A DNA stretch of 64,000 bases from Planctomyces sp. SH-PL62 (GTDB lineage Bacteria > Planctomycetota > Planctomycetia > Isosphaerales > Isosphaeraceae). Where the stretch lies: assembly GCF_001610895.1 (NCBI RefSeq), contig NZ_CP011273.1:1612001-1676000 (forward strand), written 5' to 3'. Shown here in pieces: positions 1 through 64,000 of this stretch. Under the pieces are notes generated by a model that saw nothing but the letters and a program-made list of their open reading frames with translations, searched no databases and was not told the DNA's origin. Numbering within the stretch: the first letter of the stretch is position 1; each line of letters starts with the position of its first letter. Position numbers and translations under genes: made by a program.

Positions 1-513
1 GATCCGCCGCACGACGTCCTCGGCCGTGCCGGCCTCGACCCCCGCCTCGGCGAGCGCCCGCCGCCAGATTGGATGTCCCAGCCGGGCGCCCAGGGGGATG
101 ACCAGCTCCAGCGTGCCGGTCACGCCCAGGATGACGCTGGCGCGGTCGCGGGCGAAGTCCCGCCCCCCCGCGCCGTAGCCGGCGTCTTCCAGGGCCTTCC
201 GCGCCACCAGCAGGCCCAGGAGCTGGGTCGTGTCGGTCGCCTCGACGGCGTTGGGGGAGACCCCGAAATCCAGGAGCGGGAAGTCGACCGGCGAGAGGAA
301 TCCGCCCCGGTGGGCGTAGGTGCGGTCGGCCGCCTTGGGGTCGGCGTCGAAATAGTCCTCGGGCCGCCAGTGGGTCTCCGGGACGTCGATGACGGCGTCC
401 AGCCGGTCGCGGATGTTGGACCAGTAGCGCTCGAGGTCTTCGGCCATCGGGAACAAGCAACCCATCCCGATGATGGCCACCGGAACGGGAGGCGGGGAAT
501 CGGCCTGAGTCAA
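1..513 (-). CDS. pfaA: PfaA-type polyketide/polyunsaturated lipid synthase, N-terminal ketosynthase (partial)
   Basis: The first 171 residues of a beta-ketoacyl synthase; the rest lies beyond the left edge. The protein opens with a short acidic and proline-rich leader, then the ketosynthase entry motif VAIIGMGCLFP (about residues 11-21), followed by a PETHWRPEDYFDADPKAADRTY block and a GGFLSP block. These are characteristic of the ketosynthase heading PfaA-like iterative type I synthases that make polyunsaturated or related lipids. The active-site cysteine lies outside the window. The start is TTG, chosen because AAGGGAAG precedes it by a few bases and the leader runs straight into the domain. 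It follows pfaD by 86 bases on the same strand, which supports one lipid biosynthetic operon. Whether the full protein has tandem acyl carrier domains, as PfaA does, cannot be seen here. Confidence 0.82.
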   Translation of the reverse strand, partial: MTQADSPPPVPVAIIGMGCLFPMAEDLERYWSNIRDRLDAVIDVPETHWRPEDYFDADPKAADRTYAHRGGFLSPVDFPLLDFGVSPNAVEATDTTQLLGLLVARKALEDAGYGAGGRDFARDRASVILGVTGTLELVIPLGARLGHPIWRRALAEAGVEAGTAEDVVRRI

Positions 514-599
514 GTCACTTCCCTTTCGAGCGTCGATGCGGGCCGGGTGGGGAGATCTCAGTCGTCCGGGCGTGGTGCGGGCGAGGTCGGGGCTCTATG

Positions 600-2279
600 T
601 TAAAGATCCGACCCCAGCTTCTCAATCTCTTCACGCGGCAGCGGGGCCAAACGGGGCGAGCCGTCGGGGACGACGACCCCTTGCATCGCGGCGGTTCGGG
701 CCCGGAGCAGCACCGCCGCGTTGTGGAGCAGGTTCAGGGCGACGTCGGCCGCGCGACGATTCTCGGGCTTCTCGAGGAACGTCCCGCGCGTCCAGTCGTT
801 GAAGGCGGCCATGGCCGGGCCGCACCAGATCTGGTAGTCCACCGCCCGCGACGGCTCGCCGACGTTCGCCCAGTGCGAGGACTGGCCGAGATACCAGCGG
901 AACACCAGCGCCATCTTGTACTTGGCGTCGGCCTCCGCCTTGGCGATCTGGGCCGGGTCGCGGCGGGCGAAGAAGGCCCGGGTCTGCTCCCAGACCTCGG
1001 GCAGCGGGATGCGGAAGAGGGTCTTCTCGAGCGTCGCGCGGTCGGCGTCGGGGATCGATTCCAGGCGGTCGTAGGCTCGATAGTATTCGTAGAGCTTGGC
1101 GGCCCGCATGGCGAACATGGTCCCACGCTTGAGGACCTGCACCTTGACCCCCATCTCGAACATGTCGGCGGCGGGGGCCATGGCGATGTCGGCCTGCTGG
1201 GCCTGGGAGAGCATCGTGCGGACGACGTCGGAGGTGCCGGCCTCCACGCAGGCTTGGTTGACGGAGCCCGTCACCAGGTAGCCCGCACCCATCGCGAGCG
1301 CTCCGGCCGCCGCCCAGGGGGTGGAGATCCCCCCCGCCGCGCCGATGCGCAGCCGCCGGTCGTAGCCGTACTGGGCCGCCATCCGGTCGCGGAGGGCGAG
1401 GAAGGTGGGGAGCAGGATGACCAGGGGCTGATTATCGGTGTGGCCGCCGGAATCGGCCTCGGCGGTCAGGTCGTCGGCCATGGGGATGGTCGCGGCCATC
1501 GCGGCCTGTTCGGCCGTGATCGCCCCTTGCTCGACGAGCGTCCGCAGGATCTTCTCCGGCGGGGGGGCGAGGAACCGCTGGGCGACCTCGACCCGCGACG
1601 CCTTGGCGATGATCCGATTCGGGACGACGACCCGGCCTCGCTCGTCGCGATGGATCCCCGCGACCCGGTATCGGACCACCGGCGGCGTCAGGTTGAGGAA
1701 CGCGGAGGCCTCCACCAGACGGACTTGCTTCCGGAGGTAGAGGTCGACCACGGCGGACTCTATCGCCGGTTCCTGCGGGCTGTGGATCAGATTGAAACCA
1801 TACGGCGCTTTGTCGCCCAAACTGCCCTGAATCCGGTCGACGGCCTTCTCGACGGCGTCCACGCCGAGCCCCGCCGCGCCGAAAATTCCGAGCATCCCGG
1901 CGCGGCCCATCGCCTCGACGAGTTCGACGGAGGCGATCCCGTTGGCCATCGCGCCGGCCAGGCAGGCGTAGCGAACGCCGTGGGCCTGGCGAAACGAGGC
2001 GTCGCCGAGGCGGTCGATCGGGCAGGGGGGGATGAAGGCGACGCGATCGGGGGTCTCGCCCCCAGGGGACTCGACGACCCGGGGCGGGCCATCATGCTCG
2101 ATCGCGACGTGGACGCCTCGGCCGACCCGCCCGAGCGCTTCCTCCCAGGCCTCACGAACTGTCTCGACGCGCTGCACGATCCTGCTCCGCCTTTCGCAAT
2201 GCGATGCGATCCAATCCGACGCCGGTTCGGCCCACATTTCGGCCGAGGGGCCGCGCATCCGGCGCGCAGACCCCCGCAT
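600..2279 (-). CDS. pfaD: PfaD family enoyl reductase of polyunsaturated fatty acid/polyketide synthase
   Basis: A 559-residue protein of the PfaD family, the stand-alone FMN-dependent trans-acting enoyl reductase (TIM barrel related to nitronate monooxygenase) that works with PfaA-type synthases. Visible family features are the N-terminal GVRYACLAGAMANGIAS segment, the barrel strand with APYGFNLIHSPQEP, the GGHTDNQPLVILLP segment with the GGHTD motif, the phosphate-binding GAAGGISTPWAAAGAL loop, and a long helical C-terminal part ending near FNDWTRGTFL. Length matches the family (about 540-560). A start at an internal Met about 15 residues in is equally plausible, because the first residues are poorly conserved and no strong ribosome-binding site is seen. 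It is followed by the ketosynthase gene, so reductase and synthase are probably co-expressed. The product lipid cannot be deduced. Confidence 0.9.
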   Translation of the reverse strand: MRGSARRMRGPSAEMWAEPASDWIASHCERRSRIVQRVETVREAWEEALGRVGRGVHVAIEHDGPPRVVESPGGETPDRVAFIPPCPIDRLGDASFRQAHGVRYACLAGAMANGIASVELVEAMGRAGMLGIFGAAGLGVDAVEKAVDRIQGSLGDKAPYGFNLIHSPQEPAIESAVVDLYLRKQVRLVEASAFLNLTPPVVRYRVAGIHRDERGRVVVPNRIIAKASRVEVAQRFLAPPPEKILRTLVEQGAITAEQAAMAATIPMADDLTAEADSGGHTDNQPLVILLPTFLALRDRMAAQYGYDRRLRIGAAGGISTPWAAAGALAMGAGYLVTGSVNQACVEAGTSDVVRTMLSQAQQADIAMAPAADMFEMGVKVQVLKRGTMFAMRAAKLYEYYRAYDRLESIPDADRATLEKTLFRIPLPEVWEQTRAFFARRDPAQIAKAEADAKYKMALVFRWYLGQSSHWANVGEPSRAVDYQIWCGPAMAAFNDWTRGTFLEKPENRRAADVALNLLHNAAVLLRARTAAMQGVVVPDGSPRLAPLPREEIEKLGSDL

Positions 2280-2484
2280 GGGCCGTCGATGGAGAACGTC
2301 CTAATCCTCAGAGGGAACGAGCAGATATACCAGCGCGCGGCTCTCGCCGACAGGGGACATCCGCCGCCTCTATCGAGGTCGGGTGTTTCCTCAACACGAC
2401 CGCGAGCCCGCCGAATCTCGCCTCGGCGGGCCCACATGGCGTCCTAAATCGATCTGGCTTGCAAAGCGAGAGACTGGCGGCGGG

Positions 2485-3228
2485 TCAGACCTCAGCTTCG
2501 CGAGGGGCCGTCGCCGGGGTTCGCAGGTGGAAGTGGGGCGCGGGGTAGAGCGGGGCGGGCTCGGCGGCGATCGCCTCGTTGAGGAGGAACGGGGCGGGGC
2601 CGCGGTGGACCTTCTGGGCGACGGCCTGGAAGCCGGCGCGGTCGAGGATCTCGCGGAACCGCTGGGCGGAGGCGTGGTGGACGTTGCCCTCGCGGTAGGT
2701 CACGCAGACGTCGTAGATGAACCAGCCCCAGGGGGCGTCGCGGTAGCCGTCGATCAGCAGCAGTCGCCCGCCGGGCTTCAGGACGCGGTGCATCTCCGCC
2801 ACGGCCCGCTCCTGGTTCGGGTAGTGGTGGAAGCTGTTCGCGCAGGTGACGAAGTCGAACGACCCCGATGCGAACGGCAGTCGCTCGCTGTCCCCCTGGA
2901 CGGGATGGACGGCGTCGGCGAGGGCCCGCCAACGGTGGGCGCCCTGCGTCAGCATGTCGGAAACGAGGTCGACCCCGACCACTCTCGCGTCGGGAATCGC
3001 CTCGCGGACCCTCGACGCGAAAACGCCGGTCCCGCAGCCCACATCGAGGATCGAGGCCGGCCGGCCCTCGGCGACCGCCCCGATCCGGCGGATCAGGGCA
3101 CGATGCGAGGGGCCGAACAAAAGCCACTGGAGCACGCAGCGATCGTAGCTCTCGCTCCAGCGACCGAACTCCTCCGTCGCCTGCTTCTTGTCGTACGCCA
3201 CTTCGGCCTCCCGCCGTGCCCGGCTCAT
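2485..3228 (-). CDS. class I SAM-dependent methyltransferase (UbiE/COQ5-like)
   Basis: 247 residues. Motif I of class I methyltransferases, DVGCGTG, lies at residues 62-68, an acidic residue follows the next strand ([11 protein letters not shown]), and the post-motif segment [13 protein letters not shown] is present. [13 protein letters not shown] matches the motif II region of UbiE/MenG-like enzymes. The start is the ATG before SRARREAEV; an upstream in-frame extension is proline- and arginine-rich and looks non-coding. The gene lies 205 bases upstream of pfaD on the same strand, so it could act on a product of the Pfa-type synthase, but this is only positional inference. Substrate unknown. 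Confidence 0.82.
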
Positions 3229-3394
3229 TGCCAGTGGTTGGTCATCCCTGATGGGCGCGCCGGGCGGCTGGTCCGCCGTCGGCCCCCTCGCGCATCGTGG
3301 CAACCGGCTTTCTACCCGGCCCCGGAAACCGGCACAACCCGGAATTCTTCAAGGAGGTTCGGCCACGATCCGAAGGCCCGTCGCTTCCGGCGTC

Positions 3395-3423
3395 TTGATC
3401 CTCGGCGCTTCGGCCAGTAAGAT
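3395..3423 (+). promoter_or_regulatory. sigma70-like promoter of the cysteine desulfurase gene
   Basis: TTGATC (3395-3400) and TAAGAT (3418-3423) separated by exactly 17 bases. The predicted transcript would start near 3430, about 45 bases before the GTG start at 3476. Seen in the sequence; activity is inferred. Confidence 0.55.
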
Positions 3424-3475
3424 AAAAAGTGCAGAATATGGTGCGAAAAATCCGCCCCGGGCGAGGTCCCACTCT

Positions 3476-4687
3476 GTGTCCAGGTCGGCCGTCTATCTCG
3501 ACAATCATTCCACCACGAAACCCGATCCTCGGGTGGTCGAGGCGATGCTGCCTTATCTGACCGAGGTTTACGGCAATGCGGCGAGCGTCTCCCACCGTTT
3601 CGGCCGGGACGCGGCCGAGGCCGTGGAACGGGCCCGCGTGCAGGTCGCCGGGGCCCTCGGGGCGGCCCCTCGGGAGATCGTTTTCACTTCCGGGGCCACC
3701 GAGGCCAACAACCTGGCGATCAAGGGCGTGTTGCCGGGGCTTCGGCGTCGCGGCGATCATCTGGTCGCAACGACCGTGGAGCACAAGTCGGTCCTGGACG
3801 TGGTGGAACGTCTGGCCCGCGAGGACGATTGGAAGCTGACCCTGGTCCCCTGCGACGAGTCCGGTCGGGTGGACGCCGAGGCTGTGCGCCAGGCCCTCCG
3901 GCCCGAGACCGTCCTCGTCTCGGTCATGACGGCCAACAACGAGGTCGGCACCATCAACCCGATCCGGGAGATCGGCGCGATCTGCCACGAGCGCGGGGTC
4001 GTCTTCCACACCGACGCCACCCAGGCCGTCGGCAAGCTCGACCTGAACGTCGAAGCCGACCAAATCGACCTTCTCAGCCTCTCGGCGCATAAACTCTACG
4101 GTCCGAAGGGCATCGGCGCTTTGTACGTCCGTCGCCGCGATCCCCAGGTCCGGCTCCGGCCGCTGTTCGACGGCGGCGGCCATGAGCGCGGAATGCGAAG
4201 CGGGACGCTGGCCGTCCCTCTGATCGTCGGCCTCGGCGCGGCCGTCGAGCTGGCGATCCGCGAGCGGAGCGTGGACCTTCCCCGAATTCGAGGCCTGCGC
4301 GACCGGCTCGAAGCGGGAATCCGGGACCGCGTGTCGGACGTGACGCTCAACGGCCATCCGGTCGCCAGGCTGGACGGCAATCTCAATCTCAGCTTCGCCT
4401 ACGTCGACGGCGAGGCGCTCATGATGGCGATGCGCGACATCGCCGTGAGTTCCGGCGCCGCCTGCACTTCGGCCGAGCCGGAGTCCAGCCACGTCCTCCG
4501 CGCGATGGGTCGCGACGAGGACTCGGCGCGGGCGAGCCTCCGGTTCGGCGTCGGCCGTTTCAACACCGCGGACGAGATCGATTTCGCAATCGAGCTCGTG
4601 GCGAACGCCGTCTCGACCCTCCGGCTGCACAGCGCTGCCTGGACGGCCGGGGCGGGGCGGAATTCGAGCGAACACGTTTCAGGTTGA
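3476..4687 (+). CDS. iscS: cysteine desulfurase (NifS/IscS family)
   Basis: 403 residues. A pyridoxal-phosphate enzyme that takes sulfur from cysteine for Fe-S cluster assembly and tRNA thiolation. The N-terminus [16 protein letters not shown] is the family signature. The PLP lysine is K206 in [16 protein letters not shown], and the catalytic cysteine is C330 in [17 protein letters not shown]. The GTG start at 3476 has GAGGT about 9 bases upstream and puts the conserved YLDNH block at residue 6; the frame stays open further upstream but lacks family similarity. An IscA-type gene follows 90 bases downstream, so this is a minimal cluster-assembly pair without a visible IscU or IscR. The desulfurase may also feed the downstream thiouridylase MnmA at 11.7 kb. 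Confidence 0.95.
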
Positions 4688-4777
4688 CGTCGTGGTATGA
4701 TTCCCCGTGCGGAGCCATGCCGCTTCAGGTGGTTTCCGAGTCGTTCCGAGCGAGATGCAAGAAAAGGAGATCGTGCG

Positions 4778-5107
4778 ATGGGCGTGACGCTGACCGAGAA
4801 GGCGGCCGACGAAGTCAAGAAGATCATCACCGACCAAAGCCTTCCCGAGGATACCGTTCTCCGCATCGGCGTCCAGGGCGGCGGCTGCAGCGGGTTCTCC
4901 TACAGCCTGAATTTCGACACCGACACCAGCGATCGCGACCGCATCGCCGATTACTTCGGCGTCAAGCTCGCCATCGACAAGAAGTTCGACCCCTACCTCG
5001 ACGGCACCGTCCTCGACTTCTACGACGGGCTGGAGAAGCGCGGGTTCGTCTTCAACAACCCCAACGTCGTCAAGAGCTGCGGCTGCGGCTCCTCGTTCCA
5101 GGTCTGA
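4778..5107 (+). CDS. iscA: iron-sulfur cluster assembly accessory protein (HesB/IscA family)
   Basis: 109 residues, the usual size of A-type carrier proteins that receive and hand on Fe-S clusters. The three conserved cysteines are present: C37 in [10 protein letters not shown], and C101 and C103 in the C-terminal SCGCGSSF motif. The ATG at 4778 is preceded by AAAAGGAGA with good spacing. An upstream in-frame extension to 4697 is not supported. It follows the cysteine desulfurase on the same strand and probably shares its transcript. It could equally be named erpA or sufA; A-type subclass cannot be settled by eye. Confidence 0.92.
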
Positions 5108-5136
5108 GCTGAGCGCCCCTCGCGACGACCAGCAAC

Positions 5137-5175
5137 CGAGGGCCGGGGGCGGCCGCAAGCCGCCCCTGGCCCTCG
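5137..5175. terminator. GC-rich hairpin between converging genes
   Basis: CGAGGGCC followed by a G/C-rich stretch pairs with GCCGCCCCTGGCCCTCG around a short CGCAA-type loop. It sits about 30 bases after the iscA stop and 70 bases before the stop of the opposing gene, so it may serve both. There is no long T tract, so it is a weak call as an intrinsic terminator. Confidence 0.5.
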
Positions 5176-5246
5176 TCGCTTTCGAAAAGGGATGGTCGCG
5201 GCGACGCCCGGCCGCGCCCTTGCCGCGACGGCCGAGATGTGAAGAA

Positions 5247-6377
5247 TCAAACCAACTTCCCGAGAACCCCAGGGCCTTCGGAGTCGTAGGCGGCCAGTTC
5301 CTGCGGCGTGACGCTCCAGCGGCCGGCGAGGTCCATGACGTCCTGCTCGTCGGGAGTCGTCCGATCTCCCCAATCGCCGTCCACCGTCGACTGATCGACG
5401 AACCGGCCGAAACCGAGGACCTGCTCCTCCTGGGTGAGCGGCCCCTCATCCCAGAAAACCTCGCCGTGTTCGCCGTGCCAGCCGTAGGCCCTGATGATCT
5501 CACCGTCGACCGCCCGGGCCCACCCCTGCAATTCGACGACGCGATGCGAGACGTAGAACTGGGCCTCGCCGAACCTCCGGCTCAGATCGCGCAGGAGATC
5601 GGCCAGCCGAGGATCGCCCGGTTCATGAATGGGATGTCCCAGGATGAACGTCCAGCCCAGCCCGGAGGGGGAGACGAACACGCCTCCCGGGCTGTACGGG
5701 TCCACGTCCCACTCCGCCGGCCGGGTCTCGCGGAGCCCCAGCGTCTCGGCGACGGCCGACGCATCCAGCGAATCGACGACCAGCCACCACGTCTTGTACC
5801 CGAACGTGGCCGGCGTCCCGCCGTCGACGGTCGACTGACCTGGCTTTCGAGAGGCGAAGGACCGGCCGGGCCGGGGCGTGACCAGCGGCGCGGGGAGTGG
5901 GCAACGCGATCGAAGCGACAGCAGGAGTCCGCCGATCGCCTGGGCGTCGAAATCACAGCTTTCGGTCTCGGTCGCCTCGTAAGGCTCGGCCGAGTATCCG
6001 TGAATGTCGATCCGCTCCCCCAGGTCCTTGACGGCGCAGGATCGAGACGACCGCTCCAGGATGGTCGGTGCCTTGATCCCGAGCTTCCGCAAGGCCTGAA
6101 CATACGTCCCTAGGCCGTTCTCCCGGTCGAACGCGGCGGCATCGCAGGTCAGGGCCCGTTGAACGGCACGGCCCAACTCCCAGGCCGGCGGCTCCGGCCC
6201 GAGCCTGGCGATCCGGTCGTAGGTCGTCCTCCAGTTCCAGTCGGGATCGGCGACCTTCGACGGGCCTTGCGGCACCACGACCACGCCGCCGTCCAGGAAG
6301 TGCACGTTGCAACCTCGGTGGGAGAGGCCGCGCCGCTTCGCCAGGAGCGCCTCCGCCTCGGGATCATCGCTCGTCAT
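5247..6377 (-). CDS. hypothetical protein, unrecognised
   Basis: 376 residues, no signal peptide or membrane segment, so probably cytoplasmic. The N-terminal half is poorly conserved to my eye. The C-terminal half (about residues 190-376) has a patterned W/G/E-rich region: a GWTFILGHPIHEP segment, then AQFYVSHRVVELQGWARAVDG and RAYGWHGEHGEVFWDEGPLTQEE. Similar W-A-R-A-x-D-G / W-D-E-G-P-L-T-x-E-E patterns occur in uncharacterised actinobacterial and planctomycete proteins sometimes found near toxin or immunity genes; this recollection is weak and gives no function. A purine-rich GAAGGAGGTC stretch just before the ATG supports the start. It is convergent with iscA, and a possible 54-residue gene lies just upstream. 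Confidence 0.72.
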   Translation of the reverse strand: MTSDDPEAEALLAKRRGLSHRGCNVHFLDGGVVVVPQGPSKVADPDWNWRTTYDRIARLGPEPPAWELGRAVQRALTCDAAAFDRENGLGTYVQALRKLGIKAPTILERSSRSCAVKDLGERIDIHGYSAEPYEATETESCDFDAQAIGGLLLSLRSRCPLPAPLVTPRPGRSFASRKPGQSTVDGGTPATFGYKTWWLVVDSLDASAVAETLGLRETRPAEWDVDPYSPGGVFVSPSGLGWTFILGHPIHEPGDPRLADLLRDLSRRFGEAQFYVSHRVVELQGWARAVDGEIIRAYGWHGEHGEVFWDEGPLTQEEQVLGFGRFVDQSTVDGDWGDRTTPDEQDVMDLAGRWSVTPQELAAYDSEGPGVLGKLV

Positions 6378-6410
6378 CGCCCGACCTCCTTCACCAGATC
6401 CAGCCGTCTC

Positions 6411-6575
6411 TCAGCGATCCGTCGACCAGACATCGAGGGGGGGGCGGCGGCCCTGAGAGAGATCCACAATGCAGCGAGCGGCCGTCTCGACCATCCCTTC
6501 CAGCTCGTCCCGCCGGGCGTGGCGCAGGACCGGGCTCAAGTCGTCGGCCTCGAATCGTCGACGCCTATAGGACAA
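6411..6575 (-). CDS. possible small protein (54 aa) upstream of the hypothetical gene
   Basis: An open frame of 55 codons from a TTG, ending 33 bases before the ATG of the 376-residue hypothetical gene on the same strand. The translation has the helical, charged composition of a real protein (DDLSPVLRHARRDELEG, then VETAARCIVDLSQGRRPPLDVW) rather than the Arg/Pro-rich look of antisense frames. The frame stays open upstream of the TTG without a better start, so it may also be the C-terminal remnant of a longer decayed gene. No family assigned. Confidence 0.35.
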   Translation of the reverse strand: MSYRRRRFEADDLSPVLRHARRDELEGMVETAARCIVDLSQGRRPPLDVWSTDR

Positions 6576-6758
6576 GACTAACGATTTTCGTACCGGGGGA
6601 AAGCGGTGCCGTCGGAACGGCGTTCGCGAGAGCGGGAAGACCGTCGCCGTCTGTTCAAGGTCTGGACGCGCGGATATCTTCGATATAATCAGGCGGGACG
6701 CCCGTGATGGTGCGAGCCCACGATCGTTATCAATTTTTCCCGCCGCTTAGCCCCAGGA
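6576..6758 (+). promoter_or_regulatory. gene-free stretch with a possible -10 element (TATAAT)
   Basis: Together with the preceding small frame this makes the 381-base gap before the GH10-like gene. A perfect TATAAT lies at 6684-6689, about 70 bases before the start codon, in a locally AT-richer patch, but the position 17 bases upstream reads TCTGGA, a poor -35. A promoter is plausible but weakly supported. Confidence 0.35.
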
Positions 6759-8282
6759 ATGCTGACCTCTGGTCTCGGGTGGACGCAAGGTATGGGGGTT
6801 CTCAAGTTCAAGCTGCCGTCGAACGAGATCGCCGGCCGGCTGGCGAGCCATCGTCGCGTCTACACGACCGGCCTCGACCGAACTCCGGGACGCTTGAACC
6901 TGGACTTTCGCAACGGCCTGATGACCTGCACGAGCGACTCCAGCGAGAGCGGGCGACTCTTCACGCCTTGGCCGATCGCCGGCTTCGGCTCGCCCGTCGT
7001 GGGGACCGCGACGCTTGGCGAACGCCCCACGCCCTACGTGCTGGCGCTCGAGCTGGCGCGGGGACGGCTCAACGACGTCCGTAATCAGGCGGCCGACTGG
7101 ACCCAGCTCGGGCTCCGAACCAATTCCACGTTCGAAGAGCTGATGCGCACCTCGCGCCGCGCCTTCGTCCGCGCGGCCCTGACCACCGGCGAGTCCGACG
7201 ACTGCTTCACGGCGGCCCAGGAGAGCCTGGAGGCGTCGAGCCGGGCCGGCGAGATCCTGACCGAGACCTACACGGCGCAGGTGCTGCAAAACCGCCTGGC
7301 GGTCTCCGGCCGGCTCGGGACCGGCCTGGGCTGCGTGCTGGCCGGCGATCCCGCCAAGGCGGCCGGTTCGGCTCGATGGGTCTCGGGCCTGAACTCGGCC
7401 CAGGCCGCCGCCTCCTGGCGCGAGACCGCCCCCTCGGAGGGGAAATACCGCTGGGATCTGCTCGACGCCCAGGTCGCGTGGTGCCGGAAGCATCGCCTGA
7501 ACGTCGAGGCCGGCCCGCTCATCGAGTTTCGCGCGGCGTGCTTCCCGGACTGGATCTGGCTCTGGGAAGGGGACGTCGACACCATCAGCAGCTTCGTCGC
7601 CGACTACGTGCGACAGGCCGTGACCCGCTTCCGGGGCAAGATCCCGGTCTGGCAGATCGCCCACCGCCCGGCCGGTCACGAGGTCCTCGGTCTCGGCGAG
7701 GAAGACCAGATCCGAATCACCGCCAGGGCGCTCCAGGTCGCCCGCCAGGCCGATCCGGCGGCCCAGCTCAGCCTGGGAGTCGACCGGCCCTGGATGGAAT
7801 GGATGAGCGGGAGCCGGTTCCAGCTCGGCCCCCTCCACCTGTGCGACTACCTGATCCGGTCGGACGTCGGGATCTCCAGCATCACCCTGGAGGTCGCCCC
7901 GGGCTACTCGAACCCGGGCGGCGACAACCGAGACCTCTTCGACTTCTCCCGGCTCCTCGACCTTTACTCGCTGCTCAACGTCCCCCTGAACCTCACGCTG
8001 GTCGCCCCCTCGTCGGCGGCCCCGGACCCGAACGCCGACCCGAACGTCAAGGTCGAGGCGTGGCAATGGCCCTCGTCGCCCACCGAGGCCATGCAGGCCG
8101 ATTGGGCCGCCCGCTGGGCCTCCCTGGCCCTCGCCAAGCCGTTCGTCCGGTCCGTGAACTGGCTCCAGCCCACGGATGGCTCCCCCCACCTATACCCCCA
8201 CGGCGGCCTCCACCGCCCCGACGGCTCGGCCAAGCCGGCGGCCGACCGCCTCCGCACCCTCCGCGACGACCTCCTGACGTGA
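6759..8282 (+). CDS. GH10-like (endo-xylanase fold) protein, acid/base residue missing
   Basis: 507 residues. An N-terminal region (about 1-180) of unknown fold precedes a C-terminal TIM-barrel with the pattern of glycoside hydrolase family 10: SWRETAPSEGKYRWDLLDAQVAWCRKH resembles the family segment around xylanase strands 2-3, and GKIPVWQIAHRP aligns with the family W-D-V-V-N-E strand. There the N-E pair carrying the acid/base glutamate is H302-R303. A Glu in SSITLEVAPG lies where the nucleophile strand would be. No signal peptide is seen. ATG 6759 is used; a second ATG at 6792 (MGVLKFKL) is equally possible. The fold call is moderate and catalysis doubtful; this may be a non-catalytic or re-purposed carbohydrate protein. 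Confidence 0.68.
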   Translation: MLTSGLGWTQGMGVLKFKLPSNEIAGRLASHRRVYTTGLDRTPGRLNLDFRNGLMTCTSDSSESGRLFTPWPIAGFGSPVVGTATLGERPTPYVLALELARGRLNDVRNQAADWTQLGLRTNSTFEELMRTSRRAFVRAALTTGESDDCFTAAQESLEASSRAGEILTETYTAQVLQNRLAVSGRLGTGLGCVLAGDPAKAAGSARWVSGLNSAQAAASWRETAPSEGKYRWDLLDAQVAWCRKHRLNVEAGPLIEFRAACFPDWIWLWEGDVDTISSFVADYVRQAVTRFRGKIPVWQIAHRPAGHEVLGLGEEDQIRITARALQVARQADPAAQLSLGVDRPWMEWMSGSRFQLGPLHLCDYLIRSDVGISSITLEVAPGYSNPGGDNRDLFDFSRLLDLYSLLNVPLNLTLVAPSSAAPDPNADPNVKVEAWQWPSSPTEAMQADWAARWASLALAKPFVRSVNWLQPTDGSPHLYPHGGLHRPDGSAKPAADRLRTLRDDLLT

Positions 8283-8289
8283 AATCGCG

Positions 8290-8318
8290 TTGCGAGGAAC
8301 GAAGGCCGCCGTTATAGT
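8290..8318 (+). promoter_or_regulatory. sigma70-like promoter of ffh
   Basis: TTGCGA (8290-8295), 17-base spacer, TATAGT (8313-8318). Predicted transcript start near 8325, some 35 bases ahead of the ffh ATG. It begins just after the stop codon of the preceding gene. Confidence 0.55.
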
Positions 8319-8359
8319 GGTCGATTCGCGACCTCCTCCGCCCGTGGACCCGACGAGTC

Positions 8360-9844
8360 ATGTTCGACGATCTGCAAAAGCGCCTGTCCTCCGCCTTCAA
8401 GCGGTTCCGCGTCAGCGGCGTCTTGACCGAGGCCAACATGAAGGAAGGCCTGCGCGAAGTGCGCACGGCCTTGCTGGAAGCCGACGTCAACTTCAACGTC
8501 GTCCAGGACTTCATGGCCCGCATCCAGGAGCAGGCCGTCGGCGCGCAGGTCGTGAAGAGCGTCCGGCCCGAGCAGCAGCTCGTCAAGATCGTCCACGACG
8601 AGATGATCGCGACGATGGGCCCGTCCGACCCGACGATCCGGTTCGAGAAGACCGGCCCCACCGTCATCATGCTCTGCGGCCTCCAGGGCTCGGGCAAGAC
8701 GACCACCTCGGGCAAGCTGGCGAAGCTCCTGGTCTCCCAGGAACGGCGGCCGATGCTCGTCGCGGCCGACCTCCAAAGGCCGGCGGCCGTCGAGCAGCTC
8801 AAGGTCGTGGGCGAACAGGTCGGCGTCCCCGTCTTCTCGCAGGCCGGGGCCGACCCGGTCAAGCTCTGCCAGGACGCGGTCATCGAGGCCAACCGCAAGG
8901 GGTGCGACACCCTGATCCTGGACACCGCCGGCCGACTCCACGTCGACGACGAGTTGATGGCCGAGCTCGTGCAGATCGAGAAGAAGGTCCGGCCCCACCA
9001 GGTCTATTTCGTCTGCGACGCGATGACCGGCCAGGACGCCGTGGCCTCGGCCGCCGCGTTCAACAAGGCGCTCGAGCTGGACGGCGTCATCCTCACCAAG
9101 CTCGACGGCGACGCCCGCGGCGGCGCCGCGCTGTCGGTCCGGAAGGTGACCGGCGTCCCCGTCAAGTTCGTCGGCAAGGGGGAGAAGCTCGACAAGCTCG
9201 AGCCGTTCGACCCCGAGCGGCTGGTCGGCCAGATGCTGGGCATGGGGGACATCGTCGGCCTCGTCGAGGCCGCGCAGGCCTCCGTGGACGCCGAGGAAGC
9301 CCGCCTCCAGCAAGAGAAGATGGCGAAGGGGAAGTTCGACCTCGAGGACTTCCGCAAGCAGATCATCCAGATCAAGAAAATGGGCTCGGTCCAGGACGTG
9401 ATGGGGATGTTCCCCGGCATGGGTCAGATGACCGAGAACCTCGGAGCCATCGACGCCGACGCCGAGATCCGACGCATCCAGGGCATCATCGACAGCATGA
9501 CGCCCCGCGAACGGAGTCGTCCCGACCTCATCGACATCGGCCGCCGCCGCCGGATCGCCGCCGGGGCCGGGGTCGAGCCCTCGGACGTCTCCGGCCTGGT
9601 CAAGCAGTTCGACGCCATGGCGGCCTTCGTCAAGCAGATGTCCCAGATGAGCATGCTTGACAAGATCAAGGCCATGACCGGCCTGGGACGCGCGGCGGCC
9701 AGCAACCCCACCGCCAAGCTGTTCGCCCCCAAGGTCGGCACCGGAAAGCGACTCACCCCCAAGGAAAAAGAGAAACTCCGCAAGCAGCGCGAGAAGGAAG
9801 AACGCAAGAAGCGTCGCGATCAGCGCGACCAGCCCGGGGCCTGA
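8360..9844 (+). CDS. ffh: signal recognition particle protein Ffh (SRP54)
   Basis: 494 residues, standard for the SRP GTPase that binds signal sequences of nascent membrane and secreted proteins together with 4.5S RNA and docks on FtsY. Domain order is N domain (1-85), G domain with P-loop GLQGSGKTTTSGKL (about 110-123), AADLQRPAAVEQL, LDTAGRLHVDDEL and TKLDGDARGGAALS, then a methionine-rich M domain with MGMFPGMGQM and a second MSQMSMLDKIKAM segment. The C-terminus ends in a lysine/arginine-rich tail. It heads the ffh-rpsP-trmD-rplS order, the classical arrangement apart from the absence of rimM. No SRP RNA gene was recognised nearby. Confidence 0.97.
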   Translation: MFDDLQKRLSSAFKRFRVSGVLTEANMKEGLREVRTALLEADVNFNVVQDFMARIQEQAVGAQVVKSVRPEQQLVKIVHDEMIATMGPSDPTIRFEKTGPTVIMLCGLQGSGKTTTSGKLAKLLVSQERRPMLVAADLQRPAAVEQLKVVGEQVGVPVFSQAGADPVKLCQDAVIEANRKGCDTLILDTAGRLHVDDELMAELVQIEKKVRPHQVYFVCDAMTGQDAVASAAAFNKALELDGVILTKLDGDARGGAALSVRKVTGVPVKFVGKGEKLDKLEPFDPERLVGQMLGMGDIVGLVEAAQASVDAEEARLQQEKMAKGKFDLEDFRKQIIQIKKMGSVQDVMGMFPGMGQMTENLGAIDADAEIRRIQGIIDSMTPRERSRPDLIDIGRRRRIAAGAGVEPSDVSGLVKQFDAMAAFVKQMSQMSMLDKIKAMTGLGRAAASNPTAKLFAPKVGTGKRLTPKEKEKLRKQREKEERKKRRDQRDQPGA

Positions 9845-10029
9845 ATCCGGGCCCGCCTCCCCCGCACACGAGCAAGCATTCCGCCCCAGCCCGCCTCTGC
9901 CGACTTCGAGCACGGCGATCGGCCCCGGGGCCCGTCCCGCAGGACCCTGCATCACCCGACATCGTCCGTCGCCGGTCGTTCCGGCGGGGCCCGATCGGGC
10001 GACCTGGAAATTTCGAGAGGAGACCGCGA

Positions 10030-10374
10030 GTGGTTCGTATCCGGATGAAGTCGATGGGACGCAGGCACAGGCCTTTCTTCAGAATCTGCGCCATGGACGC
10101 CCGCAGCCCGCGCGACGGCCGCTCGATCGAGGAGCTGGGCCACTACGATCCCATGTCGCGGAACCCCGAGACCCAGACGGTCCTCAACGCCGACCGCATC
10201 CGCTACTGGCTGAGCGTCGGCGCGCAGCCCTCGGACAAGGTCGCGGCGATCCTCCGCCGGCACAAGGTCGTCAAGCCCGGCCCGGGCGAGCCCTGGGAAC
10301 TCCCGAAGCCGGTCGCGGCGCCCGAGCCGGCCGCCTCCGCCCCCGTCGCAGACGCCGCCCCGAACGCCTCCTGA
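10030..10374 (+). CDS. rpsP: 30S ribosomal protein S16
   Basis: 114 residues. The N-terminus VRIRMKSMGRRHRPFFRI matches S16, which binds 16S rRNA in the body of the small subunit. The family core of about 80 residues is followed by an alanine/proline-rich tail (VAAPEPAASAPVADAAP) that is longer than usual. The GTG start at 10030 has GAGAGGAGA a few bases upstream. It follows ffh by 185 bases and precedes trmD by 19 bases. Confidence 0.95.
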   Translation: MVRIRMKSMGRRHRPFFRICAMDARSPRDGRSIEELGHYDPMSRNPETQTVLNADRIRYWLSVGAQPSDKVAAILRRHKVVKPGPGEPWELPKPVAAPEPAASAPVADAAPNAS

Positions 10375-10393
10375 CCCCGAAACGGGCCGGATC

Positions 10394-11059
10394 ATGCCAC
10401 CCGCCTCGCCGCCGCTCCGGATCGACGTCCTCACGCTCTTCCCCGGCCTGTTCGAGGGATTTCTGCGCGAGAGCATCGTCGGCCGGGCGCTCGCCAAGGA
10501 GCTCGTCGAAATCCGGTTGTGGGACATCCGCGACTGGGCCGAGGGGCGGCACAAGCAGGTGGACGACCGGCCGTTCGGGGGTGGCCCCGGGATGGTCCTG
10601 ATGGCGCCCCCCGTGGTCGCCGCGATCGAGGCCGTGCGGGCCGCCGCGGAGCCCCCCGGCGGGCTGATCGTCCTCTCCCCCCAGGGGAAGCGGTTCGACC
10701 AGGCCCGGGCCGCGGAGCTGGCCGTCTCGGGACGCCTGACGCTGGTGTGCGGGAGGTACGAAGGCTTCGACGAGCGGATCATCGAGATCCTCAAGCCCGA
10801 ACTGCTGTCCGTCGGGGACTACGTCCTCTCGGGCGGCGAGCCGGCCGCGATGGTCGTGATCGACGCGATCGTCCGCCTGGTCCCCGGAGTCCTCGGCGAC
10901 GCCGAGAGCGCCGTCGACGAGTCGTTCGGACCCGACGGCGGCCTGGAGTACCCCCACTACACCCGCCCCCGCGACTATCGCGGGCTGGCCGTCCCGGAAG
11001 TCCTGCTGAGCGGAGACCACTCGGCCATCGCCCGCTGGCGTCGCGAGCACCGCCGCTGA
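10394..11059 (+). CDS. trmD: tRNA (guanine-37-N1)-methyltransferase TrmD
   Basis: 221 residues. TrmD methylates G37 next to the anticodon and prevents +1 frameshifting. The trefoil-knot SPOUT signatures are present: DVLTLFPGLFEGFL at the start, DDRPFGGGPGMVL, LVCGRYEGFDERI, and VGDYVLSGGEPAAMVVIDA. The short spacing to rpsP (19 bases) shows rimM is not between them. It lies 87 bases before rplS. Slightly shorter than the usual 240-250 residues; the C-terminal end is compact but the catalytic core is complete. Confidence 0.96.
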   Translation: MPPASPPLRIDVLTLFPGLFEGFLRESIVGRALAKELVEIRLWDIRDWAEGRHKQVDDRPFGGGPGMVLMAPPVVAAIEAVRAAAEPPGGLIVLSPQGKRFDQARAAELAVSGRLTLVCGRYEGFDERIIEILKPELLSVGDYVLSGGEPAAMVVIDAIVRLVPGVLGDAESAVDESFGPDGGLEYPHYTRPRDYRGLAVPEVLLSGDHSAIARWRREHRR

Positions 11060-11146
11060 CCGACGCCCCAAGACATTCGCGAAACACCTACAAGAAAGCA
11101 CGTCGCACGCCGGCCCGCCGGATGGGCCGCTCGAAAGGTCACAGTC

Positions 11147-11608
11147 ATGCAGAATCGATTCCTCACCGCGGTCGAACAGGGCAGCATGAAAGAGAAGCCG
11201 CCCAAGTTCGAGATCGGCGACACGGTCGACGTCCACGTCCGGATTCTGGAAGGCGACAAGGAGCGCATCCAGATCTTCAACGGCGTGGTGATCGCCCGCT
11301 CGGGCGGCGGCACGCGCGAGATGTTCGTCGTCCGCCGGATCGTCCAGGGCGAGGGCGTGGAGCGGAAGTTCCCGGTCCATTCGCCCCGCATCGCCGACAT
11401 CGTCGTCAAGCGTTCGGGCAAGGTCCGTCGGGCCAAGCTCTACTTCCTCCGCGAGCGCACCGGCAAGGCCGTCCGCCTCAAGGAGCGCTTCAACACCGGC
11501 GCCGCCCTGGCCGACGCGAAGGCCGCCAAGGCCGAGCGCAAGGCCGCCAAGGTCGCCACCAAGAAGGCCAAGGCCGAAGCCGCCGCCGCCGCCAAAGCGG
11601 CCAAGTGA
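11147..11608 (+). CDS. rplS: 50S ribosomal protein L19
   Basis: 153 residues. The L19 core (about 1-115) shows FEIGDTVDVHVRILEGDKERIQIFNGVVIAR and the GEGVERKFPVHSPRI block, followed by VRRAKLYFLRERTGKAVRLKER. After the core comes an alanine/lysine-rich tail of about 35 residues (repeated K-A-A-K and A-A-A-A-K) absent from most L19 proteins, a lineage-specific extension likely to contact rRNA. It is the last ribosomal protein gene of the block; mnmA begins 67 bases later. Confidence 0.96.
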   Translation: MQNRFLTAVEQGSMKEKPPKFEIGDTVDVHVRILEGDKERIQIFNGVVIARSGGGTREMFVVRRIVQGEGVERKFPVHSPRIADIVVKRSGKVRRAKLYFLRERTGKAVRLKERFNTGAALADAKAAKAERKAAKVATKKAKAEAAAAAKAAK

Positions 11609-11675
11609 TTTCGACGCCGCGGCGTCCCTCCGGACGTCGGCGGCGCCTCCCTTCACCTGGAGCCCCCCCGCCAAG

Positions 11676-12755
11676 ATGCCCAAGCGCGTAGTCCTGGCCA
11701 TGAGCGGCGGAGTCGACAGCTCCGTCGCCGCGCAGATGCTGAAGGCCGACGGGTACGACGTCGTCGGCCTCTTCATGCGCACCGGCTCCCACGGCGAGTC
11801 GGCGGAGCGGCGGGCCAAGACCTGCTGCAGCGTGGCCGACGCGCTCGACGCCCAGCGCGTGGCGGACCGGCTGGAGATCCCCTTCTTCGTCCTGGACTTC
11901 GAACGCGAGTTCGGCCGGATCCAGGACTACTTCGCCGACGAATACTTCGCGGGGAGGACTCCAAATCCCTGCGTGATGTGCAACATCTGGCTCAAGTTCG
12001 GCCGCCTCTGGGAGTATGGCAAGCAGGTCGGCGCCGATTTCGTCGCCACCGGCCATTACGCCCGGATCGCCCGGGCCGCCGACGGGACGACCCGCGTCGG
12101 CCGGGGCCGCGACCGCGACAAGGACCAGTCGTACGTCCTCTCCGGCCTCGCCCCCGAGCTGCTCGACCGCATCCTTTTTCCGATCGGTGCCCTGGCGAAG
12201 GCCGAAGTCCGGGCTCTGGCGCTGGAGCATGGGCTTCCCGTCCATGACAAGCCCGAGAGCCAGGAAATCTGCTTCATCCCCGATGACGACTACCTGGGAT
12301 TCGTTCGCAACCGCCGGCCCGACCAGGAGACCGCCGGGACGCTCGTCGACGAAGACGGCGCAGTGCTCGGCGAGCATCCGGGATTCGAGAAGTTCACGAT
12401 CGGCCAGCGTCGCGGCCTCGGGATCGCGTTCGGCGAGCCTCGCTACGTCGTCCAGATCGAGCCGGCGTCGAAGACCGTGACCGTGGGCCGTCGCGAGTCG
12501 CTCGTGCGGCCTGGCCTCGAAGCCTCCCGCTTCAACTGGCAAGGCCTCGCTCCGCAAGGCCCCGCGCCCTGCCTGGCCCAGATCCGGGCGCGGCATCAGG
12601 CGGTCCCCGCCGTGGTCGAACCGCTGGGCGAGGGCCGGGTCCGGGTCCGATTCGAGGTTCCCCAGCCCGCCGTCGCCCCGGGACAGGTCGTCACGCTGTA
12701 TCAGGACGACCTGGTGCTGGGCGGGGGCTGGATCGATCGCGCCGTCGTCGACTGA
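11676..12755 (+). CDS. mnmA: tRNA-specific 2-thiouridylase MnmA
   Basis: 359 residues. MnmA adenylates and thiolates U34 of tRNAs for Lys, Glu and Gln. It carries the PP-loop MSGGVDSSVAAQML at the N-terminus, the first catalytic cysteine in NPCVMCNIWLKFGRL, the second in SQEICFIPDDDYLGF, and the family segment FTIGQRRGLGIAFGEPRYV before the C-terminal beta-barrel. Full length. Sulfur would come from a cysteine desulfurase such as the one at 3.5 kb. Same strand and probably same transcript as rplS and the following fusion gene. Confidence 0.96.
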   Translation: MPKRVVLAMSGGVDSSVAAQMLKADGYDVVGLFMRTGSHGESAERRAKTCCSVADALDAQRVADRLEIPFFVLDFEREFGRIQDYFADEYFAGRTPNPCVMCNIWLKFGRLWEYGKQVGADFVATGHYARIARAADGTTRVGRGRDRDKDQSYVLSGLAPELLDRILFPIGALAKAEVRALALEHGLPVHDKPESQEICFIPDDDYLGFVRNRRPDQETAGTLVDEDGAVLGEHPGFEKFTIGQRRGLGIAFGEPRYVVQIEPASKTVTVGRRESLVRPGLEASRFNWQGLAPQGPAPCLAQIRARHQAVPAVVEPLGEGRVRVRFEVPQPAVAPGQVVTLYQDDLVLGGGWIDRAVVD

Positions 12756-12787
12756 CCGCGCCTCGCGTCGAAGGGTGCTCGCGCCAC

Positions 12788-13954
12788 ATGACTCGAATCA
12801 GCCTGATCGTTCCGGGGAATCGCGACGAGCCGTTACGCGATGGCGAACTGGCCATCTATCAGCGTTTGCTGCTGGAGCAGCCGGGGATCGACGGGGTCGA
12901 GGTGATCTGGGCGGGCTCCGCGCCAGACGTCCAGGCGGTCCCGGGCCTCCACCCCATCGTGCAGCTCGTCGATGAGGCGGCGAATCGGGTCAGCCTGCTC
13001 CGTCGCGGGCTCCTCGCCGCGACCGGCGATCTCGTCGTGATCCTCGACCCTTCCCGCGAGTACGGGCCCGACGCGCTGCTGCAGGTCCTGGAGCCGATCC
13101 AGTCCGGCGCGGCCGACGTGGTGGTCGGCGTCCCGCGCACAAGCCGAGGCCTGTTCAGCCCGGGGGGCGTGAGGGGCCGGACCCTGAAGATCCTGGGGAG
13201 GCTGGCGCTCGGGACCTCGGACGGGCTCTCGGGCCTGGCCGCGCTCCGGCGTTCCGCCGTCCGATCGCTGGTGATGGAGAACCAGGAGATCTCGGGCTCG
13301 CGCATCCTCCTGGACGTGCTGACCTGGTGCTCGGGGAGTCTGCTGGACGTCCCCGTCAATACGGGTCGGAACGACCAGCGGCGGCTCGACGCCATCGGCC
13401 TGGACGACCTGAGGCAGCTCAAGCGGGTCCTCGACCATCGCTTCGGCACGCTCTCACGGCTCGTCCAGTTCTGCGTGGTGGGCGCCTCGGGGATGTTCGT
13501 CGACCTCTCGCTCTACGCCATCTTCCAGTGGCTGTTCGCAATGCTCGGCTTCGCCGGCCCGCACGACCCGGCGGAGGGCTTCACCTGGCCCCTGTTCGTC
13601 GCCGGCTCGCTGGCCATCTGGGCGGCGATGACCTGGAACTTCCTGCTGAACCGACGCCTGACGTTCAACGACTCGCGGTCGGGCTCGATCCCTCGCCAGT
13701 ATCTCACCTACGCGATCGGCAACGCGCTGGGGATCGCGGTGAGCCTGACGCTCCGGCTGTTCCTGCCGAGCCGCTACCCGTTCTTCGCGAGCCACCGGCT
13801 CGCGGCGGCCGTGGTCGGCATCGTCGTGGCGACCGCCATCAGCTTCTCGATGTCGCGCTGGGTGGTTTTCCGACGCGCTCCGAACTCGGACGTCGAGCAC
13901 AGGACCGTGTCGGAGACTTCGGACGCTTCCGATCAGGAGAGTGCGCTGGCCTGA
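12788..13954 (+). CDS. GT2 glycosyltransferase-like protein fused to a GtrA-like membrane domain
   Basis: 388 residues in two parts. Residues 1 to about 215 resemble a dolichyl-phosphate-mannose-synthase-like GT2 domain (ISLIVPGNRDEP, GLLAATGDLVVILDPSREYGPDALLQVLEP, and a GLSGLAALRRSAV segment). Residues about 225-375 are a GtrA-type domain with four membrane helices (RLVQFCVVGASGMFVDLSLYAIFQW, WNFLLNRRLTFND, YLTYAIGNALGIAVSLTLR and a last helix ending SRWVVFRR). The classical DxD appears only as LDPSRE, so the GT2 half may be weakly active. Such fusions are thought to make or flip polyprenyl-linked sugars. A convergent GT-C glycosyltransferase gene lies directly downstream, which suits a shared lipid-linked sugar pathway. 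Confidence 0.82.
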   Translation: MTRISLIVPGNRDEPLRDGELAIYQRLLLEQPGIDGVEVIWAGSAPDVQAVPGLHPIVQLVDEAANRVSLLRRGLLAATGDLVVILDPSREYGPDALLQVLEPIQSGAADVVVGVPRTSRGLFSPGGVRGRTLKILGRLALGTSDGLSGLAALRRSAVRSLVMENQEISGSRILLDVLTWCSGSLLDVPVNTGRNDQRRLDAIGLDDLRQLKRVLDHRFGTLSRLVQFCVVGASGMFVDLSLYAIFQWLFAMLGFAGPHDPAEGFTWPLFVAGSLAIWAAMTWNFLLNRRLTFNDSRSGSIPRQYLTYAIGNALGIAVSLTLRLFLPSRYPFFASHRLAAAVVGIVVATAISFSMSRWVVFRRAPNSDVEHRTVSETSDASDQESALA

Positions 13955-13974
13955 TCCGATCGAACGGGACGGAA

Positions 13975-15186
13975 TCAGCCCGTCGGCCGTCGCGACCAGG
14001 CGAACGCGGCGACCAAAGCGATCGCCGGGACGATCGGCGCCCGCATGCGCAAGTCGGTCCAGTAAAGCGCGTGTACCGCCGTCAGGCCGACGATCAAGCA
14101 GGGAGCGACGACTCCCGGCCAGCATCGAATCGTTCGCGACGCCAGCCCGAAAGCGAACGCGATCCATAGAGGTATGGTCCAGAGCCCCGTCAGCGCCCGC
14201 GTGCGGAAGCCGTAAGCCCCCGAGGCCGGCGTCGGGCTCCAGAAGGTCGCGAGTCTCGCGGCGCAGGCCCGCGCGAAGGTCCGGGGCTCGCGACGAGCCA
14301 GGGCGACGACCTCGTCGCGCAGGAGACGATCGGCGGCGGGCTCGGCCAGGCCGGCCGTCCGGCGATTGACCTCGTCCCACCAGAGAGACTGCTCACGGCC
14401 CGTCCAAACGGTCCCCCAGGGGGCGTCGAGGACCTCGCGATAGTAGACCTCGTTATTCGCCAGCGCTAGCGTGTAGCCGCCGTGCGTGGTCGTCCAGACG
14501 AACTCGCCGAGGACGATTCGGTTGCGCACGGCCCAGGGCGCCAGCACGACCGCCGCCGACAGCCCGAGCCAGGCCGCGCGCTTGAGTCGCTCGGTTCGGC
14601 TCCCCGGGGCGGCAAACGCCGCAGCGAGCACGGCCAGCCCCGCCCCCGGAAGGACGCTCGGCCGACAGAGCGTCGCGAGGCCCAGCAGGACGCCGCAGCC
14701 GGGGGCCGCGCGACGATCGTCGGCCGAGGCCCTCGCCAGCGCCGCGGCGATCAGGAACGCCGTCAGCGTTTCAGTCATCACGGCCCGAGCCTGCCAGACC
14801 AGGACCGGATCCAGGGCCACGATCAAACCCGCGACGAGCGCCCGGCGAGGCCCGACGCCCAGCCGACGCGCCGCGAGCATCGTACAGCCAGCTGTCCCCG
14901 CGCCGAGCGCCAGGTGGAGGATCGTGAGCCCCACCGTCGGGCGATCGCCCGAGGCCGTCGACAGCGGCGCGAGGATCAAGGGATAGAGCGGCGGCCGATA
15001 GGCCGTCGCCCGTCCGTTCAGCGTCAGCCCTTCCCCCAAGGCCACCGATCGGGCCAGCGGGAGGTAATTGTCCGGATCCTCGAACCGCGCGCCGTCGGCG
15101 AGGATCACCGCCAGGCGGGCGGCGACCGCCGCGAGGATCACCAGCGAAGCGGCCGCGGAGGGTGCCCTTGGATTGTCACGGATCAT
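13975..15186 (-). CDS. membrane glycosyltransferase, GT39/ArnT-like (GT-C fold)
   Basis: 403 residues, mostly hydrophobic, around ten predicted membrane helices. The first periplasmic loop holds the expected acidic pair region (FEDPDNYLPLARSVALGEGL) followed by ATAYRPPLYPLIL, typical of GT-C enzymes that use polyprenyl-phosphate sugars. VLVWQARAVMTETLTAFLIAAAL is the family segment for helix 5. ATG ATC at 15186 is the start. It faces the GT2-GtrA gene, 20 bases apart end to end, so the two may cooperate: one supplies lipid-linked sugar, the other transfers it. Acceptor unknown. Confidence 0.8.
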   Translation of the reverse strand: MIRDNPRAPSAAASLVILAAVAARLAVILADGARFEDPDNYLPLARSVALGEGLTLNGRATAYRPPLYPLILAPLSTASGDRPTVGLTILHLALGAGTAGCTMLAARRLGVGPRRALVAGLIVALDPVLVWQARAVMTETLTAFLIAAALARASADDRRAAPGCGVLLGLATLCRPSVLPGAGLAVLAAAFAAPGSRTERLKRAAWLGLSAAVVLAPWAVRNRIVLGEFVWTTTHGGYTLALANNEVYYREVLDAPWGTVWTGREQSLWWDEVNRRTAGLAEPAADRLLRDEVVALARREPRTFARACAARLATFWSPTPASGAYGFRTRALTGLWTIPLWIAFAFGLASRTIRCWPGVVAPCLIVGLTAVHALYWTDLRMRAPIVPAIALVAAFAWSRRPTG

Positions 15187-15201
15187 GTTGGATCTTAAGC
15201 T
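15173..15201 (+). promoter_or_regulatory. possible promoter of the 2-hydroxyacid dehydrogenase gene
   Basis: TTGTCA (15173-15178), 17-base spacer, TAAGCT (15196-15201). It overlaps the first codons of the divergent glycosyltransferase gene and leaves a leader of about 110 bases before the ATG at 15321. Confidence 0.4.
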
Positions 15202-15320
15202 AAGACGGTGTCCCGAACCCGGGAAAGACGTCCGGGATCGATCCCATGATAGCCGCTCGCTTTCCGGACGTCAGCGACGCATCCTCGGCTCCCTCGCCTC
15301 CTGGCCCCTGGTGATTGCTC

Positions 15321-16343
15321 ATGTCGGACCGGCCGATCGTTCTCATGTTGACGGATATGGATGAATCCGGGATGCGCCTCCTCAAGGAGGTCGCCGAGGT
15401 CCGTCTGGTCGACCCGAGGGATCGCTCGGCCGTCAAGTCGGGAGTCCGCGACGCCGATGGAATCATCACCCGGACGGCCGGCAAGATCGACGCCGAGGTG
15501 CTCGGCTGGGCCACGAAGCTCCGGGTCGTCGGCCGGCACGGCGTCGGCTTCGACCATATCGACGTCCCGGGGGCCACCGCACGCGGCGTCCAGGTCGTCT
15601 ATACGCCGGGCGCCAACACGCAGGACGTGTGCGAGCACGTCATCGCGATGATGATCGGCCTCTCCAAGCACTTCCCGACGATGATGCGCGAGCTGGAGGC
15701 GGGGAACTACGCGGTCCGCACGACGATGCGCGGTCGCGAGATCCTGGGGCGGACGCTGGGCATCGTCGGCTTCGGTCGAATCGGCCGTCGTCTCGGCGAG
15801 ATCGCCCACCTGGGATTCGGGATGCGCGTGGTCTATCACGACATCGTCCAGGCGCCCGAGGAGGTTGAGCTGCGAGCCGGGGCCGTGCGCGTGGGCTATG
15901 AGGAGCTGCTCCGCGCGTCCGATTACGTCACCCTTCACCTGCCGCTCGACGCCAGCACGCGAAAGATGATGAATCGTGCGGCGCTGGCGAACATCCGGGA
16001 AGGGTGCATCCTCATCAACACCTGCCGGGGGCCGGTGGTCGACGAGGAAGCCGTGGCCGACGCCCTCGACGCCCGGCTGCTCTGGGGCTACGGGGCCGAC
16101 GTCTTCGACGTCGAGCCGCCGCCGGCCGACCACCCCCTCATCGGCCGCCGCGACGTGATGCTCACCCCCCACAGCGCGGCGCAGACCGAGGAAGGGCTGC
16201 GGAACATGGCGACGATGGTCGCGCGAGACGTCCTCAACGTGCTCGCCGGCCGCACGCCCGAGAACGCCGTCAACGACCCGACCGAGGTCGAGCGCATCCG
16301 GCTCGGCCTCGGGCTCGAACGGCTTTACCGCCCGGTGGGCTGA
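15321..16343 (+). CDS. D-isomer-specific 2-hydroxyacid dehydrogenase
   Basis: 340 residues. NAD-dependent oxidoreductase of the phosphoglycerate/lactate dehydrogenase superfamily. The Rossmann motif GIVGFGRIGRRLGE is followed about 20 residues later by a strand ending VVYHD. Catalytic residues are recognisable: Arg in NTCRGPVVDEEAV, Glu in VFDVEPPPADHPL, His in TPHSAAQTEEGLRN. No ACT domain follows, so it is not a standard long SerA. ATG 15321 is chosen; a TTG six bases upstream is in frame. Its 3' end overlaps the end of the convergent dsbD-like gene by 19 bases. Substrate not predictable. Confidence 0.9.
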   Translation: MSDRPIVLMLTDMDESGMRLLKEVAEVRLVDPRDRSAVKSGVRDADGIITRTAGKIDAEVLGWATKLRVVGRHGVGFDHIDVPGATARGVQVVYTPGANTQDVCEHVIAMMIGLSKHFPTMMRELEAGNYAVRTTMRGREILGRTLGIVGFGRIGRRLGEIAHLGFGMRVVYHDIVQAPEEVELRAGAVRVGYEELLRASDYVTLHLPLDASTRKMMNRAALANIREGCILINTCRGPVVDEEAVADALDARLLWGYGADVFDVEPPPADHPLIGRRDVMLTPHSAAQTEEGLRNMATMVARDVLNVLAGRTPENAVNDPTEVERIRLGLGLERLYRPVG

Positions 16344-19150
16344 CCCCCGCCGGCCTGAGCGACCTGGGAGGTCGCGGCCCTCGCCTTCTCCAGGGCCTTG
16401 GCCAGGAAGTCCTGGAAGACCGCCGGCTCGTTGTAGCCGCCGATCGACGCGACGACTTTCCCGTCGGGCGAAAGGATCACGTAAAACGGGTTCGTCTGCT
16501 CGGCCGCGATGTCGAGCTGACGCTCCTGGTTCTGCTGCGCCAGCTCCTCGCGCTGCGCCGCCGTGAGCGAGGCGATCGGCACGCGGTCGGTGTAGAGCTG
16601 GACCGTGACGAATTCCTTGAGGAGTTTGGAGACGTCGGCCCGGGGCAGGACGTTGCGCTCCATCAACCGGCAATTGGCGCAGTTGACGCCGGTGAAGTCG
16701 ATCAGAACCGGCAGGTTCTTCGCGACGGCCTCCTCCTTGGCCTGATCGAGGCTCATGCCCCAGAGGACGCCGTGGAAGTTCTTCTGTTCGCGCAGGGCCT
16801 GCTCCGGGTCGGACGAGGTCGCCCTGACCTCCTCGAAGGCGGCGCCGCCCGACGGGCCGGAGGCCATGCGCGTCTCGGCCGTCAGCTCGTTCGAGTCGGG
16901 CGGTAGGATGCCCACGATCAGGCGGTCCCAGATCTGGCCCTGGGGCGGGCGGCCGAACAGGGCAGGGGCCATGTAAAGCGCCAGGCCCAGGAAGAGGCAG
17001 CCGAACACGATCCGCCCGGGGCCCACCTTGACCTCGGCGTAGTCGTGGTCCGTGCGGAAGAGGCCCAGGAGATAGATCCCGCAGACCGCCGACAGGATGA
17101 TCCAGGCGGTCAGCACGACCTGGGCGTCGAACCAGGCGTTCTCAGGGGTGACGTAGCCGAGTTCCGCCGTGTTCAGGAACTTCAGCGCCGCGCCGATCTC
17201 CACGAGCCCGCCGACGACCTTGACCGAGTTCATCCAGTCGCCGCTGCGGGGCATCTTGGACAGCAGCCCGGGTGCGAGGGCCAGCAGCAGGAAGGGGAAC
17301 GCGATCACCGCGGCGAACGTCGCCAGGCCGATGATCGGATAGAAGAAATTGCCGCCGGCCGCCATGACGAGGAGCCCGCCGACGACCGGGAACGTGCAGG
17401 TGAACGACGTGATCGTCAGCGTCAGGGCCATGAAGATGACGCCCAGCAGCCCGCCGCGACCCTCCCCCTTGGATGAGACGTCCAGCAGGAAGCTCGGCAG
17501 TCTGAGCTCGAACAGGCCGAGCAAGCTCAGGCCGAACGCCAGGAAGAGCCCGGCGACCAGCAGGTTCAGCCAGGGGTTGTTCGCCAGGTTCTGGAGGAAC
17601 GCGGCCGAGAAGAAGAACGAGAAGAACACGCCGACCAGCGTGAAGATGCCGATGATCGCCGCGCTGTACGCGAAGGCCAGGCCCGTGGTCTTGGCCTTGC
17701 CGTCCTTCCCTTGCTTGATGAAGAAATTCACGGTGATCGGGATCATCGGCCAGACGCAGGGCATCACCAGCGCGAACAGGCCGCCGAGAGCCGAGGCGAT
17801 CAGGAACGGGATCAAGCCCTGCTGCGCCGTTCGGGCGATCTCGCTGATCGGGGCCGCGGCTTCGATCGTTTCTGGCGACGGCTCGACCGTGGGCGTCGAG
17901 GCGACCGGGGCGGGAGATACCGCCGTCGACGAGTCGGCCGGAAGCTCGCCCGTGACGGTGGGCGTTAGTGTTGGCGTTGGCGTTGGCGTTGGCGTTGGCG
18001 TGGGAGCCGGAGCCGGGGCCGACGCCACGGCCGGACCGTCGGCCACCTTGACGACGACCTCGTCCAGCGTCAGATAGGTCGGCGGGAAGCACGAGTTCTC
18101 GTTGCAGATCTGGAAATGGATCTGGGAACGGACGGGCTGCTCGCCGGGTTTGGCGTCGGCGGGGACCTTCAGCTCAACCGACCACGTCACCTCGTCCTCG
18201 AAGGATTCCACGATCACGTCGGGGCCGAACGCCGGCTCGGGCTTGGCGATCGGCTCGCGCGAGGGCTTCCAGGTGGCCTCTGGGTGGAACGGCCCCACTT
18301 CGAACAGGTCGAACGACGTCGGGATCGGCCCGTTATCGCCCGCGCCCGGCCGGGCGACGTCGTAGATGTGCAGGCCCGGGTCCAGCTTGACGGTCACCTT
18401 GTAGGTCACTGCGCCGCCGGGGCGGACACCCGCCGGATCGACGGAAGGGGTGACGACGATCCCCTTCGGGCGCAGACGCTCGGGCGTGTCCTTCTTTTTC
18501 GGTGCCGAAGGCACCTTGAGGGCCGCCTCGACGGCGGCCGGGGGGGGCGTCGCGGCGGCCTGGCCTCCGGAGACTGTCACGGTCGCCTCGGGGAGCGTCC
18601 AGCGACCGGGGAAGCTGCAACTCTGGGCGTTGCAGATCTGGTAGCTCGCCTGAACCTTCACGGCCTTCTTGCCGGCCTCGGCGTCGACGGGGACCTTGAG
18701 CGGGAGGCTCCAGACGACCTCGTCCTCGAAGAACTCGAACGTCTTGTTGTCGAACGCGGGCTCCGCCTTGGCCTCCGGCTCCTTAGAGGCGGTCCATTCA
18801 CCGGCCTTCTCCAGCCCGCCGAGGTCGAACGCGTCGAACAGCGTGTGCCGCGGACCCTCGTCGCGCTGGTGATCGGAGTAGGTGTAGATGTGCCAGCCCG
18901 ACTTCAGCTTGGCGCGGACCTTGAGCTGGACCACGTCGCCCGGGGCGGCCTCGGCCGGCTCGATCGAGGCGGTCACCTCGACGTCCTTGGGCTTCGCCCG
19001 GGCGCTGCTGTCTTTCTGGGCCGGCTGGAGGCCGTCGGCGGTCGCGTGCGCGGTCGCGAACGACGTCAGCAGCAGGCCGACGGCCAGAAATCGGGCCAGG
19101 CCTGCGGCGCGGCGGCCGTCGGGCGACCCGGTGGGTGAGAGAAGCGGCAT
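16325..19150 (-). CDS. dsbD: DsbD-like thiol:disulfide transporter with duplicated N-terminal domain
   Basis: 941 residues, much longer than E. coli DsbD (about 565). Order: signal peptide (about 15-39); two DsbD-alpha-like domains, each with a C-x4-C pair (YQICNAQSC near 190, FQICNENSC near 350); a Pro-Thr linker encoded by a GGCGTT-type repeat; a polytopic DsbD-beta domain with the paired cysteines in VMPCVWPMIPI and SFTCTFPVVGG; and a C-terminal thioredoxin domain with FTGVNCANCRLME (CxxC). It should carry electrons from cytoplasmic thioredoxin to periplasmic partners. Candidate partners in this window are the exported TlpA-like and redoxin proteins at 36-38 kb. The 3' end overlaps the neighbouring convergent gene by 19 bases. 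Confidence 0.9.
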   Translation of the reverse strand: MPLLSPTGSPDGRRAAGLARFLAVGLLLTSFATAHATADGLQPAQKDSSARAKPKDVEVTASIEPAEAAPGDVVQLKVRAKLKSGWHIYTYSDHQRDEGPRHTLFDAFDLGGLEKAGEWTASKEPEAKAEPAFDNKTFEFFEDEVVWSLPLKVPVDAEAGKKAVKVQASYQICNAQSCSFPGRWTLPEATVTVSGGQAAATPPPAAVEAALKVPSAPKKKDTPERLRPKGIVVTPSVDPAGVRPGGAVTYKVTVKLDPGLHIYDVARPGAGDNGPIPTSFDLFEVGPFHPEATWKPSREPIAKPEPAFGPDVIVESFEDEVTWSVELKVPADAKPGEQPVRSQIHFQICNENSCFPPTYLTLDEVVVKVADGPAVASAPAPAPTPTPTPTPTPTLTPTVTGELPADSSTAVSPAPVASTPTVEPSPETIEAAAPISEIARTAQQGLIPFLIASALGGLFALVMPCVWPMIPITVNFFIKQGKDGKAKTTGLAFAYSAAIIGIFTLVGVFFSFFFSAAFLQNLANNPWLNLLVAGLFLAFGLSLLGLFELRLPSFLLDVSSKGEGRGGLLGVIFMALTLTITSFTCTFPVVGGLLVMAAGGNFFYPIIGLATFAAVIAFPFLLLALAPGLLSKMPRSGDWMNSVKVVGGLVEIGAALKFLNTAELGYVTPENAWFDAQVVLTAWIILSAVCGIYLLGLFRTDHDYAEVKVGPGRIVFGCLFLGLALYMAPALFGRPPQGQIWDRLIVGILPPDSNELTAETRMASGPSGGAAFEEVRATSSDPEQALREQKNFHGVLWGMSLDQAKEEAVAKNLPVLIDFTGVNCANCRLMERNVLPRADVSKLLKEFVTVQLYTDRVPIASLTAAQREELAQQNQERQLDIAAEQTNPFYVILSPDGKVVASIGGYNEPAVFQDFLAKALEKARAATSQVAQAGGGQPTGR
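17961..18002. repeat. tandem GGCGTT hexamer repeat (Pro-Thr linker)
   Basis: About seven near-perfect copies of GGCGTT, encoding alternating Pro-Thr on the minus strand inside the dsbD-like gene between the second alpha-like domain and the membrane domain. Such a tract can change copy number by slippage in steps that keep the frame. Confidence 0.85.
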
Positions 19151-19431
19151 CGGGTTCCCCTGTTGAGGATTCGGTCGCGGCAGCTGGCCGCGCCTCTGAA
19201 CTCCTTAGTCAGCCTTATCGTATGTGCGAGACTCCCGTCGAGCAAGTCGGGCCGAAGCCGGGAGCGGTCGCGCCGGCGGTGCCCCCCGGTTCGCATTGAC
19301 CGTTGGGCGGTCCTCGCCTACCATGCCCGACCGCTTCGGAACGGCTTGCTCCTCTGCGTCCCATCCCGCCCACCGGCGTCCGAGCGATCACGACCTCGAA
19401 CGGTTCGTCTCTTCAAATAGGATGGGGCCGA
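19151..19431. other. divergent intergenic region
   Basis: 281 bases between the dsbD-like gene (minus) and the phosphatase gene (plus). It must hold promoters for both, but I see no well-spaced -35/-10 pair. An AT-richer patch around 19215-19232 could hold the minus-strand -10. Confidence 0.3.
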
Positions 19432-20049
19432 ATGCGCAGAATCCTCCTCGGCGCGATCCTCGCGGCGAGCGCCGTCGCCGCCGTGTGGATGGCCGTGCTC
19501 GACCGGCAGAATCGTCTGCGATGGGACCACTGGGACGTCGTCAAGCCGGGCGTCCTCTACCGCAGCGGCCAGCTCACGAGCGACCAGCTCGCGGAGGCGG
19601 TGAGCCGCTACGGGATCAAGACGGTCATCAACCTCCAGCTCCCCGGCGGCGAGGCGGCCGTGGAGCGAGACGTGGCGAAGCGGCTCAACATCGGCTACGT
19701 CAACCTGCCGATGCCCGGCGACGGATTCGGACGCGAGGAGCAGTTCCGCAAGGTCCTGGAAGTCGTCGACGATCCCGATCGCCGGCCGGCCCTGGTCCAC
19801 TGCGCCCGGGGGACCTGTCGCACCGGCTCGGCCGTCGCTCTCTACCGCTTCGAGCGCGACGGCTGGACCATCGACGACGTCTCCGCCGAAGCCCGCCGCC
19901 AGACCTACCGCGACGGCTGGATTCCGGGGTACATCTACTCGATGGCCCGGAACAAGCCGGATTCCGACCTCCACCACCCCATCACGATCGACGAGCGGAA
20001 CCTGCCGGGTGACGAACCGATCGCCGAGGAGGCTCCCGATGAGCGTTGA
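19432..20049 (+). CDS. membrane-anchored dual-specificity/tyrosine phosphatase-like protein
   Basis: 205 residues. An N-terminal hydrophobic segment (about 4-21) acts as an anchor or signal. The catalytic P-loop HCARGTCRTG places the nucleophile at C124 and the phosphate-binding arginine at R130 (C-x5-R), and LYRSGQL plus GIKTVINLQLPGG are typical of the Siw14/DSP-like cysteine phosphatases. A second cysteine, C129, lies inside the loop and could make a redox switch. The ATG at 19432 has an AGGA stretch upstream. The stop overlaps the next gene by 11 bases, so the two are translationally coupled. Confidence 0.82.
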   Translation: MRRILLGAILAASAVAAVWMAVLDRQNRLRWDHWDVVKPGVLYRSGQLTSDQLAEAVSRYGIKTVINLQLPGGEAAVERDVAKRLNIGYVNLPMPGDGFGREEQFRKVLEVVDDPDRRPALVHCARGTCRTGSAVALYRFERDGWTIDDVSAEARRQTYRDGWIPGYIYSMARNKPDSDLHHPITIDERNLPGDEPIAEEAPDER

Positions 20050-21772
20050 CGAGATTCCGACGCGGACGTCGCGGGCTGAAGCCGTCCGAAGGTTCCGCCC
20101 CGATGAAGGCAAGCTGGTCGTGAAGCTCCCCCCCGCCCGCGCCTGGTGCGGCCCGGCGCTGGTGCTGCTCGGGCTGGCCTACGTCGTCCTCGGGGGCGCC
20201 GATTCCGAACTGACTGGAGCCGACGCCCGCACCGGGTTGGCGGCGAGCTCGGGATTCGGCCCGCTGGGACAGATTTACGGCCAGTGGCGGCCCGACGTCT
20301 GGCCGCTCCGCGCCGCCGTCTCCCGCCTGGTCTACCTGCTCGGCGAGCCGGGACGCCCCGAGAACGGCGCGGTGCTCTGGCCCTCGGCCGTCGCCGGGCT
20401 TATCGCCGGCTGGCTGATCGCGCATCGGCTGATCGCGGCCGGGAAGACGACCGCGGCGCTTCTGTTCGGCTTCGCCTGGTTCGGCTCCGGGGCGCTACTG
20501 GGCCACTCGGGGAGTTCGGGGATCGACTTCCTCTCCGGGATGGCGACGATCGCCGCGCTCGACCGGCTCGTCAACCGCCGTTCCGACTGGATCGCGGGAA
20601 CCTGGGCGTCGTTCGCCTTTCTGGCCGGAGGCTGGCCGCCGCTCGTGGTCCTGGCCCTGGCGGTGATCGTCCTGGGGCGCCGCGACTCCGACTTCTCGCT
20701 GAAGTTGATCGCGCCTCCGGTGCTGACGGCCGTCGTCTGGCTGGCCTGGACGGTCCAGACGGCCTCCGCGGAAGCCGCCGCGGCGGCCCTGGTCTGGCCC
20801 CTGACCCAGAAGCTGGCGTGGACCCTGCCGACCTCGCTCGGCTCAATCGCCGCCGCGATGGCCAGCCCCTTGACCCAGAAACCTGTCTGGGCGGTCCCGC
20901 TCGGCCTCTTCGTCCTGGGGATGCCCCTCTCGCCGTTCGCCTTGCTGCTGGCGAGCGGGCCGTTGCAACGGAGTCTCAAACAGGATGGCTCGGGAATCGA
21001 GCTGGACTGGCTGCGAATCGGGATCGCATCCCTGATCGGCGGGACGATCGTCCCGGGTCTGGCCTCGGCCTCGGCCCTGCCGGCGCTCGCGGGCCTGCTG
21101 GTCGCCGCCGCCGCCGTCCTGGAGGCCGCCTGGTCGGGCGGGCTCTCGCCCCGGGCGCGTCGGGCTTTCTTCGGGATCGCGCTCGCCTTGACCGTCGGCT
21201 GGGTCTTCGTCGCGGCCTACGCGACGTTCGTGATGGCGATCGTCTTCACCTACTATCGGCCCATCGGCGTCGTGCTGGCGTTCGGCAGCCTGATCGTGGC
21301 GGTGCTTGCGTGGCGCTCGGTCGAAACCCGAAGCGCCCGGCGGGCCGTCATCGGGATGCTCGTCCTGACCGCCTGCCTGAAATGGCTAAACTGGGGATAT
21401 TACACGCCCGAGTGGAACTACCGATATGGCCAGGGCCCGTGGGGAAGGGCCATCGGCCAGTGGCTCCTGCCGCACTGGACGATCCACACGCTGCATGAAT
21501 GGCCTGAAGACCTGGCCTGGGCCGTGGGGAGGCCGATCCGCCTGATCCATACCCCCCAGCACCTGGCATTCCCGGAGACCTCGGAGAGCCGGCACGTCCT
21601 GCTGCTGGAATCCGAGTTCGTGAACTGGCCGCCGAGCGCCCCCAAGCTTGTGAAGGTGGCGAGCTTCGAACCGCCCCATCCGGCCGGGAGCCGTCGCATC
21701 CTGGCGAGGACCGAAGGCGAGCTGCTCACCCCCTCGGGACGCCTGGTATCCCGCGTCCCCGCGCCGGAATAA
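20039..21772 (+). CDS. polytopic membrane protein, GT-C glycosyltransferase-like
   Basis: 577 residues with about ten to twelve hydrophobic helices. After a charged cytoplasmic start comes a first helix (about 38-55), then a loop with GADSELTGADARTG and GQWRPDVWPLRAAVSRLVYLL, similar in layout to the acidic loop of ArnT/GT39 enzymes. The C-terminal 150 residues are soluble and probably periplasmic (YYTPEWNYRYGQGPWG onward). ATG 20039 is preceded by GAGGAGG and overlaps the phosphatase stop. A start 30 bases upstream is also open. Sugar transfer is inferred from topology and weak motif resemblance only. Confidence 0.72.
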   Translation: MSVDEIPTRTSRAEAVRRFRPDEGKLVVKLPPARAWCGPALVLLGLAYVVLGGADSELTGADARTGLAASSGFGPLGQIYGQWRPDVWPLRAAVSRLVYLLGEPGRPENGAVLWPSAVAGLIAGWLIAHRLIAAGKTTAALLFGFAWFGSGALLGHSGSSGIDFLSGMATIAALDRLVNRRSDWIAGTWASFAFLAGGWPPLVVLALAVIVLGRRDSDFSLKLIAPPVLTAVVWLAWTVQTASAEAAAAALVWPLTQKLAWTLPTSLGSIAAAMASPLTQKPVWAVPLGLFVLGMPLSPFALLLASGPLQRSLKQDGSGIELDWLRIGIASLIGGTIVPGLASASALPALAGLLVAAAAVLEAAWSGGLSPRARRAFFGIALALTVGWVFVAAYATFVMAIVFTYYRPIGVVLAFGSLIVAVLAWRSVETRSARRAVIGMLVLTACLKWLNWGYYTPEWNYRYGQGPWGRAIGQWLLPHWTIHTLHEWPEDLAWAVGRPIRLIHTPQHLAFPETSESRHVLLLESEFVNWPPSAPKLVKVASFEPPHPAGSRRILARTEGELLTPSGRLVSRVPAPE

Positions 21773-21796
21773 CGCTCCGAATCACGACGTCGACGC

Positions 21797-21832
21797 AAAA
21801 GGAGGGGGGGGTGCCGGTCCCTCCTCCTTTTT
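21797..21832 (+). terminator. intrinsic terminator
   Basis: AAAAGGAGGG pairs with CCCTCCTCCTTTTT around a GGTGCCGGT-type loop and ends in a T run. It lies 25 bases after the stop of the membrane protein gene, ending the phosphatase/membrane-protein transcript. Confidence 0.8.
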
Positions 21833-21844
21833 CGCGCGCAGCAA

Positions 21845-21860
21845 ATGAATTTTTATTCAT
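21845..21860. repeat. AT-rich palindrome ATGAAT-TTTT-ATTCAT
   Basis: A perfect 6-base inverted repeat with a four-T loop, conspicuous in GC-rich surroundings, upstream of the kinase gene. It could be a protein-binding site or part of the terminator region. The rest of the gap up to 22062 shows no convincing promoter. Confidence 0.4.
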
Positions 21861-22062
21861 GTTTCCATTCCACGAGTACTTTAAGGGTCACGCCCGAGGG
21901 TAGGATGGGCTTCGTTACGAGCCGGCATTTGAGTTGTCGGTCGACCACGTCACAAACGATCGTATCGCTCGTAGGGGTTCTGGGGTGTTTCGGATCGCGA
22001 GCATCCCCGCGGCGGATCCGGACCTTCCGGACTCTCAAGCATCGAACAGGAGGCGTGGCGCC

Positions 22063-22968
22063 ATGATCGGCAGACTCAAAGGCATGTTCCTGGCGGCACC
22101 CCCGCAGACGGGAAGCCACCGCACCGGGGTCGACATCCAGAAGCGCTTCCTGATCCAGTCGGAAGTCTCCTCGCAAGGGAGCATGTCGCGAGTCTACAAG
22201 GCGCTCGACACGGAATCGGGTAAATCCATTTGCCTGAAGGTTTTGGATCGCGACAAGAACGACGCCGCCCAGGCTCGGGCGTCTCGTCACGAGGAACGTC
22301 CCCCCGAGGGCGAGATCGCGTTCCAGATCCGCCACCCCCACGTCGTCCGGACTTACGAGCATGGGACGACCTCGCGGGGCGAGCAGTACCTCGTGATGGA
22401 ATACCTCAACGGGATCAGCTTCGAGCAGATCCGCGAAGGGGGCCTCGCGCGCACCGCGGAGAAGCTGGAATGGCTCGCCCAGACGGCCGAGGGCCTGAAC
22501 GCGGTCCACCGGGCGGGCTTCATCCATCATGACGTCAACCCGCGGAACTTCCTGGTCGCCCGCAACCGTGAACGCCAGGCCAAGGTCATCGACTTCGGGC
22601 TCGCCGTCCCGAACACCCCCGCCTTCCGCAGGCCGGGCAACCGCACGGGATGCCTGCTTTATATGGCCCCGGAACTGCTCCGGCGCGAGCCGATCGACGA
22701 ACATATCGACATCTTCAGCTTCGGCGTCGTGGCCTTCTCCTTGCTCTCGGGCAAGCTCCCCTACGACTCCCCCGCATCGCCGCACACCCTCCTGCAGCGC
22801 TTCAGCTTGCCGCCGAACGACCCCCAGGAGTCCAAGCCGAAACTCTCCGACGAGGTCCGGGACGTCCTCCTGAAGCTGGTCGCCGTCAACAAGCGCGATC
22901 GCTGGCCCTCGCTGGAAACCCTCGCCGATCATCTCCGCGCCATCCCCCCCAAGCGCGACGCTAGCTGA
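22063..22968 (+). CDS. serine/threonine protein kinase, soluble, atypical catalytic loop
   Basis: 301 residues, essentially only a Hanks-type kinase domain. The ATP lysine is K59 in ICLKVLD, the regulatory segment VRTYEHG and hinge LVMEYLNG follow, the catalytic loop reads HHDVNPRN (D157, N162), the metal motif is DFG at 177-179, and MAPEL is the APE motif. The usual lysine of the HRDxKPxN loop is asparagine (N159). No membrane helix or sensor domain follows, unlike most planctomycete kinases. The ATG is preceded by CAGGAGG. Targets unknown; activity should be confirmed because of the altered loop. Confidence 0.9.
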   Translation: MIGRLKGMFLAAPPQTGSHRTGVDIQKRFLIQSEVSSQGSMSRVYKALDTESGKSICLKVLDRDKNDAAQARASRHEERPPEGEIAFQIRHPHVVRTYEHGTTSRGEQYLVMEYLNGISFEQIREGGLARTAEKLEWLAQTAEGLNAVHRAGFIHHDVNPRNFLVARNRERQAKVIDFGLAVPNTPAFRRPGNRTGCLLYMAPELLRREPIDEHIDIFSFGVVAFSLLSGKLPYDSPASPHTLLQRFSLPPNDPQESKPKLSDEVRDVLLKLVAVNKRDRWPSLETLADHLRAIPPKRDAS

Positions 22969-23123
22969 CGAAGAGCGGCCCGGCGTCGCCCCTTCCCCAT
23001 CCGCCTCTCCCACCATCTCCCGCATCTCGCGGTGTGCGCGTCCTCGGCCCATCCTTCCCGCTCACGCTGACGGGAGGCCGATCACCCACCCGATTCAGTC
23101 TGCAAATTTCTAAAACGCACTTC

Positions 23124-23152
23124 TTGACAAGCCATTTCCGCACGGCTACATT
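23124..23152 (+). promoter_or_regulatory. strong sigma70-type promoter
   Basis: Consensus TTGACA (23124-23129), exactly 17-base spacer, TACATT (23147-23152). It drives the DUF1559 / lipoprotein / DUF4198-kelch genes. Predicted start of transcription about 23159-23160, inside the palindrome that follows. Confidence 0.72.
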
Positions 23153-23159
23153 TCGGCAC

Positions 23160-23174
23160 TGAGACTGAATCTCA
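23160..23174. promoter_or_regulatory. Fur-like operator (15-bp 7-1-7 palindrome)
   Basis: TGAGACTGAATCTCA is an inverted repeat with 6 of 7 paired positions around a central G. It matches 10 of the 14 arm positions of the Fur consensus TGATAAT-n-ATTATCA and sits on the predicted transcription start, where a bound regulator would block the promoter. Regulation by a Fur-family protein is inferred. Confidence 0.5.
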
Positions 23175-23362
23175 ATCGCACCGACTTTATGGCGAGCTCC
23201 TGATACCTCATCCCATCGACTGAAGGTGGGCCTTCGGCGGGGAGGACCCGCTCAAGGAGAGCCGAGCGTTTCGGCTGAGTTTTCGGCGACCCGCCTGCCG
23301 GCGGACGCCGTCGCATGAAGTGGCGTCCCAACACGAATCCAGGCGCTGGAGTTTGCTCCAAG

Positions 23363-24439
23363 ATGAAGAGTTCCCGTCGCGAACGCGGTTTCACGTTGAT
23401 CGAGCTGCTGGTCGTCATCGCGATCATCGCGGTGCTGATCGCCCTGCTCTTGCCCGCCGTCCAATCGGCGCGCGAGGCCGCGCGACGGATCCAGTGCACG
23501 AACAACCTGAAGCAGCTCGGCCTGGCGTTGCACAACTATGTGGACTCGCACAACGCGCTCCCGCCGGCCGCCCAGGGGGGGATGTTCCAGGCCTACATGA
23601 ATTACACGGGCTATAGCTTCCTGCTGCCGTACATCGAGCAAACCAACGGTTACAACCTGTTCAACTTCAGCCTGGGCCAGTACTCCGGCGGGCTGAGCTA
23701 TCAGGGCTGGTCGGAGTGGGGAAACAGCACCGCGTTCGGCCTGCAGCTCGGGATGTTCCTCTGCCCGTCGAACCGGGCGACGGGCGAGGTCGGCGCCACG
23801 GCGAGCGTCGGATGGACGGTCCCCAGGGCGGCGGTGACGGACTACCTGTTCAACGGCGGGGCCGGTCGGTACGTCGCCAAGGGTTTCGGCGAGACGAACC
23901 GGATGGGCCCGTTCGGCATCGACACCGCCACGAGGCTCGCCGAGATCCAGGACGGTACGAGCAACACGTTCCTGATGGGCGAGGCCGCCGGCGGCAGCCA
24001 GCGGAACAAGTTCTACGCCTCCGGGACGACGAACCGCGTCTGCATGCCGCTGGCGACGTACAACACGGCGGGGCCGGTCTACTACGACAACCTGATGTTC
24101 ATGGCCTACGGCCGGTCCCGAACCTGGAACGACGGCACGGCGACCGCGCGGATCATCGGCGGTCTCGTGGCCCGGACCGTCGACTCCGTGGGTAACGCCT
24201 ACGCGGTGAACGACTGCGCCTCGGAGTCCTACACCGACGTCTTCGAGCCCGCCCCCGGCCTTCCTTTCCCGACCTCCGCCCAGAAGCTCCCCAACTTCCG
24301 ATCGGCCCACCCCGGGACCACGAACTTCCTGTTCGGCGACGGGACCGTCCGGAACGTGAAGGATTCGATCGCCCCGACCGTCTACCAGGCCCTTTCCACG
24401 ATGGGCGGCGGCGAGGTCGTCTCGTCCGACGCGCTTTGA
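23363..24439 (+). CDS. DUF1559 domain protein with prepilin-type N-terminus
   Basis: 358 residues. The N-terminus has a type IV prepilin/pseudopilin cleavage and methylation motif, RGFTLIELLVVIAIIAVL, followed by the planctomycete signature LLPAVQSAREAARRIQCTNNLKQLGLALHNY. The C-terminal part contains GTSNTFLMGEAAG and the FRSAHPGTTNFLFGDGTVRNVKDSI block of DUF1559. Such proteins are exported, processed by a prepilin peptidase and highly multiplied in planctomycetes; their function is largely unknown. The ATG at 23363 sits directly before the KSSRRERGF leader; an in-frame ATG at 23315 would add a non-prepilin extension. First gene of a three-gene cassette. Confidence 0.92.
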   Translation: MKSSRRERGFTLIELLVVIAIIAVLIALLLPAVQSAREAARRIQCTNNLKQLGLALHNYVDSHNALPPAAQGGMFQAYMNYTGYSFLLPYIEQTNGYNLFNFSLGQYSGGLSYQGWSEWGNSTAFGLQLGMFLCPSNRATGEVGATASVGWTVPRAAVTDYLFNGGAGRYVAKGFGETNRMGPFGIDTATRLAEIQDGTSNTFLMGEAAGGSQRNKFYASGTTNRVCMPLATYNTAGPVYYDNLMFMAYGRSRTWNDGTATARIIGGLVARTVDSVGNAYAVNDCASESYTDVFEPAPGLPFPTSAQKLPNFRSAHPGTTNFLFGDGTVRNVKDSIAPTVYQALSTMGGGEVVSSDAL

Positions 24440-24503
24440 CCTCGGCCCGACTCCCGCGACGATCCGCGAGGCTCGTCCACCCAGCCCCCAGGAGAGAGGG
24501 ACG

Positions 24504-24743
24504 TTGAAGTTCTCCACGCGTTTGATGCCGACCGTGAGCTCGATCGTCCTCGGCTGGGCGGCGGGCGCGGCGACGGGATGCGGCGGCGCCGCTCCCTCGC
24601 CGACCAGCCCCGTCGTCGCGGCCGACTCGGAAGCGGGCCGCAAGGCCCGAGCCGAGGACGACGCCGATCGTCTGCTTCGCAAGAAGATGGAGGCCAGGGC
24701 GGCCTCCCGCAAGAAGAACCTCAAAATCCCCGAGGAGGGCTGA
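24504..24743 (+). CDS. small lipoprotein-like protein
   Basis: 79 residues from a TTG with GGAGAGAGG just upstream. A hydrophobic signal (LMPTVSSIVLGWAAGAA) ends at TGC in GAATGCGG, an acceptable though imperfect lipobox, giving a mature protein of about 55 charged residues with many Lys/Arg near the end. Planctomycete DUF1559 genes are often followed by such a small lipoprotein. It lies 64 bases after DUF1559 and 92 bases before the DUF4198-kelch gene. Function unknown. Confidence 0.7.
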   Translation: MKFSTRLMPTVSSIVLGWAAGAATGCGGAAPSPTSPVVAADSEAGRKARAEDDADRLLRKKMEARAASRKKNLKIPEEG

Positions 24744-24835
24744 ATCGGCCGAACGCCGCAGCCCGCCCCGACGCACGATCCGCCGTCCCCATGTTCCCAA
24801 ACCACCCGCCTTTCAGCCTTAGAGAGTTCCTCCTG

Positions 24836-26494
24836 ATGACATTCGTCCGCTCCCGCACGTTCCTCCTGGCCGTCGCTTTCGCGACCGTCGTCCCCCAGGC
24901 CGCTCAGGCCCACTTCATCTGGCTCAGGGCCGAGCCGGGCGCGAAGCGCGGCGAAACCACGATCCAGGGGTTCTTCAACGAAGATCCCGAGCCCGACGCC
25001 AGGTTCGTCAAGTACGTCCGCGAGCTTCGCCTGACCGTCGACGGCCAGGTCGTCCCGTCCAAGGCGACCGAGGCCGCTCGCGAGGCGACCTGGGAGGGCA
25101 AGCCTCCCGTCCTGGTCGACGCCGAGCGCGACCTGGGCGTCATGGCCAAGGGGGGCGCTTCGTACCGCCTCTACTACACCGCGAGGGCGCAGACCGAAGC
25201 CGTGGGCGAGAAGGTCAAGGAAGCCGGCGACAAGCTTCGCGTACGACTGGTCGCGACCGACCCCGCGCCCGTCCTCGAGGTCCTCTACAACGGCGAGCCG
25301 GCCGCCAACGCCCGGGTCAAGCTCTATCCGACCGAAGGTGAGTCGACCGAGGTCACGACGGACGAGCAGGGGAGGGCCTCCGTCGAAGGACTGGCCGAAG
25401 GCCGAACCGCGATCTGGGCGAACCACGTCGATCCCGCCGGCGGCGAGGTGGACGGCAAGGCGTACACCGAGACCCGCTATTACGCCACGCTCACCTTCAC
25501 GGCGGCCGCGACGCTCCTGGGCGGCAAGACCCCGCTCGAAACGACCACGATCGCCAACATCCCCGACCCGGCCGTGAACAGCTTCGGCGGCGCGGTGCTC
25601 GGCAAGTGGCTCTACATCTACGGCGGCCACGTCGGCAAGACCCACAGCTACGACGTCGGCACGACCGCCCGCCACTTCCGGCGACTCGACCTCGAGGACG
25701 GCAAGACCTGGGAAGAACTGCCGATGGAGCAGGACCTGCAAGGCCTGGCCCTGGTCACCGACGGTCTGTCCCTCTACCGGATCGGCGGCATGGTCGCGAA
25801 GAACCAGGCCGGCGAGGAGCACGACCTCCACTCGGTCGCCGACTTCGGGAAATTCGATCCCGAGACGAAGACCTGGACGGCCCTTGCGCCGCTCCCCACC
25901 CCGCGTTCGACGCACGACGCCGTGGTGATCGGCCGGACGATCTACGCCGTGGGCGGCTGGCACATGAAGGGCGCCGACGAGGAGTCTGAGTTCCTGAACG
26001 ACGCCGCCGCGTTCGACCTGGACGCGCCGGACGCGGGCTGGAAGACGATCCCCCAGCCGTTCCAGCGTCGGGCCCTCTCCGTGGCCGGTCATGACGGAAA
26101 GCTCTACGTCCTCGGCGGGCTGGTCGGCGGCGGCATGACGGTCGACCGCCGGGTCGACGTCTACGATCCCGCCACCGGCACGTGGTCGCAGGGTCCTGAT
26201 CTGCCGGGCGGCGGCCGCACAGAAGGTTTCGGGACGTCGGCGTTCGAGGTCGCGGGTCGGGTCGTCTACAGCGGCGCCTCGGGGCGAATCTTCCGCCTCA
26301 ACGAGGCCGGTGACGCCTGGGAAGCCGTCGGCTCGTGGGCGCTCCCGCGCCTGACGCATCGCCTGCTGCCGGGCCTCAACGACACGATCCTGGCCGTCGG
26401 CGGCAACGCCCGGGGGGCCGCCCAGACGCCGGTCATCGAAGCCGTCCACATCGAGGCCCCGCACCCCGCCGCGGCCGTCTCCGCGAGCCGCTGA
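24836..26494 (+). CDS. exported DUF4198-like domain plus kelch beta-propeller protein
   Basis: 552 residues. A signal peptide ends near AQA-HFIWL; the AHFIWL start after cleavage is the hallmark of DUF4198 proteins, periplasmic proteins often linked with metal uptake. This domain (about 24-225) includes a carboxypeptidase-regulatory-like segment (NGEPAANARVKLYPTEGE, EQGRASVEGLAEG). Residues about 235-545 are kelch repeats (LYIYGGHVGKTH, IYAVGGWHMKG, LYVLGGLVGGG, ILAVGGNARG). The ATG at 24836 starts the signal peptide; an in-frame ATG at 24791 is possible. The fusion of a metal-related domain with a propeller, together with the Fur-like site upstream, suggests an iron- or metal-responsive envelope role. 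This is inference. Confidence 0.8.
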   Translation: MTFVRSRTFLLAVAFATVVPQAAQAHFIWLRAEPGAKRGETTIQGFFNEDPEPDARFVKYVRELRLTVDGQVVPSKATEAAREATWEGKPPVLVDAERDLGVMAKGGASYRLYYTARAQTEAVGEKVKEAGDKLRVRLVATDPAPVLEVLYNGEPAANARVKLYPTEGESTEVTTDEQGRASVEGLAEGRTAIWANHVDPAGGEVDGKAYTETRYYATLTFTAAATLLGGKTPLETTTIANIPDPAVNSFGGAVLGKWLYIYGGHVGKTHSYDVGTTARHFRRLDLEDGKTWEELPMEQDLQGLALVTDGLSLYRIGGMVAKNQAGEEHDLHSVADFGKFDPETKTWTALAPLPTPRSTHDAVVIGRTIYAVGGWHMKGADEESEFLNDAAAFDLDAPDAGWKTIPQPFQRRALSVAGHDGKLYVLGGLVGGGMTVDRRVDVYDPATGTWSQGPDLPGGGRTEGFGTSAFEVAGRVVYSGASGRIFRLNEAGDAWEAVGSWALPRLTHRLLPGLNDTILAVGGNARGAAQTPVIEAVHIEAPHPAAAVSASR

Positions 26495-26905
26495 TCCGAC
26501 CTCGCCCCCGAGCCGAACACCCGGGCGCGGCCGTCGTTGGAAAACGTCCGCCGCGCGCGGCGTCGTTCCTTACTGGATTGACACCGAGGCCGCTTGCACT
26601 AAAATCTCTTCATCGACCCGCGTCGACGTGACACGTCCTCACTCCTCTTCCAGGATGTCTCCGTCGCCGCCCGACGTCCGGAAGGGCTACCATTCGCCCC
26701 GGTCGCGACGTCCGCACCTGTCCGACGTTGGGCGGTGTCCGGCATCCTCGTCTTCGTGCCGGGAGTCGTCACACGCCATGTCGTCGAGACGTCCGCACGC
26801 GAACGGCTCGAAGCGGTCGTTCGGGGAGAGATCCCCGAAAGTCCTCCGCGGACGCCCCGCGTCTCCGGTCGGGCGACCACCTCGCGCATCCGGAGTCGAC
26901 CTCCC
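26495..26905 (+). other. gene-free region with the DAB operon promoter
   Basis: 411 bases without a confirmed gene. It contains the promoter at 26578-26605 and a leader of about 300 bases. The dabA frame is open through most of this leader (GTG at 26735), but the translated extension is Arg/Ser/Pro-rich and unlike the family, so it is treated as untranslated. Confidence 0.45.
26578..26605 (+). promoter_or_regulatory. promoter of the DAB-type carbon uptake operon
   Basis: Consensus TTGACA (26578-26583), 16-base spacer, TAAAAT (26600-26605). Predicted start of transcription near 26612. Confidence 0.65.
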
Positions 26906-29900
26906 TTGAGCCACTCCCACGTCGAGGCCCCTGACGTCACCACCCGGTCCGAGGGCGAGCCCCCGCTCGAAGCGATCAACGGCTGGATCGAACATGCGGC
27001 CCACTACCTGCCGTCCCAAGGGCCGATCTCGGTCTTCGTCCATCACAACACGCTGCACGCCTTCGAGGACGAGCCGTTCGGCCGCGCGGTCATCCAGGCG
27101 AAGGCGATGTTCGGCAGCGAGCCTTATCTGAGCGAGGAGCATTTCCGCCGCGAGCTGGCGCGAGGCCGTATCCTCCAGGAAGATCTCGCCTGGGCGCTGA
27201 TGGAAGAACTCGGTGACGAGGCCGACCGGCTGATCGGGTTCATGGGGACCCGCTACCATCTGCGACTGGCGATGCTCGAACACCCGCTCCGCCTGGGGAC
27301 CGACGCCGAACTCCGCTGGGTGATCGCCGAGACCGACGCGCTGCACCGTTTCCGCTCGGAGACCCCCCCCGAGGTCCGCCAGCGACTCGTCGACCAGAAC
27401 CGCCGATGGATCATGCGCGAGTACGCCGGCGGGCGCGAGGCGCCGGGCCGATCGGGGCGCGACGTCGTCGACGCGCTCCTCGCATCGCGCGAGTACCGAG
27501 GCTCTCGCGTCGAGCAATGGTCCGCCGCGACGTGGGAGGCCTTCACGCTCACGCTGCTCTGGCGGATCTGCCATCTCGGCGCTCACGGCGTCCGACCGTC
27601 CGGGGCCGTACCGCCGGCTCCGATCCGCCATCGCGACCACGTGCTGGCGGCCTCCGGCTACGACACGGACCTGAGCGTCCATGAAGTCCTGATCCGCTTC
27701 ACCGGGCCCTTCCTGGATCAAGGGTTTGCGGCCTGGGAACTGCCGGGCCGCGACGCCGGATACTTCCGGGCTTTCCTCGACCTCAATCGCGACGCCCGGC
27801 CGATGGCCGAGTGGCTGCGCCCGCTCCCCGCCGAGCTGCGACGGATCGAGGCGGCCGGGCTCTCCCCGCTGGCGTCGATCGCCGAGTCGCTCAGGCTCCT
27901 GGGCGTGTCGGCCGCCGAGGCCCCGAAGTATATCCAGAGCACCTTGCTCGCGCTCCGGGGATGGGCGGGGGTCGTCTGGCAGATGGAGACGAACGCCGAG
28001 TGGGCCGCCCGTCCCGCACCTCCGGGGACGCTGGTCGAGTATCTCGCCGTCCGGCTCATCCTGGAGCGGCTGGCCGTCGGCTGGGCCGCGGAAGATTTCC
28101 TGGGTCGACGCGTCCCCTTGAACGAGATGCGACGGGTCCTCGCCTCCAGCCATCCCAAACCCCCGCGGACGAGCGTGGATCGTCGCGCCTATCTGCTGTT
28201 CCAGCTCGCGCAGGTGCGCGGTTGGGGCCCGATGGAACTGGCGAGGCTGTCCAAGAGCGAGTGGTCTCGGCTGGTGACCGAAATCGAGTCGTTCGACGGC
28301 CTCGAACGACGGCGGGTGTATCAACTCGCTTACGAACGACGGTACCAGGTCCAGGCCCTTCGGGCCCTGCTCGCCCACCATCCGACGCCGCGAGGCGACG
28401 CCGACGGCCCGGCGAGATTCCAGGTGGTCTGCTGCCTCGACGAGCGCGAGGAGTCGCTGCGCCGCCATTTGGAGGAAGTCGAGCCGCGCTGCGAGACCTT
28501 CGGGATGGCCGGATTCTTCGGCGTGGCGATGTACTATCGAGGCGTGGCCGAGGCCCAGTTCCGCCCGCTCTGCCCGGTCAACGTGAAGCCGAAAATCTTC
28601 GTCTGCGAGGAGCCGATCCGCTCGCTCACCGGGGCCAGCCGCTTCCAGCAGTCCCTGCGTCGCGGCCTGGGGAGCCTGGCGTATCGCATCCACATGGGTT
28701 CGCGGACGTTCCTCGGCGGCATCGTCACGGGCCTGCTCGGAGCCTTCGCCGCGGTGCCGCTGCTGACGCGGGTCCTGCTGCCGCGAGAGACGGCGCGGGC
28801 TCGCCGGCTCTTGAACCGGATCGTGACGCCGCAGTTGACCCAGCTCCGGCTGGAGCGAGGTTCGCCCGAGCCGGGGCCCGAGAACGGCCATCTCGGTTAC
28901 AGCGTCGCCGAGATGGCCGACATCGTCGGCGGCGGGCTCCGCGCGATCGGCCTGACCGACCCCGGCCTCTTCTCCCCCCTGATCCTGATCCTGGGCCACG
29001 GCTCGTCGAGCCTGAACAACCCCCAGGGGGCGGCCTACGACTGCGGCGCCTGCGGCGGATCGCGGGGGGGCCGAACGCCCGGGCCTTCGCCCAGATGGCC
29101 AACGACCCGCGAGTGCGGGCGGCCCTGGAAAGGGACGGGACGACGATCCCCGACCACGCCTATTTCGTCGGCGGGTTCCACAACACCTGCGACGACTCGA
29201 TCGGCTGGTTCGAGCTCGACCGGCTCCCGGTCACGCATGAAGACCTTTTCAACGAGGCGTTCGCCGCCCTTGACGTGGCGCGAAAGCGCAACGCGCACGA
29301 GCGCTGCCGGCGGTTCGAGTCGGCGCCGCTGTCGCAGACGTTCGAGGAGGCGATCCGACACGTCGAGGGGAGGGCGGGGGACCTGTCGCAGACCCGCCCC
29401 GAGCTAGGCCACGCGACCAACGCCCTGTGCATCGTCGGCCGGCGCGAACGCACCCGGGGCCTCTTCCTCGACCGCCGCGCCTTCCTGACCTCGTACGACG
29501 CCGCGAGGGACGACGAGGAGGACAACATCCTCGCCGGGCTGCTCCGCGCGGTCTTCCCGGTCTGCGGCGGCATCAACCTCGAATACTACTTCTCCCGGGT
29601 CGACCCGGCCGGCTACGGCTGCGGGACCAAGCTCCCGCACAACATCACCGCGCTGCTGGGCGTCATGGACGGCCCGGCGAGCGACCTCCGGCCCGGCCTA
29701 CCGTGGCAGATGGTCGAACTCCACGAGCCGATCCGAATCCTGATCGTCGTGGAGACGACGCCCGAGCGGCTGGCCCGCGTGCTGGAAGCCGACGCGATGA
29801 TGACCCGAATGGTCCGCAACGGCTGGGTCCACATCGCGACGCTGGACCCGGAACGCGCCGTGGTCCACCTCCACCGCGGCGACGGATTCTCCCGTTACGA

Positions 29901-30048
29901 GGGGCCGACCCACGATCTCCCCCGAGCCGAATCGTCGCTCGACTGGTATCGCGGCTGGCGGGACCATCTGGGTTTCGCCTCGATCGCACCGACCTCGCCG
30001 TCCCCCGCCTCGTCGGCCCCCCACGCGGGGCAGGAGCCCCGATCGTGA
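26906..30048 (+). pseudogene. dabA: dabA (DUF2309) inorganic carbon transporter subunit, split by a frame change at a G7 run
   Basis: DabA/DUF2309 protein, the zinc-containing carbonic-anhydrase-like subunit of the DAB dissolved inorganic carbon accumulation complex. From the TTG at 26906 (GGAG 10 bases upstream) the frame holds all four predicted zinc/active-site residues: C510 and D512 in CCLDERE, H698 in LGHGSSSLNNP, C713 in YDCGACGG. Just after this, at a run of seven G (29064-29070), the family sequence jumps to the -1 frame (GGPNARAFAQMANDPRVR onward) and continues to 30048. Unshifted, the product ends at 29407 (833 residues with about 110 aberrant). With a -1 shift it is about 1047 residues. 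G-GGG-GGC at 29065-29071 is a canonical slippery heptamer, so recoding, mutation or a sequencing error are all possible. The stop overlaps the dabB start. Confidence 0.85.
29064..29071 (+). other. frame-change site: G7 tract forming a -1 slippery heptamer
   Basis: The zero frame reads CGG GGG GGC CGA. Slipping back one base on G-GGG-GGC gives GGG GGG then CCG AAC GCC, which restores the conserved R-G-G-P-N-A-R-A-F of DabA. Homopolymer G runs are also the commonest place for sequencing deletions. Confidence 0.8.
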
Positions 30049-31457
30049 ACGAATGGGTCGCTCGACTTTTCGGGCTGGGGGCCGTCGGCGCCCCCTTGCT
30101 GTTACTGGCGGTCTTTGGCCTGTCGACCTTCTTCACGACGCGGTTGGGCGAGAAGACGATGGCGAGGTGGACGGCCGCCTGCGTCTCCTTCGGCCTCTTC
30201 TCGGTCGTCGGCATGTTGCTGGCGATGCTCTGGACCGGCGACCGCGAGGTGCAGGTGGAGGTCGGCGACTGGGTGGCCCTCCCGTCCGAACACTTCCACT
30301 TCCGCGTGAAATTCCTGTTCGACCGGCTGTCCGTGCCGTTCGCCGCCTTGACGTTCATCCTGGTGGGGGTGACCGGGAGCTTCGCCAACCGTTACCTCCA
30401 CCGAGAGCCGGGCTACCGGCGGTTCTTTTTGTACTTCGCGGTCTTCCTGCTCGGCATGGTGGTGGCCTCGCTGGCGGGGACGATCGAGACGCTGTTCATG
30501 GGCTGGGAGCTGGTCGGGCTCGCCTCGGCGCTGCTGGTGGCGTTCTTCCACGAGCGGGCGGCGCCGGTGTTCAACGCCCAGCGGATCTGGACGGTCTACC
30601 GGTTCTCGGACGCAGCGTTCCTGATCGCGGCGCTGACGCTCCACCGCCTTTCGGGGGGCGGGGACTTCGCCGCCCTGACCGGCTCCGGCCCGTGGCCGGG
30701 ATCGGAGGCGGCGATCGCACCCGCCGCGGCGCTGGGGGTGGGCCTGCTGCTGTTGATCGCGGCCGCCGGGAAGTCGGCCCTGGTCCCGTTCTCGGGCTGG
30801 CTCCCTCGCGCGATGGAGGGGCCGACGCCGTCGAGCGCGGTCTTCTACGGCGCCCTCTCGGTCCACCTCGGGACCTACTTGCTGCTCCGGGTCGATCCGA
30901 TCCTGAAGGCTTCGCCGCCGCTCTGCGCATGCGTCGTCCTGATCGGGGCGGCTTCGGCGGTGTTCGGCGTGGTGGCGGGCCGGGTGCAGACCGACGTCAA
31001 GACGGCCCTGGCGTATGCGTCGCTGACGCAGGTGGGGATCATCACGGCCGAGATCGGCCTGGGCTTCCGCTACCTGGCGCTGGTGCACATCATCGGCCAC
31101 GCGTGCCAGCGGACCCTCCAGTTCCTCCGCTCCCCCTCGCTGCTGCACGATTATCACATGCTGGAAAACGCCCTCGGCGGTCCGATCCCTCGCGCGCCGA
31201 GCTTCACCGAGCGGCGACTGCCGTCCGAGGCGCGGAGGCGGCTCTACCGAGTCGGACTCGAACGAGGGCGGCTTGACGCGGCGCTCGACCGATTCATCGT
31301 CCGTCCCTTCGTCCTCAGCTTCCGCTGGTGCGACCGGATGGAGGCCCGCTGGACGGGCTTCCTCGCCGGGCGACGCGACCGCCCGCACGACCACGACCCC
31401 CGCCGCCGACACGACCCCGTCGCCCTCACGCCGCCGGCCGGAGAGGACCACTCATGA
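30045..31457 (+). CDS. dabB: DabB-like proton antiporter subunit (NuoL/MrpA family)
   Basis: 470 residues, about 13 membrane helices. In DAB complexes this subunit conducts protons or other cations that energise DabA. Family features: [21 protein letters not shown] (helix with the key glutamate), [27 protein letters not shown] with the conserved lysine, and [24 protein letters not shown]. The GTG start overlaps the dabA stop as GTGA, with CAGGAG upstream, so translation is coupled to dabA; this also argues that ribosomes reach the dabA terminus. The last 30 residues are His/Asp/Arg-rich. The stop overlaps the next start as ATGA. Confidence 0.88.
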
Positions 31458-32944
31458 GCTCGATGCGACTCCCGTGGCTGGAGCTGGCGATCCTCCTCCC
31501 CGCGCTCGGTTCGATCTGGGTGAGGTTCCGACGCGACCCGCTGGTCGCCCGCGAGCACGCCCTGGCGATCGGCGGTTTAACGCTGCTCGCCACGATCGCC
31601 GCCTGGGTCGATTTTGAACTCCTGGGGCCCCGAGACGCCCCGGGCTGCCGTCCCTTCCCGGGGTTCGGGCCGAGCTGGGCATGGCTGGCGATCGACGCGC
31701 TCAACGCCCCCCTGATGCCCCTCGGCGCGCTGATCCACCTGCTGACGATCCTGGCCACCCTGCGCACCAAGGTCCGGGAATTCTCGCTCCCGCGCACCCT
31801 GATCACCGAGTCGATCCTGATGGCGATCTTCGCCGCCTCGACCCCCTGGGGACTGGTGGTCCTGATGGCTATCTCGACGCTCCCACGCTACATGGAGCTG
31901 GTCGCGAACCGGCAGCCGAGCCGCGTCTACCTGATCCACATGGCCCTGTTCATCACGCTCATGATCTTGGGCCAGTGGGGAGTGTCGAACGCGGCGGCGG
32001 GCGGGACTCCGCCACATTGGGCGATACTCTTGCTTACCCTGGCGATGCTCGTGCGGTGCGGCGTCGTCCCGTTCCATTGCTGGATGACCGACCTGTTCGA
32101 GCACGCGACGTTCGGCACGGCCCTGCTGTTCGTGACGCCTTTGACGGCGGCGTTCGGCGTGACCCGCCTGGTGTTGCCGATCGCGCCGACGTGGGACCTG
32201 TGGATCATCTCGATGATGTCGCTGATCACGGCCCTCTACGCCGGCGGCATGGCCTTGGTCCAGCGCGACGCGAGGCGGTTCTTCTGCTACGTCTTCCTCA
32301 GTTGCTCCTCGCTCGTCCTGGTGGGGATCGAGACTGCCACGCCGATCGGCCTGACGGGGTCGCTGAGCCTCTGGCTGTCGGTCTCGATCTCGCTGACCGG
32401 CTTCGGGCTGGTCCTCCGCTGCGTCGAGGCGCGGGTGGGGCGGATCGCGCTGACGGAGTTCCTGGGGCTGTACGATGAAATCCCGACGATGGCCGGGCTC
32501 TTCCTGCTGACCGGGCTGGCGAGCGTCGGGTTTCCGGGGACGGCCGGTTTCATCAGCATCGAGATGATCGTCGAGGCCGCCTTCCGGACGATGCCGGTGG
32601 TGGGGCCGCTCATCGTGATCGTCGCGGCCCTCAACGGACTGGCGGTCACCCAGGCGTACTTCCGCATCTTCGCCGGGAAGGCGGAATCCTCGTCGATCGA
32701 CCTGAGGATCCGGCGGCCGGAGCGGATCGCCGTGGTGGTCACGTCGCTCCTGATCCTCGCGGGCGGCCTCTTCCCCCAGTGGGGGGTCAAGAGCCGATAC
32801 GACGCGGCGCTCCAACTGCTCGCGCGGCGGTCGCAAGGCCCGGAGGCCGTCGCCGGGCCCCGACGGAGCCCGGACGACGCGTTGACCGTGCGGACTCAGC
32901 CCTCGCGAGGGGGCGAAGCGGGCTTCGCCCCAGGCTTCAGATAA
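31454..32944 (+). CDS. second antiporter-like subunit of the DAB operon (NuoM/NuoN-like)
   Basis: 496 residues, about 13 to 14 helices, member of the proton-conducting membrane transporter family. [29 protein letters not shown] resembles the V-P-F-H-x-W-L-P-D-A-x-x-x-A-P segment of NuoM/NuoN, and [28 protein letters not shown] is the late-helix family motif. The usual charged residues are partly replaced (for example no lysine before VPFHCW), so its proton path may be altered. ATGA overlap with dabB shows coupling. DAB operons are typically two genes, so a third, antiporter-like gene is noteworthy. Its 3' end overlaps the convergent carbonic anhydrase gene by 49 bases. Confidence 0.82.
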
Positions 32945-33783
32945 GTCGCGATCTCCCTCGCCAGCGCGGCCATCTCCTGCGGGTGCTTCGGGGCTGGCGC
33001 GAGATTCACGTGGTCGGCGGCCGGCTCGTAGGCGTAGGTCGGCATGCAGACCTGATAGGTCCGCACGTCGTAGACGCCGAACAGGACCTCGATCCCCTCA
33101 CGCCGGTCAGCCTCGACCTCCTGCCGGATCGCGAACGCCGAATGGGCGGCGTTCATGCAGACGGCCGCCTCGATCAGGGCGTCGCGATAGCCGGGCTGCG
33201 AGGCCGCGTCCGGCCCCCAGACCTCGCGGATGATGTTGTCCGACTCCCGGACGGCCACGAAAATCCGCTGGAAGATCAGCCGAAGGTTCGGCGAGTACGA
33301 CTCGGACCAGAACTCGCCGGGATTCAGGTACGCGTTCACCGCCCCCTTGACCGCGCCGCAGTTCGTGTGGCCGAGCACGACGATCACGCGGACGCTGTCG
33401 CTCAGCGCCCGGACCGTGAAGTCGATGCTCCCCAGGACCACGTCGCTCAGGACGTTGCCCGCGTTCCGGACCACGAACAGGTCGTTGAATCCCTGGCCGA
33501 ACAGCATCTCGGTCGGCACCCGCGCGTCGGAACAGCCCAGCACCAGGGCGAACGGCTTCTGGGTGGGGAATTCCGTGGGATCGAGCGAGAAGATCGAGCT
33601 CAGCCCGCCGCAGGGGATGACGAACTGCTCGTGCGTGCCCGGGGGCGAGGCCCGGCACGTCCTCATCCATTCCGAAAAGACGCGGTTGCCGCGCTGGAGC
33701 GCTTCCCGCGCCTCCTCGCTCGAGCTCGGTTGCTGGTCGTCCTGATTCCCGGCTTTCTCGTAGCGGAACGTGTAATCGATCAT
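32896..33783 (-). CDS. can: beta-class carbonic anhydrase
   Basis: 295 residues. Interconverts CO2 and bicarbonate. Zinc ligands and the Asp-Arg dyad are present: C84, D86 and R88 in LGCSDARVP, H139 and C142 in LGHTNCGAVKG. Both an N-terminal extension (about 45 residues) and a C-terminal region (VLFGVYDVRTYQV, then a proline-rich tail) make it longer than the usual 200-220. No signal peptide, so cytoplasmic. It lies tail to tail with the DAB operon, overlapping by 49 bases, which fits a shared role in bicarbonate supply though it is not co-transcribed. A cytosolic anhydrase could also drain an accumulated bicarbonate pool, so the two may be expressed under different conditions. Confidence 0.95.
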   Translation of the reverse strand: MIDYTFRYEKAGNQDDQQPSSSEEAREALQRGNRVFSEWMRTCRASPPGTHEQFVIPCGGLSSIFSLDPTEFPTQKPFALVLGCSDARVPTEMLFGQGFNDLFVVRNAGNVLSDVVLGSIDFTVRALSDSVRVIVVLGHTNCGAVKGAVNAYLNPGEFWSESYSPNLRLIFQRIFVAVRESDNIIREVWGPDAASQPGYRDALIEAAVCMNAAHSAFAIRQEVEADRREGIEVLFGVYDVRTYQVCMPTYAYEPAADHVNLAPAPKHPQEMAALAREIATYLKPGAKPASPPREG

Positions 33784-33952
33784 GCGGCTCTCCCTGGGAT
33801 CTTCGATCTCGAAACGTCGGCCGCACGCCTCGAAAGGCGCGGAGGCCGACGTCCATTCATGGGGAAAACCCGTCGGGCGTCAAGAAAAACGAGGTGAAAA
33901 TATCTCCATGATTCTTTCCTCATGCGCCGCCGCGGCGCGGGCTCGTCGCATC

Positions 33953-34885
33953 TCAAACGGCGCGTGCGGCCTGGATGACGCGAGGATGGCCCTGCAGGTC
34001 GCGAACCGTGGGCAGGATCTGGAACTCGCGATGGCGCGAGAGGAGGGCCCGGACGTCCTCCTCCTGGCCCGCGCCGATCTCCAGGATCAGCCGCCCTCCC
34101 GGCTTGAGCAGCGGGATCGCCTGGGCGGCGAGGCGTTCGAAGAGGTCCAGGCCCTCGGGGCCGCCGTCGAGGGCGAGATGGGGCTCGTAGTCGCGGACGC
34201 CGGGTTCCAGGCCCGCCAGGTCGCCGGTCGGGATGTACGGGGGATTGGAGAGGATCACGTCGAACGGCGGCCGATCCGTCACGGGGCCGAGCAGGTCGCC
34301 CTGGAGGAACTCGACCCGATCCCCGACGCCGTGTCGTTCCGCGTTCTTGCGGGCCACCGCGAGGGCCTCCGCCGAGACGTCGATCGCCGTGAACCGGACG
34401 GTGGCGTGGTGCCGGGCGCAGGAGACGGCCAGGCAGCCCGACCCGGTCCCGACGTCCGCCGCGACCGGCGATTCAAGCCCCTTGGCCGCTTCGAGGAATC
34501 CGAGGACGACGTATTCCGTCTCGGGGCGGGGGATCAGGACGGCCGGCGTCACGTCGAAGCGGAGCGAGTAGAACTCCTTGCGGCCGACCAGGTAGGCGAC
34601 GGGCGCCCCCTCGGACCGACGCTTGACGAGGTCGCGATATCGGCCGCGGGCCGCCTCGCCGACGAGGTCGTCGTAGTGCGTGTAGAGCTGCACCCGTTCA
34701 TAGTCCAGGACGTGGGCGAGCATGACCTCGGCGTCGAGGCGAGGGCTGTCGGCACCTCGCTTCTTGAGATAGTCGGCGGTCCAGGCGATGAGCCGGCCGA
34801 TCGTCCAGTCGGCGTCCGTCCGGGCGGTCGGCGTCGCGGGCGGAGCCTCTCCAGCCGGTACGGGGTTTTGGGTGTCGGGCCGCAT
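33953..34885 (-). CDS. prmC: peptide chain release factor N5-glutamine methyltransferase PrmC
   Basis: 310 residues. PrmC methylates the glutamine of the GGQ motif in release factors. The helical N-terminal domain (RLDAEVMLAHVLDYERVQLYTHYDD), VLIPRPETEYVV, the SAM motif VGTGSGCLAVS and the catalytic SNPPYIPTGDLAGLEP (NPPY) are all present. The first 25 residues are an unusual Pro/Ala/Thr-rich leader; the ATG at 34885 is nevertheless the best start. It follows prfA by 31 bases on the same strand, the common prfA-prmC arrangement. Confidence 0.95.
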   Translation of the reverse strand: MRPDTQNPVPAGEAPPATPTARTDADWTIGRLIAWTADYLKKRGADSPRLDAEVMLAHVLDYERVQLYTHYDDLVGEAARGRYRDLVKRRSEGAPVAYLVGRKEFYSLRFDVTPAVLIPRPETEYVVLGFLEAAKGLESPVAADVGTGSGCLAVSCARHHATVRFTAIDVSAEALAVARKNAERHGVGDRVEFLQGDLLGPVTDRPPFDVILSNPPYIPTGDLAGLEPGVRDYEPHLALDGGPEGLDLFERLAAQAIPLLKPGGRLILEIGAGQEEDVRALLSRHREFQILPTVRDLQGHPRVIQAARAV

Positions 34886-34916
34886 GCCCCCCTCTTTCCG
34901 TGGCGTGAGGACCGTT

Positions 34917-35984
34917 TCAGAAGTCGCCCAGTTGCTCGCGACGGTCGTGATCGACCAGCGCCTTGAGCAGCCCCGTCAGGTCGCCCTGAATCACCTGGTC
35001 AAGATTGTAGAGCGTCAGCCCGATCCGGTGGTCGGTCACGCGGTTCTGGGGGAAGTTGTAGGTCCGGATCCGCTGGGAGCGATCTCCCGAGCCGATCAGG
35101 GAGCGACGCGCCTGGTCGCGCTGCGACCGCGTCCGCTCCTGGAGCAGATCGTAGATGCGCGAGCGGAGGACGCGGAACGCCTTGGCCTTGTTCTTGTGCT
35201 GGCTCCGCTCGTCGCGGCAGTTGACGACGATCCCGGTGGGGAGATGCGTGAGCCGGACGCCGCTCTCGGTCTTGTTCTGGTGCTGGCCGCCCGGCCCGCC
35301 GGAGCACATCACGTCGATGCGGACGTCCTCGTTGCGGATGTCGATCTCGACGTCCTCGGGCTCGGGGAGCACGGCGACGGTCGCGGCCGAGGTGTGGATG
35401 CGGCCCTGGGTCTCGGTCTGCGGCACCCTCTGGACGCGATGGCCGCCGCTCTCGAACTGGAGGAGGCGGAAGGCCCCCTCGCCGGTGACGCTGAACGAGA
35501 CTTCGCGGAAGCCGGCCAGCTCGGTCGCTTCCATGTCCAGAAGCTCGAATTTCCAGCCCATCGAGTCGGAGAACCGACGATACATCTCGTAGAGATCGCG
35601 GGCGAAGAGGGCCGCCTCGTCGCCGCCGGCGCCCGCCCGGATCTCCATGATGAGCGCCGCGTGGTCAGCCCCGGATTCGCGATCGTAGAGGATGTCGCGG
35701 AGCTGTTCGGCGTCGGCCTCGCGGCGATCGCGGAGGACGGCGGCTTCCCCCTCGACGTACGCGCGCATGGCGGCGTCGGCCTCGGCGTCGATCAGGACCT
35801 CGGCCTCGGCAATCTGCTTGCCGAGATCGAGGTAGCGGCCGTAGAGGGTCGCCGTCTTGGCGATCTTGCCGCGCTCCCGGGAGAGGGCGGTGACGCGCGC
35901 GGAGTCGGCGGCGACGGCCGGGTCGAGCAGGGCCTGCTCGATCTCAAGGAAGCGTCGATAGTCCGCCTGCAGCTTCTCGAACAC
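34917..35984 (-). CDS. prfA: peptide chain release factor 1
   Basis: 355 residues, normal RF1 length. Reads UAA and UAG and triggers peptide release. [19 protein letters not shown] contains the catalytic GGQ that PrmC modifies. The anticodon-like tripeptide region lies around [21 protein letters not shown], and the [20 protein letters not shown] segment is class-typical. The start is GTG ([12 protein letters not shown]). Between rpmE and prmC, a conserved bacterial order. Confidence 0.96.
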
Positions 35985-36119
35985 GGAGGGGGGACCTGCC
36001 AGGAGCCGGGGACCTAGGGGGCCGTCGCGACGCGTGCGTCTTCCAGATCAAGCGAAACGGCCCGGCGGGGAGGTGGAACCGTCCCGCGGGCCGTGATTCG
36101 CGAGATCCAGGGGCGGGGC

Positions 36120-36380
36120 CTAGGCCTTGGCGGGCTCGGCGGCCTCGACGGCGGCGGGCTCGGCCGCCTTCTTCTTGCCGTAGGTGCCCTGGAACTTCTT
36201 GTTGAACTTGTCGACCCGTCCGGCGGCGTCGACGAACTTCACCGACCCGGTGAAGAACGGGTGGCACTTCGAGCAGACTTCCACAGCGATCTTCGGCTTG
36301 GTGCTGCGGGTCTGGAACGAGTTGCCGCAGCCGCACGTGACCGTGGAGTCGACGTAATTGGGATGGATGCCGTCTTTCAT
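36120..36380 (-). CDS. rpmE: 50S ribosomal protein L31 (zinc-binding type)
   Basis: 86 residues. MKDGIHPNY is the L31 N-terminus. Cysteines in TCGCGNSF and [12 protein letters not shown] make it the zinc-binding C+ form, so it can store or release zinc. HPFFTG is fully conserved. An Ala/Glu/Lys-rich tail of about 18 residues extends the usual 66-70 residue protein. Upstream of prfA on the same strand. Confidence 0.95.
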
Positions 36381-36481
36381 CGCCGTCTATTTTCTCGGTT
36401 GAGAGTGGCGACCGAGCCCAATCTCGCGCAGGCCCCGGCCGAAGTCGTCATCTTATCACATCAGGGAGGCGGGTCCCAAGG

Positions 36482-37018
36482 TCATTTCGGGGCGGCCAGG
36501 CGGGCGGCGACTTCCTTCTCGACCTGCTCATAGGTGAATTGGTCGTTGGGGTCGTCCATGGTGAACCGCTTGATCTCCTTGCCGTCGGGCCCGTAAAGGA
36601 AGACGGCCGGAATGGCGCCAATGTCGAGCTTGTCGAAGCCGTCGCCGAAATTTTCCTTGAGCAGGACGTTCGTGAACGTCGCCTGCTTCTCGCGGAGGAA
36701 CTTCTCGGCCTCGGCGACGGCCTTCTCGTCCTCGGAGTCGTCGAGCGAGAGCGAGACGACGGCCAGGCCTTGCGGGGCGAACTTCCGGTGCATCTCCACG
36801 AGGTGCGGGAAGTTCTCCTTGCAGGGGCCGCAGGTCGTGGCCCAGGCGTCGACCAGGGTGTACCGGGCGTCCTTGGGGGAGGCCAGGTGTTCCTGGAATT
36901 GGGCCCAGGTGAGTTGGCGAAGCGAGACGGGGTCGGTCTTGGGGTCGTCGGCGCGTCCCGGGGCCGCGATCAGGCCGGCCAGGACGACCGCGGCGACAAT
37001 GGCGGACTTGCGGATCAT
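36482..37018 (-). CDS. TlpA-like exported thioredoxin-fold protein
   Basis: 178 residues with a signal peptide (cleavage near GRADDPK). WATTCGPCKENFPHL holds the CGPC redox centre, and GAIPAVFLYGPDGK holds the cis-proline (IPA). It is a periplasmic thiol reductase or chaperone of the TlpA/ResA kind that could receive electrons from the DsbD-like protein at 16-19 kb. A 149-base gap separates it from the upstream redoxin gene on the same strand, so they may share a transcript. Confidence 0.86.
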   Translation of the reverse strand: MIRKSAIVAAVVLAGLIAAPGRADDPKTDPVSLRQLTWAQFQEHLASPKDARYTLVDAWATTCGPCKENFPHLVEMHRKFAPQGLAVVSLSLDDSEDEKAVAEAEKFLREKQATFTNVLLKENFGDGFDKLDIGAIPAVFLYGPDGKEIKRFTMDDPNDQFTYEQVEKEVAARLAAPK

Positions 37019-37166
37019 GGTCGTCGATTCCTGGGTTGGGTCGGCCCGGCGGAAACAGGGCCCGGGGAAGCGAATCGAGCCGCCGGACGATCAGTCCGAC
37101 GGCCCGAGGTGGTCTCACGGAGTCGCCTCGGCCCGGCGGCCGAGGCGATCGTTCGAGGCGATCCGA

Positions 37167-37781
37167 TCAGTTGTTGTACTTGACGCCGCAGCCCTTGGCG
37201 CGGGTCTCTTCGACCGCCGGGGCCTTGCCGGCGAGCAGGGCGTCGACGGCGTCCTTGACGTAGTGCTTGGTGACCTTGGCCTCGTCGGCGTTGTCGTCGA
37301 AGGCGCCCAGGTAGCGGATCGTGCGATCCTTGTCGAGGACGAAGAAGTACGGGGTCTTCGTGGCGCCGTAGGCCCGGCCGACGGCCTGGCTCTCGTCGTA
37401 CCCGTAGTCGTAGTTGATCTTCTTGTCGTTCTTGTCGGTGACCCGCTTCAGGATGGCGGGAAGCTTGTCTTCCTCGATGTCGTTGACGCAGAGGCCGACG
37501 ACGCGGACGCCCTTGTCCTTGTACTCGCTGGTGAACTCGTTGAGCCGGTCCTCGCAGCCGACGACGGCGGGGCAGTGGTTCGCCAGGAAGACCAGGACGA
37601 CCACGTCTTCCTTCACGTCGGACAGGGTGAGGCTGGTCTGCTCGCCGCCGGGCGTGTAGGCCGGGATGCCCGAGAAGACCGGGGCCTTGTCGCCCGGCTT
37701 CACGACCTTGTTGTAGTTCTCGCCCGCGAAGGCCGGGGTCGCGATGGCCAGGGCGGCCAGGCTCAGGAGGACTTTCCGCAT
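37167..37781 (-). CDS. exported redoxin / thioredoxin-like protein with CP-x4-C centre
   Basis: 204 residues, signal peptide to AFA-GENYN. AhpC/TSA-type redoxin: KPGDKAPVFSGIPAYTPGGE, then VLVFLANHCPAVVGCEDRLNEF, where a C-P-x4-C pair replaces the usual CxxC, and TKTPYFFVLDKDRTIRYLG with the cis-proline. A third cysteine is near the C-terminus in AKGCGVKYNN. This family is common in planctomycetes and its substrate is unknown. The ATG at 37781 starts the signal peptide; upstream in-frame sequence is non-coding leader. Transcribed from the strong promoter at 38032-38059. Confidence 0.82.
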   Translation of the reverse strand: MRKVLLSLAALAIATPAFAGENYNKVVKPGDKAPVFSGIPAYTPGGEQTSLTLSDVKEDVVVLVFLANHCPAVVGCEDRLNEFTSEYKDKGVRVVGLCVNDIEEDKLPAILKRVTDKNDKKINYDYGYDESQAVGRAYGATKTPYFFVLDKDRTIRYLGAFDDNADEAKVTKHYVKDAVDALLAGKAPAVEETRAKGCGVKYNN

Positions 37782-38131
37782 CGATGCTGACTCCGTCTGA
37801 GGTTTGAGGTCTGGGCCGGTAGTCGAAGGAGCGACTCCCTCGCCCACAGGACGAACCACCGATCGGTCCATGCAAGGCCCGCCGTCCAACGACGGGCCCC
37901 CGGAACGTTCAGCTTTCAGAAGAAAGCGTTGTAGCTGGTCTCCGCGGCCTGTCATACCGCGCGATCTCGAAAGCTTCGACCCATGCGGGCGGTCTGCATC
38001 CGTCGCCATGTTCCACGGCGACGATCGCATGATTATAAGTGGAGCCTCGGACCAGTCAACAACCCAGGCCTGGCGTCGACCATCCCGCGCGCAGGGCGAT
38101 CTCACCCATGCTCGGTCGCGCCTGGGGCCGG
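37782..38131. other. gene-free region with long redoxin leader
   Basis: 350 bases. Apart from the minus-strand promoter, it holds a leader of about 245 bases in front of the redoxin gene. On the minus strand GGCCCG and CGGGCC around a TTGGA-type loop (about 37880-37905) form a hairpin. Confidence 0.45.
38032..38059 (-). promoter_or_regulatory. strong sigma70-type promoter, minus strand
   Basis: On the minus strand, TTGACT (38059-38054), 16-base spacer, perfect TATAAT (38037-38032). It reads toward the redoxin gene, with a predicted start near 38025. Confidence 0.7.
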
Positions 38132-38890
38132 TCAGGGCCGTCGCGCGCCCCAGAAGACGGCGTTGGTGATGGAGAGCTTCACCGAGGGGTGATACAGCAC
38201 GGGGAAGGATTCCGAGCCGGTGCGCAGGTAGACGATGCGGCCCTTGCCGACGGTCCAGGTCATCCCGCTGCGCATGGTCTCGCCGCGTTCCCAGGAGGAG
38301 ACGAACACGACGGTCTCCGGCTGCGGCACGGCGAACGGTTCGGAGAACATATCGGTCTTGGGGATGGTGAACGGGGCCACGCCGGCGGCGATGGGGTGTT
38401 CCGGCGCCTTCACGGCGACGAATTCGGGCCGGCCGTCCTCGCGCCAGCTGCCGGGCTCGCACGGCATGCTGTCCATCAGGAGCCGGAACGGCTTGCTGCC
38501 GCACGAGGCGTAGAGGGCCACCAGGCCGAGTTTCCCCTCGCGGACGCGGCCGGCGACGGCCTGGGCCCGAGCGTCGGGGACCTCGTCATGTCGGGTGCGG
38601 CCCCACCACACCAGCACGTCGGTGGCGTCGAGGGCGCCGTCGGCGAGCCCCGCCTCGGGTTCGTCGAGCCGCGCCCGGGACACCAGGAGGCCCGGCTGAC
38701 GCGACAGCGAGTCGACCAGGGCGACGTCGACTCCGTCGGGATACGCCGACGGCGACGTCTCTCCCTCGCACCAGACCCGCACCCGGACGGGGGCGACCGT
38801 CTGGGCGATCGCCGGAGCGTCGCCGAGCGAGACGGCCAGGAAGGCGGCCGGGACGAGCGTGCGCATGAGCGATCGGCGATCGAAGTTCAC
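38132..38890 (-). CDS. exported ThuA-like (trehalose utilisation family) protein
   Basis: 252 residues. The GTG start at 38890 follows CAGGAG and gives a twin-arginine-like signal (NFDRRSLMRTLVPAAFLAV). The body has the class I glutamine-amidotransferase-like ThuA fold: VRVWCEGE, ATDVLVWWGRTRHDE, GLVALYASCGSKPFRLLM, EHPIAAGV, and GKGRIVYLRTGSES. HPIAAGV and the final SVKLSITNAVFWG are typical. Despite the name, function in trehalose use is unproven; planctomycetes encode many ThuA paralogues, often exported. Confidence 0.85.
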   Translation of the reverse strand: MNFDRRSLMRTLVPAAFLAVSLGDAPAIAQTVAPVRVRVWCEGETSPSAYPDGVDVALVDSLSRQPGLLVSRARLDEPEAGLADGALDATDVLVWWGRTRHDEVPDARAQAVAGRVREGKLGLVALYASCGSKPFRLLMDSMPCEPGSWREDGRPEFVAVKAPEHPIAAGVAPFTIPKTDMFSEPFAVPQPETVVFVSSWERGETMRSGMTWTVGKGRIVYLRTGSESFPVLYHPSVKLSITNAVFWGARRP

Positions 38891-39197
38891 GGTAGTTCTC
38901 CTGGATCGGGGTGGGTTCCAGGTCTCGGGCGGGTGGGTGGGTGGCGGGGCGGGACCGGGCCGGTTCAGGGGGCCGACGACGTCAGGGACGGTTCGGCGGT
39001 CGTCGGCGGGGCAAGTCCAAAAATCGCCTTCTCCAACGGTTTCTATCGTACGTGACGGCCGGGGGCCTCCACAATGCATTCCCGACGAAGTTCCGAGAGT
39101 TTTCCGATTGAACCGATGCGAACGGGCCGGGACGCCCCGCCGCGATCGGCGGGGGCCCGGCCCGGAATGGTCCGCAAGTCGGCTCGACGGGCCGGGG
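38891..39197 (-). promoter_or_regulatory. 307-base gap with a possible promoter for the ThuA-like gene
   Basis: On the minus strand TTGTGG (39074-39069), 18-base spacer, TACGAT (39050-39045), placed about 160 bases before the GTG start. Spacing is one longer than ideal. No gene is seen in the rest. Confidence 0.4.
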
Positions 39198-39908
39198 TCA
39201 GCGGCCGTTGAAGCGGACGTCCTGGATGACGTCCCCCTGGGAGTGCTCGATGAAGTGCCAGGAGCATTCGTCGGCGACGACCTGGAGCAGCTTGTTCTTG
39301 AAGGTGGACTCGCCCACGCCGGAGTCCATCGGGATCGGGCCGCGGATCGGGAAGGTGGTCTCCTGGTAGTCGTCGTAGATCGACTCCGACTCCTTGGGCT
39401 GGTCGGTGATCGGCTTCCCCTTGCTGTTCTTGGGGTGGGCCAGTTCGAACGCCTGGATGTGGACCTTCGCCGAGCCTTCGAGGACGTTCAGGCTCCCGGG
39501 ATGCCGGGTCTGGAACATCTCGATCTCCAGGACGATGACCACGTCGGCCTCGAAGTCACGGGCGGCCTCGGAGGGGTCGGACCACTTGGGATGGCCCTGG
39601 ATCCAGTCTCCCACGCGCTCGTTGTCGACGGTCGTGATCTTCTTGTTCTTCTTGAGGTTGCCGATGAACTGCCGCGCCAGGTCGCGCTCAAGCCCGGGGA
39701 AGCGTCCCAGGGTGGCGTCGTCGGCGGCGGTGAGCACGACGACCTTCTTCCCCTTCAGGGACGGTCCCGGGGCCGGAATCGTGGGCTCGAAGGGCTGGAG
39801 GAAGTAGAAGATCGTGCGCGGGTCGCATCCCGCAAGGCTCACAAGCAGGCTCAGGGCCACCGCGGTGGTGGCGAGACGTCGCATCCTCGTCATCGTACGG
39901 GGGGTCAT
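39198..39908 (-). CDS. lipoprotein of unknown function
   Basis: 236 residues. The signal ends in a clear lipobox (LVSLAGC), so it is a membrane-anchored lipoprotein. The mature part has KKVVVLTAADDATLGRFPGLERDLARQF, DFEADVVIVLEIEMFQTRHPG and SAKVHIQAFELAHP, a pattern like proteins that sense or modify envelope targets; I cannot assign a family with confidence. ATG 39908 is chosen to start the signal peptide. Its first 221 bases overlap the 3' end of the DUF2752 frame. Confidence 0.75.
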   Translation of the reverse strand: MTPRTMTRMRRLATTAVALSLLVSLAGCDPRTIFYFLQPFEPTIPAPGPSLKGKKVVVLTAADDATLGRFPGLERDLARQFIGNLKKNKKITTVDNERVGDWIQGHPKWSDPSEAARDFEADVVIVLEIEMFQTRHPGSLNVLEGSAKVHIQAFELAHPKNSKGKPITDQPKESESIYDDYQETTFPIRGPIPMDSGVGESTFKNKLLQVVADECSWHFIEHSQGDVIQDVRFNGR

Positions 39909-40431
39909 CCTTCGCCCCCTCCTTCCTTGGTTCGGGCGTGGGCGGAACCGGGCCGATGGCCGGCGCCGCGCCGGCGGGGGCCAGGTGGGCCGGGCCGTCA
40001 AGAAATCGCTTCAACCAGAATGCGGAACCTACCAGGACGATCACGAACAGCAGGCCCACCAGCGGCTCCCCCGGCGATCGGAAGCCCAGCGGCTTCCGCG
40101 TCCATACGGCCAGGAGCAGCCAGACGATCAACGGCCCCGCGAGCAGGCCCACGAGCGCGCCCGCCGGGTTCGCCCTCCAGGCCCGATCCAGGCGCCCCCT
40201 CGCCGCGTGCGCCACGGCCGTCGTCGCCCCGCAGGTGGGGCAGGGACGGCCCGTCGCGATCAGGAAGGAGCAGGGAGCGAGCCCGAGTTGCTCGTGCGAG
40301 CCGTACCCGCGAGGGTCCGGCTCCAGCGAACGGGCGACCGCCAGCATGATTCCCAGACCGACCGCCAGGCCCGCCAGGAGCCACCGGACCGTCTGCGAGA
40401 TCGGAGGCCGATTCAGAGGGGGTTCGTGCAT
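39688..40431 (-). CDS. DUF2752 membrane protein with long C-terminal overlap
   Basis: 247 residues. Two to three membrane helices flank the DUF2752 motif CSFLIATGRPCPTCGATTAV, where the C-P-T-C pair is the family hallmark. DUF2752 proteins normally end at about 130-160 residues. Here the frame continues for about 75-80 Arg/His/Pro-rich residues overlapping the lipoprotein gene in another frame. That tail is unlike any domain and may mean a lost stop codon. ATG 40431 (HEPPLNRPP) is taken; an ATG at 40485 is also open. Confidence 0.72.
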   Translation of the reverse strand: MHEPPLNRPPISQTVRWLLAGLAVGLGIMLAVARSLEPDPRGYGSHEQLGLAPCSFLIATGRPCPTCGATTAVAHAARGRLDRAWRANPAGALVGLLAGPLIVWLLLAVWTRKPLGFRSPGEPLVGLLFVIVLVGSAFWLKRFLDGPAHLAPAGAAPAIGPVPPTPEPRKEGAKDDPPYDDEDATSRHHRGGPEPACEPCGMRPAHDLLLPPALRAHDSGPGTVPEGEEGRRAHRRRRRHPGTLPRA

Positions 40432-40536
40432 CGCAGGGGAGACCGGGGAGCCTGTCGAGACGCCGGCCGTCGGGACGCGAATCATCCGAAATGCCGACGC
40501 AACGTACCGACCCTGCCGATTCCTGGCAACCCCGGA

Positions 40537-41202
40537 TCAGAGCTTCTCGACCCACGCCTCGGCCTCGACCATGGCCCCTTGCATCCGACGCTCGATCTCC
40601 AGGCGTCCGGCCTCCAGGGCCTCGCGATCGGCGTCGGGGGGGATGAACACCGGCGCGGGGACGACGGCCGCGGCCTGGGAACCGGGCTTGGGGATGCAGA
40701 AGCGATCCCAGCTCCTGGCCCGCCAGGAGTCCTTGAACGCCATCCCCGCCCCCACGACCGGCAGCCCCGTCCGGCTGGCGAGGTAGGCGATCCCCTGATG
40801 GACGTGCCGCCTCGGGCCGCGAGGGCCGTCGGGCGTCACGCACAGATTGCCGTCGTCGATCCGCTCGGTCATCTCGCGGAGCGCCCGCGCGCCGCCTCGC
40901 GTCGTCGAGCCCCGGACCACGCCGAAGCCCAGCCGCTTGACGACCTGAGTGATCATCTCGCCGTCGCGATGGTCGCTGATGAGGATGTTCATCGTCGGCC
41001 AGTTCCAGTAGTAGGCCGGGAAGAGCATCACCTCGTGGAAGAAGGCGTAGATGTAGCGCCGGCCCGTCCGACGCGCGACCTCGGGATCGACCATCGGATC
41101 TTCATAACGGAAGTGGAAATCCCAGGTCCGGCCCAATCGGCGGACCACCCGAGAGCCGACGCATCCAATGGCCTGGATGAGGAGCGGATGCTGGATCTTC
41201 AT
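40537..41202 (-). CDS. lysophospholipid acyltransferase-like protein (DUF374)
   Basis: 221 residues. RRYIYAFFHEVMLFPAYY has the DUF374 form of the acyltransferase H-x4-D block, followed by NILISDHRDGEMITQVVKRLGFGVVRGSTTRGGARALREM and CVTPDGPRGPRRHVHQGIAYLASRTGLPVV, the family core. Members are thought to acylate lipid A-like or other lipids at the inner membrane. The ATG at 41202 (MKIQHPLL) is preceded by GAGG. Function assigned at family level only. Confidence 0.88.
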   Translation of the reverse strand: MKIQHPLLIQAIGCVGSRVVRRLGRTWDFHFRYEDPMVDPEVARRTGRRYIYAFFHEVMLFPAYYWNWPTMNILISDHRDGEMITQVVKRLGFGVVRGSTTRGGARALREMTERIDDGNLCVTPDGPRGPRRHVHQGIAYLASRTGLPVVGAGMAFKDSWRARSWDRFCIPKPGSQAAAVVPAPVFIPPDADREALEAGRLEIERRMQGAMVEAEAWVEKL

Positions 41203-41420
41203 GCCCGCCTCGCCTTCCTTCCCTGGAAGTGAACCGCCCTCGACGGTCGGAAGTCGACGCACCGGGGGCGCGAGCGGAGCCTATGCGAAAGCCGCGAACG
41301 ACGCCAGACCAGCTCGACCCGCCCTCGTGCGGCCCCTGAGCCCCCTCGGCGAGTCGCGATCGAATCGGTCGGGATCGCCAAAGCGGACGAGGGCCGACCG
41401 ATCGGGGGTACGTCCGTCGG

Positions 41421-42986
41421 TCAGGATTTCGGCGGCTTGAACTCGAACCGCTCGCGCGGGATCTCGACGTCCAGTCGGGGTCGGAACGTGGTCGTGGTCT
41501 CGACCGTGGCACCCGGGAACTGCATTTTCGTGACGAGCTTCCTCACCAGCGAGGTCGACCTGTCGATCCAGTACGTCTCGACGTCTCCCGAAAGGTTCTT
41601 GCCCTCGACCTTCCGGCAGGAGGACTCGTCGACCACCTCCTCGCCTGCGAACCGGGGGTCTTTCAGGACCCTCAGCGGGTACGTCGGGACCGCCTCGGGC
41701 ATCAAGAGGGAAGGGATAAGCGTGGACGTCCCGCCCGATATCCCCGACGCGCCGCCGAGCGCCATCTGCAACGTCTCTTCCTGGACCTTGGGCCGGAGGG
41801 TCCACCAGTGCTTCGAGCTTTCGGGGGCGGCGTCGCTCCAGACGACGAAGCGGTCCATCTCGCCGTCGCCGTCGCCGGTGCGTTGAGAGAACTCGAAGTA
41901 GAACAGGTTCGGGCGTAGGAAGCGGGTGGAGAAGGGCTTCTTCACCGTTCGCTTGCCCGACGGCGAGGTGAACACGGCCGTCGACTCGCCCTCGTCCTCG
42001 TACGATTTCGCCCCAGCATATGTTTTTTGGACTTCGGCGAGGAGCCGCCCCGGGGTGTCGGCCTCCAGGACCTTGGGTTCGTCCCTCCCCGCCGCGACCA
42101 CGAGCTCCTGGGCGATGCCGGATGAAAGGGCCGTCGCACCCACGCCGATGATCGCCAACGAGGCGAGGGCGGCCACGAATCGGAGTCGGTGCCAGAACAT
42201 GGCTGTCAGGACTCCTCTCGCCAGCACGGAAACGTTCCCCACAAGCGCGGGTCCGTCGGGACTCGCCATCCGAATCACGGCGCGGGCGGTGGAGGCCGCC
42301 AGAGCGCTGGGGACCGCCGCGGTAGCCGCCTGCGACGGCGACCACGCCGCCGAGACCCCCGTCGAGAGCGCCAGGCCGCGACGGAGCATCCGCCGCCGCA
42401 ACCGATCGCGTCCCCGCGAGAGCCGGCTGCCGACCGTCCCCACCGCGCACCCGAGACGTCGAGCGGCCTCCGCGTGGGCCACGCCGCCGAGGTCGCAGAG
42501 CACCAGCACCTCGCGATATCGCTCCGGAAGCCTGGCGATCTCTTCATCCAGGGCGGCGAGCATTTCGCTTCGCTCAGACGCGACCTCCGGGGCCGCCACC
42601 CTCTCGAATTCACCGTCTCCGTGGATTGGACGACGGATCAGTGACTTCCTCACCCTCAACGCGACCTTGCGACTGACTCCGTAGAGCCAACGGCCCAGAG
42701 ATGCCTCGACGCGAATCGTGGCGGCCTTCCGAACGAGTATCAGGAATGTCGCCTGGAAGGCGTCGGCCGCGAGATGGGGGTCGTCCAGGATCCGGAGACA
42801 GACCCCCCAGACCATCGGGCCGTGGCGTCGGACAAGAACCTCGAACGCCGCTTCAGCCTGCGCACCCCCACCATGCACGAACAGATCGAGGAGTCGATCG
42901 TCGGAGAAGCCGCCGACCGCCCCCATGCCGAACAGCATTCCCGCGTCGTCGACCGCCGCTGACGGATATCTCTCGCTCATGGGCAT
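41421..42986 (-). CDS. ECF sigma factor fused to a membrane anchor and LolA-like domain
   Basis: 521 residues in three parts. Residues about 28-200 form an ECF sigma factor: region 2 with VWGVCLRILDDPHLAADAFQATFLILVRKA and region 4 with LPERYREVLVLCDLGGVAHAEAARRLGCAVGTVGSRLSRGRDRLRRRM. A linker and one membrane helix (about 274-290) follow. Residues about 300-521 resemble LolA/DUF2092 outer-envelope domains (STAVFTSPSGKRTVKKPFSTRFLRPNLFYFEF, CRKVEGKNLSGDVETYWID, then STSLVRKLV). No separate anti-sigma gene lies beside it, so the C-terminal domain may itself sense the envelope and control the sigma part. Such extended ECF proteins are known in planctomycetes. The start is ATG CCC ATG. Confidence 0.87.
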   Translation of the reverse strand: MPMSERYPSAAVDDAGMLFGMGAVGGFSDDRLLDLFVHGGGAQAEAAFEVLVRRHGPMVWGVCLRILDDPHLAADAFQATFLILVRKAATIRVEASLGRWLYGVSRKVALRVRKSLIRRPIHGDGEFERVAAPEVASERSEMLAALDEEIARLPERYREVLVLCDLGGVAHAEAARRLGCAVGTVGSRLSRGRDRLRRRMLRRGLALSTGVSAAWSPSQAATAAVPSALAASTARAVIRMASPDGPALVGNVSVLARGVLTAMFWHRLRFVAALASLAIIGVGATALSSGIAQELVVAAGRDEPKVLEADTPGRLLAEVQKTYAGAKSYEDEGESTAVFTSPSGKRTVKKPFSTRFLRPNLFYFEFSQRTGDGDGEMDRFVVWSDAAPESSKHWWTLRPKVQEETLQMALGGASGISGGTSTLIPSLLMPEAVPTYPLRVLKDPRFAGEEVVDESSCRKVEGKNLSGDVETYWIDRSTSLVRKLVTKMQFPGATVETTTTFRPRLDVEIPRERFEFKPPKS

Positions 42987-43142
42987 TTCTCGCGCTCGGG
43001 AGAAGGAAGCGAGATGACGCGGTCGCCCGAGAAGTCGAGCGGCGTCGGCCGACCACCGCGATCAGCCACCCATTCCATGCAGGCTCGCAGGATTTCTTTC
43101 CCCGTATTTTCCAGGAAAGTCGAGATCCCGCCTCGAACCGGC

Positions 43143-44090
43143 TCAGCCCCGCTCGTTGCGGCGGGCGAGGGCGTCGGCGGCGGCGAAGGTGAGGATCACC
43201 AGCCCGGTGACGAACGTCCGGTACTCCTCCGGGAACCCGCTCATCGTGATCTGCGTGCGCAGCGCCTGGAGCAGCAGGCAGCCCGCCGCCGCCCCCAGCA
43301 CGCTCCCCCGACCCCCCTGGAGGGAGACGCCGCCGACGACGCACGCGGCGATCGAGTCGAACTCGTAGCCGGTGGCGGTGTCGGGCTTCGCGACCCGCAG
43401 CCAGCCCAGGAAGAGGACCGTCGCAAGGCCGGTGGCCAGGCCGCTGAGCGCGAACGTCCAGGTCTTGAGCCGGACCGTCCGCACCCCCGCCAGCCGCGCC
43501 GCGTCCGCGTTGCCGCCGAGCGCGTAGACGTGCTGGCCGAAGACCGTCCGCCGCAGGACGATCCACGCCGCGAGCATGGCCGCCAGGAAGATCAGGCCGC
43601 GATAGGGGATGTACGTCGATCCCAGCTCGAAGCCCGAGTCGACGGCCTGGAAGACGCGGATGTTCGCGATCGGCCGGCCCCCGAGCGCGATGAACGCGGC
43701 CCCCCGAAAAATCAGCAGCGTGCTCAACGTCGTCACGAACGGGTTGGTCCGGACCACCGAGACGAAAAAACCGTTGATCGAGCCGAGCAGCAGCCCGACC
43801 GCGAGCGCCCCGGCGACGCACGCGGGCCCCGACCACCCCCACTGCGCGAGGTGGCCGACGGTCGCCGCGGTGAGGGCGAGCATCGCCCCCTGCGAGAGAT
43901 CGAACCCGCCGCCGACCAGCACGAACGCCTGGCCGATCGCCAGCACGCCGACGATGCTCGCCTGCGTCAGGATGCTGGTCAGGGTGCCGGGCGTGAAGAA
44001 CCGTTCGGTCCGCAGCATCAGGACCAGGGCGCCCCCGATCAGGAGGATCTGGGGGAGGCGGCTGAGGACGGATCGTAGCGGGAGCGGCAT
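43143..44090 (-). CDS. rbsC: sugar ABC transporter permease (RbsC family)
   Basis: 315 residues, about nine to ten membrane helices. ILTQASIVGVLAIGQAFVLVGGGFDLSQGAMLAL is the RbsC/AraH signature, and AARLAGVRTVRLKTWTFALSGLATGLATV plus FDSIAACVVGGVSLQGGRGSVLGA contains the coupling-helix region that contacts the ATPase. Follows rbsA by 37 bases on the same strand. Imports a pentose or other sugar; the substrate depends on the binding protein, probably the one at 50-51 kb. Confidence 0.92.
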   Translation of the reverse strand: MPLPLRSVLSRLPQILLIGGALVLMLRTERFFTPGTLTSILTQASIVGVLAIGQAFVLVGGGFDLSQGAMLALTAATVGHLAQWGWSGPACVAGALAVGLLLGSINGFFVSVVRTNPFVTTLSTLLIFRGAAFIALGGRPIANIRVFQAVDSGFELGSTYIPYRGLIFLAAMLAAWIVLRRTVFGQHVYALGGNADAARLAGVRTVRLKTWTFALSGLATGLATVLFLGWLRVAKPDTATGYEFDSIAACVVGGVSLQGGRGSVLGAAAGCLLLQALRTQITMSGFPEEYRTFVTGLVILTFAAADALARRNERG

Positions 44091-44127
44091 GACGGATTCC
44101 CTGGGGCTTCGATTCGAGCGGGCCGGT

Positions 44128-45624
44128 TCAGCCCTCGACCATGGCGGCGACGACGGCGTGCTCCGTGAGCGCGGGTGGTCCGAGGACCTTCGCGACCTTC
44201 CCCGCGCGGAGCACGAGGCAGCGGTCGGCCAGCCGGATCATCTCCTGCGTGTCGGCCGTGATCAGGAGGACGCTCCGGCCCGAATCGGCCAGCTCGTCGA
44301 TCCAGCGGTGGATCGCCTCGCGGGTCTTCACGTCGATCCCCCGCGTCGGCTCGTTGAGGATGAACAGTTCCGGGCTCCTCGCCGCCCAACGCGCCAGCAA
44401 GACCTTCTGCTGATTGCCGCCCGAGAGGGTCAGCACGGGCTGGGAGAGTCTCGACGCGGCGACCTCGAACTTACGGCGCCAGGTCTCCGCCAGCTCGCGA
44501 CGGCGACGTCCATTGATCCATCCCCAGCGGGCCAGGTCGGGATAGCTGGCGATCGTGAGGTTCTCCAGGATCCCCTGAGTCGAGATCAACCCCTCACCCC
44601 GGCGGTCGGCGGGGACCATCGCGATCCCCCGTCGGGCCGCCTCGACCGGGTGGCGGGGCCGGAAAGGGCGGCCCTGCCAGACGACCTCGCCCGCCGTCGG
44701 CCGCGACGTGCCGAAGAGGATGGAGGCCAGCTCCTCGTGCCCCGCGCCGGCGAGCCCGGTGAGGCCGACGACCTCCCCCGGCGCGACGGTCACGTCCAGG
44801 CCCCGGAGCGTCTTCCCGACGGCTCCCGTCACCCGCAGCCGAGGCTCGCCGGCCGGCCTGCGGGGCGATCGCTCGCGCACGTCGACGGCCTCGCCGACCA
44901 TGTGCGCGACGACCTCCCCGAGCGTCACCTCCGAAGCCCGCCACGTCCCGGCCCGCGAGCCGTCGCGAAGGACGGTGATCCGGTCGGAGATCGCGAAGAC
45001 TTCCTCAAGGTGATGCGAGACGTAGAGCACGGCGATCCCCCGGTCGCGAAGCTCGCGGAGGACGACGAACAGCCGCTCGGTCTCGGCCCTCGAGAGCGCG
45101 GCGGTCGGCTCGTCGAGCACCAGGACGCGGACGTCTCGACCCAGGGCCTTGGCGATCTCCACCTGCTGCCGTTGGCCGATCGTCAGCGAGCCGACGCGGG
45201 CCTTCGGATCGAGCGCGAATCCCAGTTCGTCCAGGCGTCGGCGGGCCTCGCGGACCATCGCGCGGCGGTCGATCCAGGGGCCGACGCGTGGCTCGGCCCC
45301 GAGCGCCAAGTTCTCGGCCACGGTGAACTCGTCGACCAGGCTCAGTTCCTGGTAGATGATCGCGATCCCCTCGGCGATGGCCGCGGCCGGGTTCGAGAAC
45401 CGAGCGGGGCGGCCCTCGACGACGATCGAGCCCGAATCGGGCCGAATGACCCCGCCGAGGATCTGGATGAGCGTGCTCTTCCCCGCGCCGTTCTCGCCGC
45501 AGAGGGCGTGGATCTCCCCGCCCCGCAACTCCAGGTCGACGCCTTTAAGGGCGCGGACGCCGGAGAAGGAGCGGGTCAGGCCGTTCAAGGCCACGCGACG
45601 AGGTTCGGGAGAGGATTGCGGCAT
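44128..45624 (-). CDS. rbsA: sugar ABC transporter ATP-binding protein (RbsA family)
   Basis: 498 residues with two ABC domains, as usual for CUT2 sugar importers. First domain: Walker A GENGAGKST, signature LTIGQRQQVEIAKAL, Walker B VLVLDEPTAAL. Second domain: a degenerate Walker A region in GLAGAGHEELASI, signature LSGGNQQKVLLARW, and LFILNEPTRGIDVKT, in which the usual Asp before Glu is Asn. One functional and one degenerate ATP site is normal in RbsA. The stop of lon lies only 35 bases upstream, so read-through from lon is possible. Confidence 0.94.
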   Translation of the reverse strand: MPQSSPEPRRVALNGLTRSFSGVRALKGVDLELRGGEIHALCGENGAGKSTLIQILGGVIRPDSGSIVVEGRPARFSNPAAAIAEGIAIIYQELSLVDEFTVAENLALGAEPRVGPWIDRRAMVREARRRLDELGFALDPKARVGSLTIGQRQQVEIAKALGRDVRVLVLDEPTAALSRAETERLFVVLRELRDRGIAVLYVSHHLEEVFAISDRITVLRDGSRAGTWRASEVTLGEVVAHMVGEAVDVRERSPRRPAGEPRLRVTGAVGKTLRGLDVTVAPGEVVGLTGLAGAGHEELASILFGTSRPTAGEVVWQGRPFRPRHPVEAARRGIAMVPADRRGEGLISTQGILENLTIASYPDLARWGWINGRRRRELAETWRRKFEVAASRLSQPVLTLSGGNQQKVLLARWAARSPELFILNEPTRGIDVKTREAIHRWIDELADSGRSVLLITADTQEMIRLADRCLVLRAGKVAKVLGPPALTEHAVVAAMVEG

Positions 45625-45659
45625 CGTGAGGCGGAGGCTGGAGGACGTTCGGCTCGGGT

Positions 45660-48221
45660 TCAGGGGCGACGGCGCGGGGTCTGGCCGGGGAACTCGGCCT
45701 CGGGTTCCTCGGCGGCCTTCCCCTTCTTGGCCTTCGCCGTGCCCAGCCGGCCCGACGACGGCTTGACCGGGGCGGGCTTGGACTTCTTGGCCGGCAGGTC
45801 GTCGAACAGCCGGGGGAGGACGTCGTCGAGCGTATCCACGAACCGGAAGGTCAGGTCGGCCTTCACCTCGGCGGGCAGTTCCACCAGGTCCTTCTCGTTG
45901 TGGCGGGGGAGGAGGATGGTGCGAATCCCCGCGCGGCGGGCCGCGAGCACCTTGTCGCGCACGCCGCCGACGGGGAGCACCCGGCCGGTCAGCGTGACCT
46001 CGCCGGTCATCGCCAACTCCATCTTGATCGGGCGATCGCGAAGGAGGCTGATCAGGGCGGAGGCGATCGCGACCCCGGCCGACGGCCCGTCCTTCGGCAC
46101 CGCCCCGGCGGGGACGTGGATGTGGACGTCGGTCTTGGCCATCTGCGCGGCGTCGAGCCCCAGGGCCTTGGCGTGGCTGCGGAGGTAGCTCATCGCCGCC
46201 TGGGCGCTCTCGCGCATGGAATCGCCGAGCAAGCCGGTGAGCATCAGGCCCCCCTTGCCGGGCGTGGCCGAGGCCTCGATGAACAGGATCTCGCCCCCGG
46301 TGGGGGTCCAGGCCAGGCCGGTGGCGACCCCCGGGATGCCCGTCCGGTCGGCCAGCTCGCGGAAGTAGCGCGAGGGTCCCAGCAGCTCGGCGACCTGAAC
46401 CGGGCCGACGGTCACCGCCTTCTTCTTCCCCTCGGCCCGCCTGCGGGCGATCTTCCGGCTGACGGCCGCGACCTCGCGCTCAAGGTTCCGCAGTCCGGCC
46501 TCGCGGGTGTAGTCGGAGATGATTTTGCGGATCGCCTGCTCGGTGATCTCCAGGTCCTCGGCGACGAGGCCGTGGGCGTCGAGCTGTTTGGGGATGATGT
46601 ATTTCTGGGCGATCAGGGTCTTCTCCTCCTCGCTGTAGCCGGGGAGGTTGAGCACCTCCATCCGGTCGAGCAGGGGGGAGGGGATCGAATCCAGGACGTT
46701 CGCGGTGGCGATGAACATGACCTTCGAGAGGTCGAAATCCACGTCGAGGTAGTGATCGCGGAACGTCCCGTTCTGCTCGGGGTCGAGGACTTCCAGCAGC
46801 GCGGCGGAGGGATCGCCCCGGAAATCGTTGCCCAGCTTGTCCACCTCGTCCAGCATGAAGACGGGGTTGTTCGTACCGGCCTTGCGGATGCCCTGGATCA
46901 CCCTTCCCGGCATGGCGGCGACGTACGTCCGACGGTGTCCGCGAATCTCGGCCTCGTCGTGCACGCCCCCCAGGCTGACGCGGACGAACTCGCGCCCGAG
47001 AGCCTTGGCGATGCTCTTGCCCAGCGACGTCTTGCCGGTCCCCGGCGGGCCCGCGAAGCAGAGGATCGGCCCCTTCATGTCCTGCTTGAGCTTGCGGACC
47101 GCGAGGTATTCGAGGATCCGCTCCTTGATCTTCTCCAGGTCGTAGTGGTCCGTGTCGAGGATCTTCCGCGCGCGGCGAAGGTCCAGCCGGTCCTTGCTGG
47201 ACTTGTCCCAGGGAAGCAGGGCCAGCCAGTCCAGATAGGTCCGGACGATGGAGTACTCGGCGGAGCTTGGGTGCATCCCCACGAGCCGCTCCAGCTCGCG
47301 CTCGGCCTCGCGCTGGACCTCCTCGGGCGGGTTGGCCGTCCTGATCCGTTCCCAGAGCTCGGCGACCTCGGGGTTCTCCCCCTCGCCCTCGCCCAGCTCG
47401 TCCTGGATGGCCTTGAGCTGCTGGCGGAGGAAGTGGTCGCGCTGGGCCTTGGAGAGTTCGGAGCCGACCTGCTCCTGGATCTTGGTGGAGAGTTCCAGCA
47501 CCGCGAGTTGGCGGGAGAGGAACTGGGAGAGCCGCTCCAGGCGGAGCCGGACGTTGACCTCGCCGAGCATCATCTGCCGCTCCTCGATGGAGAACGGCAG
47601 GCTCGACGCCAGCAGGTCCGCGAGCCTTCCCGGCTCGTGCGTGTTCATCGCCGCGACCTGGAGCTCCTCGGGGATCTGCTGGCTCTGGTCGACCATCCGC
47701 TGGAACAGGCGGTTGACGTGGTGGACCAGGGCGTCGACTTCCACCCCCCCCTCGTCGATCTCCTCCAGCGGCTCGACCTCGCCGATCAGGTACGGCTCGG
47801 TCTGCACGACGTTCACCAGGCGGGCGCGCGTCTGCCCCTGGCAGACGATCCGGGTGGAACCGTCCGGAAACTTGAGCATCTTCAGGACGGTGCCCACGCA
47901 GATCGTCGGGAAAAGGTCGTTCATCCCGGGATCGTCGATCTCGGGATGGAGCTGGCTGGCCAGCCCGACCAGCCGCTCGCCGACCATCACCTCGTCGACC
48001 AGTCGGATCCCGCTGGGGCGGTTCACCACCAGGGGCACCACCGTCTGCGGGAACACCAGGTCCGAACGCAACGGCAAGAGAGGCAATCGATTGGAACGTT
48101 CCGGAGCCGCGCCCGCGGCGGCCGACTCCTCATGCACCCCGTCCGGACCTTCGCGATCCGTCCCCTCTTCCCGGGCCGCCGGACGCTTCCGTGACGACGG
48201 CTTTTTCGTGCGTGCGCCCAT
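45660..48221 (-). CDS. lon: ATP-dependent protease La (Lon)
   Basis: 853 residues. N-terminal substrate domain (LPLLPLRSDLVFPQTVVPLVV), AAA+ module with Walker A GPPGTGKTS and Walker B VFMLDEVDKLG, and a C-terminal protease domain with the Ser in KDGPSAGVAIASA and Lys in GGVRDKVLAARRAG (Ser-Lys dyad). Degrades damaged and regulatory proteins. A Lys/Ala/Pro-rich tail of about 50 residues extends beyond the protease domain. The ATG at 48221 (MGARTKKPSSRKR) is preferred to an in-frame ATG 36 bases earlier. It precedes rbsA by 35 bases. No heat-shock operator was recognised upstream. Confidence 0.96.
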   Translation of the reverse strand: MGARTKKPSSRKRPAAREEGTDREGPDGVHEESAAAGAAPERSNRLPLLPLRSDLVFPQTVVPLVVNRPSGIRLVDEVMVGERLVGLASQLHPEIDDPGMNDLFPTICVGTVLKMLKFPDGSTRIVCQGQTRARLVNVVQTEPYLIGEVEPLEEIDEGGVEVDALVHHVNRLFQRMVDQSQQIPEELQVAAMNTHEPGRLADLLASSLPFSIEERQMMLGEVNVRLRLERLSQFLSRQLAVLELSTKIQEQVGSELSKAQRDHFLRQQLKAIQDELGEGEGENPEVAELWERIRTANPPEEVQREAERELERLVGMHPSSAEYSIVRTYLDWLALLPWDKSSKDRLDLRRARKILDTDHYDLEKIKERILEYLAVRKLKQDMKGPILCFAGPPGTGKTSLGKSIAKALGREFVRVSLGGVHDEAEIRGHRRTYVAAMPGRVIQGIRKAGTNNPVFMLDEVDKLGNDFRGDPSAALLEVLDPEQNGTFRDHYLDVDFDLSKVMFIATANVLDSIPSPLLDRMEVLNLPGYSEEEKTLIAQKYIIPKQLDAHGLVAEDLEITEQAIRKIISDYTREAGLRNLEREVAAVSRKIARRRAEGKKKAVTVGPVQVAELLGPSRYFRELADRTGIPGVATGLAWTPTGGEILFIEASATPGKGGLMLTGLLGDSMRESAQAAMSYLRSHAKALGLDAAQMAKTDVHIHVPAGAVPKDGPSAGVAIASALISLLRDRPIKMELAMTGEVTLTGRVLPVGGVRDKVLAARRAGIRTILLPRHNEKDLVELPAEVKADLTFRFVDTLDDVLPRLFDDLPAKKSKPAPVKPSSGRLGTAKAKKGKAAEEPEAEFPGQTPRRRP

Positions 48222-48432
48222 GGATTCCTGTTCTGCTCTCGCTCTCAAAGGATGCACCGCGGCCTCGCCCTCGGCTCGATCGGCGGGGACGGACCCGTGA
48301 ATTGTGGTCCATCGCCTTCGGAAAGGGAAGAGGGCACCCGACGCCCTCCAGGGTTCCGACGTAAATTCTCAACCTGGCGTCACCTACGACGACCAGCCCC
48401 GTACGGGCCGAGACACCGTCTCGGACAAACGT

Positions 48433-49221
48433 TCACTGCCGCCACCAGTCGTCGTCGCGAGACCCGAAAGCCTGCGAGTCGTGCATCGATTGGAGGACCT
48501 GGAAATTCAGGAACGCGAAATAGCCCATGAAGACGGCGAGGAACAAATTCCCGGTCCGCACACCCAGGAGCAAGGCGAGCACGCCGGCCGTCAGCAGCGA
48601 CAGGATGTGGCTCCGGCGCACGCCGTGGCGTCGGTCGACCTGCGACATGACGATCTGCGAGGCCTGGCCGCCGTCGAGCGGCCAGATGGGGAGCAGGTTC
48701 ACGAGCGTCCAGTACAAGTTGATCTGGAGCAGGTTGAAATAGAGTTCCGCGTTCGTCGAGTTCTGGAGCTTCTGGACCCCGCCCATCACGCTCCCCGGGT
48801 CGGGAGTCAGGCCCACCACCATCTTCATGAAGGCCAGGTGCTCGCCCGGCGTCATCCCCAGGGCCAGGCTCGCGACGATCAGGGTCAGGAGGAACAGGAG
48901 CAGGCCGGCCGCCGGGCCTCCCAGGATCACCGCCAGCCGCTGCCCCGGGGTGCGTTCGGACCCGGAGTAGCAGAGCCCCCCCAGGCTGTAGAGCACGATC
49001 GACGGCGAGCCGCCGAACCGTCGGCCCATCAGGGCGTGGCCGAACTCGTGGACCAGGATCGAGACGAACACGCAGCCGATCCAGAGCGCGACCTTCCCCA
49101 GATCGCCGTCGTTCCAGCCGAGCACCGCCGTGACCAGCCAGAACAGCGGGTGGACGCGCACCGGCACGTTCAGGAGCTGGAACCTCAGGTCGTAGGACGT
49201 ACTCGGCGCGACGCTGCTCAT
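48433..49221 (-). CDS. site-2 protease family zinc metalloprotease
   Basis: 262 residues, five to six membrane helices. The zinc site HEFGH is in VSILVHEFGHALMGRRFGG and the third ligand is in NLLPIWPLDGGQASQ (LDG motif), as in the M50 intramembrane proteases. No PDZ or CBS domain. Members release membrane-bound regulators such as anti-sigma factors; a link to the membrane-tethered sigma factor at 41-43 kb is conceivable but only speculative. Divergent from dapF. ATG 49221 (MSSVAPS) starts just before the family sequence. Confidence 0.88.
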   Translation of the reverse strand: MSSVAPSTSYDLRFQLLNVPVRVHPLFWLVTAVLGWNDGDLGKVALWIGCVFVSILVHEFGHALMGRRFGGSPSIVLYSLGGLCYSGSERTPGQRLAVILGGPAAGLLLFLLTLIVASLALGMTPGEHLAFMKMVVGLTPDPGSVMGGVQKLQNSTNAELYFNLLQINLYWTLVNLLPIWPLDGGQASQIVMSQVDRRHGVRRSHILSLLTAGVLALLLGVRTGNLFLAVFMGYFAFLNFQVLQSMHDSQAFGSRDDDWWRQ

Positions 49222-49369
49222 CAGGATCCTCGCAGTTCCCCGTCGCCGGGCGACGGGCCTGGAAGCGGACTTGGGGTCGAGCCTACAATAGTACCGTCGC
49301 GCCCGCCCCGTCGGCCAACGGATCGCAGTCGGTCCGGGCGGACCACTCCCGGATCTCACCCACCTACCC
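49222..49369. promoter_or_regulatory. divergent promoter region of site-2 protease and dapF genes
   Basis: TACAAT at 49284-49289 on the plus strand could be the dapF -10, and TACTAT on the minus strand at about 49293-49288 could serve the protease gene. The two overlap, and neither has a good -35, so activity is uncertain. Confidence 0.35.
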
Positions 49370-50209
49370 ATGAAATTTACGAAGATGCACGGCCTGGGCA
49401 ACGACTACGTCTACGTCGAGACGTTCTCTCAGCCCGCCCCGGCCGATCCCGGCGAGCTGGCCCGCGCGGTCAGCGACCGCCATTTCGCCATCGGCTCGGA
49501 CGGCCTGATCCTCATCATGCCGAGCGATCGGGCCGACGCCCGGATGCGGATGTTCAACAGCGACGGCTCCGAGGGCGAGATGTGCGGCAACGGCGTACGT
49601 TGCGTCGCCAAGTTCATCCACGACCACGGCATCGCGGCCCGCCCTCGCGTCACCGTGGAGACCGGTCGGGGCGTCCTGACCCTGGACCTGACCGTCGAGG
49701 CCGGCGAGGCCCGGCTCGTGCGCGTCGACATGGGAGCCCCGATCCTCCGCGCCGAGGAGATCCCGACGAACCTGCCGGGCGATCCCGTGATCGACGTGCC
49801 GTTGGAGATCGGCGGCAAGGACTTCCTCCTCACCGCCGTCTCGATGGGCAACCCCCACGCCGTCCTGTTCGTGGACGACGTCGCGGCCTTCCCGCTGGAG
49901 GCTTTGGGCCCGTTGATCGAGCGCCATCCCGCGTTCCCGAAGCGCGTGAACGTCCACGTCGTCGAGGTCGTCTCCCCGAGCGAGGTCCGCATGCGCACCT
50001 GGGAGCGCGGCTCCGGCGTGACCCTGGCCTGCGGCACCGGTGCCTGCGCCGTCTGCGTCGCCGGCGTCCTGACGGGTCGCACCGGCGGCCGCATCCTCGC
50101 CCATCTCCCGGGCGGCGACCTGGAACTCGAATGGCCCGACCGCGACGCCTCGGTCTTCATGACCGGCCCCGCCACCGAGGTCTTCTCCGGGACCTGGCCG
50201 CAGGCGTGA
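49370..50209 (+). CDS. dapF: diaminopimelate epimerase
   Basis: 279 residues, normal length. Converts LL- to meso-diaminopimelate for lysine and peptidoglycan synthesis. Both catalytic cysteines are present: in [15 protein letters not shown] and in [28 protein letters not shown] is the family N-terminus. Full pathway genes are not nearby, as is common. Its presence agrees with planctomycetes having peptidoglycan. Confidence 0.97.
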
Positions 50210-50216
50210 TCCTCGT

Positions 50217-50239
50217 CCTCGCCCCCCGGGGGGGCGAGG
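50217..50239. terminator. strong GC hairpin between converging dapF and rbsB
   Basis: CCTCGCCCCCC and GGGGGGCGAGG form a near-perfect stem with a very small loop, 8 bases after the dapF stop and 25 bases before the rbsB-like stop. It lacks a T run but is well placed to end both transcripts. Confidence 0.55.
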
Positions 50240-50263
50240 TTCCGAGGACGTCGCCGCCCTCGA

Positions 50264-51241
50264 TCAATACGCCGGCTTGTGCTGGTCGACGTTCGCCTTG
50301 TTGATGAGGCGGAGGGGGGTGACGACTTCCTGGTCGACGGTCTCGCCCTTGAGTTTGGCCGCCATGACCTCCACGGCCTTCGCCCCTTGTTCGCGAGGGT
50401 CCTGGAGGATGGTGCAGGCGAGGCGGCCGTCGCGGACGGCGTCGAACGCGGCCTGGCTGCCGTCGAAGCCGAGGACCATCACGTCTTTCCAGCCTTCGGC
50501 CTGGGCAACCTCGGCGGCGGGCAGGGCCATCTCGTCGGACTGGGCCACCACGGCGCGGATCTCGCCCGGCTGGAAGCGACGGACCAGGTCGGTCATGACG
50601 CTCTTGGCCTTGTCCTCCTGGAAGCCGGCGAATCGACTGTCGGCGACCTCGATCTCGGGGTGCTTCTGGAGCACGGCCATCAGGCCCGCGTTCCGCTTGC
50701 GCTGGGGGCTCGAACCCTCGGTCCCTTCCAGGTAGACGATCTTGCCCCCCTTGGGGCCGAGCAGCCGCACCAGCTCCTCACCCTGGAGGACGCCCCCCTC
50801 GGCGTCGTCGGCCCCGACGTAGCTGACGACCTCGCCGCCGTTGATGCGGCGGTTCAACGCCAGGATCGGCACCGAAACGCGATTCGCCGCCTCGACGGCC
50901 GGCGTCAGCGCGTCCTCGTCGCGAGGGCAGAGGATCACGGCCTTGAGGCCCAGGTTAAGGAGCGTCTCCACCTGCGCGATCTGCTTGGCGTCGTCGTCCT
51001 GGCCGTCGCGGACGTCGACCTCCAGCCCCAGCTCCCTGGCCTTCGCCTCCATCCCGTCCTTCATGGCGAGGAAGAACGGGTGGTTGAACGTCGGCAGGAC
51101 CGCGCCGATTCGGCCGGAAGATGACGCCGAAGCCGGCGACGCCCCCCCCTCGGTCGAGGCCGACTTCTCGGCGCAACCGACGGCCAGGGGGGCCAGGAAC
51201 AACAGGAAGGCCAGCTCGGCCGGCCGCTTCATCGGGAACAT
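50264..51241 (-). CDS. rbsB: sugar-binding lipoprotein of an ABC transporter (RbsB family)
   Basis: 325 residues. Signal peptide with lipobox LAVGC, then a Ser/Ala-rich linker and a type I periplasmic-binding-protein fold: IGAVLPTFNHPFFLAMKDGMEAKARELGLEV, DAKQIAQVETLLNLGLKAVILCP, VVSYVGADDAEGG, DVMVLGFDGSQAAFDAVRDGRLACTI. This is the ribose-type substrate-binding family. ATG 51241 has CGGAG upstream; a second ATG nine bases later is possible. Permease and ATPase genes of the matching type lie 5 kb away on the same strand but separated by lon and two unrelated genes. Confidence 0.93.
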   Translation of the reverse strand: MFPMKRPAELAFLLFLAPLAVGCAEKSASTEGGASPASASSSGRIGAVLPTFNHPFFLAMKDGMEAKARELGLEVDVRDGQDDDAKQIAQVETLLNLGLKAVILCPRDEDALTPAVEAANRVSVPILALNRRINGGEVVSYVGADDAEGGVLQGEELVRLLGPKGGKIVYLEGTEGSSPQRKRNAGLMAVLQKHPEIEVADSRFAGFQEDKAKSVMTDLVRRFQPGEIRAVVAQSDEMALPAAEVAQAEGWKDVMVLGFDGSQAAFDAVRDGRLACTILQDPREQGAKAVEVMAAKLKGETVDQEVVTPLRLINKANVDQHKPAY

Positions 51242-51352
51242 GGTTTCGACTCCGGGGCGCGACGCGACGGCCTCGGCGGGTCGCGTTCGGGAAGGTTCGC
51301 CTCGCACGTCGGACCATTGTGCCGCCGGGGCCGGGGGGCGGTCAACGCACCG

Positions 51353-52876
51353 TCAACGGAGTTCCAGCGGCTCGATCGTCACCTTGCCCTGGACCCGGAG
51401 GATGGGCAGGAACGACTCGAACGGCGAAACGCCTTCCAGGCTCGACTCCGAGAGCTTGATGTGCGTGGCGTCCACCTGCGCCTGGTCGAACGACGAGTCG
51501 AGCGCGACCCAGCGGTTGTTGACGTAGACCTCGTGCCACATGTGGAAGCCGAACCCCTTCGCCTTCAGCTCCTTGCTGTCGACATAGATCAGGCCCACGG
51601 CGACCCGCGACGGGATCCCCTTCGCCCGCGACATCGCCGCGGCCAGCACGGAGTGCTCGGTGCAGTCGCCGGTCAGGTTCTGCGCGGCCTCGCTGGCCGG
51701 GGCGAACGTCGTTTCGAAGTTGCTCCGCATGTTCTGGAAGACCCAGTGGTTGATGCGGACGGCCTGGTCCCAGGGGGCCACCGCTTCGGCCACGGCCCGA
51801 TCGGCCAGCCGCTTCACGCGGGCGTCGGCGCTGGTGATCATCCCGTTGGGGCGGAGGAACTCGGGGTCGACGGCCGCGGTCCCGGCCTCGCCGTCGTTGG
51901 GGCCCATCGTCTGGATGATGAGCGTCGCCGACTTGCCGTCGCCCGTGGCCTGGATCGACTGGCGACGGTCGGCGGGGATGATCTTGGCCGGGTCCTCGTC
52001 CTTGTGGGTGATCAGGTATTTGATGTACTGGGTCTGGTACGGGGTGGGGATCTCGCGCTCCGACTTGACGATGGTGCCGCGGATCTGGTCGTACTTGATC
52101 CGGCCGCCGGGGGCCTTGGCGCCCTGCTCGGTGGTCCGGTAGGTCGTCATCCCCCCCAGCAGGTCGACGTCCTGCTTCAGCACCTGGCCGCCGGCGTCCA
52201 CCCAGAGGACCGCGCTCAGCTCGGGACGAGGCTTGCCGTCGAGCGTGGCGAGCTGCTCGATCTTGCGGAGCGGTCGCTTCAGGCCGTCGCCCAGTTCCAC
52301 GTCGGCCGTCGGCCCGGCCTTCATCTCGATGTCCACCACCCGGTTCAGGTCGGGGATGTACATCTTGAGGGTCCGGCTCTCTCCTTCGGTCATCGGCTTC
52401 TTCGCCATGCTCTGTTCGGCCGCATAGGGGCCTCGGACCTCGGGACCCCAGGGGATCACCTGCTCCTGACGCTGCTTGGTCCCTTCGAGGATCAGCTTCA
52501 TCTGACCGTTGACCGCGTCGCCGAAGACCCGGATTTCGTTGTCGCTGGTCAGGGTTCGGGTGTCGAGCCGGAGGACCTCCCCCTCGGGGGTCTCGATCGT
52601 CCCGTACATCATCTTCTGGACCACCACGTCGTCGCCCCGGCGGAAGCTCAGGACGGTGTCGACCCGCACGCGGTTGAGCGGCCGGCCCTTCTCGCTCACC
52701 TTCTCGATGAAGGTGTGGATGTAGCCGATCTTGTTACCGGCGAGGAAGACGGCGTCCCACGCGTCCTCCCCGCGGGCGGGCGCGGTCGACGCGCCCGCGA
52801 AGACGGCGGCGGCGACCGCGAACAGGATCGGCGAAAGCCGCAGCGGACGCAGGCGGCGAAGACGAATCCGGTACAT
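51353..52876 (-). CDS. exported transglutaminase-like cysteine peptidase family protein
   Basis: 507 residues with a signal peptide (cleavage near ARGEDAW). The N-terminal 330 residues are a beta-rich domain of unknown function. The C-terminal transglutaminase core holds the triad: Cys in LTGDCTEHSVLAAAM, His in GFHMWHEVYV, Asp in WVALDSSFDQAQ. Such exported proteins cross-link or cleave proteins or peptides in the envelope. ATG 52876 begins the signal peptide. A 111-base gap separates its stop from the RbsB-like gene start on the same strand, so they are not clearly one operon. Confidence 0.86.
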   Translation of the reverse strand: MYRIRLRRLRPLRLSPILFAVAAAVFAGASTAPARGEDAWDAVFLAGNKIGYIHTFIEKVSEKGRPLNRVRVDTVLSFRRGDDVVVQKMMYGTIETPEGEVLRLDTRTLTSDNEIRVFGDAVNGQMKLILEGTKQRQEQVIPWGPEVRGPYAAEQSMAKKPMTEGESRTLKMYIPDLNRVVDIEMKAGPTADVELGDGLKRPLRKIEQLATLDGKPRPELSAVLWVDAGGQVLKQDVDLLGGMTTYRTTEQGAKAPGGRIKYDQIRGTIVKSEREIPTPYQTQYIKYLITHKDEDPAKIIPADRRQSIQATGDGKSATLIIQTMGPNDGEAGTAAVDPEFLRPNGMITSADARVKRLADRAVAEAVAPWDQAVRINHWVFQNMRSNFETTFAPASEAAQNLTGDCTEHSVLAAAMSRAKGIPSRVAVGLIYVDSKELKAKGFGFHMWHEVYVNNRWVALDSSFDQAQVDATHIKLSESSLEGVSPFESFLPILRVQGKVTIEPLELR

Positions 52877-53087
52877 GACCCTGAACCCTTTCCCTGGACC
52901 AGCATCGAGGCCGACTCGGACGCGCCCGGCGCGCGGAATCCCCCGTGCCACTATCGGCGAAAGCCCGGCGAGGCCTCAAGCTCAAGTCCCGGCCGGCTTC
53001 TCGGCCCGCGCCGCCGCATGCTAGACTGAGGCCCGGCCCCGCCCCCCCAATTTCGCAATCACGACCGCCGGTCGGCTGGACGATGCC

Positions 53088-53615
53088 ATGGAGAGCCTGG
53101 AAACCGAACGGCTGACGCTCCGCCAGTTCCGCGAGTCCGACCTCGACGCCTACGCCGAGATGACGAGCGACCCCGAGGTCATGAGGTATCTGGGCTCCGG
53201 CCCGATGAACCGCGCCGAGGCGTGGCGCAACATGGCCACGATCCTCGGCCACTGGACCCTCCGGGGCTTCGGGATCTGGGCCGTGGAGGAGCGGGCCGGC
53301 GGCGCGTTGATCGGCCGGGTCGGCTGCTGGCGTCCCGAGGGCTGGCCGGGCCTGGAGGTCGGCTGGATGCTCCGGCGAGCCTCCTGGGGCCAGGGCTTCG
53401 CCACCGAGGCGGCCCGGGCGTCGCTGGACGTCGCCTTCGAACGTTTGGGCGAGAATCACGTCATCAGCATGATCCAGGGCGACAACCAGCCGTCGATCCG
53501 CGTGGCTCGGCGGCTGGGGATGCGGCTCGAAGGTCGGACCGAGGTGTTCGACATCCCCGTCGCGGTCTACGGCATCCGGCGCGTCGGCGTCGTCCCGCCC
53601 ACGCGCCGGAAGTGA
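53088..53615 (+). CDS. GNAT family N-acetyltransferase (RimJ/RimL-like)
   Basis: 175 residues. LETERLTLRQFRESDLDAYAEM is the typical N-terminus of the RimJ/RimL subfamily; LIGRVGCWRPEGWPGLEVGWMLRRASWGQGFATEAARASLDVAF includes the acetyl-CoA loop (W-G-x-G-F-A-T-E-A). ISMIQGDNQPSIRVARRLGMRLEG is the C-terminal core (N-x-x-S-x-x-V-x-x-x-L-G-M). Substrate unknown: ribosomal protein termini or small metabolites are both possible. Confidence 0.92.
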   Translation: MESLETERLTLRQFRESDLDAYAEMTSDPEVMRYLGSGPMNRAEAWRNMATILGHWTLRGFGIWAVEERAGGALIGRVGCWRPEGWPGLEVGWMLRRASWGQGFATEAARASLDVAFERLGENHVISMIQGDNQPSIRVARRLGMRLEGRTEVFDIPVAVYGIRRVGVVPPTRRK

Positions 53616-53637
53616 CCCGAAGCGGCGACCGATCCGA

Positions 53638-53952
53638 TCAGCCCGCGCTCTTCTCCTTGTTACGCTTCCGGGTGGCCGCGGCCTTCTTGGCCGCCTCCGA
53701 GCGGGCCGAAGCCGGTCGCGCCGCCGAGGCCGCCCCCCCCGCCTCGCCCCCCTTCTTGCTGGAGACCTTGGTGTCGGGCTTGCCGCGCCCGCTCCCGGAC
53801 TTGTTCCCCCCGCCCGACTCCTTGTTGACGGTCGCCCAGGCGCGGCTCTCCGCTTCCTTTTCATCGACCCCGCGCGCCTCATATCCCTCGGCGATGTGCT
53901 CCGCCTTGCGCTTCTGCTTGTCGGTATACTTGGATTTGTCGCCTTGCGGCAT
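53638..53952 (-). CDS. small basic 'plasmid stabilization'-like protein
   Basis: 104 residues, Lys/Ala/Gly-rich. The N-terminal half, YTDKQKRKAEHIAEGYEARGVDEKEAESRAWATVNKESGGG, matches a widespread chromosomal family misleadingly annotated as plasmid stabilization protein. The rest is a low-complexity basic tail (SARSEAAKKAAATRKRNKEK) that resembles DNA-binding tails. The ATG at 53952 has AAGGAGGG upstream. Convergent with the GNAT gene (gap 22 bases). Function unproven. Confidence 0.8.
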   Translation of the reverse strand: MPQGDKSKYTDKQKRKAEHIAEGYEARGVDEKEAESRAWATVNKESGGGNKSGSGRGKPDTKVSSKKGGEAGGAASAARPASARSEAAKKAAATRKRNKEKSAG

Positions 53953-54355
53953 GGTCGGGCCCTCCTTCGCGTTAGGGATTCTCGGTGTTCGTGCTCCGAG
54001 CACCGGAACACGCTCCAAATCCCGCGCCGAAGGGGGCGGAATCCTCCGAATTTTTGGGGGGATCTCCGGCTTGCATGAAAGATGGCGGTCTGGTCGCCGC
54101 TCGCTCCGGTCGTTAGAATGGGAGAATTTCCAGAATTCGACCGCAAAGCCGGTTTCGAACTACCAATACGGCCGGCGTATCTCTATAATCCGGCTTGGCT
54201 GGAAACCGAACGAGCGCGTGCCGAAGATCCCAACAGAGCTTCTCGTCTGCCTCTTCCGCCTTTCCACCGCCTTGGGCCGCACAGTCGGCCCCTTTCAGGA
54301 CCCGGAAAGTGAGAGTAGATGGGTCGAGTCGAGTCGCCACGCTAGGAGTTTGAAG
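53953..54355 (+). promoter_or_regulatory. leader and promoter region of the RNA-binding protein gene
   Basis: 403 bases between divergent genes. TATAAT at 54184-54189 lies about 165 bases before the GTG start; the -35 is weak (TACCAA at optimal distance). If used, it gives a long untranslated leader, as in many cold-inducible RNA-binding protein genes. Nothing else is recognised in the region. Confidence 0.45.
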
Positions 54356-54727
54356 GTGGGCAAGAAACTGTACGTCGGGAATCTTTCGTACCGCGTCAAC
54401 AGCTCGGATCTCGAGCAGCTGTTCTCGCAGTACGGCACCGTCGAGAGCGCCGAGGTCATCTCGGACCGCGAGACCGGCCGCAGCAAAGGGTTCGGTTTCG
54501 TGGAAATGAGCTCGGACGCCGAGGCCCAGGCCGCCATCGACGGCCTGCACGATCATGAGTCCGACGGCCGTCGGCTCACCGTCAACGAGGCTCGTCCTCG
54601 CGAGCCCCGCTCGGGCGGCGGCGGCTACGGCGGCGGCGGCGGCGGTCGTGGCGGCTACGGCGGTGGCGGCGGCTACGGCGGTGGCGGCGGCTACGGCGGC
54701 GGTGGCGGTGGCCGCGACCGTTATTGA
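54356..54727 (+). CDS. glycine-rich RRM RNA-binding protein
   Basis: 123 residues. One RRM domain (about 1-82): RNP2 LYVGNL, RNP1 SKGFGFVEM, and a final RRLTVNEARPREPRSG. The remaining 40 residues are nearly pure Gly with Tyr and Arg (GGYGGGGG repeats) ending RDRY, as in cyanobacterial and planctomycete Rbp proteins induced by cold. The GTG at 54356 is 7 bases from AGGAG; a TTG six bases upstream is too close to it. A strong terminator follows. Confidence 0.92.
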   Translation: MGKKLYVGNLSYRVNSSDLEQLFSQYGTVESAEVISDRETGRSKGFGFVEMSSDAEAQAAIDGLHDHESDGRRLTVNEARPREPRSGGGGYGGGGGGRGGYGGGGGYGGGGGYGGGGGGRDRY

Positions 54728-54756
54728 TCCAGGCCGAGCCTGAAAGACAAACCACG

Positions 54757-54806
54757 AACGTCCCCCGGGTCTCCTCATTCCGTGAGGCCCGGGGGACGTT
54801 TTTTTT
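54757..54806 (+). terminator. strong intrinsic terminator
   Basis: AACGTCCCCCGGG pairs with CCCGGGGGACGTT around a short loop containing CTCATTCCGTGAG, which adds further pairing, and the stem runs into T8. It ends the RRM gene transcript about 30 bases after its stop. Confidence 0.9.
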
Positions 54807-55038
54807 GGCCTTCCCGGAGTTGGGGCGGGGCCCATCGACGGAATCGCCCGCAGGGAGGAGAGCCCAGCGGATCCCAGCGCCGGTCGTCGAGGCCGCTCTG
54901 CTTGCCGACGAACCGAGGACGCACCAGCAGGCATCGCCTCGATCCAAATTCCGAGTGAGTCAGAATGTCTGAGTTGCGACCCCGGGTCGCCCCCCTTTCG
55001 TTGAGTCGTCGACTCCTTGAAATCGACGGCAGGATGAC
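54807..55038. other. gene-free region
   Basis: Together with the terminator and the palindrome this makes the 330-base gap between the RRM gene and the membrane protein gene. I see no gene or clear signal in it. Confidence 0.4.
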
Positions 55039-55061
55039 GTGGATGGGCCCATCCACATCAA
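55036..55061. repeat. 26-bp near-perfect palindrome at a gene end
   Basis: The core GTGGATGGGCCCATCCAC (55039-55056) is a perfect 18-bp palindrome, and flanking TGA/TCA pairs extend it with one mismatch. It overlaps the stop codon of the minus-strand membrane protein gene and could terminate its transcript or bind a dimeric protein. Confidence 0.6.
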
Positions 55062-56362
55062 TATAACCGCAACATTTCGAGGATCCTCTCGAGATGCTTG
55101 TAATTCAAATAGATTTCGCTTGCGAGGATGCCGAGGGAGATCCCCGCGGACCAGCGGGTGATCGCCGCGCCCCTCGCCAGGGGCGCGGCCAGGAGGAGGG
55201 TGATCGCGACGAGCCAGTGCTGGGAATAGAGGAAGAACTCGTCCCCCCAGAACGTGTGCGCTGTAAGGTTGAAGCCGATTATCAGGAGGCTGGCGATCCC
55301 CATCGCGCGCCAGGCTCGCGTACCTCCCCGGCAGAACCAGGCGTCCAGGGCGAGTAGGGCGGCGAAGGCCGTAGAAACGAACGGACGGCGAGGCTGATCG
55401 AGCGTGAACATAACCTCATAATACGTATAGAATTTGCTGTTCGTCATGGGGTTCATCGTCGTCGCAACGGCGAGGGGGGCCAGGGACTCCTGCAGGGCGG
55501 GGAGCGCCCCGCGCACCTTGACGGACGGAACATCCCTGAATTTCTCTACGAATCCCTGGCTGTCCTCGATCGCGGCGTGCATCGGCGCGCGCCCGTAGAG
55601 GAAGTTGTCGGCCGCGAACACCAACCCCGTCACGCCGAGGACGATGCCGGCCAGTCCCACACACAAGCGGGCCGTCGATGGGAACGGGATGCCGGAAGCG
55701 ACCAACGACGCAAGCAGGAAGAATTCGATGATGACGAGGTTGGTCACTGTGACACAGGTCGCTCCGGTCCCGACCACGATCCAAGGGAGCCAATACGGCA
55801 TCCACCCCCGATCGACCGTCGAGGCGGCGAGCCACGCGGCCAGCGCGAAGAAGAACCCACTCATGACGAAGTGGTCAGGAATGGACCCGAAGATCAGTTG
55901 GCTGAACGACGCCGCCTGCAGCAGGCACATGAGGACGGCGTAGCCGCGCGCGAGGGCGAGCTTCCGGAGCACCATATAGACGGTCGAGATCGTGCCCCCC
56001 GAGAGCGCCGGGATGAGCAGGAGCGCGAGTTCGCGACGGATCTCCAGTTCGGACGACGGCCAGGAGGAGGCCGTCGTGATCACGGAGACGAGGAGTGCGA
56101 CGAGACGGATCGGGAGGCTGGCGATCAGGCCCAAGCCCGGATGGACAGGGTTCGAGTTCGGCGTCCATCCGCTGCTGAACAGCTCGAGCCGGTGGCTTGG
56201 ATCGGTGTTGAATAACACGTCGTACTCTTCGAAGACGCCGAGCCGATCGAATCGACTCAGCAGCGTCAAATTGATCAGGAACATCGCCAGGCCAAGGGTC
56301 CCAGCGACGAGGAGATCCGCCCGGTACGTCGAGGTCGCGTTATCGGATTCGCTGGTGATCAT
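55058..56362 (-). CDS. polytopic membrane protein, possibly GT-C glycosyltransferase-like
   Basis: 434 residues with about ten hydrophobic helices and little soluble domain. Periplasmic loop FNTDPSHRLELFSSGWTPNSNPVHPGLGLIASL near the start has the acidic and His residues of GT-C-type first loops. Further helices include GGTISTVYMVLRKLALARGYAVLMCLLQAASFSQLIFGSIPDHFVMSGFFFALAAW, a layout seen in uncharacterised glycosyltransferase-like proteins. Lower GC at some codons (isoleucine, AAT, TAT) than neighbours, and the flanking downstream debris, may hint at recent acquisition. No exact family recognised. Confidence 0.65.
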   Translation of the reverse strand: MITSESDNATSTYRADLLVAGTLGLAMFLINLTLLSRFDRLGVFEEYDVLFNTDPSHRLELFSSGWTPNSNPVHPGLGLIASLPIRLVALLVSVITTASSWPSSELEIRRELALLLIPALSGGTISTVYMVLRKLALARGYAVLMCLLQAASFSQLIFGSIPDHFVMSGFFFALAAWLAASTVDRGWMPYWLPWIVVGTGATCVTVTNLVIIEFFLLASLVASGIPFPSTARLCVGLAGIVLGVTGLVFAADNFLYGRAPMHAAIEDSQGFVEKFRDVPSVKVRGALPALQESLAPLAVATTMNPMTNSKFYTYYEVMFTLDQPRRPFVSTAFAALLALDAWFCRGGTRAWRAMGIASLLIIGFNLTAHTFWGDEFFLYSQHWLVAITLLLAAPLARGAAITRWSAGISLGILASEIYLNYKHLERILEMLRLY

Positions 56363-56795
56363 GAACCGGGCTCCGGCGTCGGACCTTGTTCCTGGTAGTT
56401 CGAACTCCCGGGGCCGAACCCCTGGGGAATACACAATGTCGGTGGTCGGCCGCCTCCTCGGGCCGCTCGCCTTCTCCGCCGTTCGACCTTGTGCGTGGCG
56501 TTGCGATTTCGGTCGATCCGCACGCCGTCGACGTAATCCGGGACCTCAATGTTTCCGACGCCGGCGGCCTGGATGCGGATCGCCTTTCATCCCAGTCGAT
56601 CCGCCAGACACGAATGGATCTCGACCACTCAGAGTCTTGGAACTCGGCCATCGACACCATAACCGTGAACCACCTAGCGACGAGCCGCCCGTCGGGGCTC
56701 CAGGCCAGATCGACCGGAAAAACGTCACGGTAAGATCCGACGCGAACAATCCCGCAGATATCAGGCCGTTCTCTTGTGATCTTTTGCGTCCATCA
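56342..56795 (-). pseudogene. WD40/TolB-like repeat fragment
   Basis: A minus-strand frame reads ITRERPDICGIVRVG, then SYRDVFPVDLAWSPDGRLVARW and later SRSIRVWRIDWDE, which resembles beta-propeller (WD40/TolB) repeats (L-x-W-S-P-D-G-R-L-V-A; I-R-V-W). No start codon gives a proper protein, and the frame degenerates on both sides. It looks like the remnant of a larger repeat protein, probably the C-terminal part of a regulator of the kinase-WD40 type. Confidence is limited because only two blade fragments are visible. Confidence 0.35.
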
Positions 56796-57966
56796 GACCG
56801 AGCCGCATGTCAATCCACGCACGAATCTCGAATCGGCCGTACCTCCAATAATGCGTCCCAAGGCCATGACGCTGGCCGAGGCTGCGTGGATGGGCCTCCG
56901 GCCTCATAGGTCGGGCTGAGCTTCGCGACTCGTCCTCCCTCGAGGACCCGCAGGTCGCCTTCACAATGGGCTCTCACCGGATGTCGTAGCGCGACATGCC
57001 GCGCAGGCGATCAGAGTGCTCGAACGAGCGGGTTGCATCGACCACCTTTCCGTCCGTGCCCCGAGGTCGCTCGACCTTAGGGATCGGCCTCGTGGGGTTG
57101 TGAGTCGCCCATGGCTCGTCAGTCAGTTCTGTCGAACACGGCTTGCGCGGGCGGATCGTCCTGGCCGCGGCACCTCGACGCAGCGTCATTCCAACCCAAA
57201 ACCGCACAGACGTGGAGGCAGACTGGCCGCTTCTAAATATCGCATGGCTCCGAGAAAATCAACTTTCTGTATCATAATCGTGCACAAGCACGGCCAATCC
57301 ACAAGGGATAGGCGCACCGCAGCCGGCGGACGGCCGCTGGGCCGTCCCATCCGGCGGTACGCCTGGAATTACGTTCCGCCGTGTCGGCCCTTTCAGCTCA
57401 GGCCTTGTTTTTTTGTTCAGTTGAACCGAACTCTCGGGCCGCTCGAAGCTATAACCCCAGCCCAAGCGGCCGTTTCGCTTCGGAACCTTCCCGATGGCGA
57501 GGGAACTGCGATCCGAGCAATCGAGGAGGATCTTTCGGATGCGGATACCTCCGTGGACACGCTGGCCCAGGGCTCGATCGTCGTTTGAATCAGCGACGAG
57601 ACAGGACCGCGGCAGTTACCGCCCCACGCTTCACGGGTTGATAACGGAGAGGGCAGACTCACGAAACGGGATGAACATGGGAGAGGCCGGTCCCCTTGAA
57701 TTTGCGGGGCCTGCCGACACAGTTCACGAACCTTGGGCCAGATTTCGGAGTCGACCACCGTCTGCGGAGGCGGAGGCACGCATCGACGAGCAAGATGTTC
57801 ACGTCGACGGGCTGAGAGCAGGCAAATCACGCCGAGATCATCGGGATCCGTACACCGAGAGCACGTATCCCGATCCGTGATCGACGACTCTCGCTCGATT
57901 CGCGCATCCGGCTCGTCGAGCATCGCCGAAGGATGGATTCCGCCCGCTTCGATCGCGGCCGATCGG
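56796..57966. other. gene-poor, apparently decayed stretch
   Basis: About 1.2 kb without a convincing gene (1.6 kb including the WD40-like debris), unlike the packed surroundings. Base composition looks more AT-rich (for example near 57230-57290). Short frames such as 56974-57207 (minus), 57417-57923 (minus) and 57494-57880 (plus) have no recognisable domain or initiation signals. No tRNA, terminal repeats or transposase was seen. Confidence 0.45.
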
Positions 57967-58494
57967 TCAGTCCTCGGGCTTCGGCCGCACCACGGCGAGC
58001 GGTCGAAGGACGGCCAGCATCGTGTTGAGGTGGGCCAGGCGGGGGCCGAAGCGATCGACGAAGTCGCTGAGGGCGAAGTCGCCGTCGATCAGGTTTTCGT
58101 GGTTGTCCTCGACGTATTCGGCCATCTCGCCGATCAGCGACGCGTGGACCTGCTCCAATCGACCGAGCGCCTCCCGGCTGGCGTCGAGCACGCGCTGATG
58201 CCCATGCTGCCAGCGTTCCAGCTCAGCCATCTGGCGGGCGCGCTGCTCGCGATTGACCTGGACGATCTCGCGGGTGAGGTCCAGATTCTGACGGTTCAGA
58301 TCCAGGTTCAGGCGGTCGATCTCCAGGTTCTGCCGGAGGACGTCCAGGGTCTGACTCTGGAGATTGACCAGATGCTGGAGCAGGACGGCCGGGTCGTTCG
58401 GACCTTGCACCGCGTTCGAGGAGCCCTGGCCGGTCGGCGAGACTTCCATGCGATACGTCCATGAGGCCGAGGATGGGTTCTCGGGATTGGGCAC
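57967..58494 (-). CDS. coiled-coil protein, unrecognised
   Basis: 175 residues. The GTG at 58494 is preceded by AAGGAGG with ideal spacing; the ATG 45 bases in is less likely. After a disordered N-terminus (about 1-40), residues about 45-130 have a regular leucine/Asn heptad pattern (LQSQTLDVLRQNLEIDRLNLDLNRQNLDLTREIVQVN), a strong coiled coil, then EDNHENLIDGDFALSDFVDRFGPRLAHLNTML. No signal or membrane segment. Probably an oligomeric structural protein; function unknown. Confidence 0.75.
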   Translation of the reverse strand: MPNPENPSSASWTYRMEVSPTGQGSSNAVQGPNDPAVLLQHLVNLQSQTLDVLRQNLEIDRLNLDLNRQNLDLTREIVQVNREQRARQMAELERWQHGHQRVLDASREALGRLEQVHASLIGEMAEYVEDNHENLIDGDFALSDFVDRFGPRLAHLNTMLAVLRPLAVVRPKPED

Positions 58495-58686
58495 TCCGAC
58501 CTCCTTCGCGGGGACAGGCGGGACCGACGAAAAGGACGCTCGCCAGCCGACCGGCCCGACCGAGATCGAAGCGGGCTGGGGGGACGTCTCAGTATAGGCG
58601 ATGGCCCTGTGAGCGTACAGGGGACGTACGCCGCGACCTCTGGGCGGAGCCCCGCGCGACGGCGTCCCTCGCACGTCAGGGGCGTC

Positions 58687-59601
58687 TCAGAGCGTCAGGT
58701 CCTCGTCGTCCTCGTCCTCCTCCTCTTCGTCGTGGTGGACGGCGTAGTTGAACGCGTCGGGGAGGGCGTCGACGAGGTCCCCGGCGATCATCCCCACCTC
58801 GCCGGACTGGTCGCGGGCCATGTCGCCGGCGAGTCCGTGCGAGTAGACCGCGAGCTGGGCCGCCTCGAAGGCCTCGAGCTTCTGCCCCAGCATCGCGGCG
58901 ACGACCCCGGTGAGCACGTCGCCGGCGCCGCCGGTGGCCATCCCCGGATTGCCGGACGTGTTCACATAGGTGCGTTCGCCGTCGGTGACCAGCGTCCCAC
59001 GCCCCTTGAGGACGACCACGAGGTGCTCGTTCCGCGCCGCGAAGGCCGCGCCGCGGGCCTCGCGTTCGGCCTGGATCTGGACCGTGGTGAGCCCGGTCAG
59101 GCGCGCGAACTCGCCGGGATGGGGCGTGAGGATCGTCGGCCTGCTCAGGCGCTCGATCAGCGAGAGGTCCTTCGCCAGGGCGTTGAGCGCGTCGGCGTCC
59201 AGGACCAGCGGCTTGCCCGAAGCGACGGCCCAGCGGACCAGTTCCAGGATGTCGGCCGAGTCCCCAAGCCCGGGGCCGATGGCCAGGACGTCGGCCTTGT
59301 CCGCCAGGCGCTCCAGCGCGGGCCGAGAGGCGTGAAAGTCGAGGAAGCCCTCATCGTCGTCGGGCAGGGGGTAGGTCATGTAGGAGGGTTCGAACGACGC
59401 CACCGTCGGCTGGACCTCGGCCGGCGAGGCGACCCGCACGAGCCCCGCCCCGGAACGGAGGGCGGCCGCGCCTGCGAGCGCCGCCGCGCCGGCCATTCCC
59501 CGGCCCCCGGCGATGATCAGGAGCGACCCGTACCGACCCTTGTGGCCGTCCGGGGATCGCTTCGAAAGCTTGGGAATCGATTCGACGCGCTTGAGAGCCA
59601 T
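58687..59601 (-). CDS. nnrD: ADP-dependent NAD(P)H-hydrate dehydratase (C-terminal YjeF family)
   Basis: 304 residues. Repairs damaged NADH/NADPH hydrates. SPDGHKGRYGSLLIIAGGRGMAGAAALAGAAALRSGAGLV is the family N-terminal signature. TPHPGEFARLTG and LKGRGTLVTDGERTYVNTSGNPGMATGGAGDVLTGVVAAMLGQ carry the catalytic GAGD-containing active site. Only the dehydratase domain is present; the epimerase domain (NnrE) usually fused to it is missing here. The C-terminus ends in a highly acidic tail (EEEEDEDDEDL). Directly after larB with a 14-base gap. Confidence 0.94.
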   Translation of the reverse strand: MALKRVESIPKLSKRSPDGHKGRYGSLLIIAGGRGMAGAAALAGAAALRSGAGLVRVASPAEVQPTVASFEPSYMTYPLPDDDEGFLDFHASRPALERLADKADVLAIGPGLGDSADILELVRWAVASGKPLVLDADALNALAKDLSLIERLSRPTILTPHPGEFARLTGLTTVQIQAEREARGAAFAARNEHLVVVLKGRGTLVTDGERTYVNTSGNPGMATGGAGDVLTGVVAAMLGQKLEAFEAAQLAVYSHGLAGDMARDQSGEVGMIAGDLVDALPDAFNYAVHHDEEEEDEDDEDLTL

Positions 59602-59615
59602 TGCAGGAGAGACTT

Positions 59616-60413
59616 TCAGTTCGAGGAGACGCCGGCCGCCCCGCGCGCCGTCCCGGCGCGGTGGGCGATGAGCCCGGCCACATATCCGCCGTTGAACCCG
59701 GCGTCGATGTTCACGACGACGACGTTCGACGAGCAACTGTTGAGCATGCCCAGGAGCGCGGCGAGCCCCTGGAAGTTGGCCCCGTAGCCGATGCTGGTGG
59801 GCACGGCGATCACCGGGCACGACGTCAGCCCGCCGACCACGCTGGGCAGCGCGCCTTCCATCCCGGCCACGACCACCAGGACGTCGGCGTGGGTCAGGCG
59901 GTCGCGACGGCTGAGCAGGCGGTGGAGCCCGGCCACGCCGACGTCCACCAGCAGGTCGACCTCGCAGTTCCAGGCCTCGGCGGTCACGCGGGCCTCCTCG
60001 GCGACGGGGAGGTCGCTGGTGCCGGCCGTCACCACGGCGACCCGGCCGACCTTCGGCCCCTCGACCTCCGGCCCCGGCTTGCGGAAGGTGCGGGCGACGG
60101 GGTTGTACTCGCCTTCGGGGAACGCGGCCCGGATCCGCTCGGCGACCTTCGGCTCCATCCGAGTGACCAGGCAGCCCTGGCCGTGGTCGATCAGCGTGCC
60201 GAGGATCGCCTCGATCTGATCGGCCGTCTTGCCCAGGCCGAAGACCACCTCGGGGAACCCGCAACGGTTCCGGCGATGGAGGTCCACGTGCGCGAAGCCG
60301 CCGGTCTCGGCGAACCCCTGCTGCTGGGACTCGAACGCTTGCGCCGCCTTCTCGGGCGTGGTCTTCCCGGCCGCCAGGGCCTCGAAAATCTGCGCCAGGT
60401 GGTGTGGGATCAT
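59616..60413 (-). CDS. larB: nickel pincer cofactor biosynthesis protein LarB (AIR carboxylase-like)
   Basis: 265 residues. LarB carboxylates and hydrolyses nicotinic acid adenine dinucleotide in the route to the nickel-pincer cofactor of lactate racemase. Features: [20 protein letters not shown], then the PurE-like C-terminal domain with [87 protein letters not shown] and [19 protein letters not shown]. No larA, larC or larE is beside it. ATG 60413 starts the family sequence; the in-frame upstream part is non-coding. Paired with nnrD (14 bases). Confidence 0.92.
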
Positions 60414-60551
60414 GGGGCCGAGGTTCCAGCGAGGGAGAGGGGTCCGCGACGTCCGCCCGACGCATCGGGTCCCGATCAACCGTACCGGGGGCGCGGGGAA
60501 TCCGCAACCGATTTGACCTACCGGCGGAGACGGGCCGCGTGCTAGCCTGAC

Positions 60552-61628
60552 GTGACGACGCCCCTCGCGGTCGGAACGAATTCGACGCCCCCGGACCTCG
60601 ACCGAATGTCGACGACCCTTCCCCCAGAGCGTTCCGGCGCGGGCGAAGACCGCGGCCGAATCCCGGTCGCCTATCCGCCTCGCCCTCCCGCGCGCGGGGC
60701 CAGGAAGTCTCCCGCGGCGGTCCTGACGCTCGCCGACCCCGCGCCGACGCCGGCGAGCCCCTGGTCGATCGCGAACCTCAAAAGCTGGAGCGCGTCGGTC
60801 GGCCTCCACACGGCTTTTCTCCTGAGCCTGGCGTTCTGGTATTTCGCCCCCCCCGTCGACCGGCCGATCGAATTCGACACCCGCCTGGGAGGCTCCCCCT
60901 TCGGAGTTCCCGAGGGGATCTCCCTCATCGGCGGCCTGAACACCCCCGAGGACGAACCCGGCTCCACCGACGCCGACGCCCTCCTCGAACCCTCCCCCGA
61001 TCCGCTCCTGGAGATGCCCCCCCTCGCGATCGAGCGTCCGACCCTGAAAGGACGGGGAGCGAGACCGACCGCCGGGGGAGGTGCCCCCAACGAGAACCCC
61101 GGCGCAGGCGACGGCTCGGCCTTCGGCGTCGCCCGCTTCGGCGACGGCGGCGAGTCGATCCGGGGCGTGGCGGTCAAGGTCGGCGACCCCCAGTTCACCC
61201 TGATCTGGGACGCCGACGTCGACCTCGACCTCCACGTCGTCGAGCCCGGCGGCAAGGAGATCAACTGGGAAGAACGCAAGGGAGAGCAGGGGGGCGAACT
61301 CGACGTCGACAACACCAAGGGCTACGGCCCCGAGAACATCTACTGGCTCGTCGAATCCGACGGCCCCGGATCGACCCGAATCCGAGGCGCCGGGCCGCCG
61401 GGGGTCTACCGCTGGTTCGTCTCGTACTACGGCGGCTTCGGCGGCATCCCCAAGCCGACCCAGTGGCAGGTGCGCGTGAAGCACGCCGGCCGGGTGACGA
61501 TCCAGCGCGGGAAGCTCCGAGCCCTGGACGAGCGGAGCCGGACCTACTCCTTGACCGTCGGACCGGGCGCCGCCGCGACGGCCGAATCCGAGGACGACGG
61601 CCCGCTCCTCCCTCCCGAACGCCCCTGA
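60552..61628 (+). CDS. membrane-anchored YfaP-like (DUF2135) protein
   Basis: 358 residues. Pro/Arg-rich N-terminus (1-75), one membrane helix (about 85-100, [16 protein letters not shown]), a disordered Pro/Asp/Gly-rich spacer, then a DUF2135/YfaP domain: [61 protein letters not shown]. The D-V-D-L-D-L-H and [12 protein letters not shown] sequences are the family motif and may bind metal. Exported domain; function unknown. The GTG at 60552 is chosen, with ATG 60606 as alternative. Divergent from larB. Confidence 0.8.
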
Positions 61629-61859
61629 CCGCGCAGCCGAAACACAACCAATCACGCACCCGAAAAATGGGGAGGCGCGAACAATTTCGAGACGCGAGTG
61701 TCGAATATCGACGGTACACTCAAGCACAAGTGATCAGGTATTCGGGATCGCCCTCGCGACCGATGTCGATCGTGGTTATAGTCGGCCCAGATCCTCCCAT
61801 CGCGCCTGACGATCAGTCGCGTTCCTGCGTCCACTTCCACGGGACCTTCGAGGCCTGCC
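61629..61859 (+). promoter_or_regulatory. region upstream of the adaptor gene with possible -10 element
   Basis: TATAGT at 61777-61782 lies about 78 bases before the HlyD-like ATG, with a weak TCGCGA at the -35 distance. A GTCGA/TCGAC inverted repeat lies near 61699-61711. No gene is seen. Confidence 0.35.
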
Positions 61860-63179
61860 ATGGCGAGCAGTTTGCGCGAGGAGTTGGCGTCCCTCCGGAT
61901 CGAGCGGGCGAACGCCCCCCGACCGACCGTCGATCGCGCCTCCGCGACCGAGTCGCGGCCGGGGACCTCGACGGAATATCGGCGCCGCAAGGGCGTCGGC
62001 CTCCGGCTCGTCTCGTTGCTGTTCTGGCTGATCCCCCTGGGCGTCATCGGGGCCGCCGGCGCGGTGGGGTATAAACAGTACGATCAGATGCGCTCGAAGC
62101 CCGAGGTGACGATCGGCCTGGTCCAGCAGATGACGCTGGGCGAGGCCGAGAAGCTCCTGAGCTCCAAGGGCTACTTGAAGTCCCGGTATCAGGCGATGAT
62201 CGGCACCCGGATCGCCGGCCGCGTCGAGGAGATGCGGGTCACCGAGCGCGCGTCCGTCAAGAAGGGGGAGATCCTCGCCGTCATCGAGCACCACGACATG
62301 GACGCCATGCTCCTGCAGCGCAAGGCCGCCCTCTTGAAGGCGGAGGCCGACCTGGAGGAGGCCAAGGTCGACCTCTGGGACAAGGAACGTCAGGAGAAGC
62401 GGCTGGGGCGACTCTTCGAGAAGAGCATGACCCCCCAGGAAGACTACGACAAGGCCCTCGCCGCCCGCCGCGGCGCCGAGGCCCGGATCGCCGCCACCGA
62501 GGCGGCCATCCAAATGACCAGGTCGAACATCGACGAGATCGAGGCCACGATCCACCACCAGATGTACCTCTACGCCCCGTTCGACGGCACCGTCGTCGAG
62601 AAGCAGGGCGAGGTGGGCGAGATCATCAGCCCCATGGCGATGAGTTCGTCGCTGGGCCGTTCCGCCGTCGTCACGATCGCCGACCTGCGGAACATGGACG
62701 TCGAGGCCGACATCCCCGAGGAGCAGATGTACCGGGTGACCGAAGGCCAGCCGGCCGAGATCTCCGTGACCGCCGTCCCCTCCAAGCGTTATCGGGGGCG
62801 GCTTCGCCAGATCACGCCGATGGGCGACCGGACCCGGGCCACGGTGAAGGTCAAGGTCGAGATCCTCGACCCCGACGACAAGCTCTTCCCCGAGCTGGCC
62901 GCCACGGTCCACTTCCTTCCCGACAAGAAGTTCGCCGAGTCCGAGGCCAGCCGGGCCTTCCTCTACGTCCCGACCGAGGCCGTCTTCCAGGAGAACGGCC
63001 ATGACTGGGTCTGGCTGATGGACCGCGACTCGCGACTCTCCCGTCGGAAGATCGAGGTCGCCAACTCGAACCGAGGCTCCACCCGCGTCGAGTCCGGCCT
63101 CCAGGCGGACGACAAGGTCGTCCTGAATCCGACGTCCGGGCTCCGCGACGGCGCCGTCGTCCGCGAGGCCGCCCGCTGA
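61860..63179 (+). CDS. HlyD/MacA-type periplasmic adaptor protein
   Basis: 439 residues. Cytoplasmic N-terminus (1-45), one membrane helix (about 47-70), a lipoyl/barrel-sandwich half ([33 protein letters not shown]), a helical hairpin (about 145-230, [49 protein letters not shown]), the second lipoyl half ([20 protein letters not shown]) and a beta-barrel with [24 protein letters not shown]. It links an inner membrane transporter to the outer envelope. The following ABC ATPase gene, 109 bases on, makes a MacA-MacB-like system likely; permease genes would lie beyond the window. Confidence 0.9.
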
Positions 63180-63288
63180 CGACCGGCCCGAAGACGCTTC
63201 CCATGGGTCAGGTCCGCCGGCCGTCACCGCCGACGTCCCAGCGCGACCGGACGGAGCAGGAATCGCTTTCTTTTTCGAGAGGACCTTC

Positions 63289-64000
63289 ATGAACGCGTCG
63301 CCGTCGATCGAGCTGCGAGGGGTCGAGAAGGAGTACCGCCGCGACGAGTTCGTCGTCCCGGTCCTCTCGGGCCTCGACCTGACCGTCGCCGAGGGCGAGT
63401 ACCTGGCGCTCATGGGCCCGTCGGGCTCGGGCAAGACCACCCTGCTGAACCTGGTGGCGGGGCTCGACGTCGCCACCAGGGGCCAGGTCGTCGTCCACGG
63501 CCAGGACCTCGGTCGGCTCTCCGAGTCCGAGATCACCCGCTGGCGGGCCAACAACGTCGGCTTCATCTTCCAGACCTACAACCTCATCCCCGTCCTCACC
63601 GCGGCCGAGAACGTCGAACTCCCGCTGTTGCTCACCAAGCTCTCCCGCAAGCGTCGCCGCGAGAACGTCGCCACGGCGCTCCGCGTGGTCGGGCTCGAAG
63701 GTCGCGAGCACCACTACCCCCGGCAACTCTCCGGCGGCCAGGAGCAGCGGGTGGCGATCGCCCGCGCCATCGTCACCGACCCCTACCTGCTCGTCGCCGA
63801 CGAGCCCACCGGCGACCTCGACCGCAACACGGCCGACGAGATCCTGGAACTCCTGGAGCAGCTCAACCGCGAGTTCCAGAAGACCATCGTCATGGTCACG
63901 CACGACCCGCTGGCCGCCCGACGCGCCGGCCGGGTCCTCCACCTCGACAAGGGTCGTCTCGTGGACGACGTGATCAACGAATCCCCGATCTCGGCGGCCT
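63289..64000 (+). CDS. ABC transporter ATP-binding protein (MacB/LolD type), partial
   Basis: 237 codons, no stop before the window ends. Walker [10 protein letters not shown] (43-51), signature [14 protein letters not shown], Walker [13 protein letters not shown] and switch His in VMVTHDP are all intact. The family (MacB, LolD, FtsE, SalX type) couples ATP hydrolysis to FtsX-like permeases for export or lipoprotein release. GAGAGGA precedes the ATG. Since the sequence already covers a complete nucleotide-binding domain, the missing part is either a short tail or a fused permease. Probable operon with the adaptor gene upstream. Confidence 0.93.

Follow-up and report, generated by a model that had tools for sequence, protein, structure and literature searches.

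DabA proteins (PF10070) are the zinc-dependent subunits of DAB inorganic-carbon uptake complexes; in the solved DabA2, zinc is held by Cys351, His524 and Cys539, and an Asp353–Arg355 dyad is present (PMC13144422). Homopolymer indels, in turn, are a known weakness of long-read consensus sequences and a cause of frameshifts (PMC9262707). We analysed a dabA gene in a 64,000-nucleotide stretch of the Planctomyces sp. SH-PL62 genome (the window), where PF10070 is matched over its full length, but with the match spread over two frames.

The frame break in dabA

The zero-frame part of the gene (26735–29071, forward strand) has a putative start, encodes the N-terminal two thirds of the protein with all zinc ligands and matches positions 1–495 of PF10070 (E = 7e-115). 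The C-terminal third (29071–30048, forward strand), comprising 325 codons and a stop in the −1 frame, matches positions 493–747 (E = 8e-104). At the level of open reading frames, positions 1–495 are carried by 26735–29407 and positions 493–747 by 27811–30048, which is read one base back. The two pieces join at 29062–29071, at a run of seven G (29064–29070, forward strand) that is directly followed on its 3′ side by CC and, by comparison with intact relatives, lacks a base. Past the break, the zero-frame continuation in the open reading frame list (29072–29407, forward strand; stop at 29405–29407) is without DabA similarity, with no PF10070 match beyond residue 779. A three-periodic, reference-free coding-phase model, blind to DabA, found the same phase switch, and the frame is clean on both sides of the homopolymer. 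The sequence does contain the frame break; the preliminary description, which had DabA similarity stopping at the run of seven G and resuming one base back, was correct on this point according to both the PF10070 pieces and the phase model.

Motif and spacing comparison with DabA2 places the counterparts of the zinc ligands and of the Asp–Arg dyad 5′ of the break, as had been predicted for the catalytic residues. A C-x-D-x-R motif (28433–28447, forward strand) corresponds to Cys351, Asp353 and Arg355 of H. neapolitanus DabA2, and the His (28997–28999) and Cys (29042–29044) ligands, which together delimit 28997–29044 on the forward strand, have the spacing of 15 seen between His524 and Cys539 (PMC13144422). 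The break falls seven codons past the last zinc ligand, where the zero-frame codons read CGG GGG GGC and the heptamer G-GGG-GGC (29065–29071) is in register. Programmed −1 ribosomal frameshifting at this heptamer would let a single gene give rise to DabA in a short and in a full-length form; in its favour are the register of the heptamer and the match to DabA of the product of a −1 slip, with PF10070 positions 493–747 in the frame one base back. Both of these observations had been made previously and both stand. A second match to the break site in the same genome proved to be a short chance hit in G/C-rich sequence and was rejected as another DabA.

Downstream, the −1 frame remains open for its 325 codons and its stop (30046–30048) overlaps the GTG of dabB at 30045, as originally reported. 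The argument drawn from this arrangement, that a clean downstream frame speaks for translation, is not sufficient taken alone, as the frame would be just as clean in an artefact or after a mutation of very recent date. The GTG belongs to an intact gene for a dabB-like NuoL/Mrp-type membrane subunit (30045–31457, forward strand; PF00361 and PF00662), followed by a second intact Proton_antipo_M membrane protein (31454–32944, forward strand; PF00361). The segment 30045–33783 of the window thus holds two Proton_antipo_M proteins after dabA, together with a beta-type carbonic anhydrase (Pro_CA) that is convergent, on the minus strand.

If the one-base deletion were real and recent, or the tract phase-variable, this strain would be a dabA null, its product consisting of the N-terminal two thirds of DabA with all zinc ligands and a short out-of-frame tail, without the C-terminal third. 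Homopolymer runs of seven G are mutable, the frame break is clear and a PF10070 search of the genome found no second DabA gene, all of which favour such a reading; the RuBisCO large subunit was not detected in the genus, so that loss of dabA might be tolerated. It is opposed by the occurrence of the same one-base losses in plsY and the homoserine dehydrogenase gene of this assembly (see below) and by the absence of any other lesion from dabA and the two downstream membrane genes. We consider a genuine null or phase-variable allele unlikely, although it ranks second among the explanations.

The break site in relatives

DabA was found in 42 of the 59 genomes searched, this one included, and none of the other 41 DabA-bearing genomes had a break at the same point, some of their copies being fragments at contig ends. 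At the site, the five same-genus copies read CAG GGC GGA, CAG GGG GGG, AAC GGC GGC, CGC GGC GGG and CGC GGC GGC, all in a single frame, with the slippery heptamer missing or out of register in every case (5 of 5). One copy has a seven-G tract, but placed so that the gene is read through without a shift. A long run at the site is not kept in most relatives, which argues against a real null or a phase-variable tract. Since the same-genus sites differ and are all single-frame, the heptamer is not a kept feature; comparison of dabA from relatives at the site, which the preliminary description had put forward as a check on recoding, returned an uninterrupted frame and went against it.

The fold energy of the RNA 3′ of the site did not stand out from that of shuffles (z = −0.46 and −0.63, in a model without pseudoknots). 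With no relative needing or keeping an in-register site or the two-frame arrangement, nothing unusual in the downstream RNA structure, and losses in unrelated genes of the assembly that point to a simpler, assembly-wide cause, programmed −1 frameshifting at G-GGG-GGC is very unlikely, and the earlier suggestion that slippage makes two forms of DabA is not upheld.

The claim that one more G would restore the frame was right in part. The tract is one base short relative to relatives, but the sequence does not show that the missing base was a G: in the same-genus genome G004 the frame is intact with CAG followed directly by GGGGGG. Parsimony could not decide the identity of the lost base, as upstream of the break the same-genus copies share only about 61–76% identity, and the site itself varies among them.

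The zero-frame part of dabA is 75.6% identical to the closest same-genus copy. The −1 frame part is 80.4, 79.1 and 77.8% identical to its three closest counterparts in the genus, among which this C-terminal part is about 79–81% identical. The downstream dabA frame is not decaying, and its conservation matches that of intact relatives, which argues against an old null; such conservation is equally compatible with recoding, with an assembly error and with a mutation of very recent date.

One-base losses in other genes of the assembly

The strongest evidence comes from the assembly itself, and two of its losses are particularly informative. The only copy of the lipid-synthesis gene plsY in this genome (PF02660), on C1 at about 5237975 (L170:17976), is split at a run of six C into pieces matching positions 1–66 and 68–164; a single intact copy is present in each of the five sister genomes. 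plsB was not detected in any of the six same-genus genomes, and PlsY is therefore the only glycerol-3-phosphate acyltransferase of a known type found in the genus. A glycerol-3-phosphate acyltransferase is necessary for the cell, and a plsY null should be inviable; this assembly therefore very probably contains under-called homopolymers. The only homoserine dehydrogenase (PF00742), a single-copy gene in all six genomes that is intact in relatives, is likewise cut from its ACT domain at a run of seven C (C1, about 3502702; L184:2703).

Further frame losses affect an ABC ATPase, which is separated from its TOBE domain at a run of seven C (L154:18602), a zinc dehydrogenase (C6 run; L125:7891), a cyclic-nucleotide-binding protein (C9 run; L121:16903), a PepX_C protein (C6 run; L182:19693) and a GDSL lipase (L124:14110), the last near G/C-rich sequence and not clearly placed on a run of at least six; in some of these cases Pfam matches one piece only and the other piece was recognized by inspection. 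Scanning by homology to the sister genomes revealed losses in an NAD-epimerase (C6 run; L132:14440) and a phosphoribosyltransferase (G6 run; L171:9042). About ten one-base-loss cases were recognized in 1.26 Mb, using scans of limited sensitivity.

Transcriptional slippage at G/C runs could restore the frame in part of the mRNA of dabA and the other interrupted genes, and the clean downstream sequence of several interrupted frames, including those of plsY and homoserine dehydrogenase, is in keeping with it. However, six or seven G or C are short for efficient transcriptional slippage, the GDSL frame loss has no clear run of that length, and plsY and homoserine dehydrogenase are single-frame in sister species; we regard the idea as highly improbable. 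There is also very little likelihood that the consensus is correct and that RNA polymerase or ribosome slippage rescues real one-base losses at G/C runs, in plsY and dabA among others. Should the consensus prove right, it would be remarkable for a high-GC bacterium to rescue its housekeeping genes by slippage.

The coding-phase scan covered 1.26 Mb of this genome and 1.2 Mb from three same-genus genomes. The phase model called seven frameshift-like switches in the 1.26 Mb, compared with none in 0.40 Mb of G002 and two in 0.80 Mb of G001 and G003, neither of which lies in a recognizable gene and which we find unconvincing. With its stop filter, the model detected 6 of 30 simulated deletions, and these rates are lower bounds. 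A plain run-by-run phase test without the stop filter was overwhelmed by gene boundaries and was abandoned. Among G/C runs of at least six, 12 of 615 were flagged here and 4 of 366 in the controls, an excess per run that is not significant. By inspection, two of the four control flags mark one and the same gene junction and the other two a repeat and a transposase-like open reading frame, and those in this genome include well-conserved genes; the contrast between this genome and the controls thus rests on which genes are affected, not on the raw flag rate. At flagged runs of at least five in this genome, one base was lost at all 20 positions and gained at none, some of the positions being neighbouring runs of one site and the independent events correspondingly fewer.

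By homology, two real cases were found in 228 kb of covered coding sequence here, but also one, the kinase frameshift of G002, in 115 kb of that genome, and none in 157 kb of G001 and G003; with the phase check, three sites were left here, of which one is apparently ribosomal DNA in a wrong frame. A reciprocal homology scan without the phase check was overwhelmed by intergenic and wrong-frame alignments and was set aside. The G002 case (L151:3850) is a protein-kinase-like gene that also changes frame, near AAGGGGCC. Homopolymer-length spectra compared with those of the sister genomes showed no general shortage of long runs here, and the per-run error rate is therefore low.

A probable consensus error and comparison with known systems

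The tract type and direction of the dabA break are the same as those of the other losses in the assembly, and for this reason we infer that dabA is one of its homopolymer errors. In our assessment the break is most likely a homopolymer deletion in the consensus that arose in sequencing or assembly. One base would have been dropped at the G-rich homopolymer while the genome was sequenced or assembled, and the living cell would carry an ordinary, uninterrupted dabA, its product working with DabB in inorganic-carbon uptake. The assembly, 6.8 Mb in five contigs, would be consistent with long-read data. Points against a consensus error are the absence of a general shortage of long runs, the non-significant excess of flags per run and the frameshift found in G002. 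Among the alternatives listed in the preliminary description, homopolymer error is the best supported, with null or phase-variable mutation behind it, and recoding is not supported. Breaks at G/C runs in this assembly, such as those in dabA, plsY and the homoserine dehydrogenase gene, should not be taken as biology without the reads.

With systems of programmed −1 frameshifting at X-XXY-YYZ, dabA shares an in-register heptamer and the conservation of what a −1 slip would produce, but it differs from them in an unconserved site, in the lack of any unusual downstream structure and in relatives that are single-frame. The likeness to long-read bacterial assemblies with homopolymer indels (PMC9262707), drawn here from the consensus sequence, extends to one-base losses at runs of G or C that are spread across unrelated genes and have clean flanking frames, although the rate here is low. 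From the DabA of known DAB systems, the dabA studied here differs by a one-base frame split, seen in this assembly only; in common with those systems it has both halves of PF10070, the C-x-D-x-R motif, the His and Cys ligands and an adjoining dabB-like gene of the NuoL/Mrp type.
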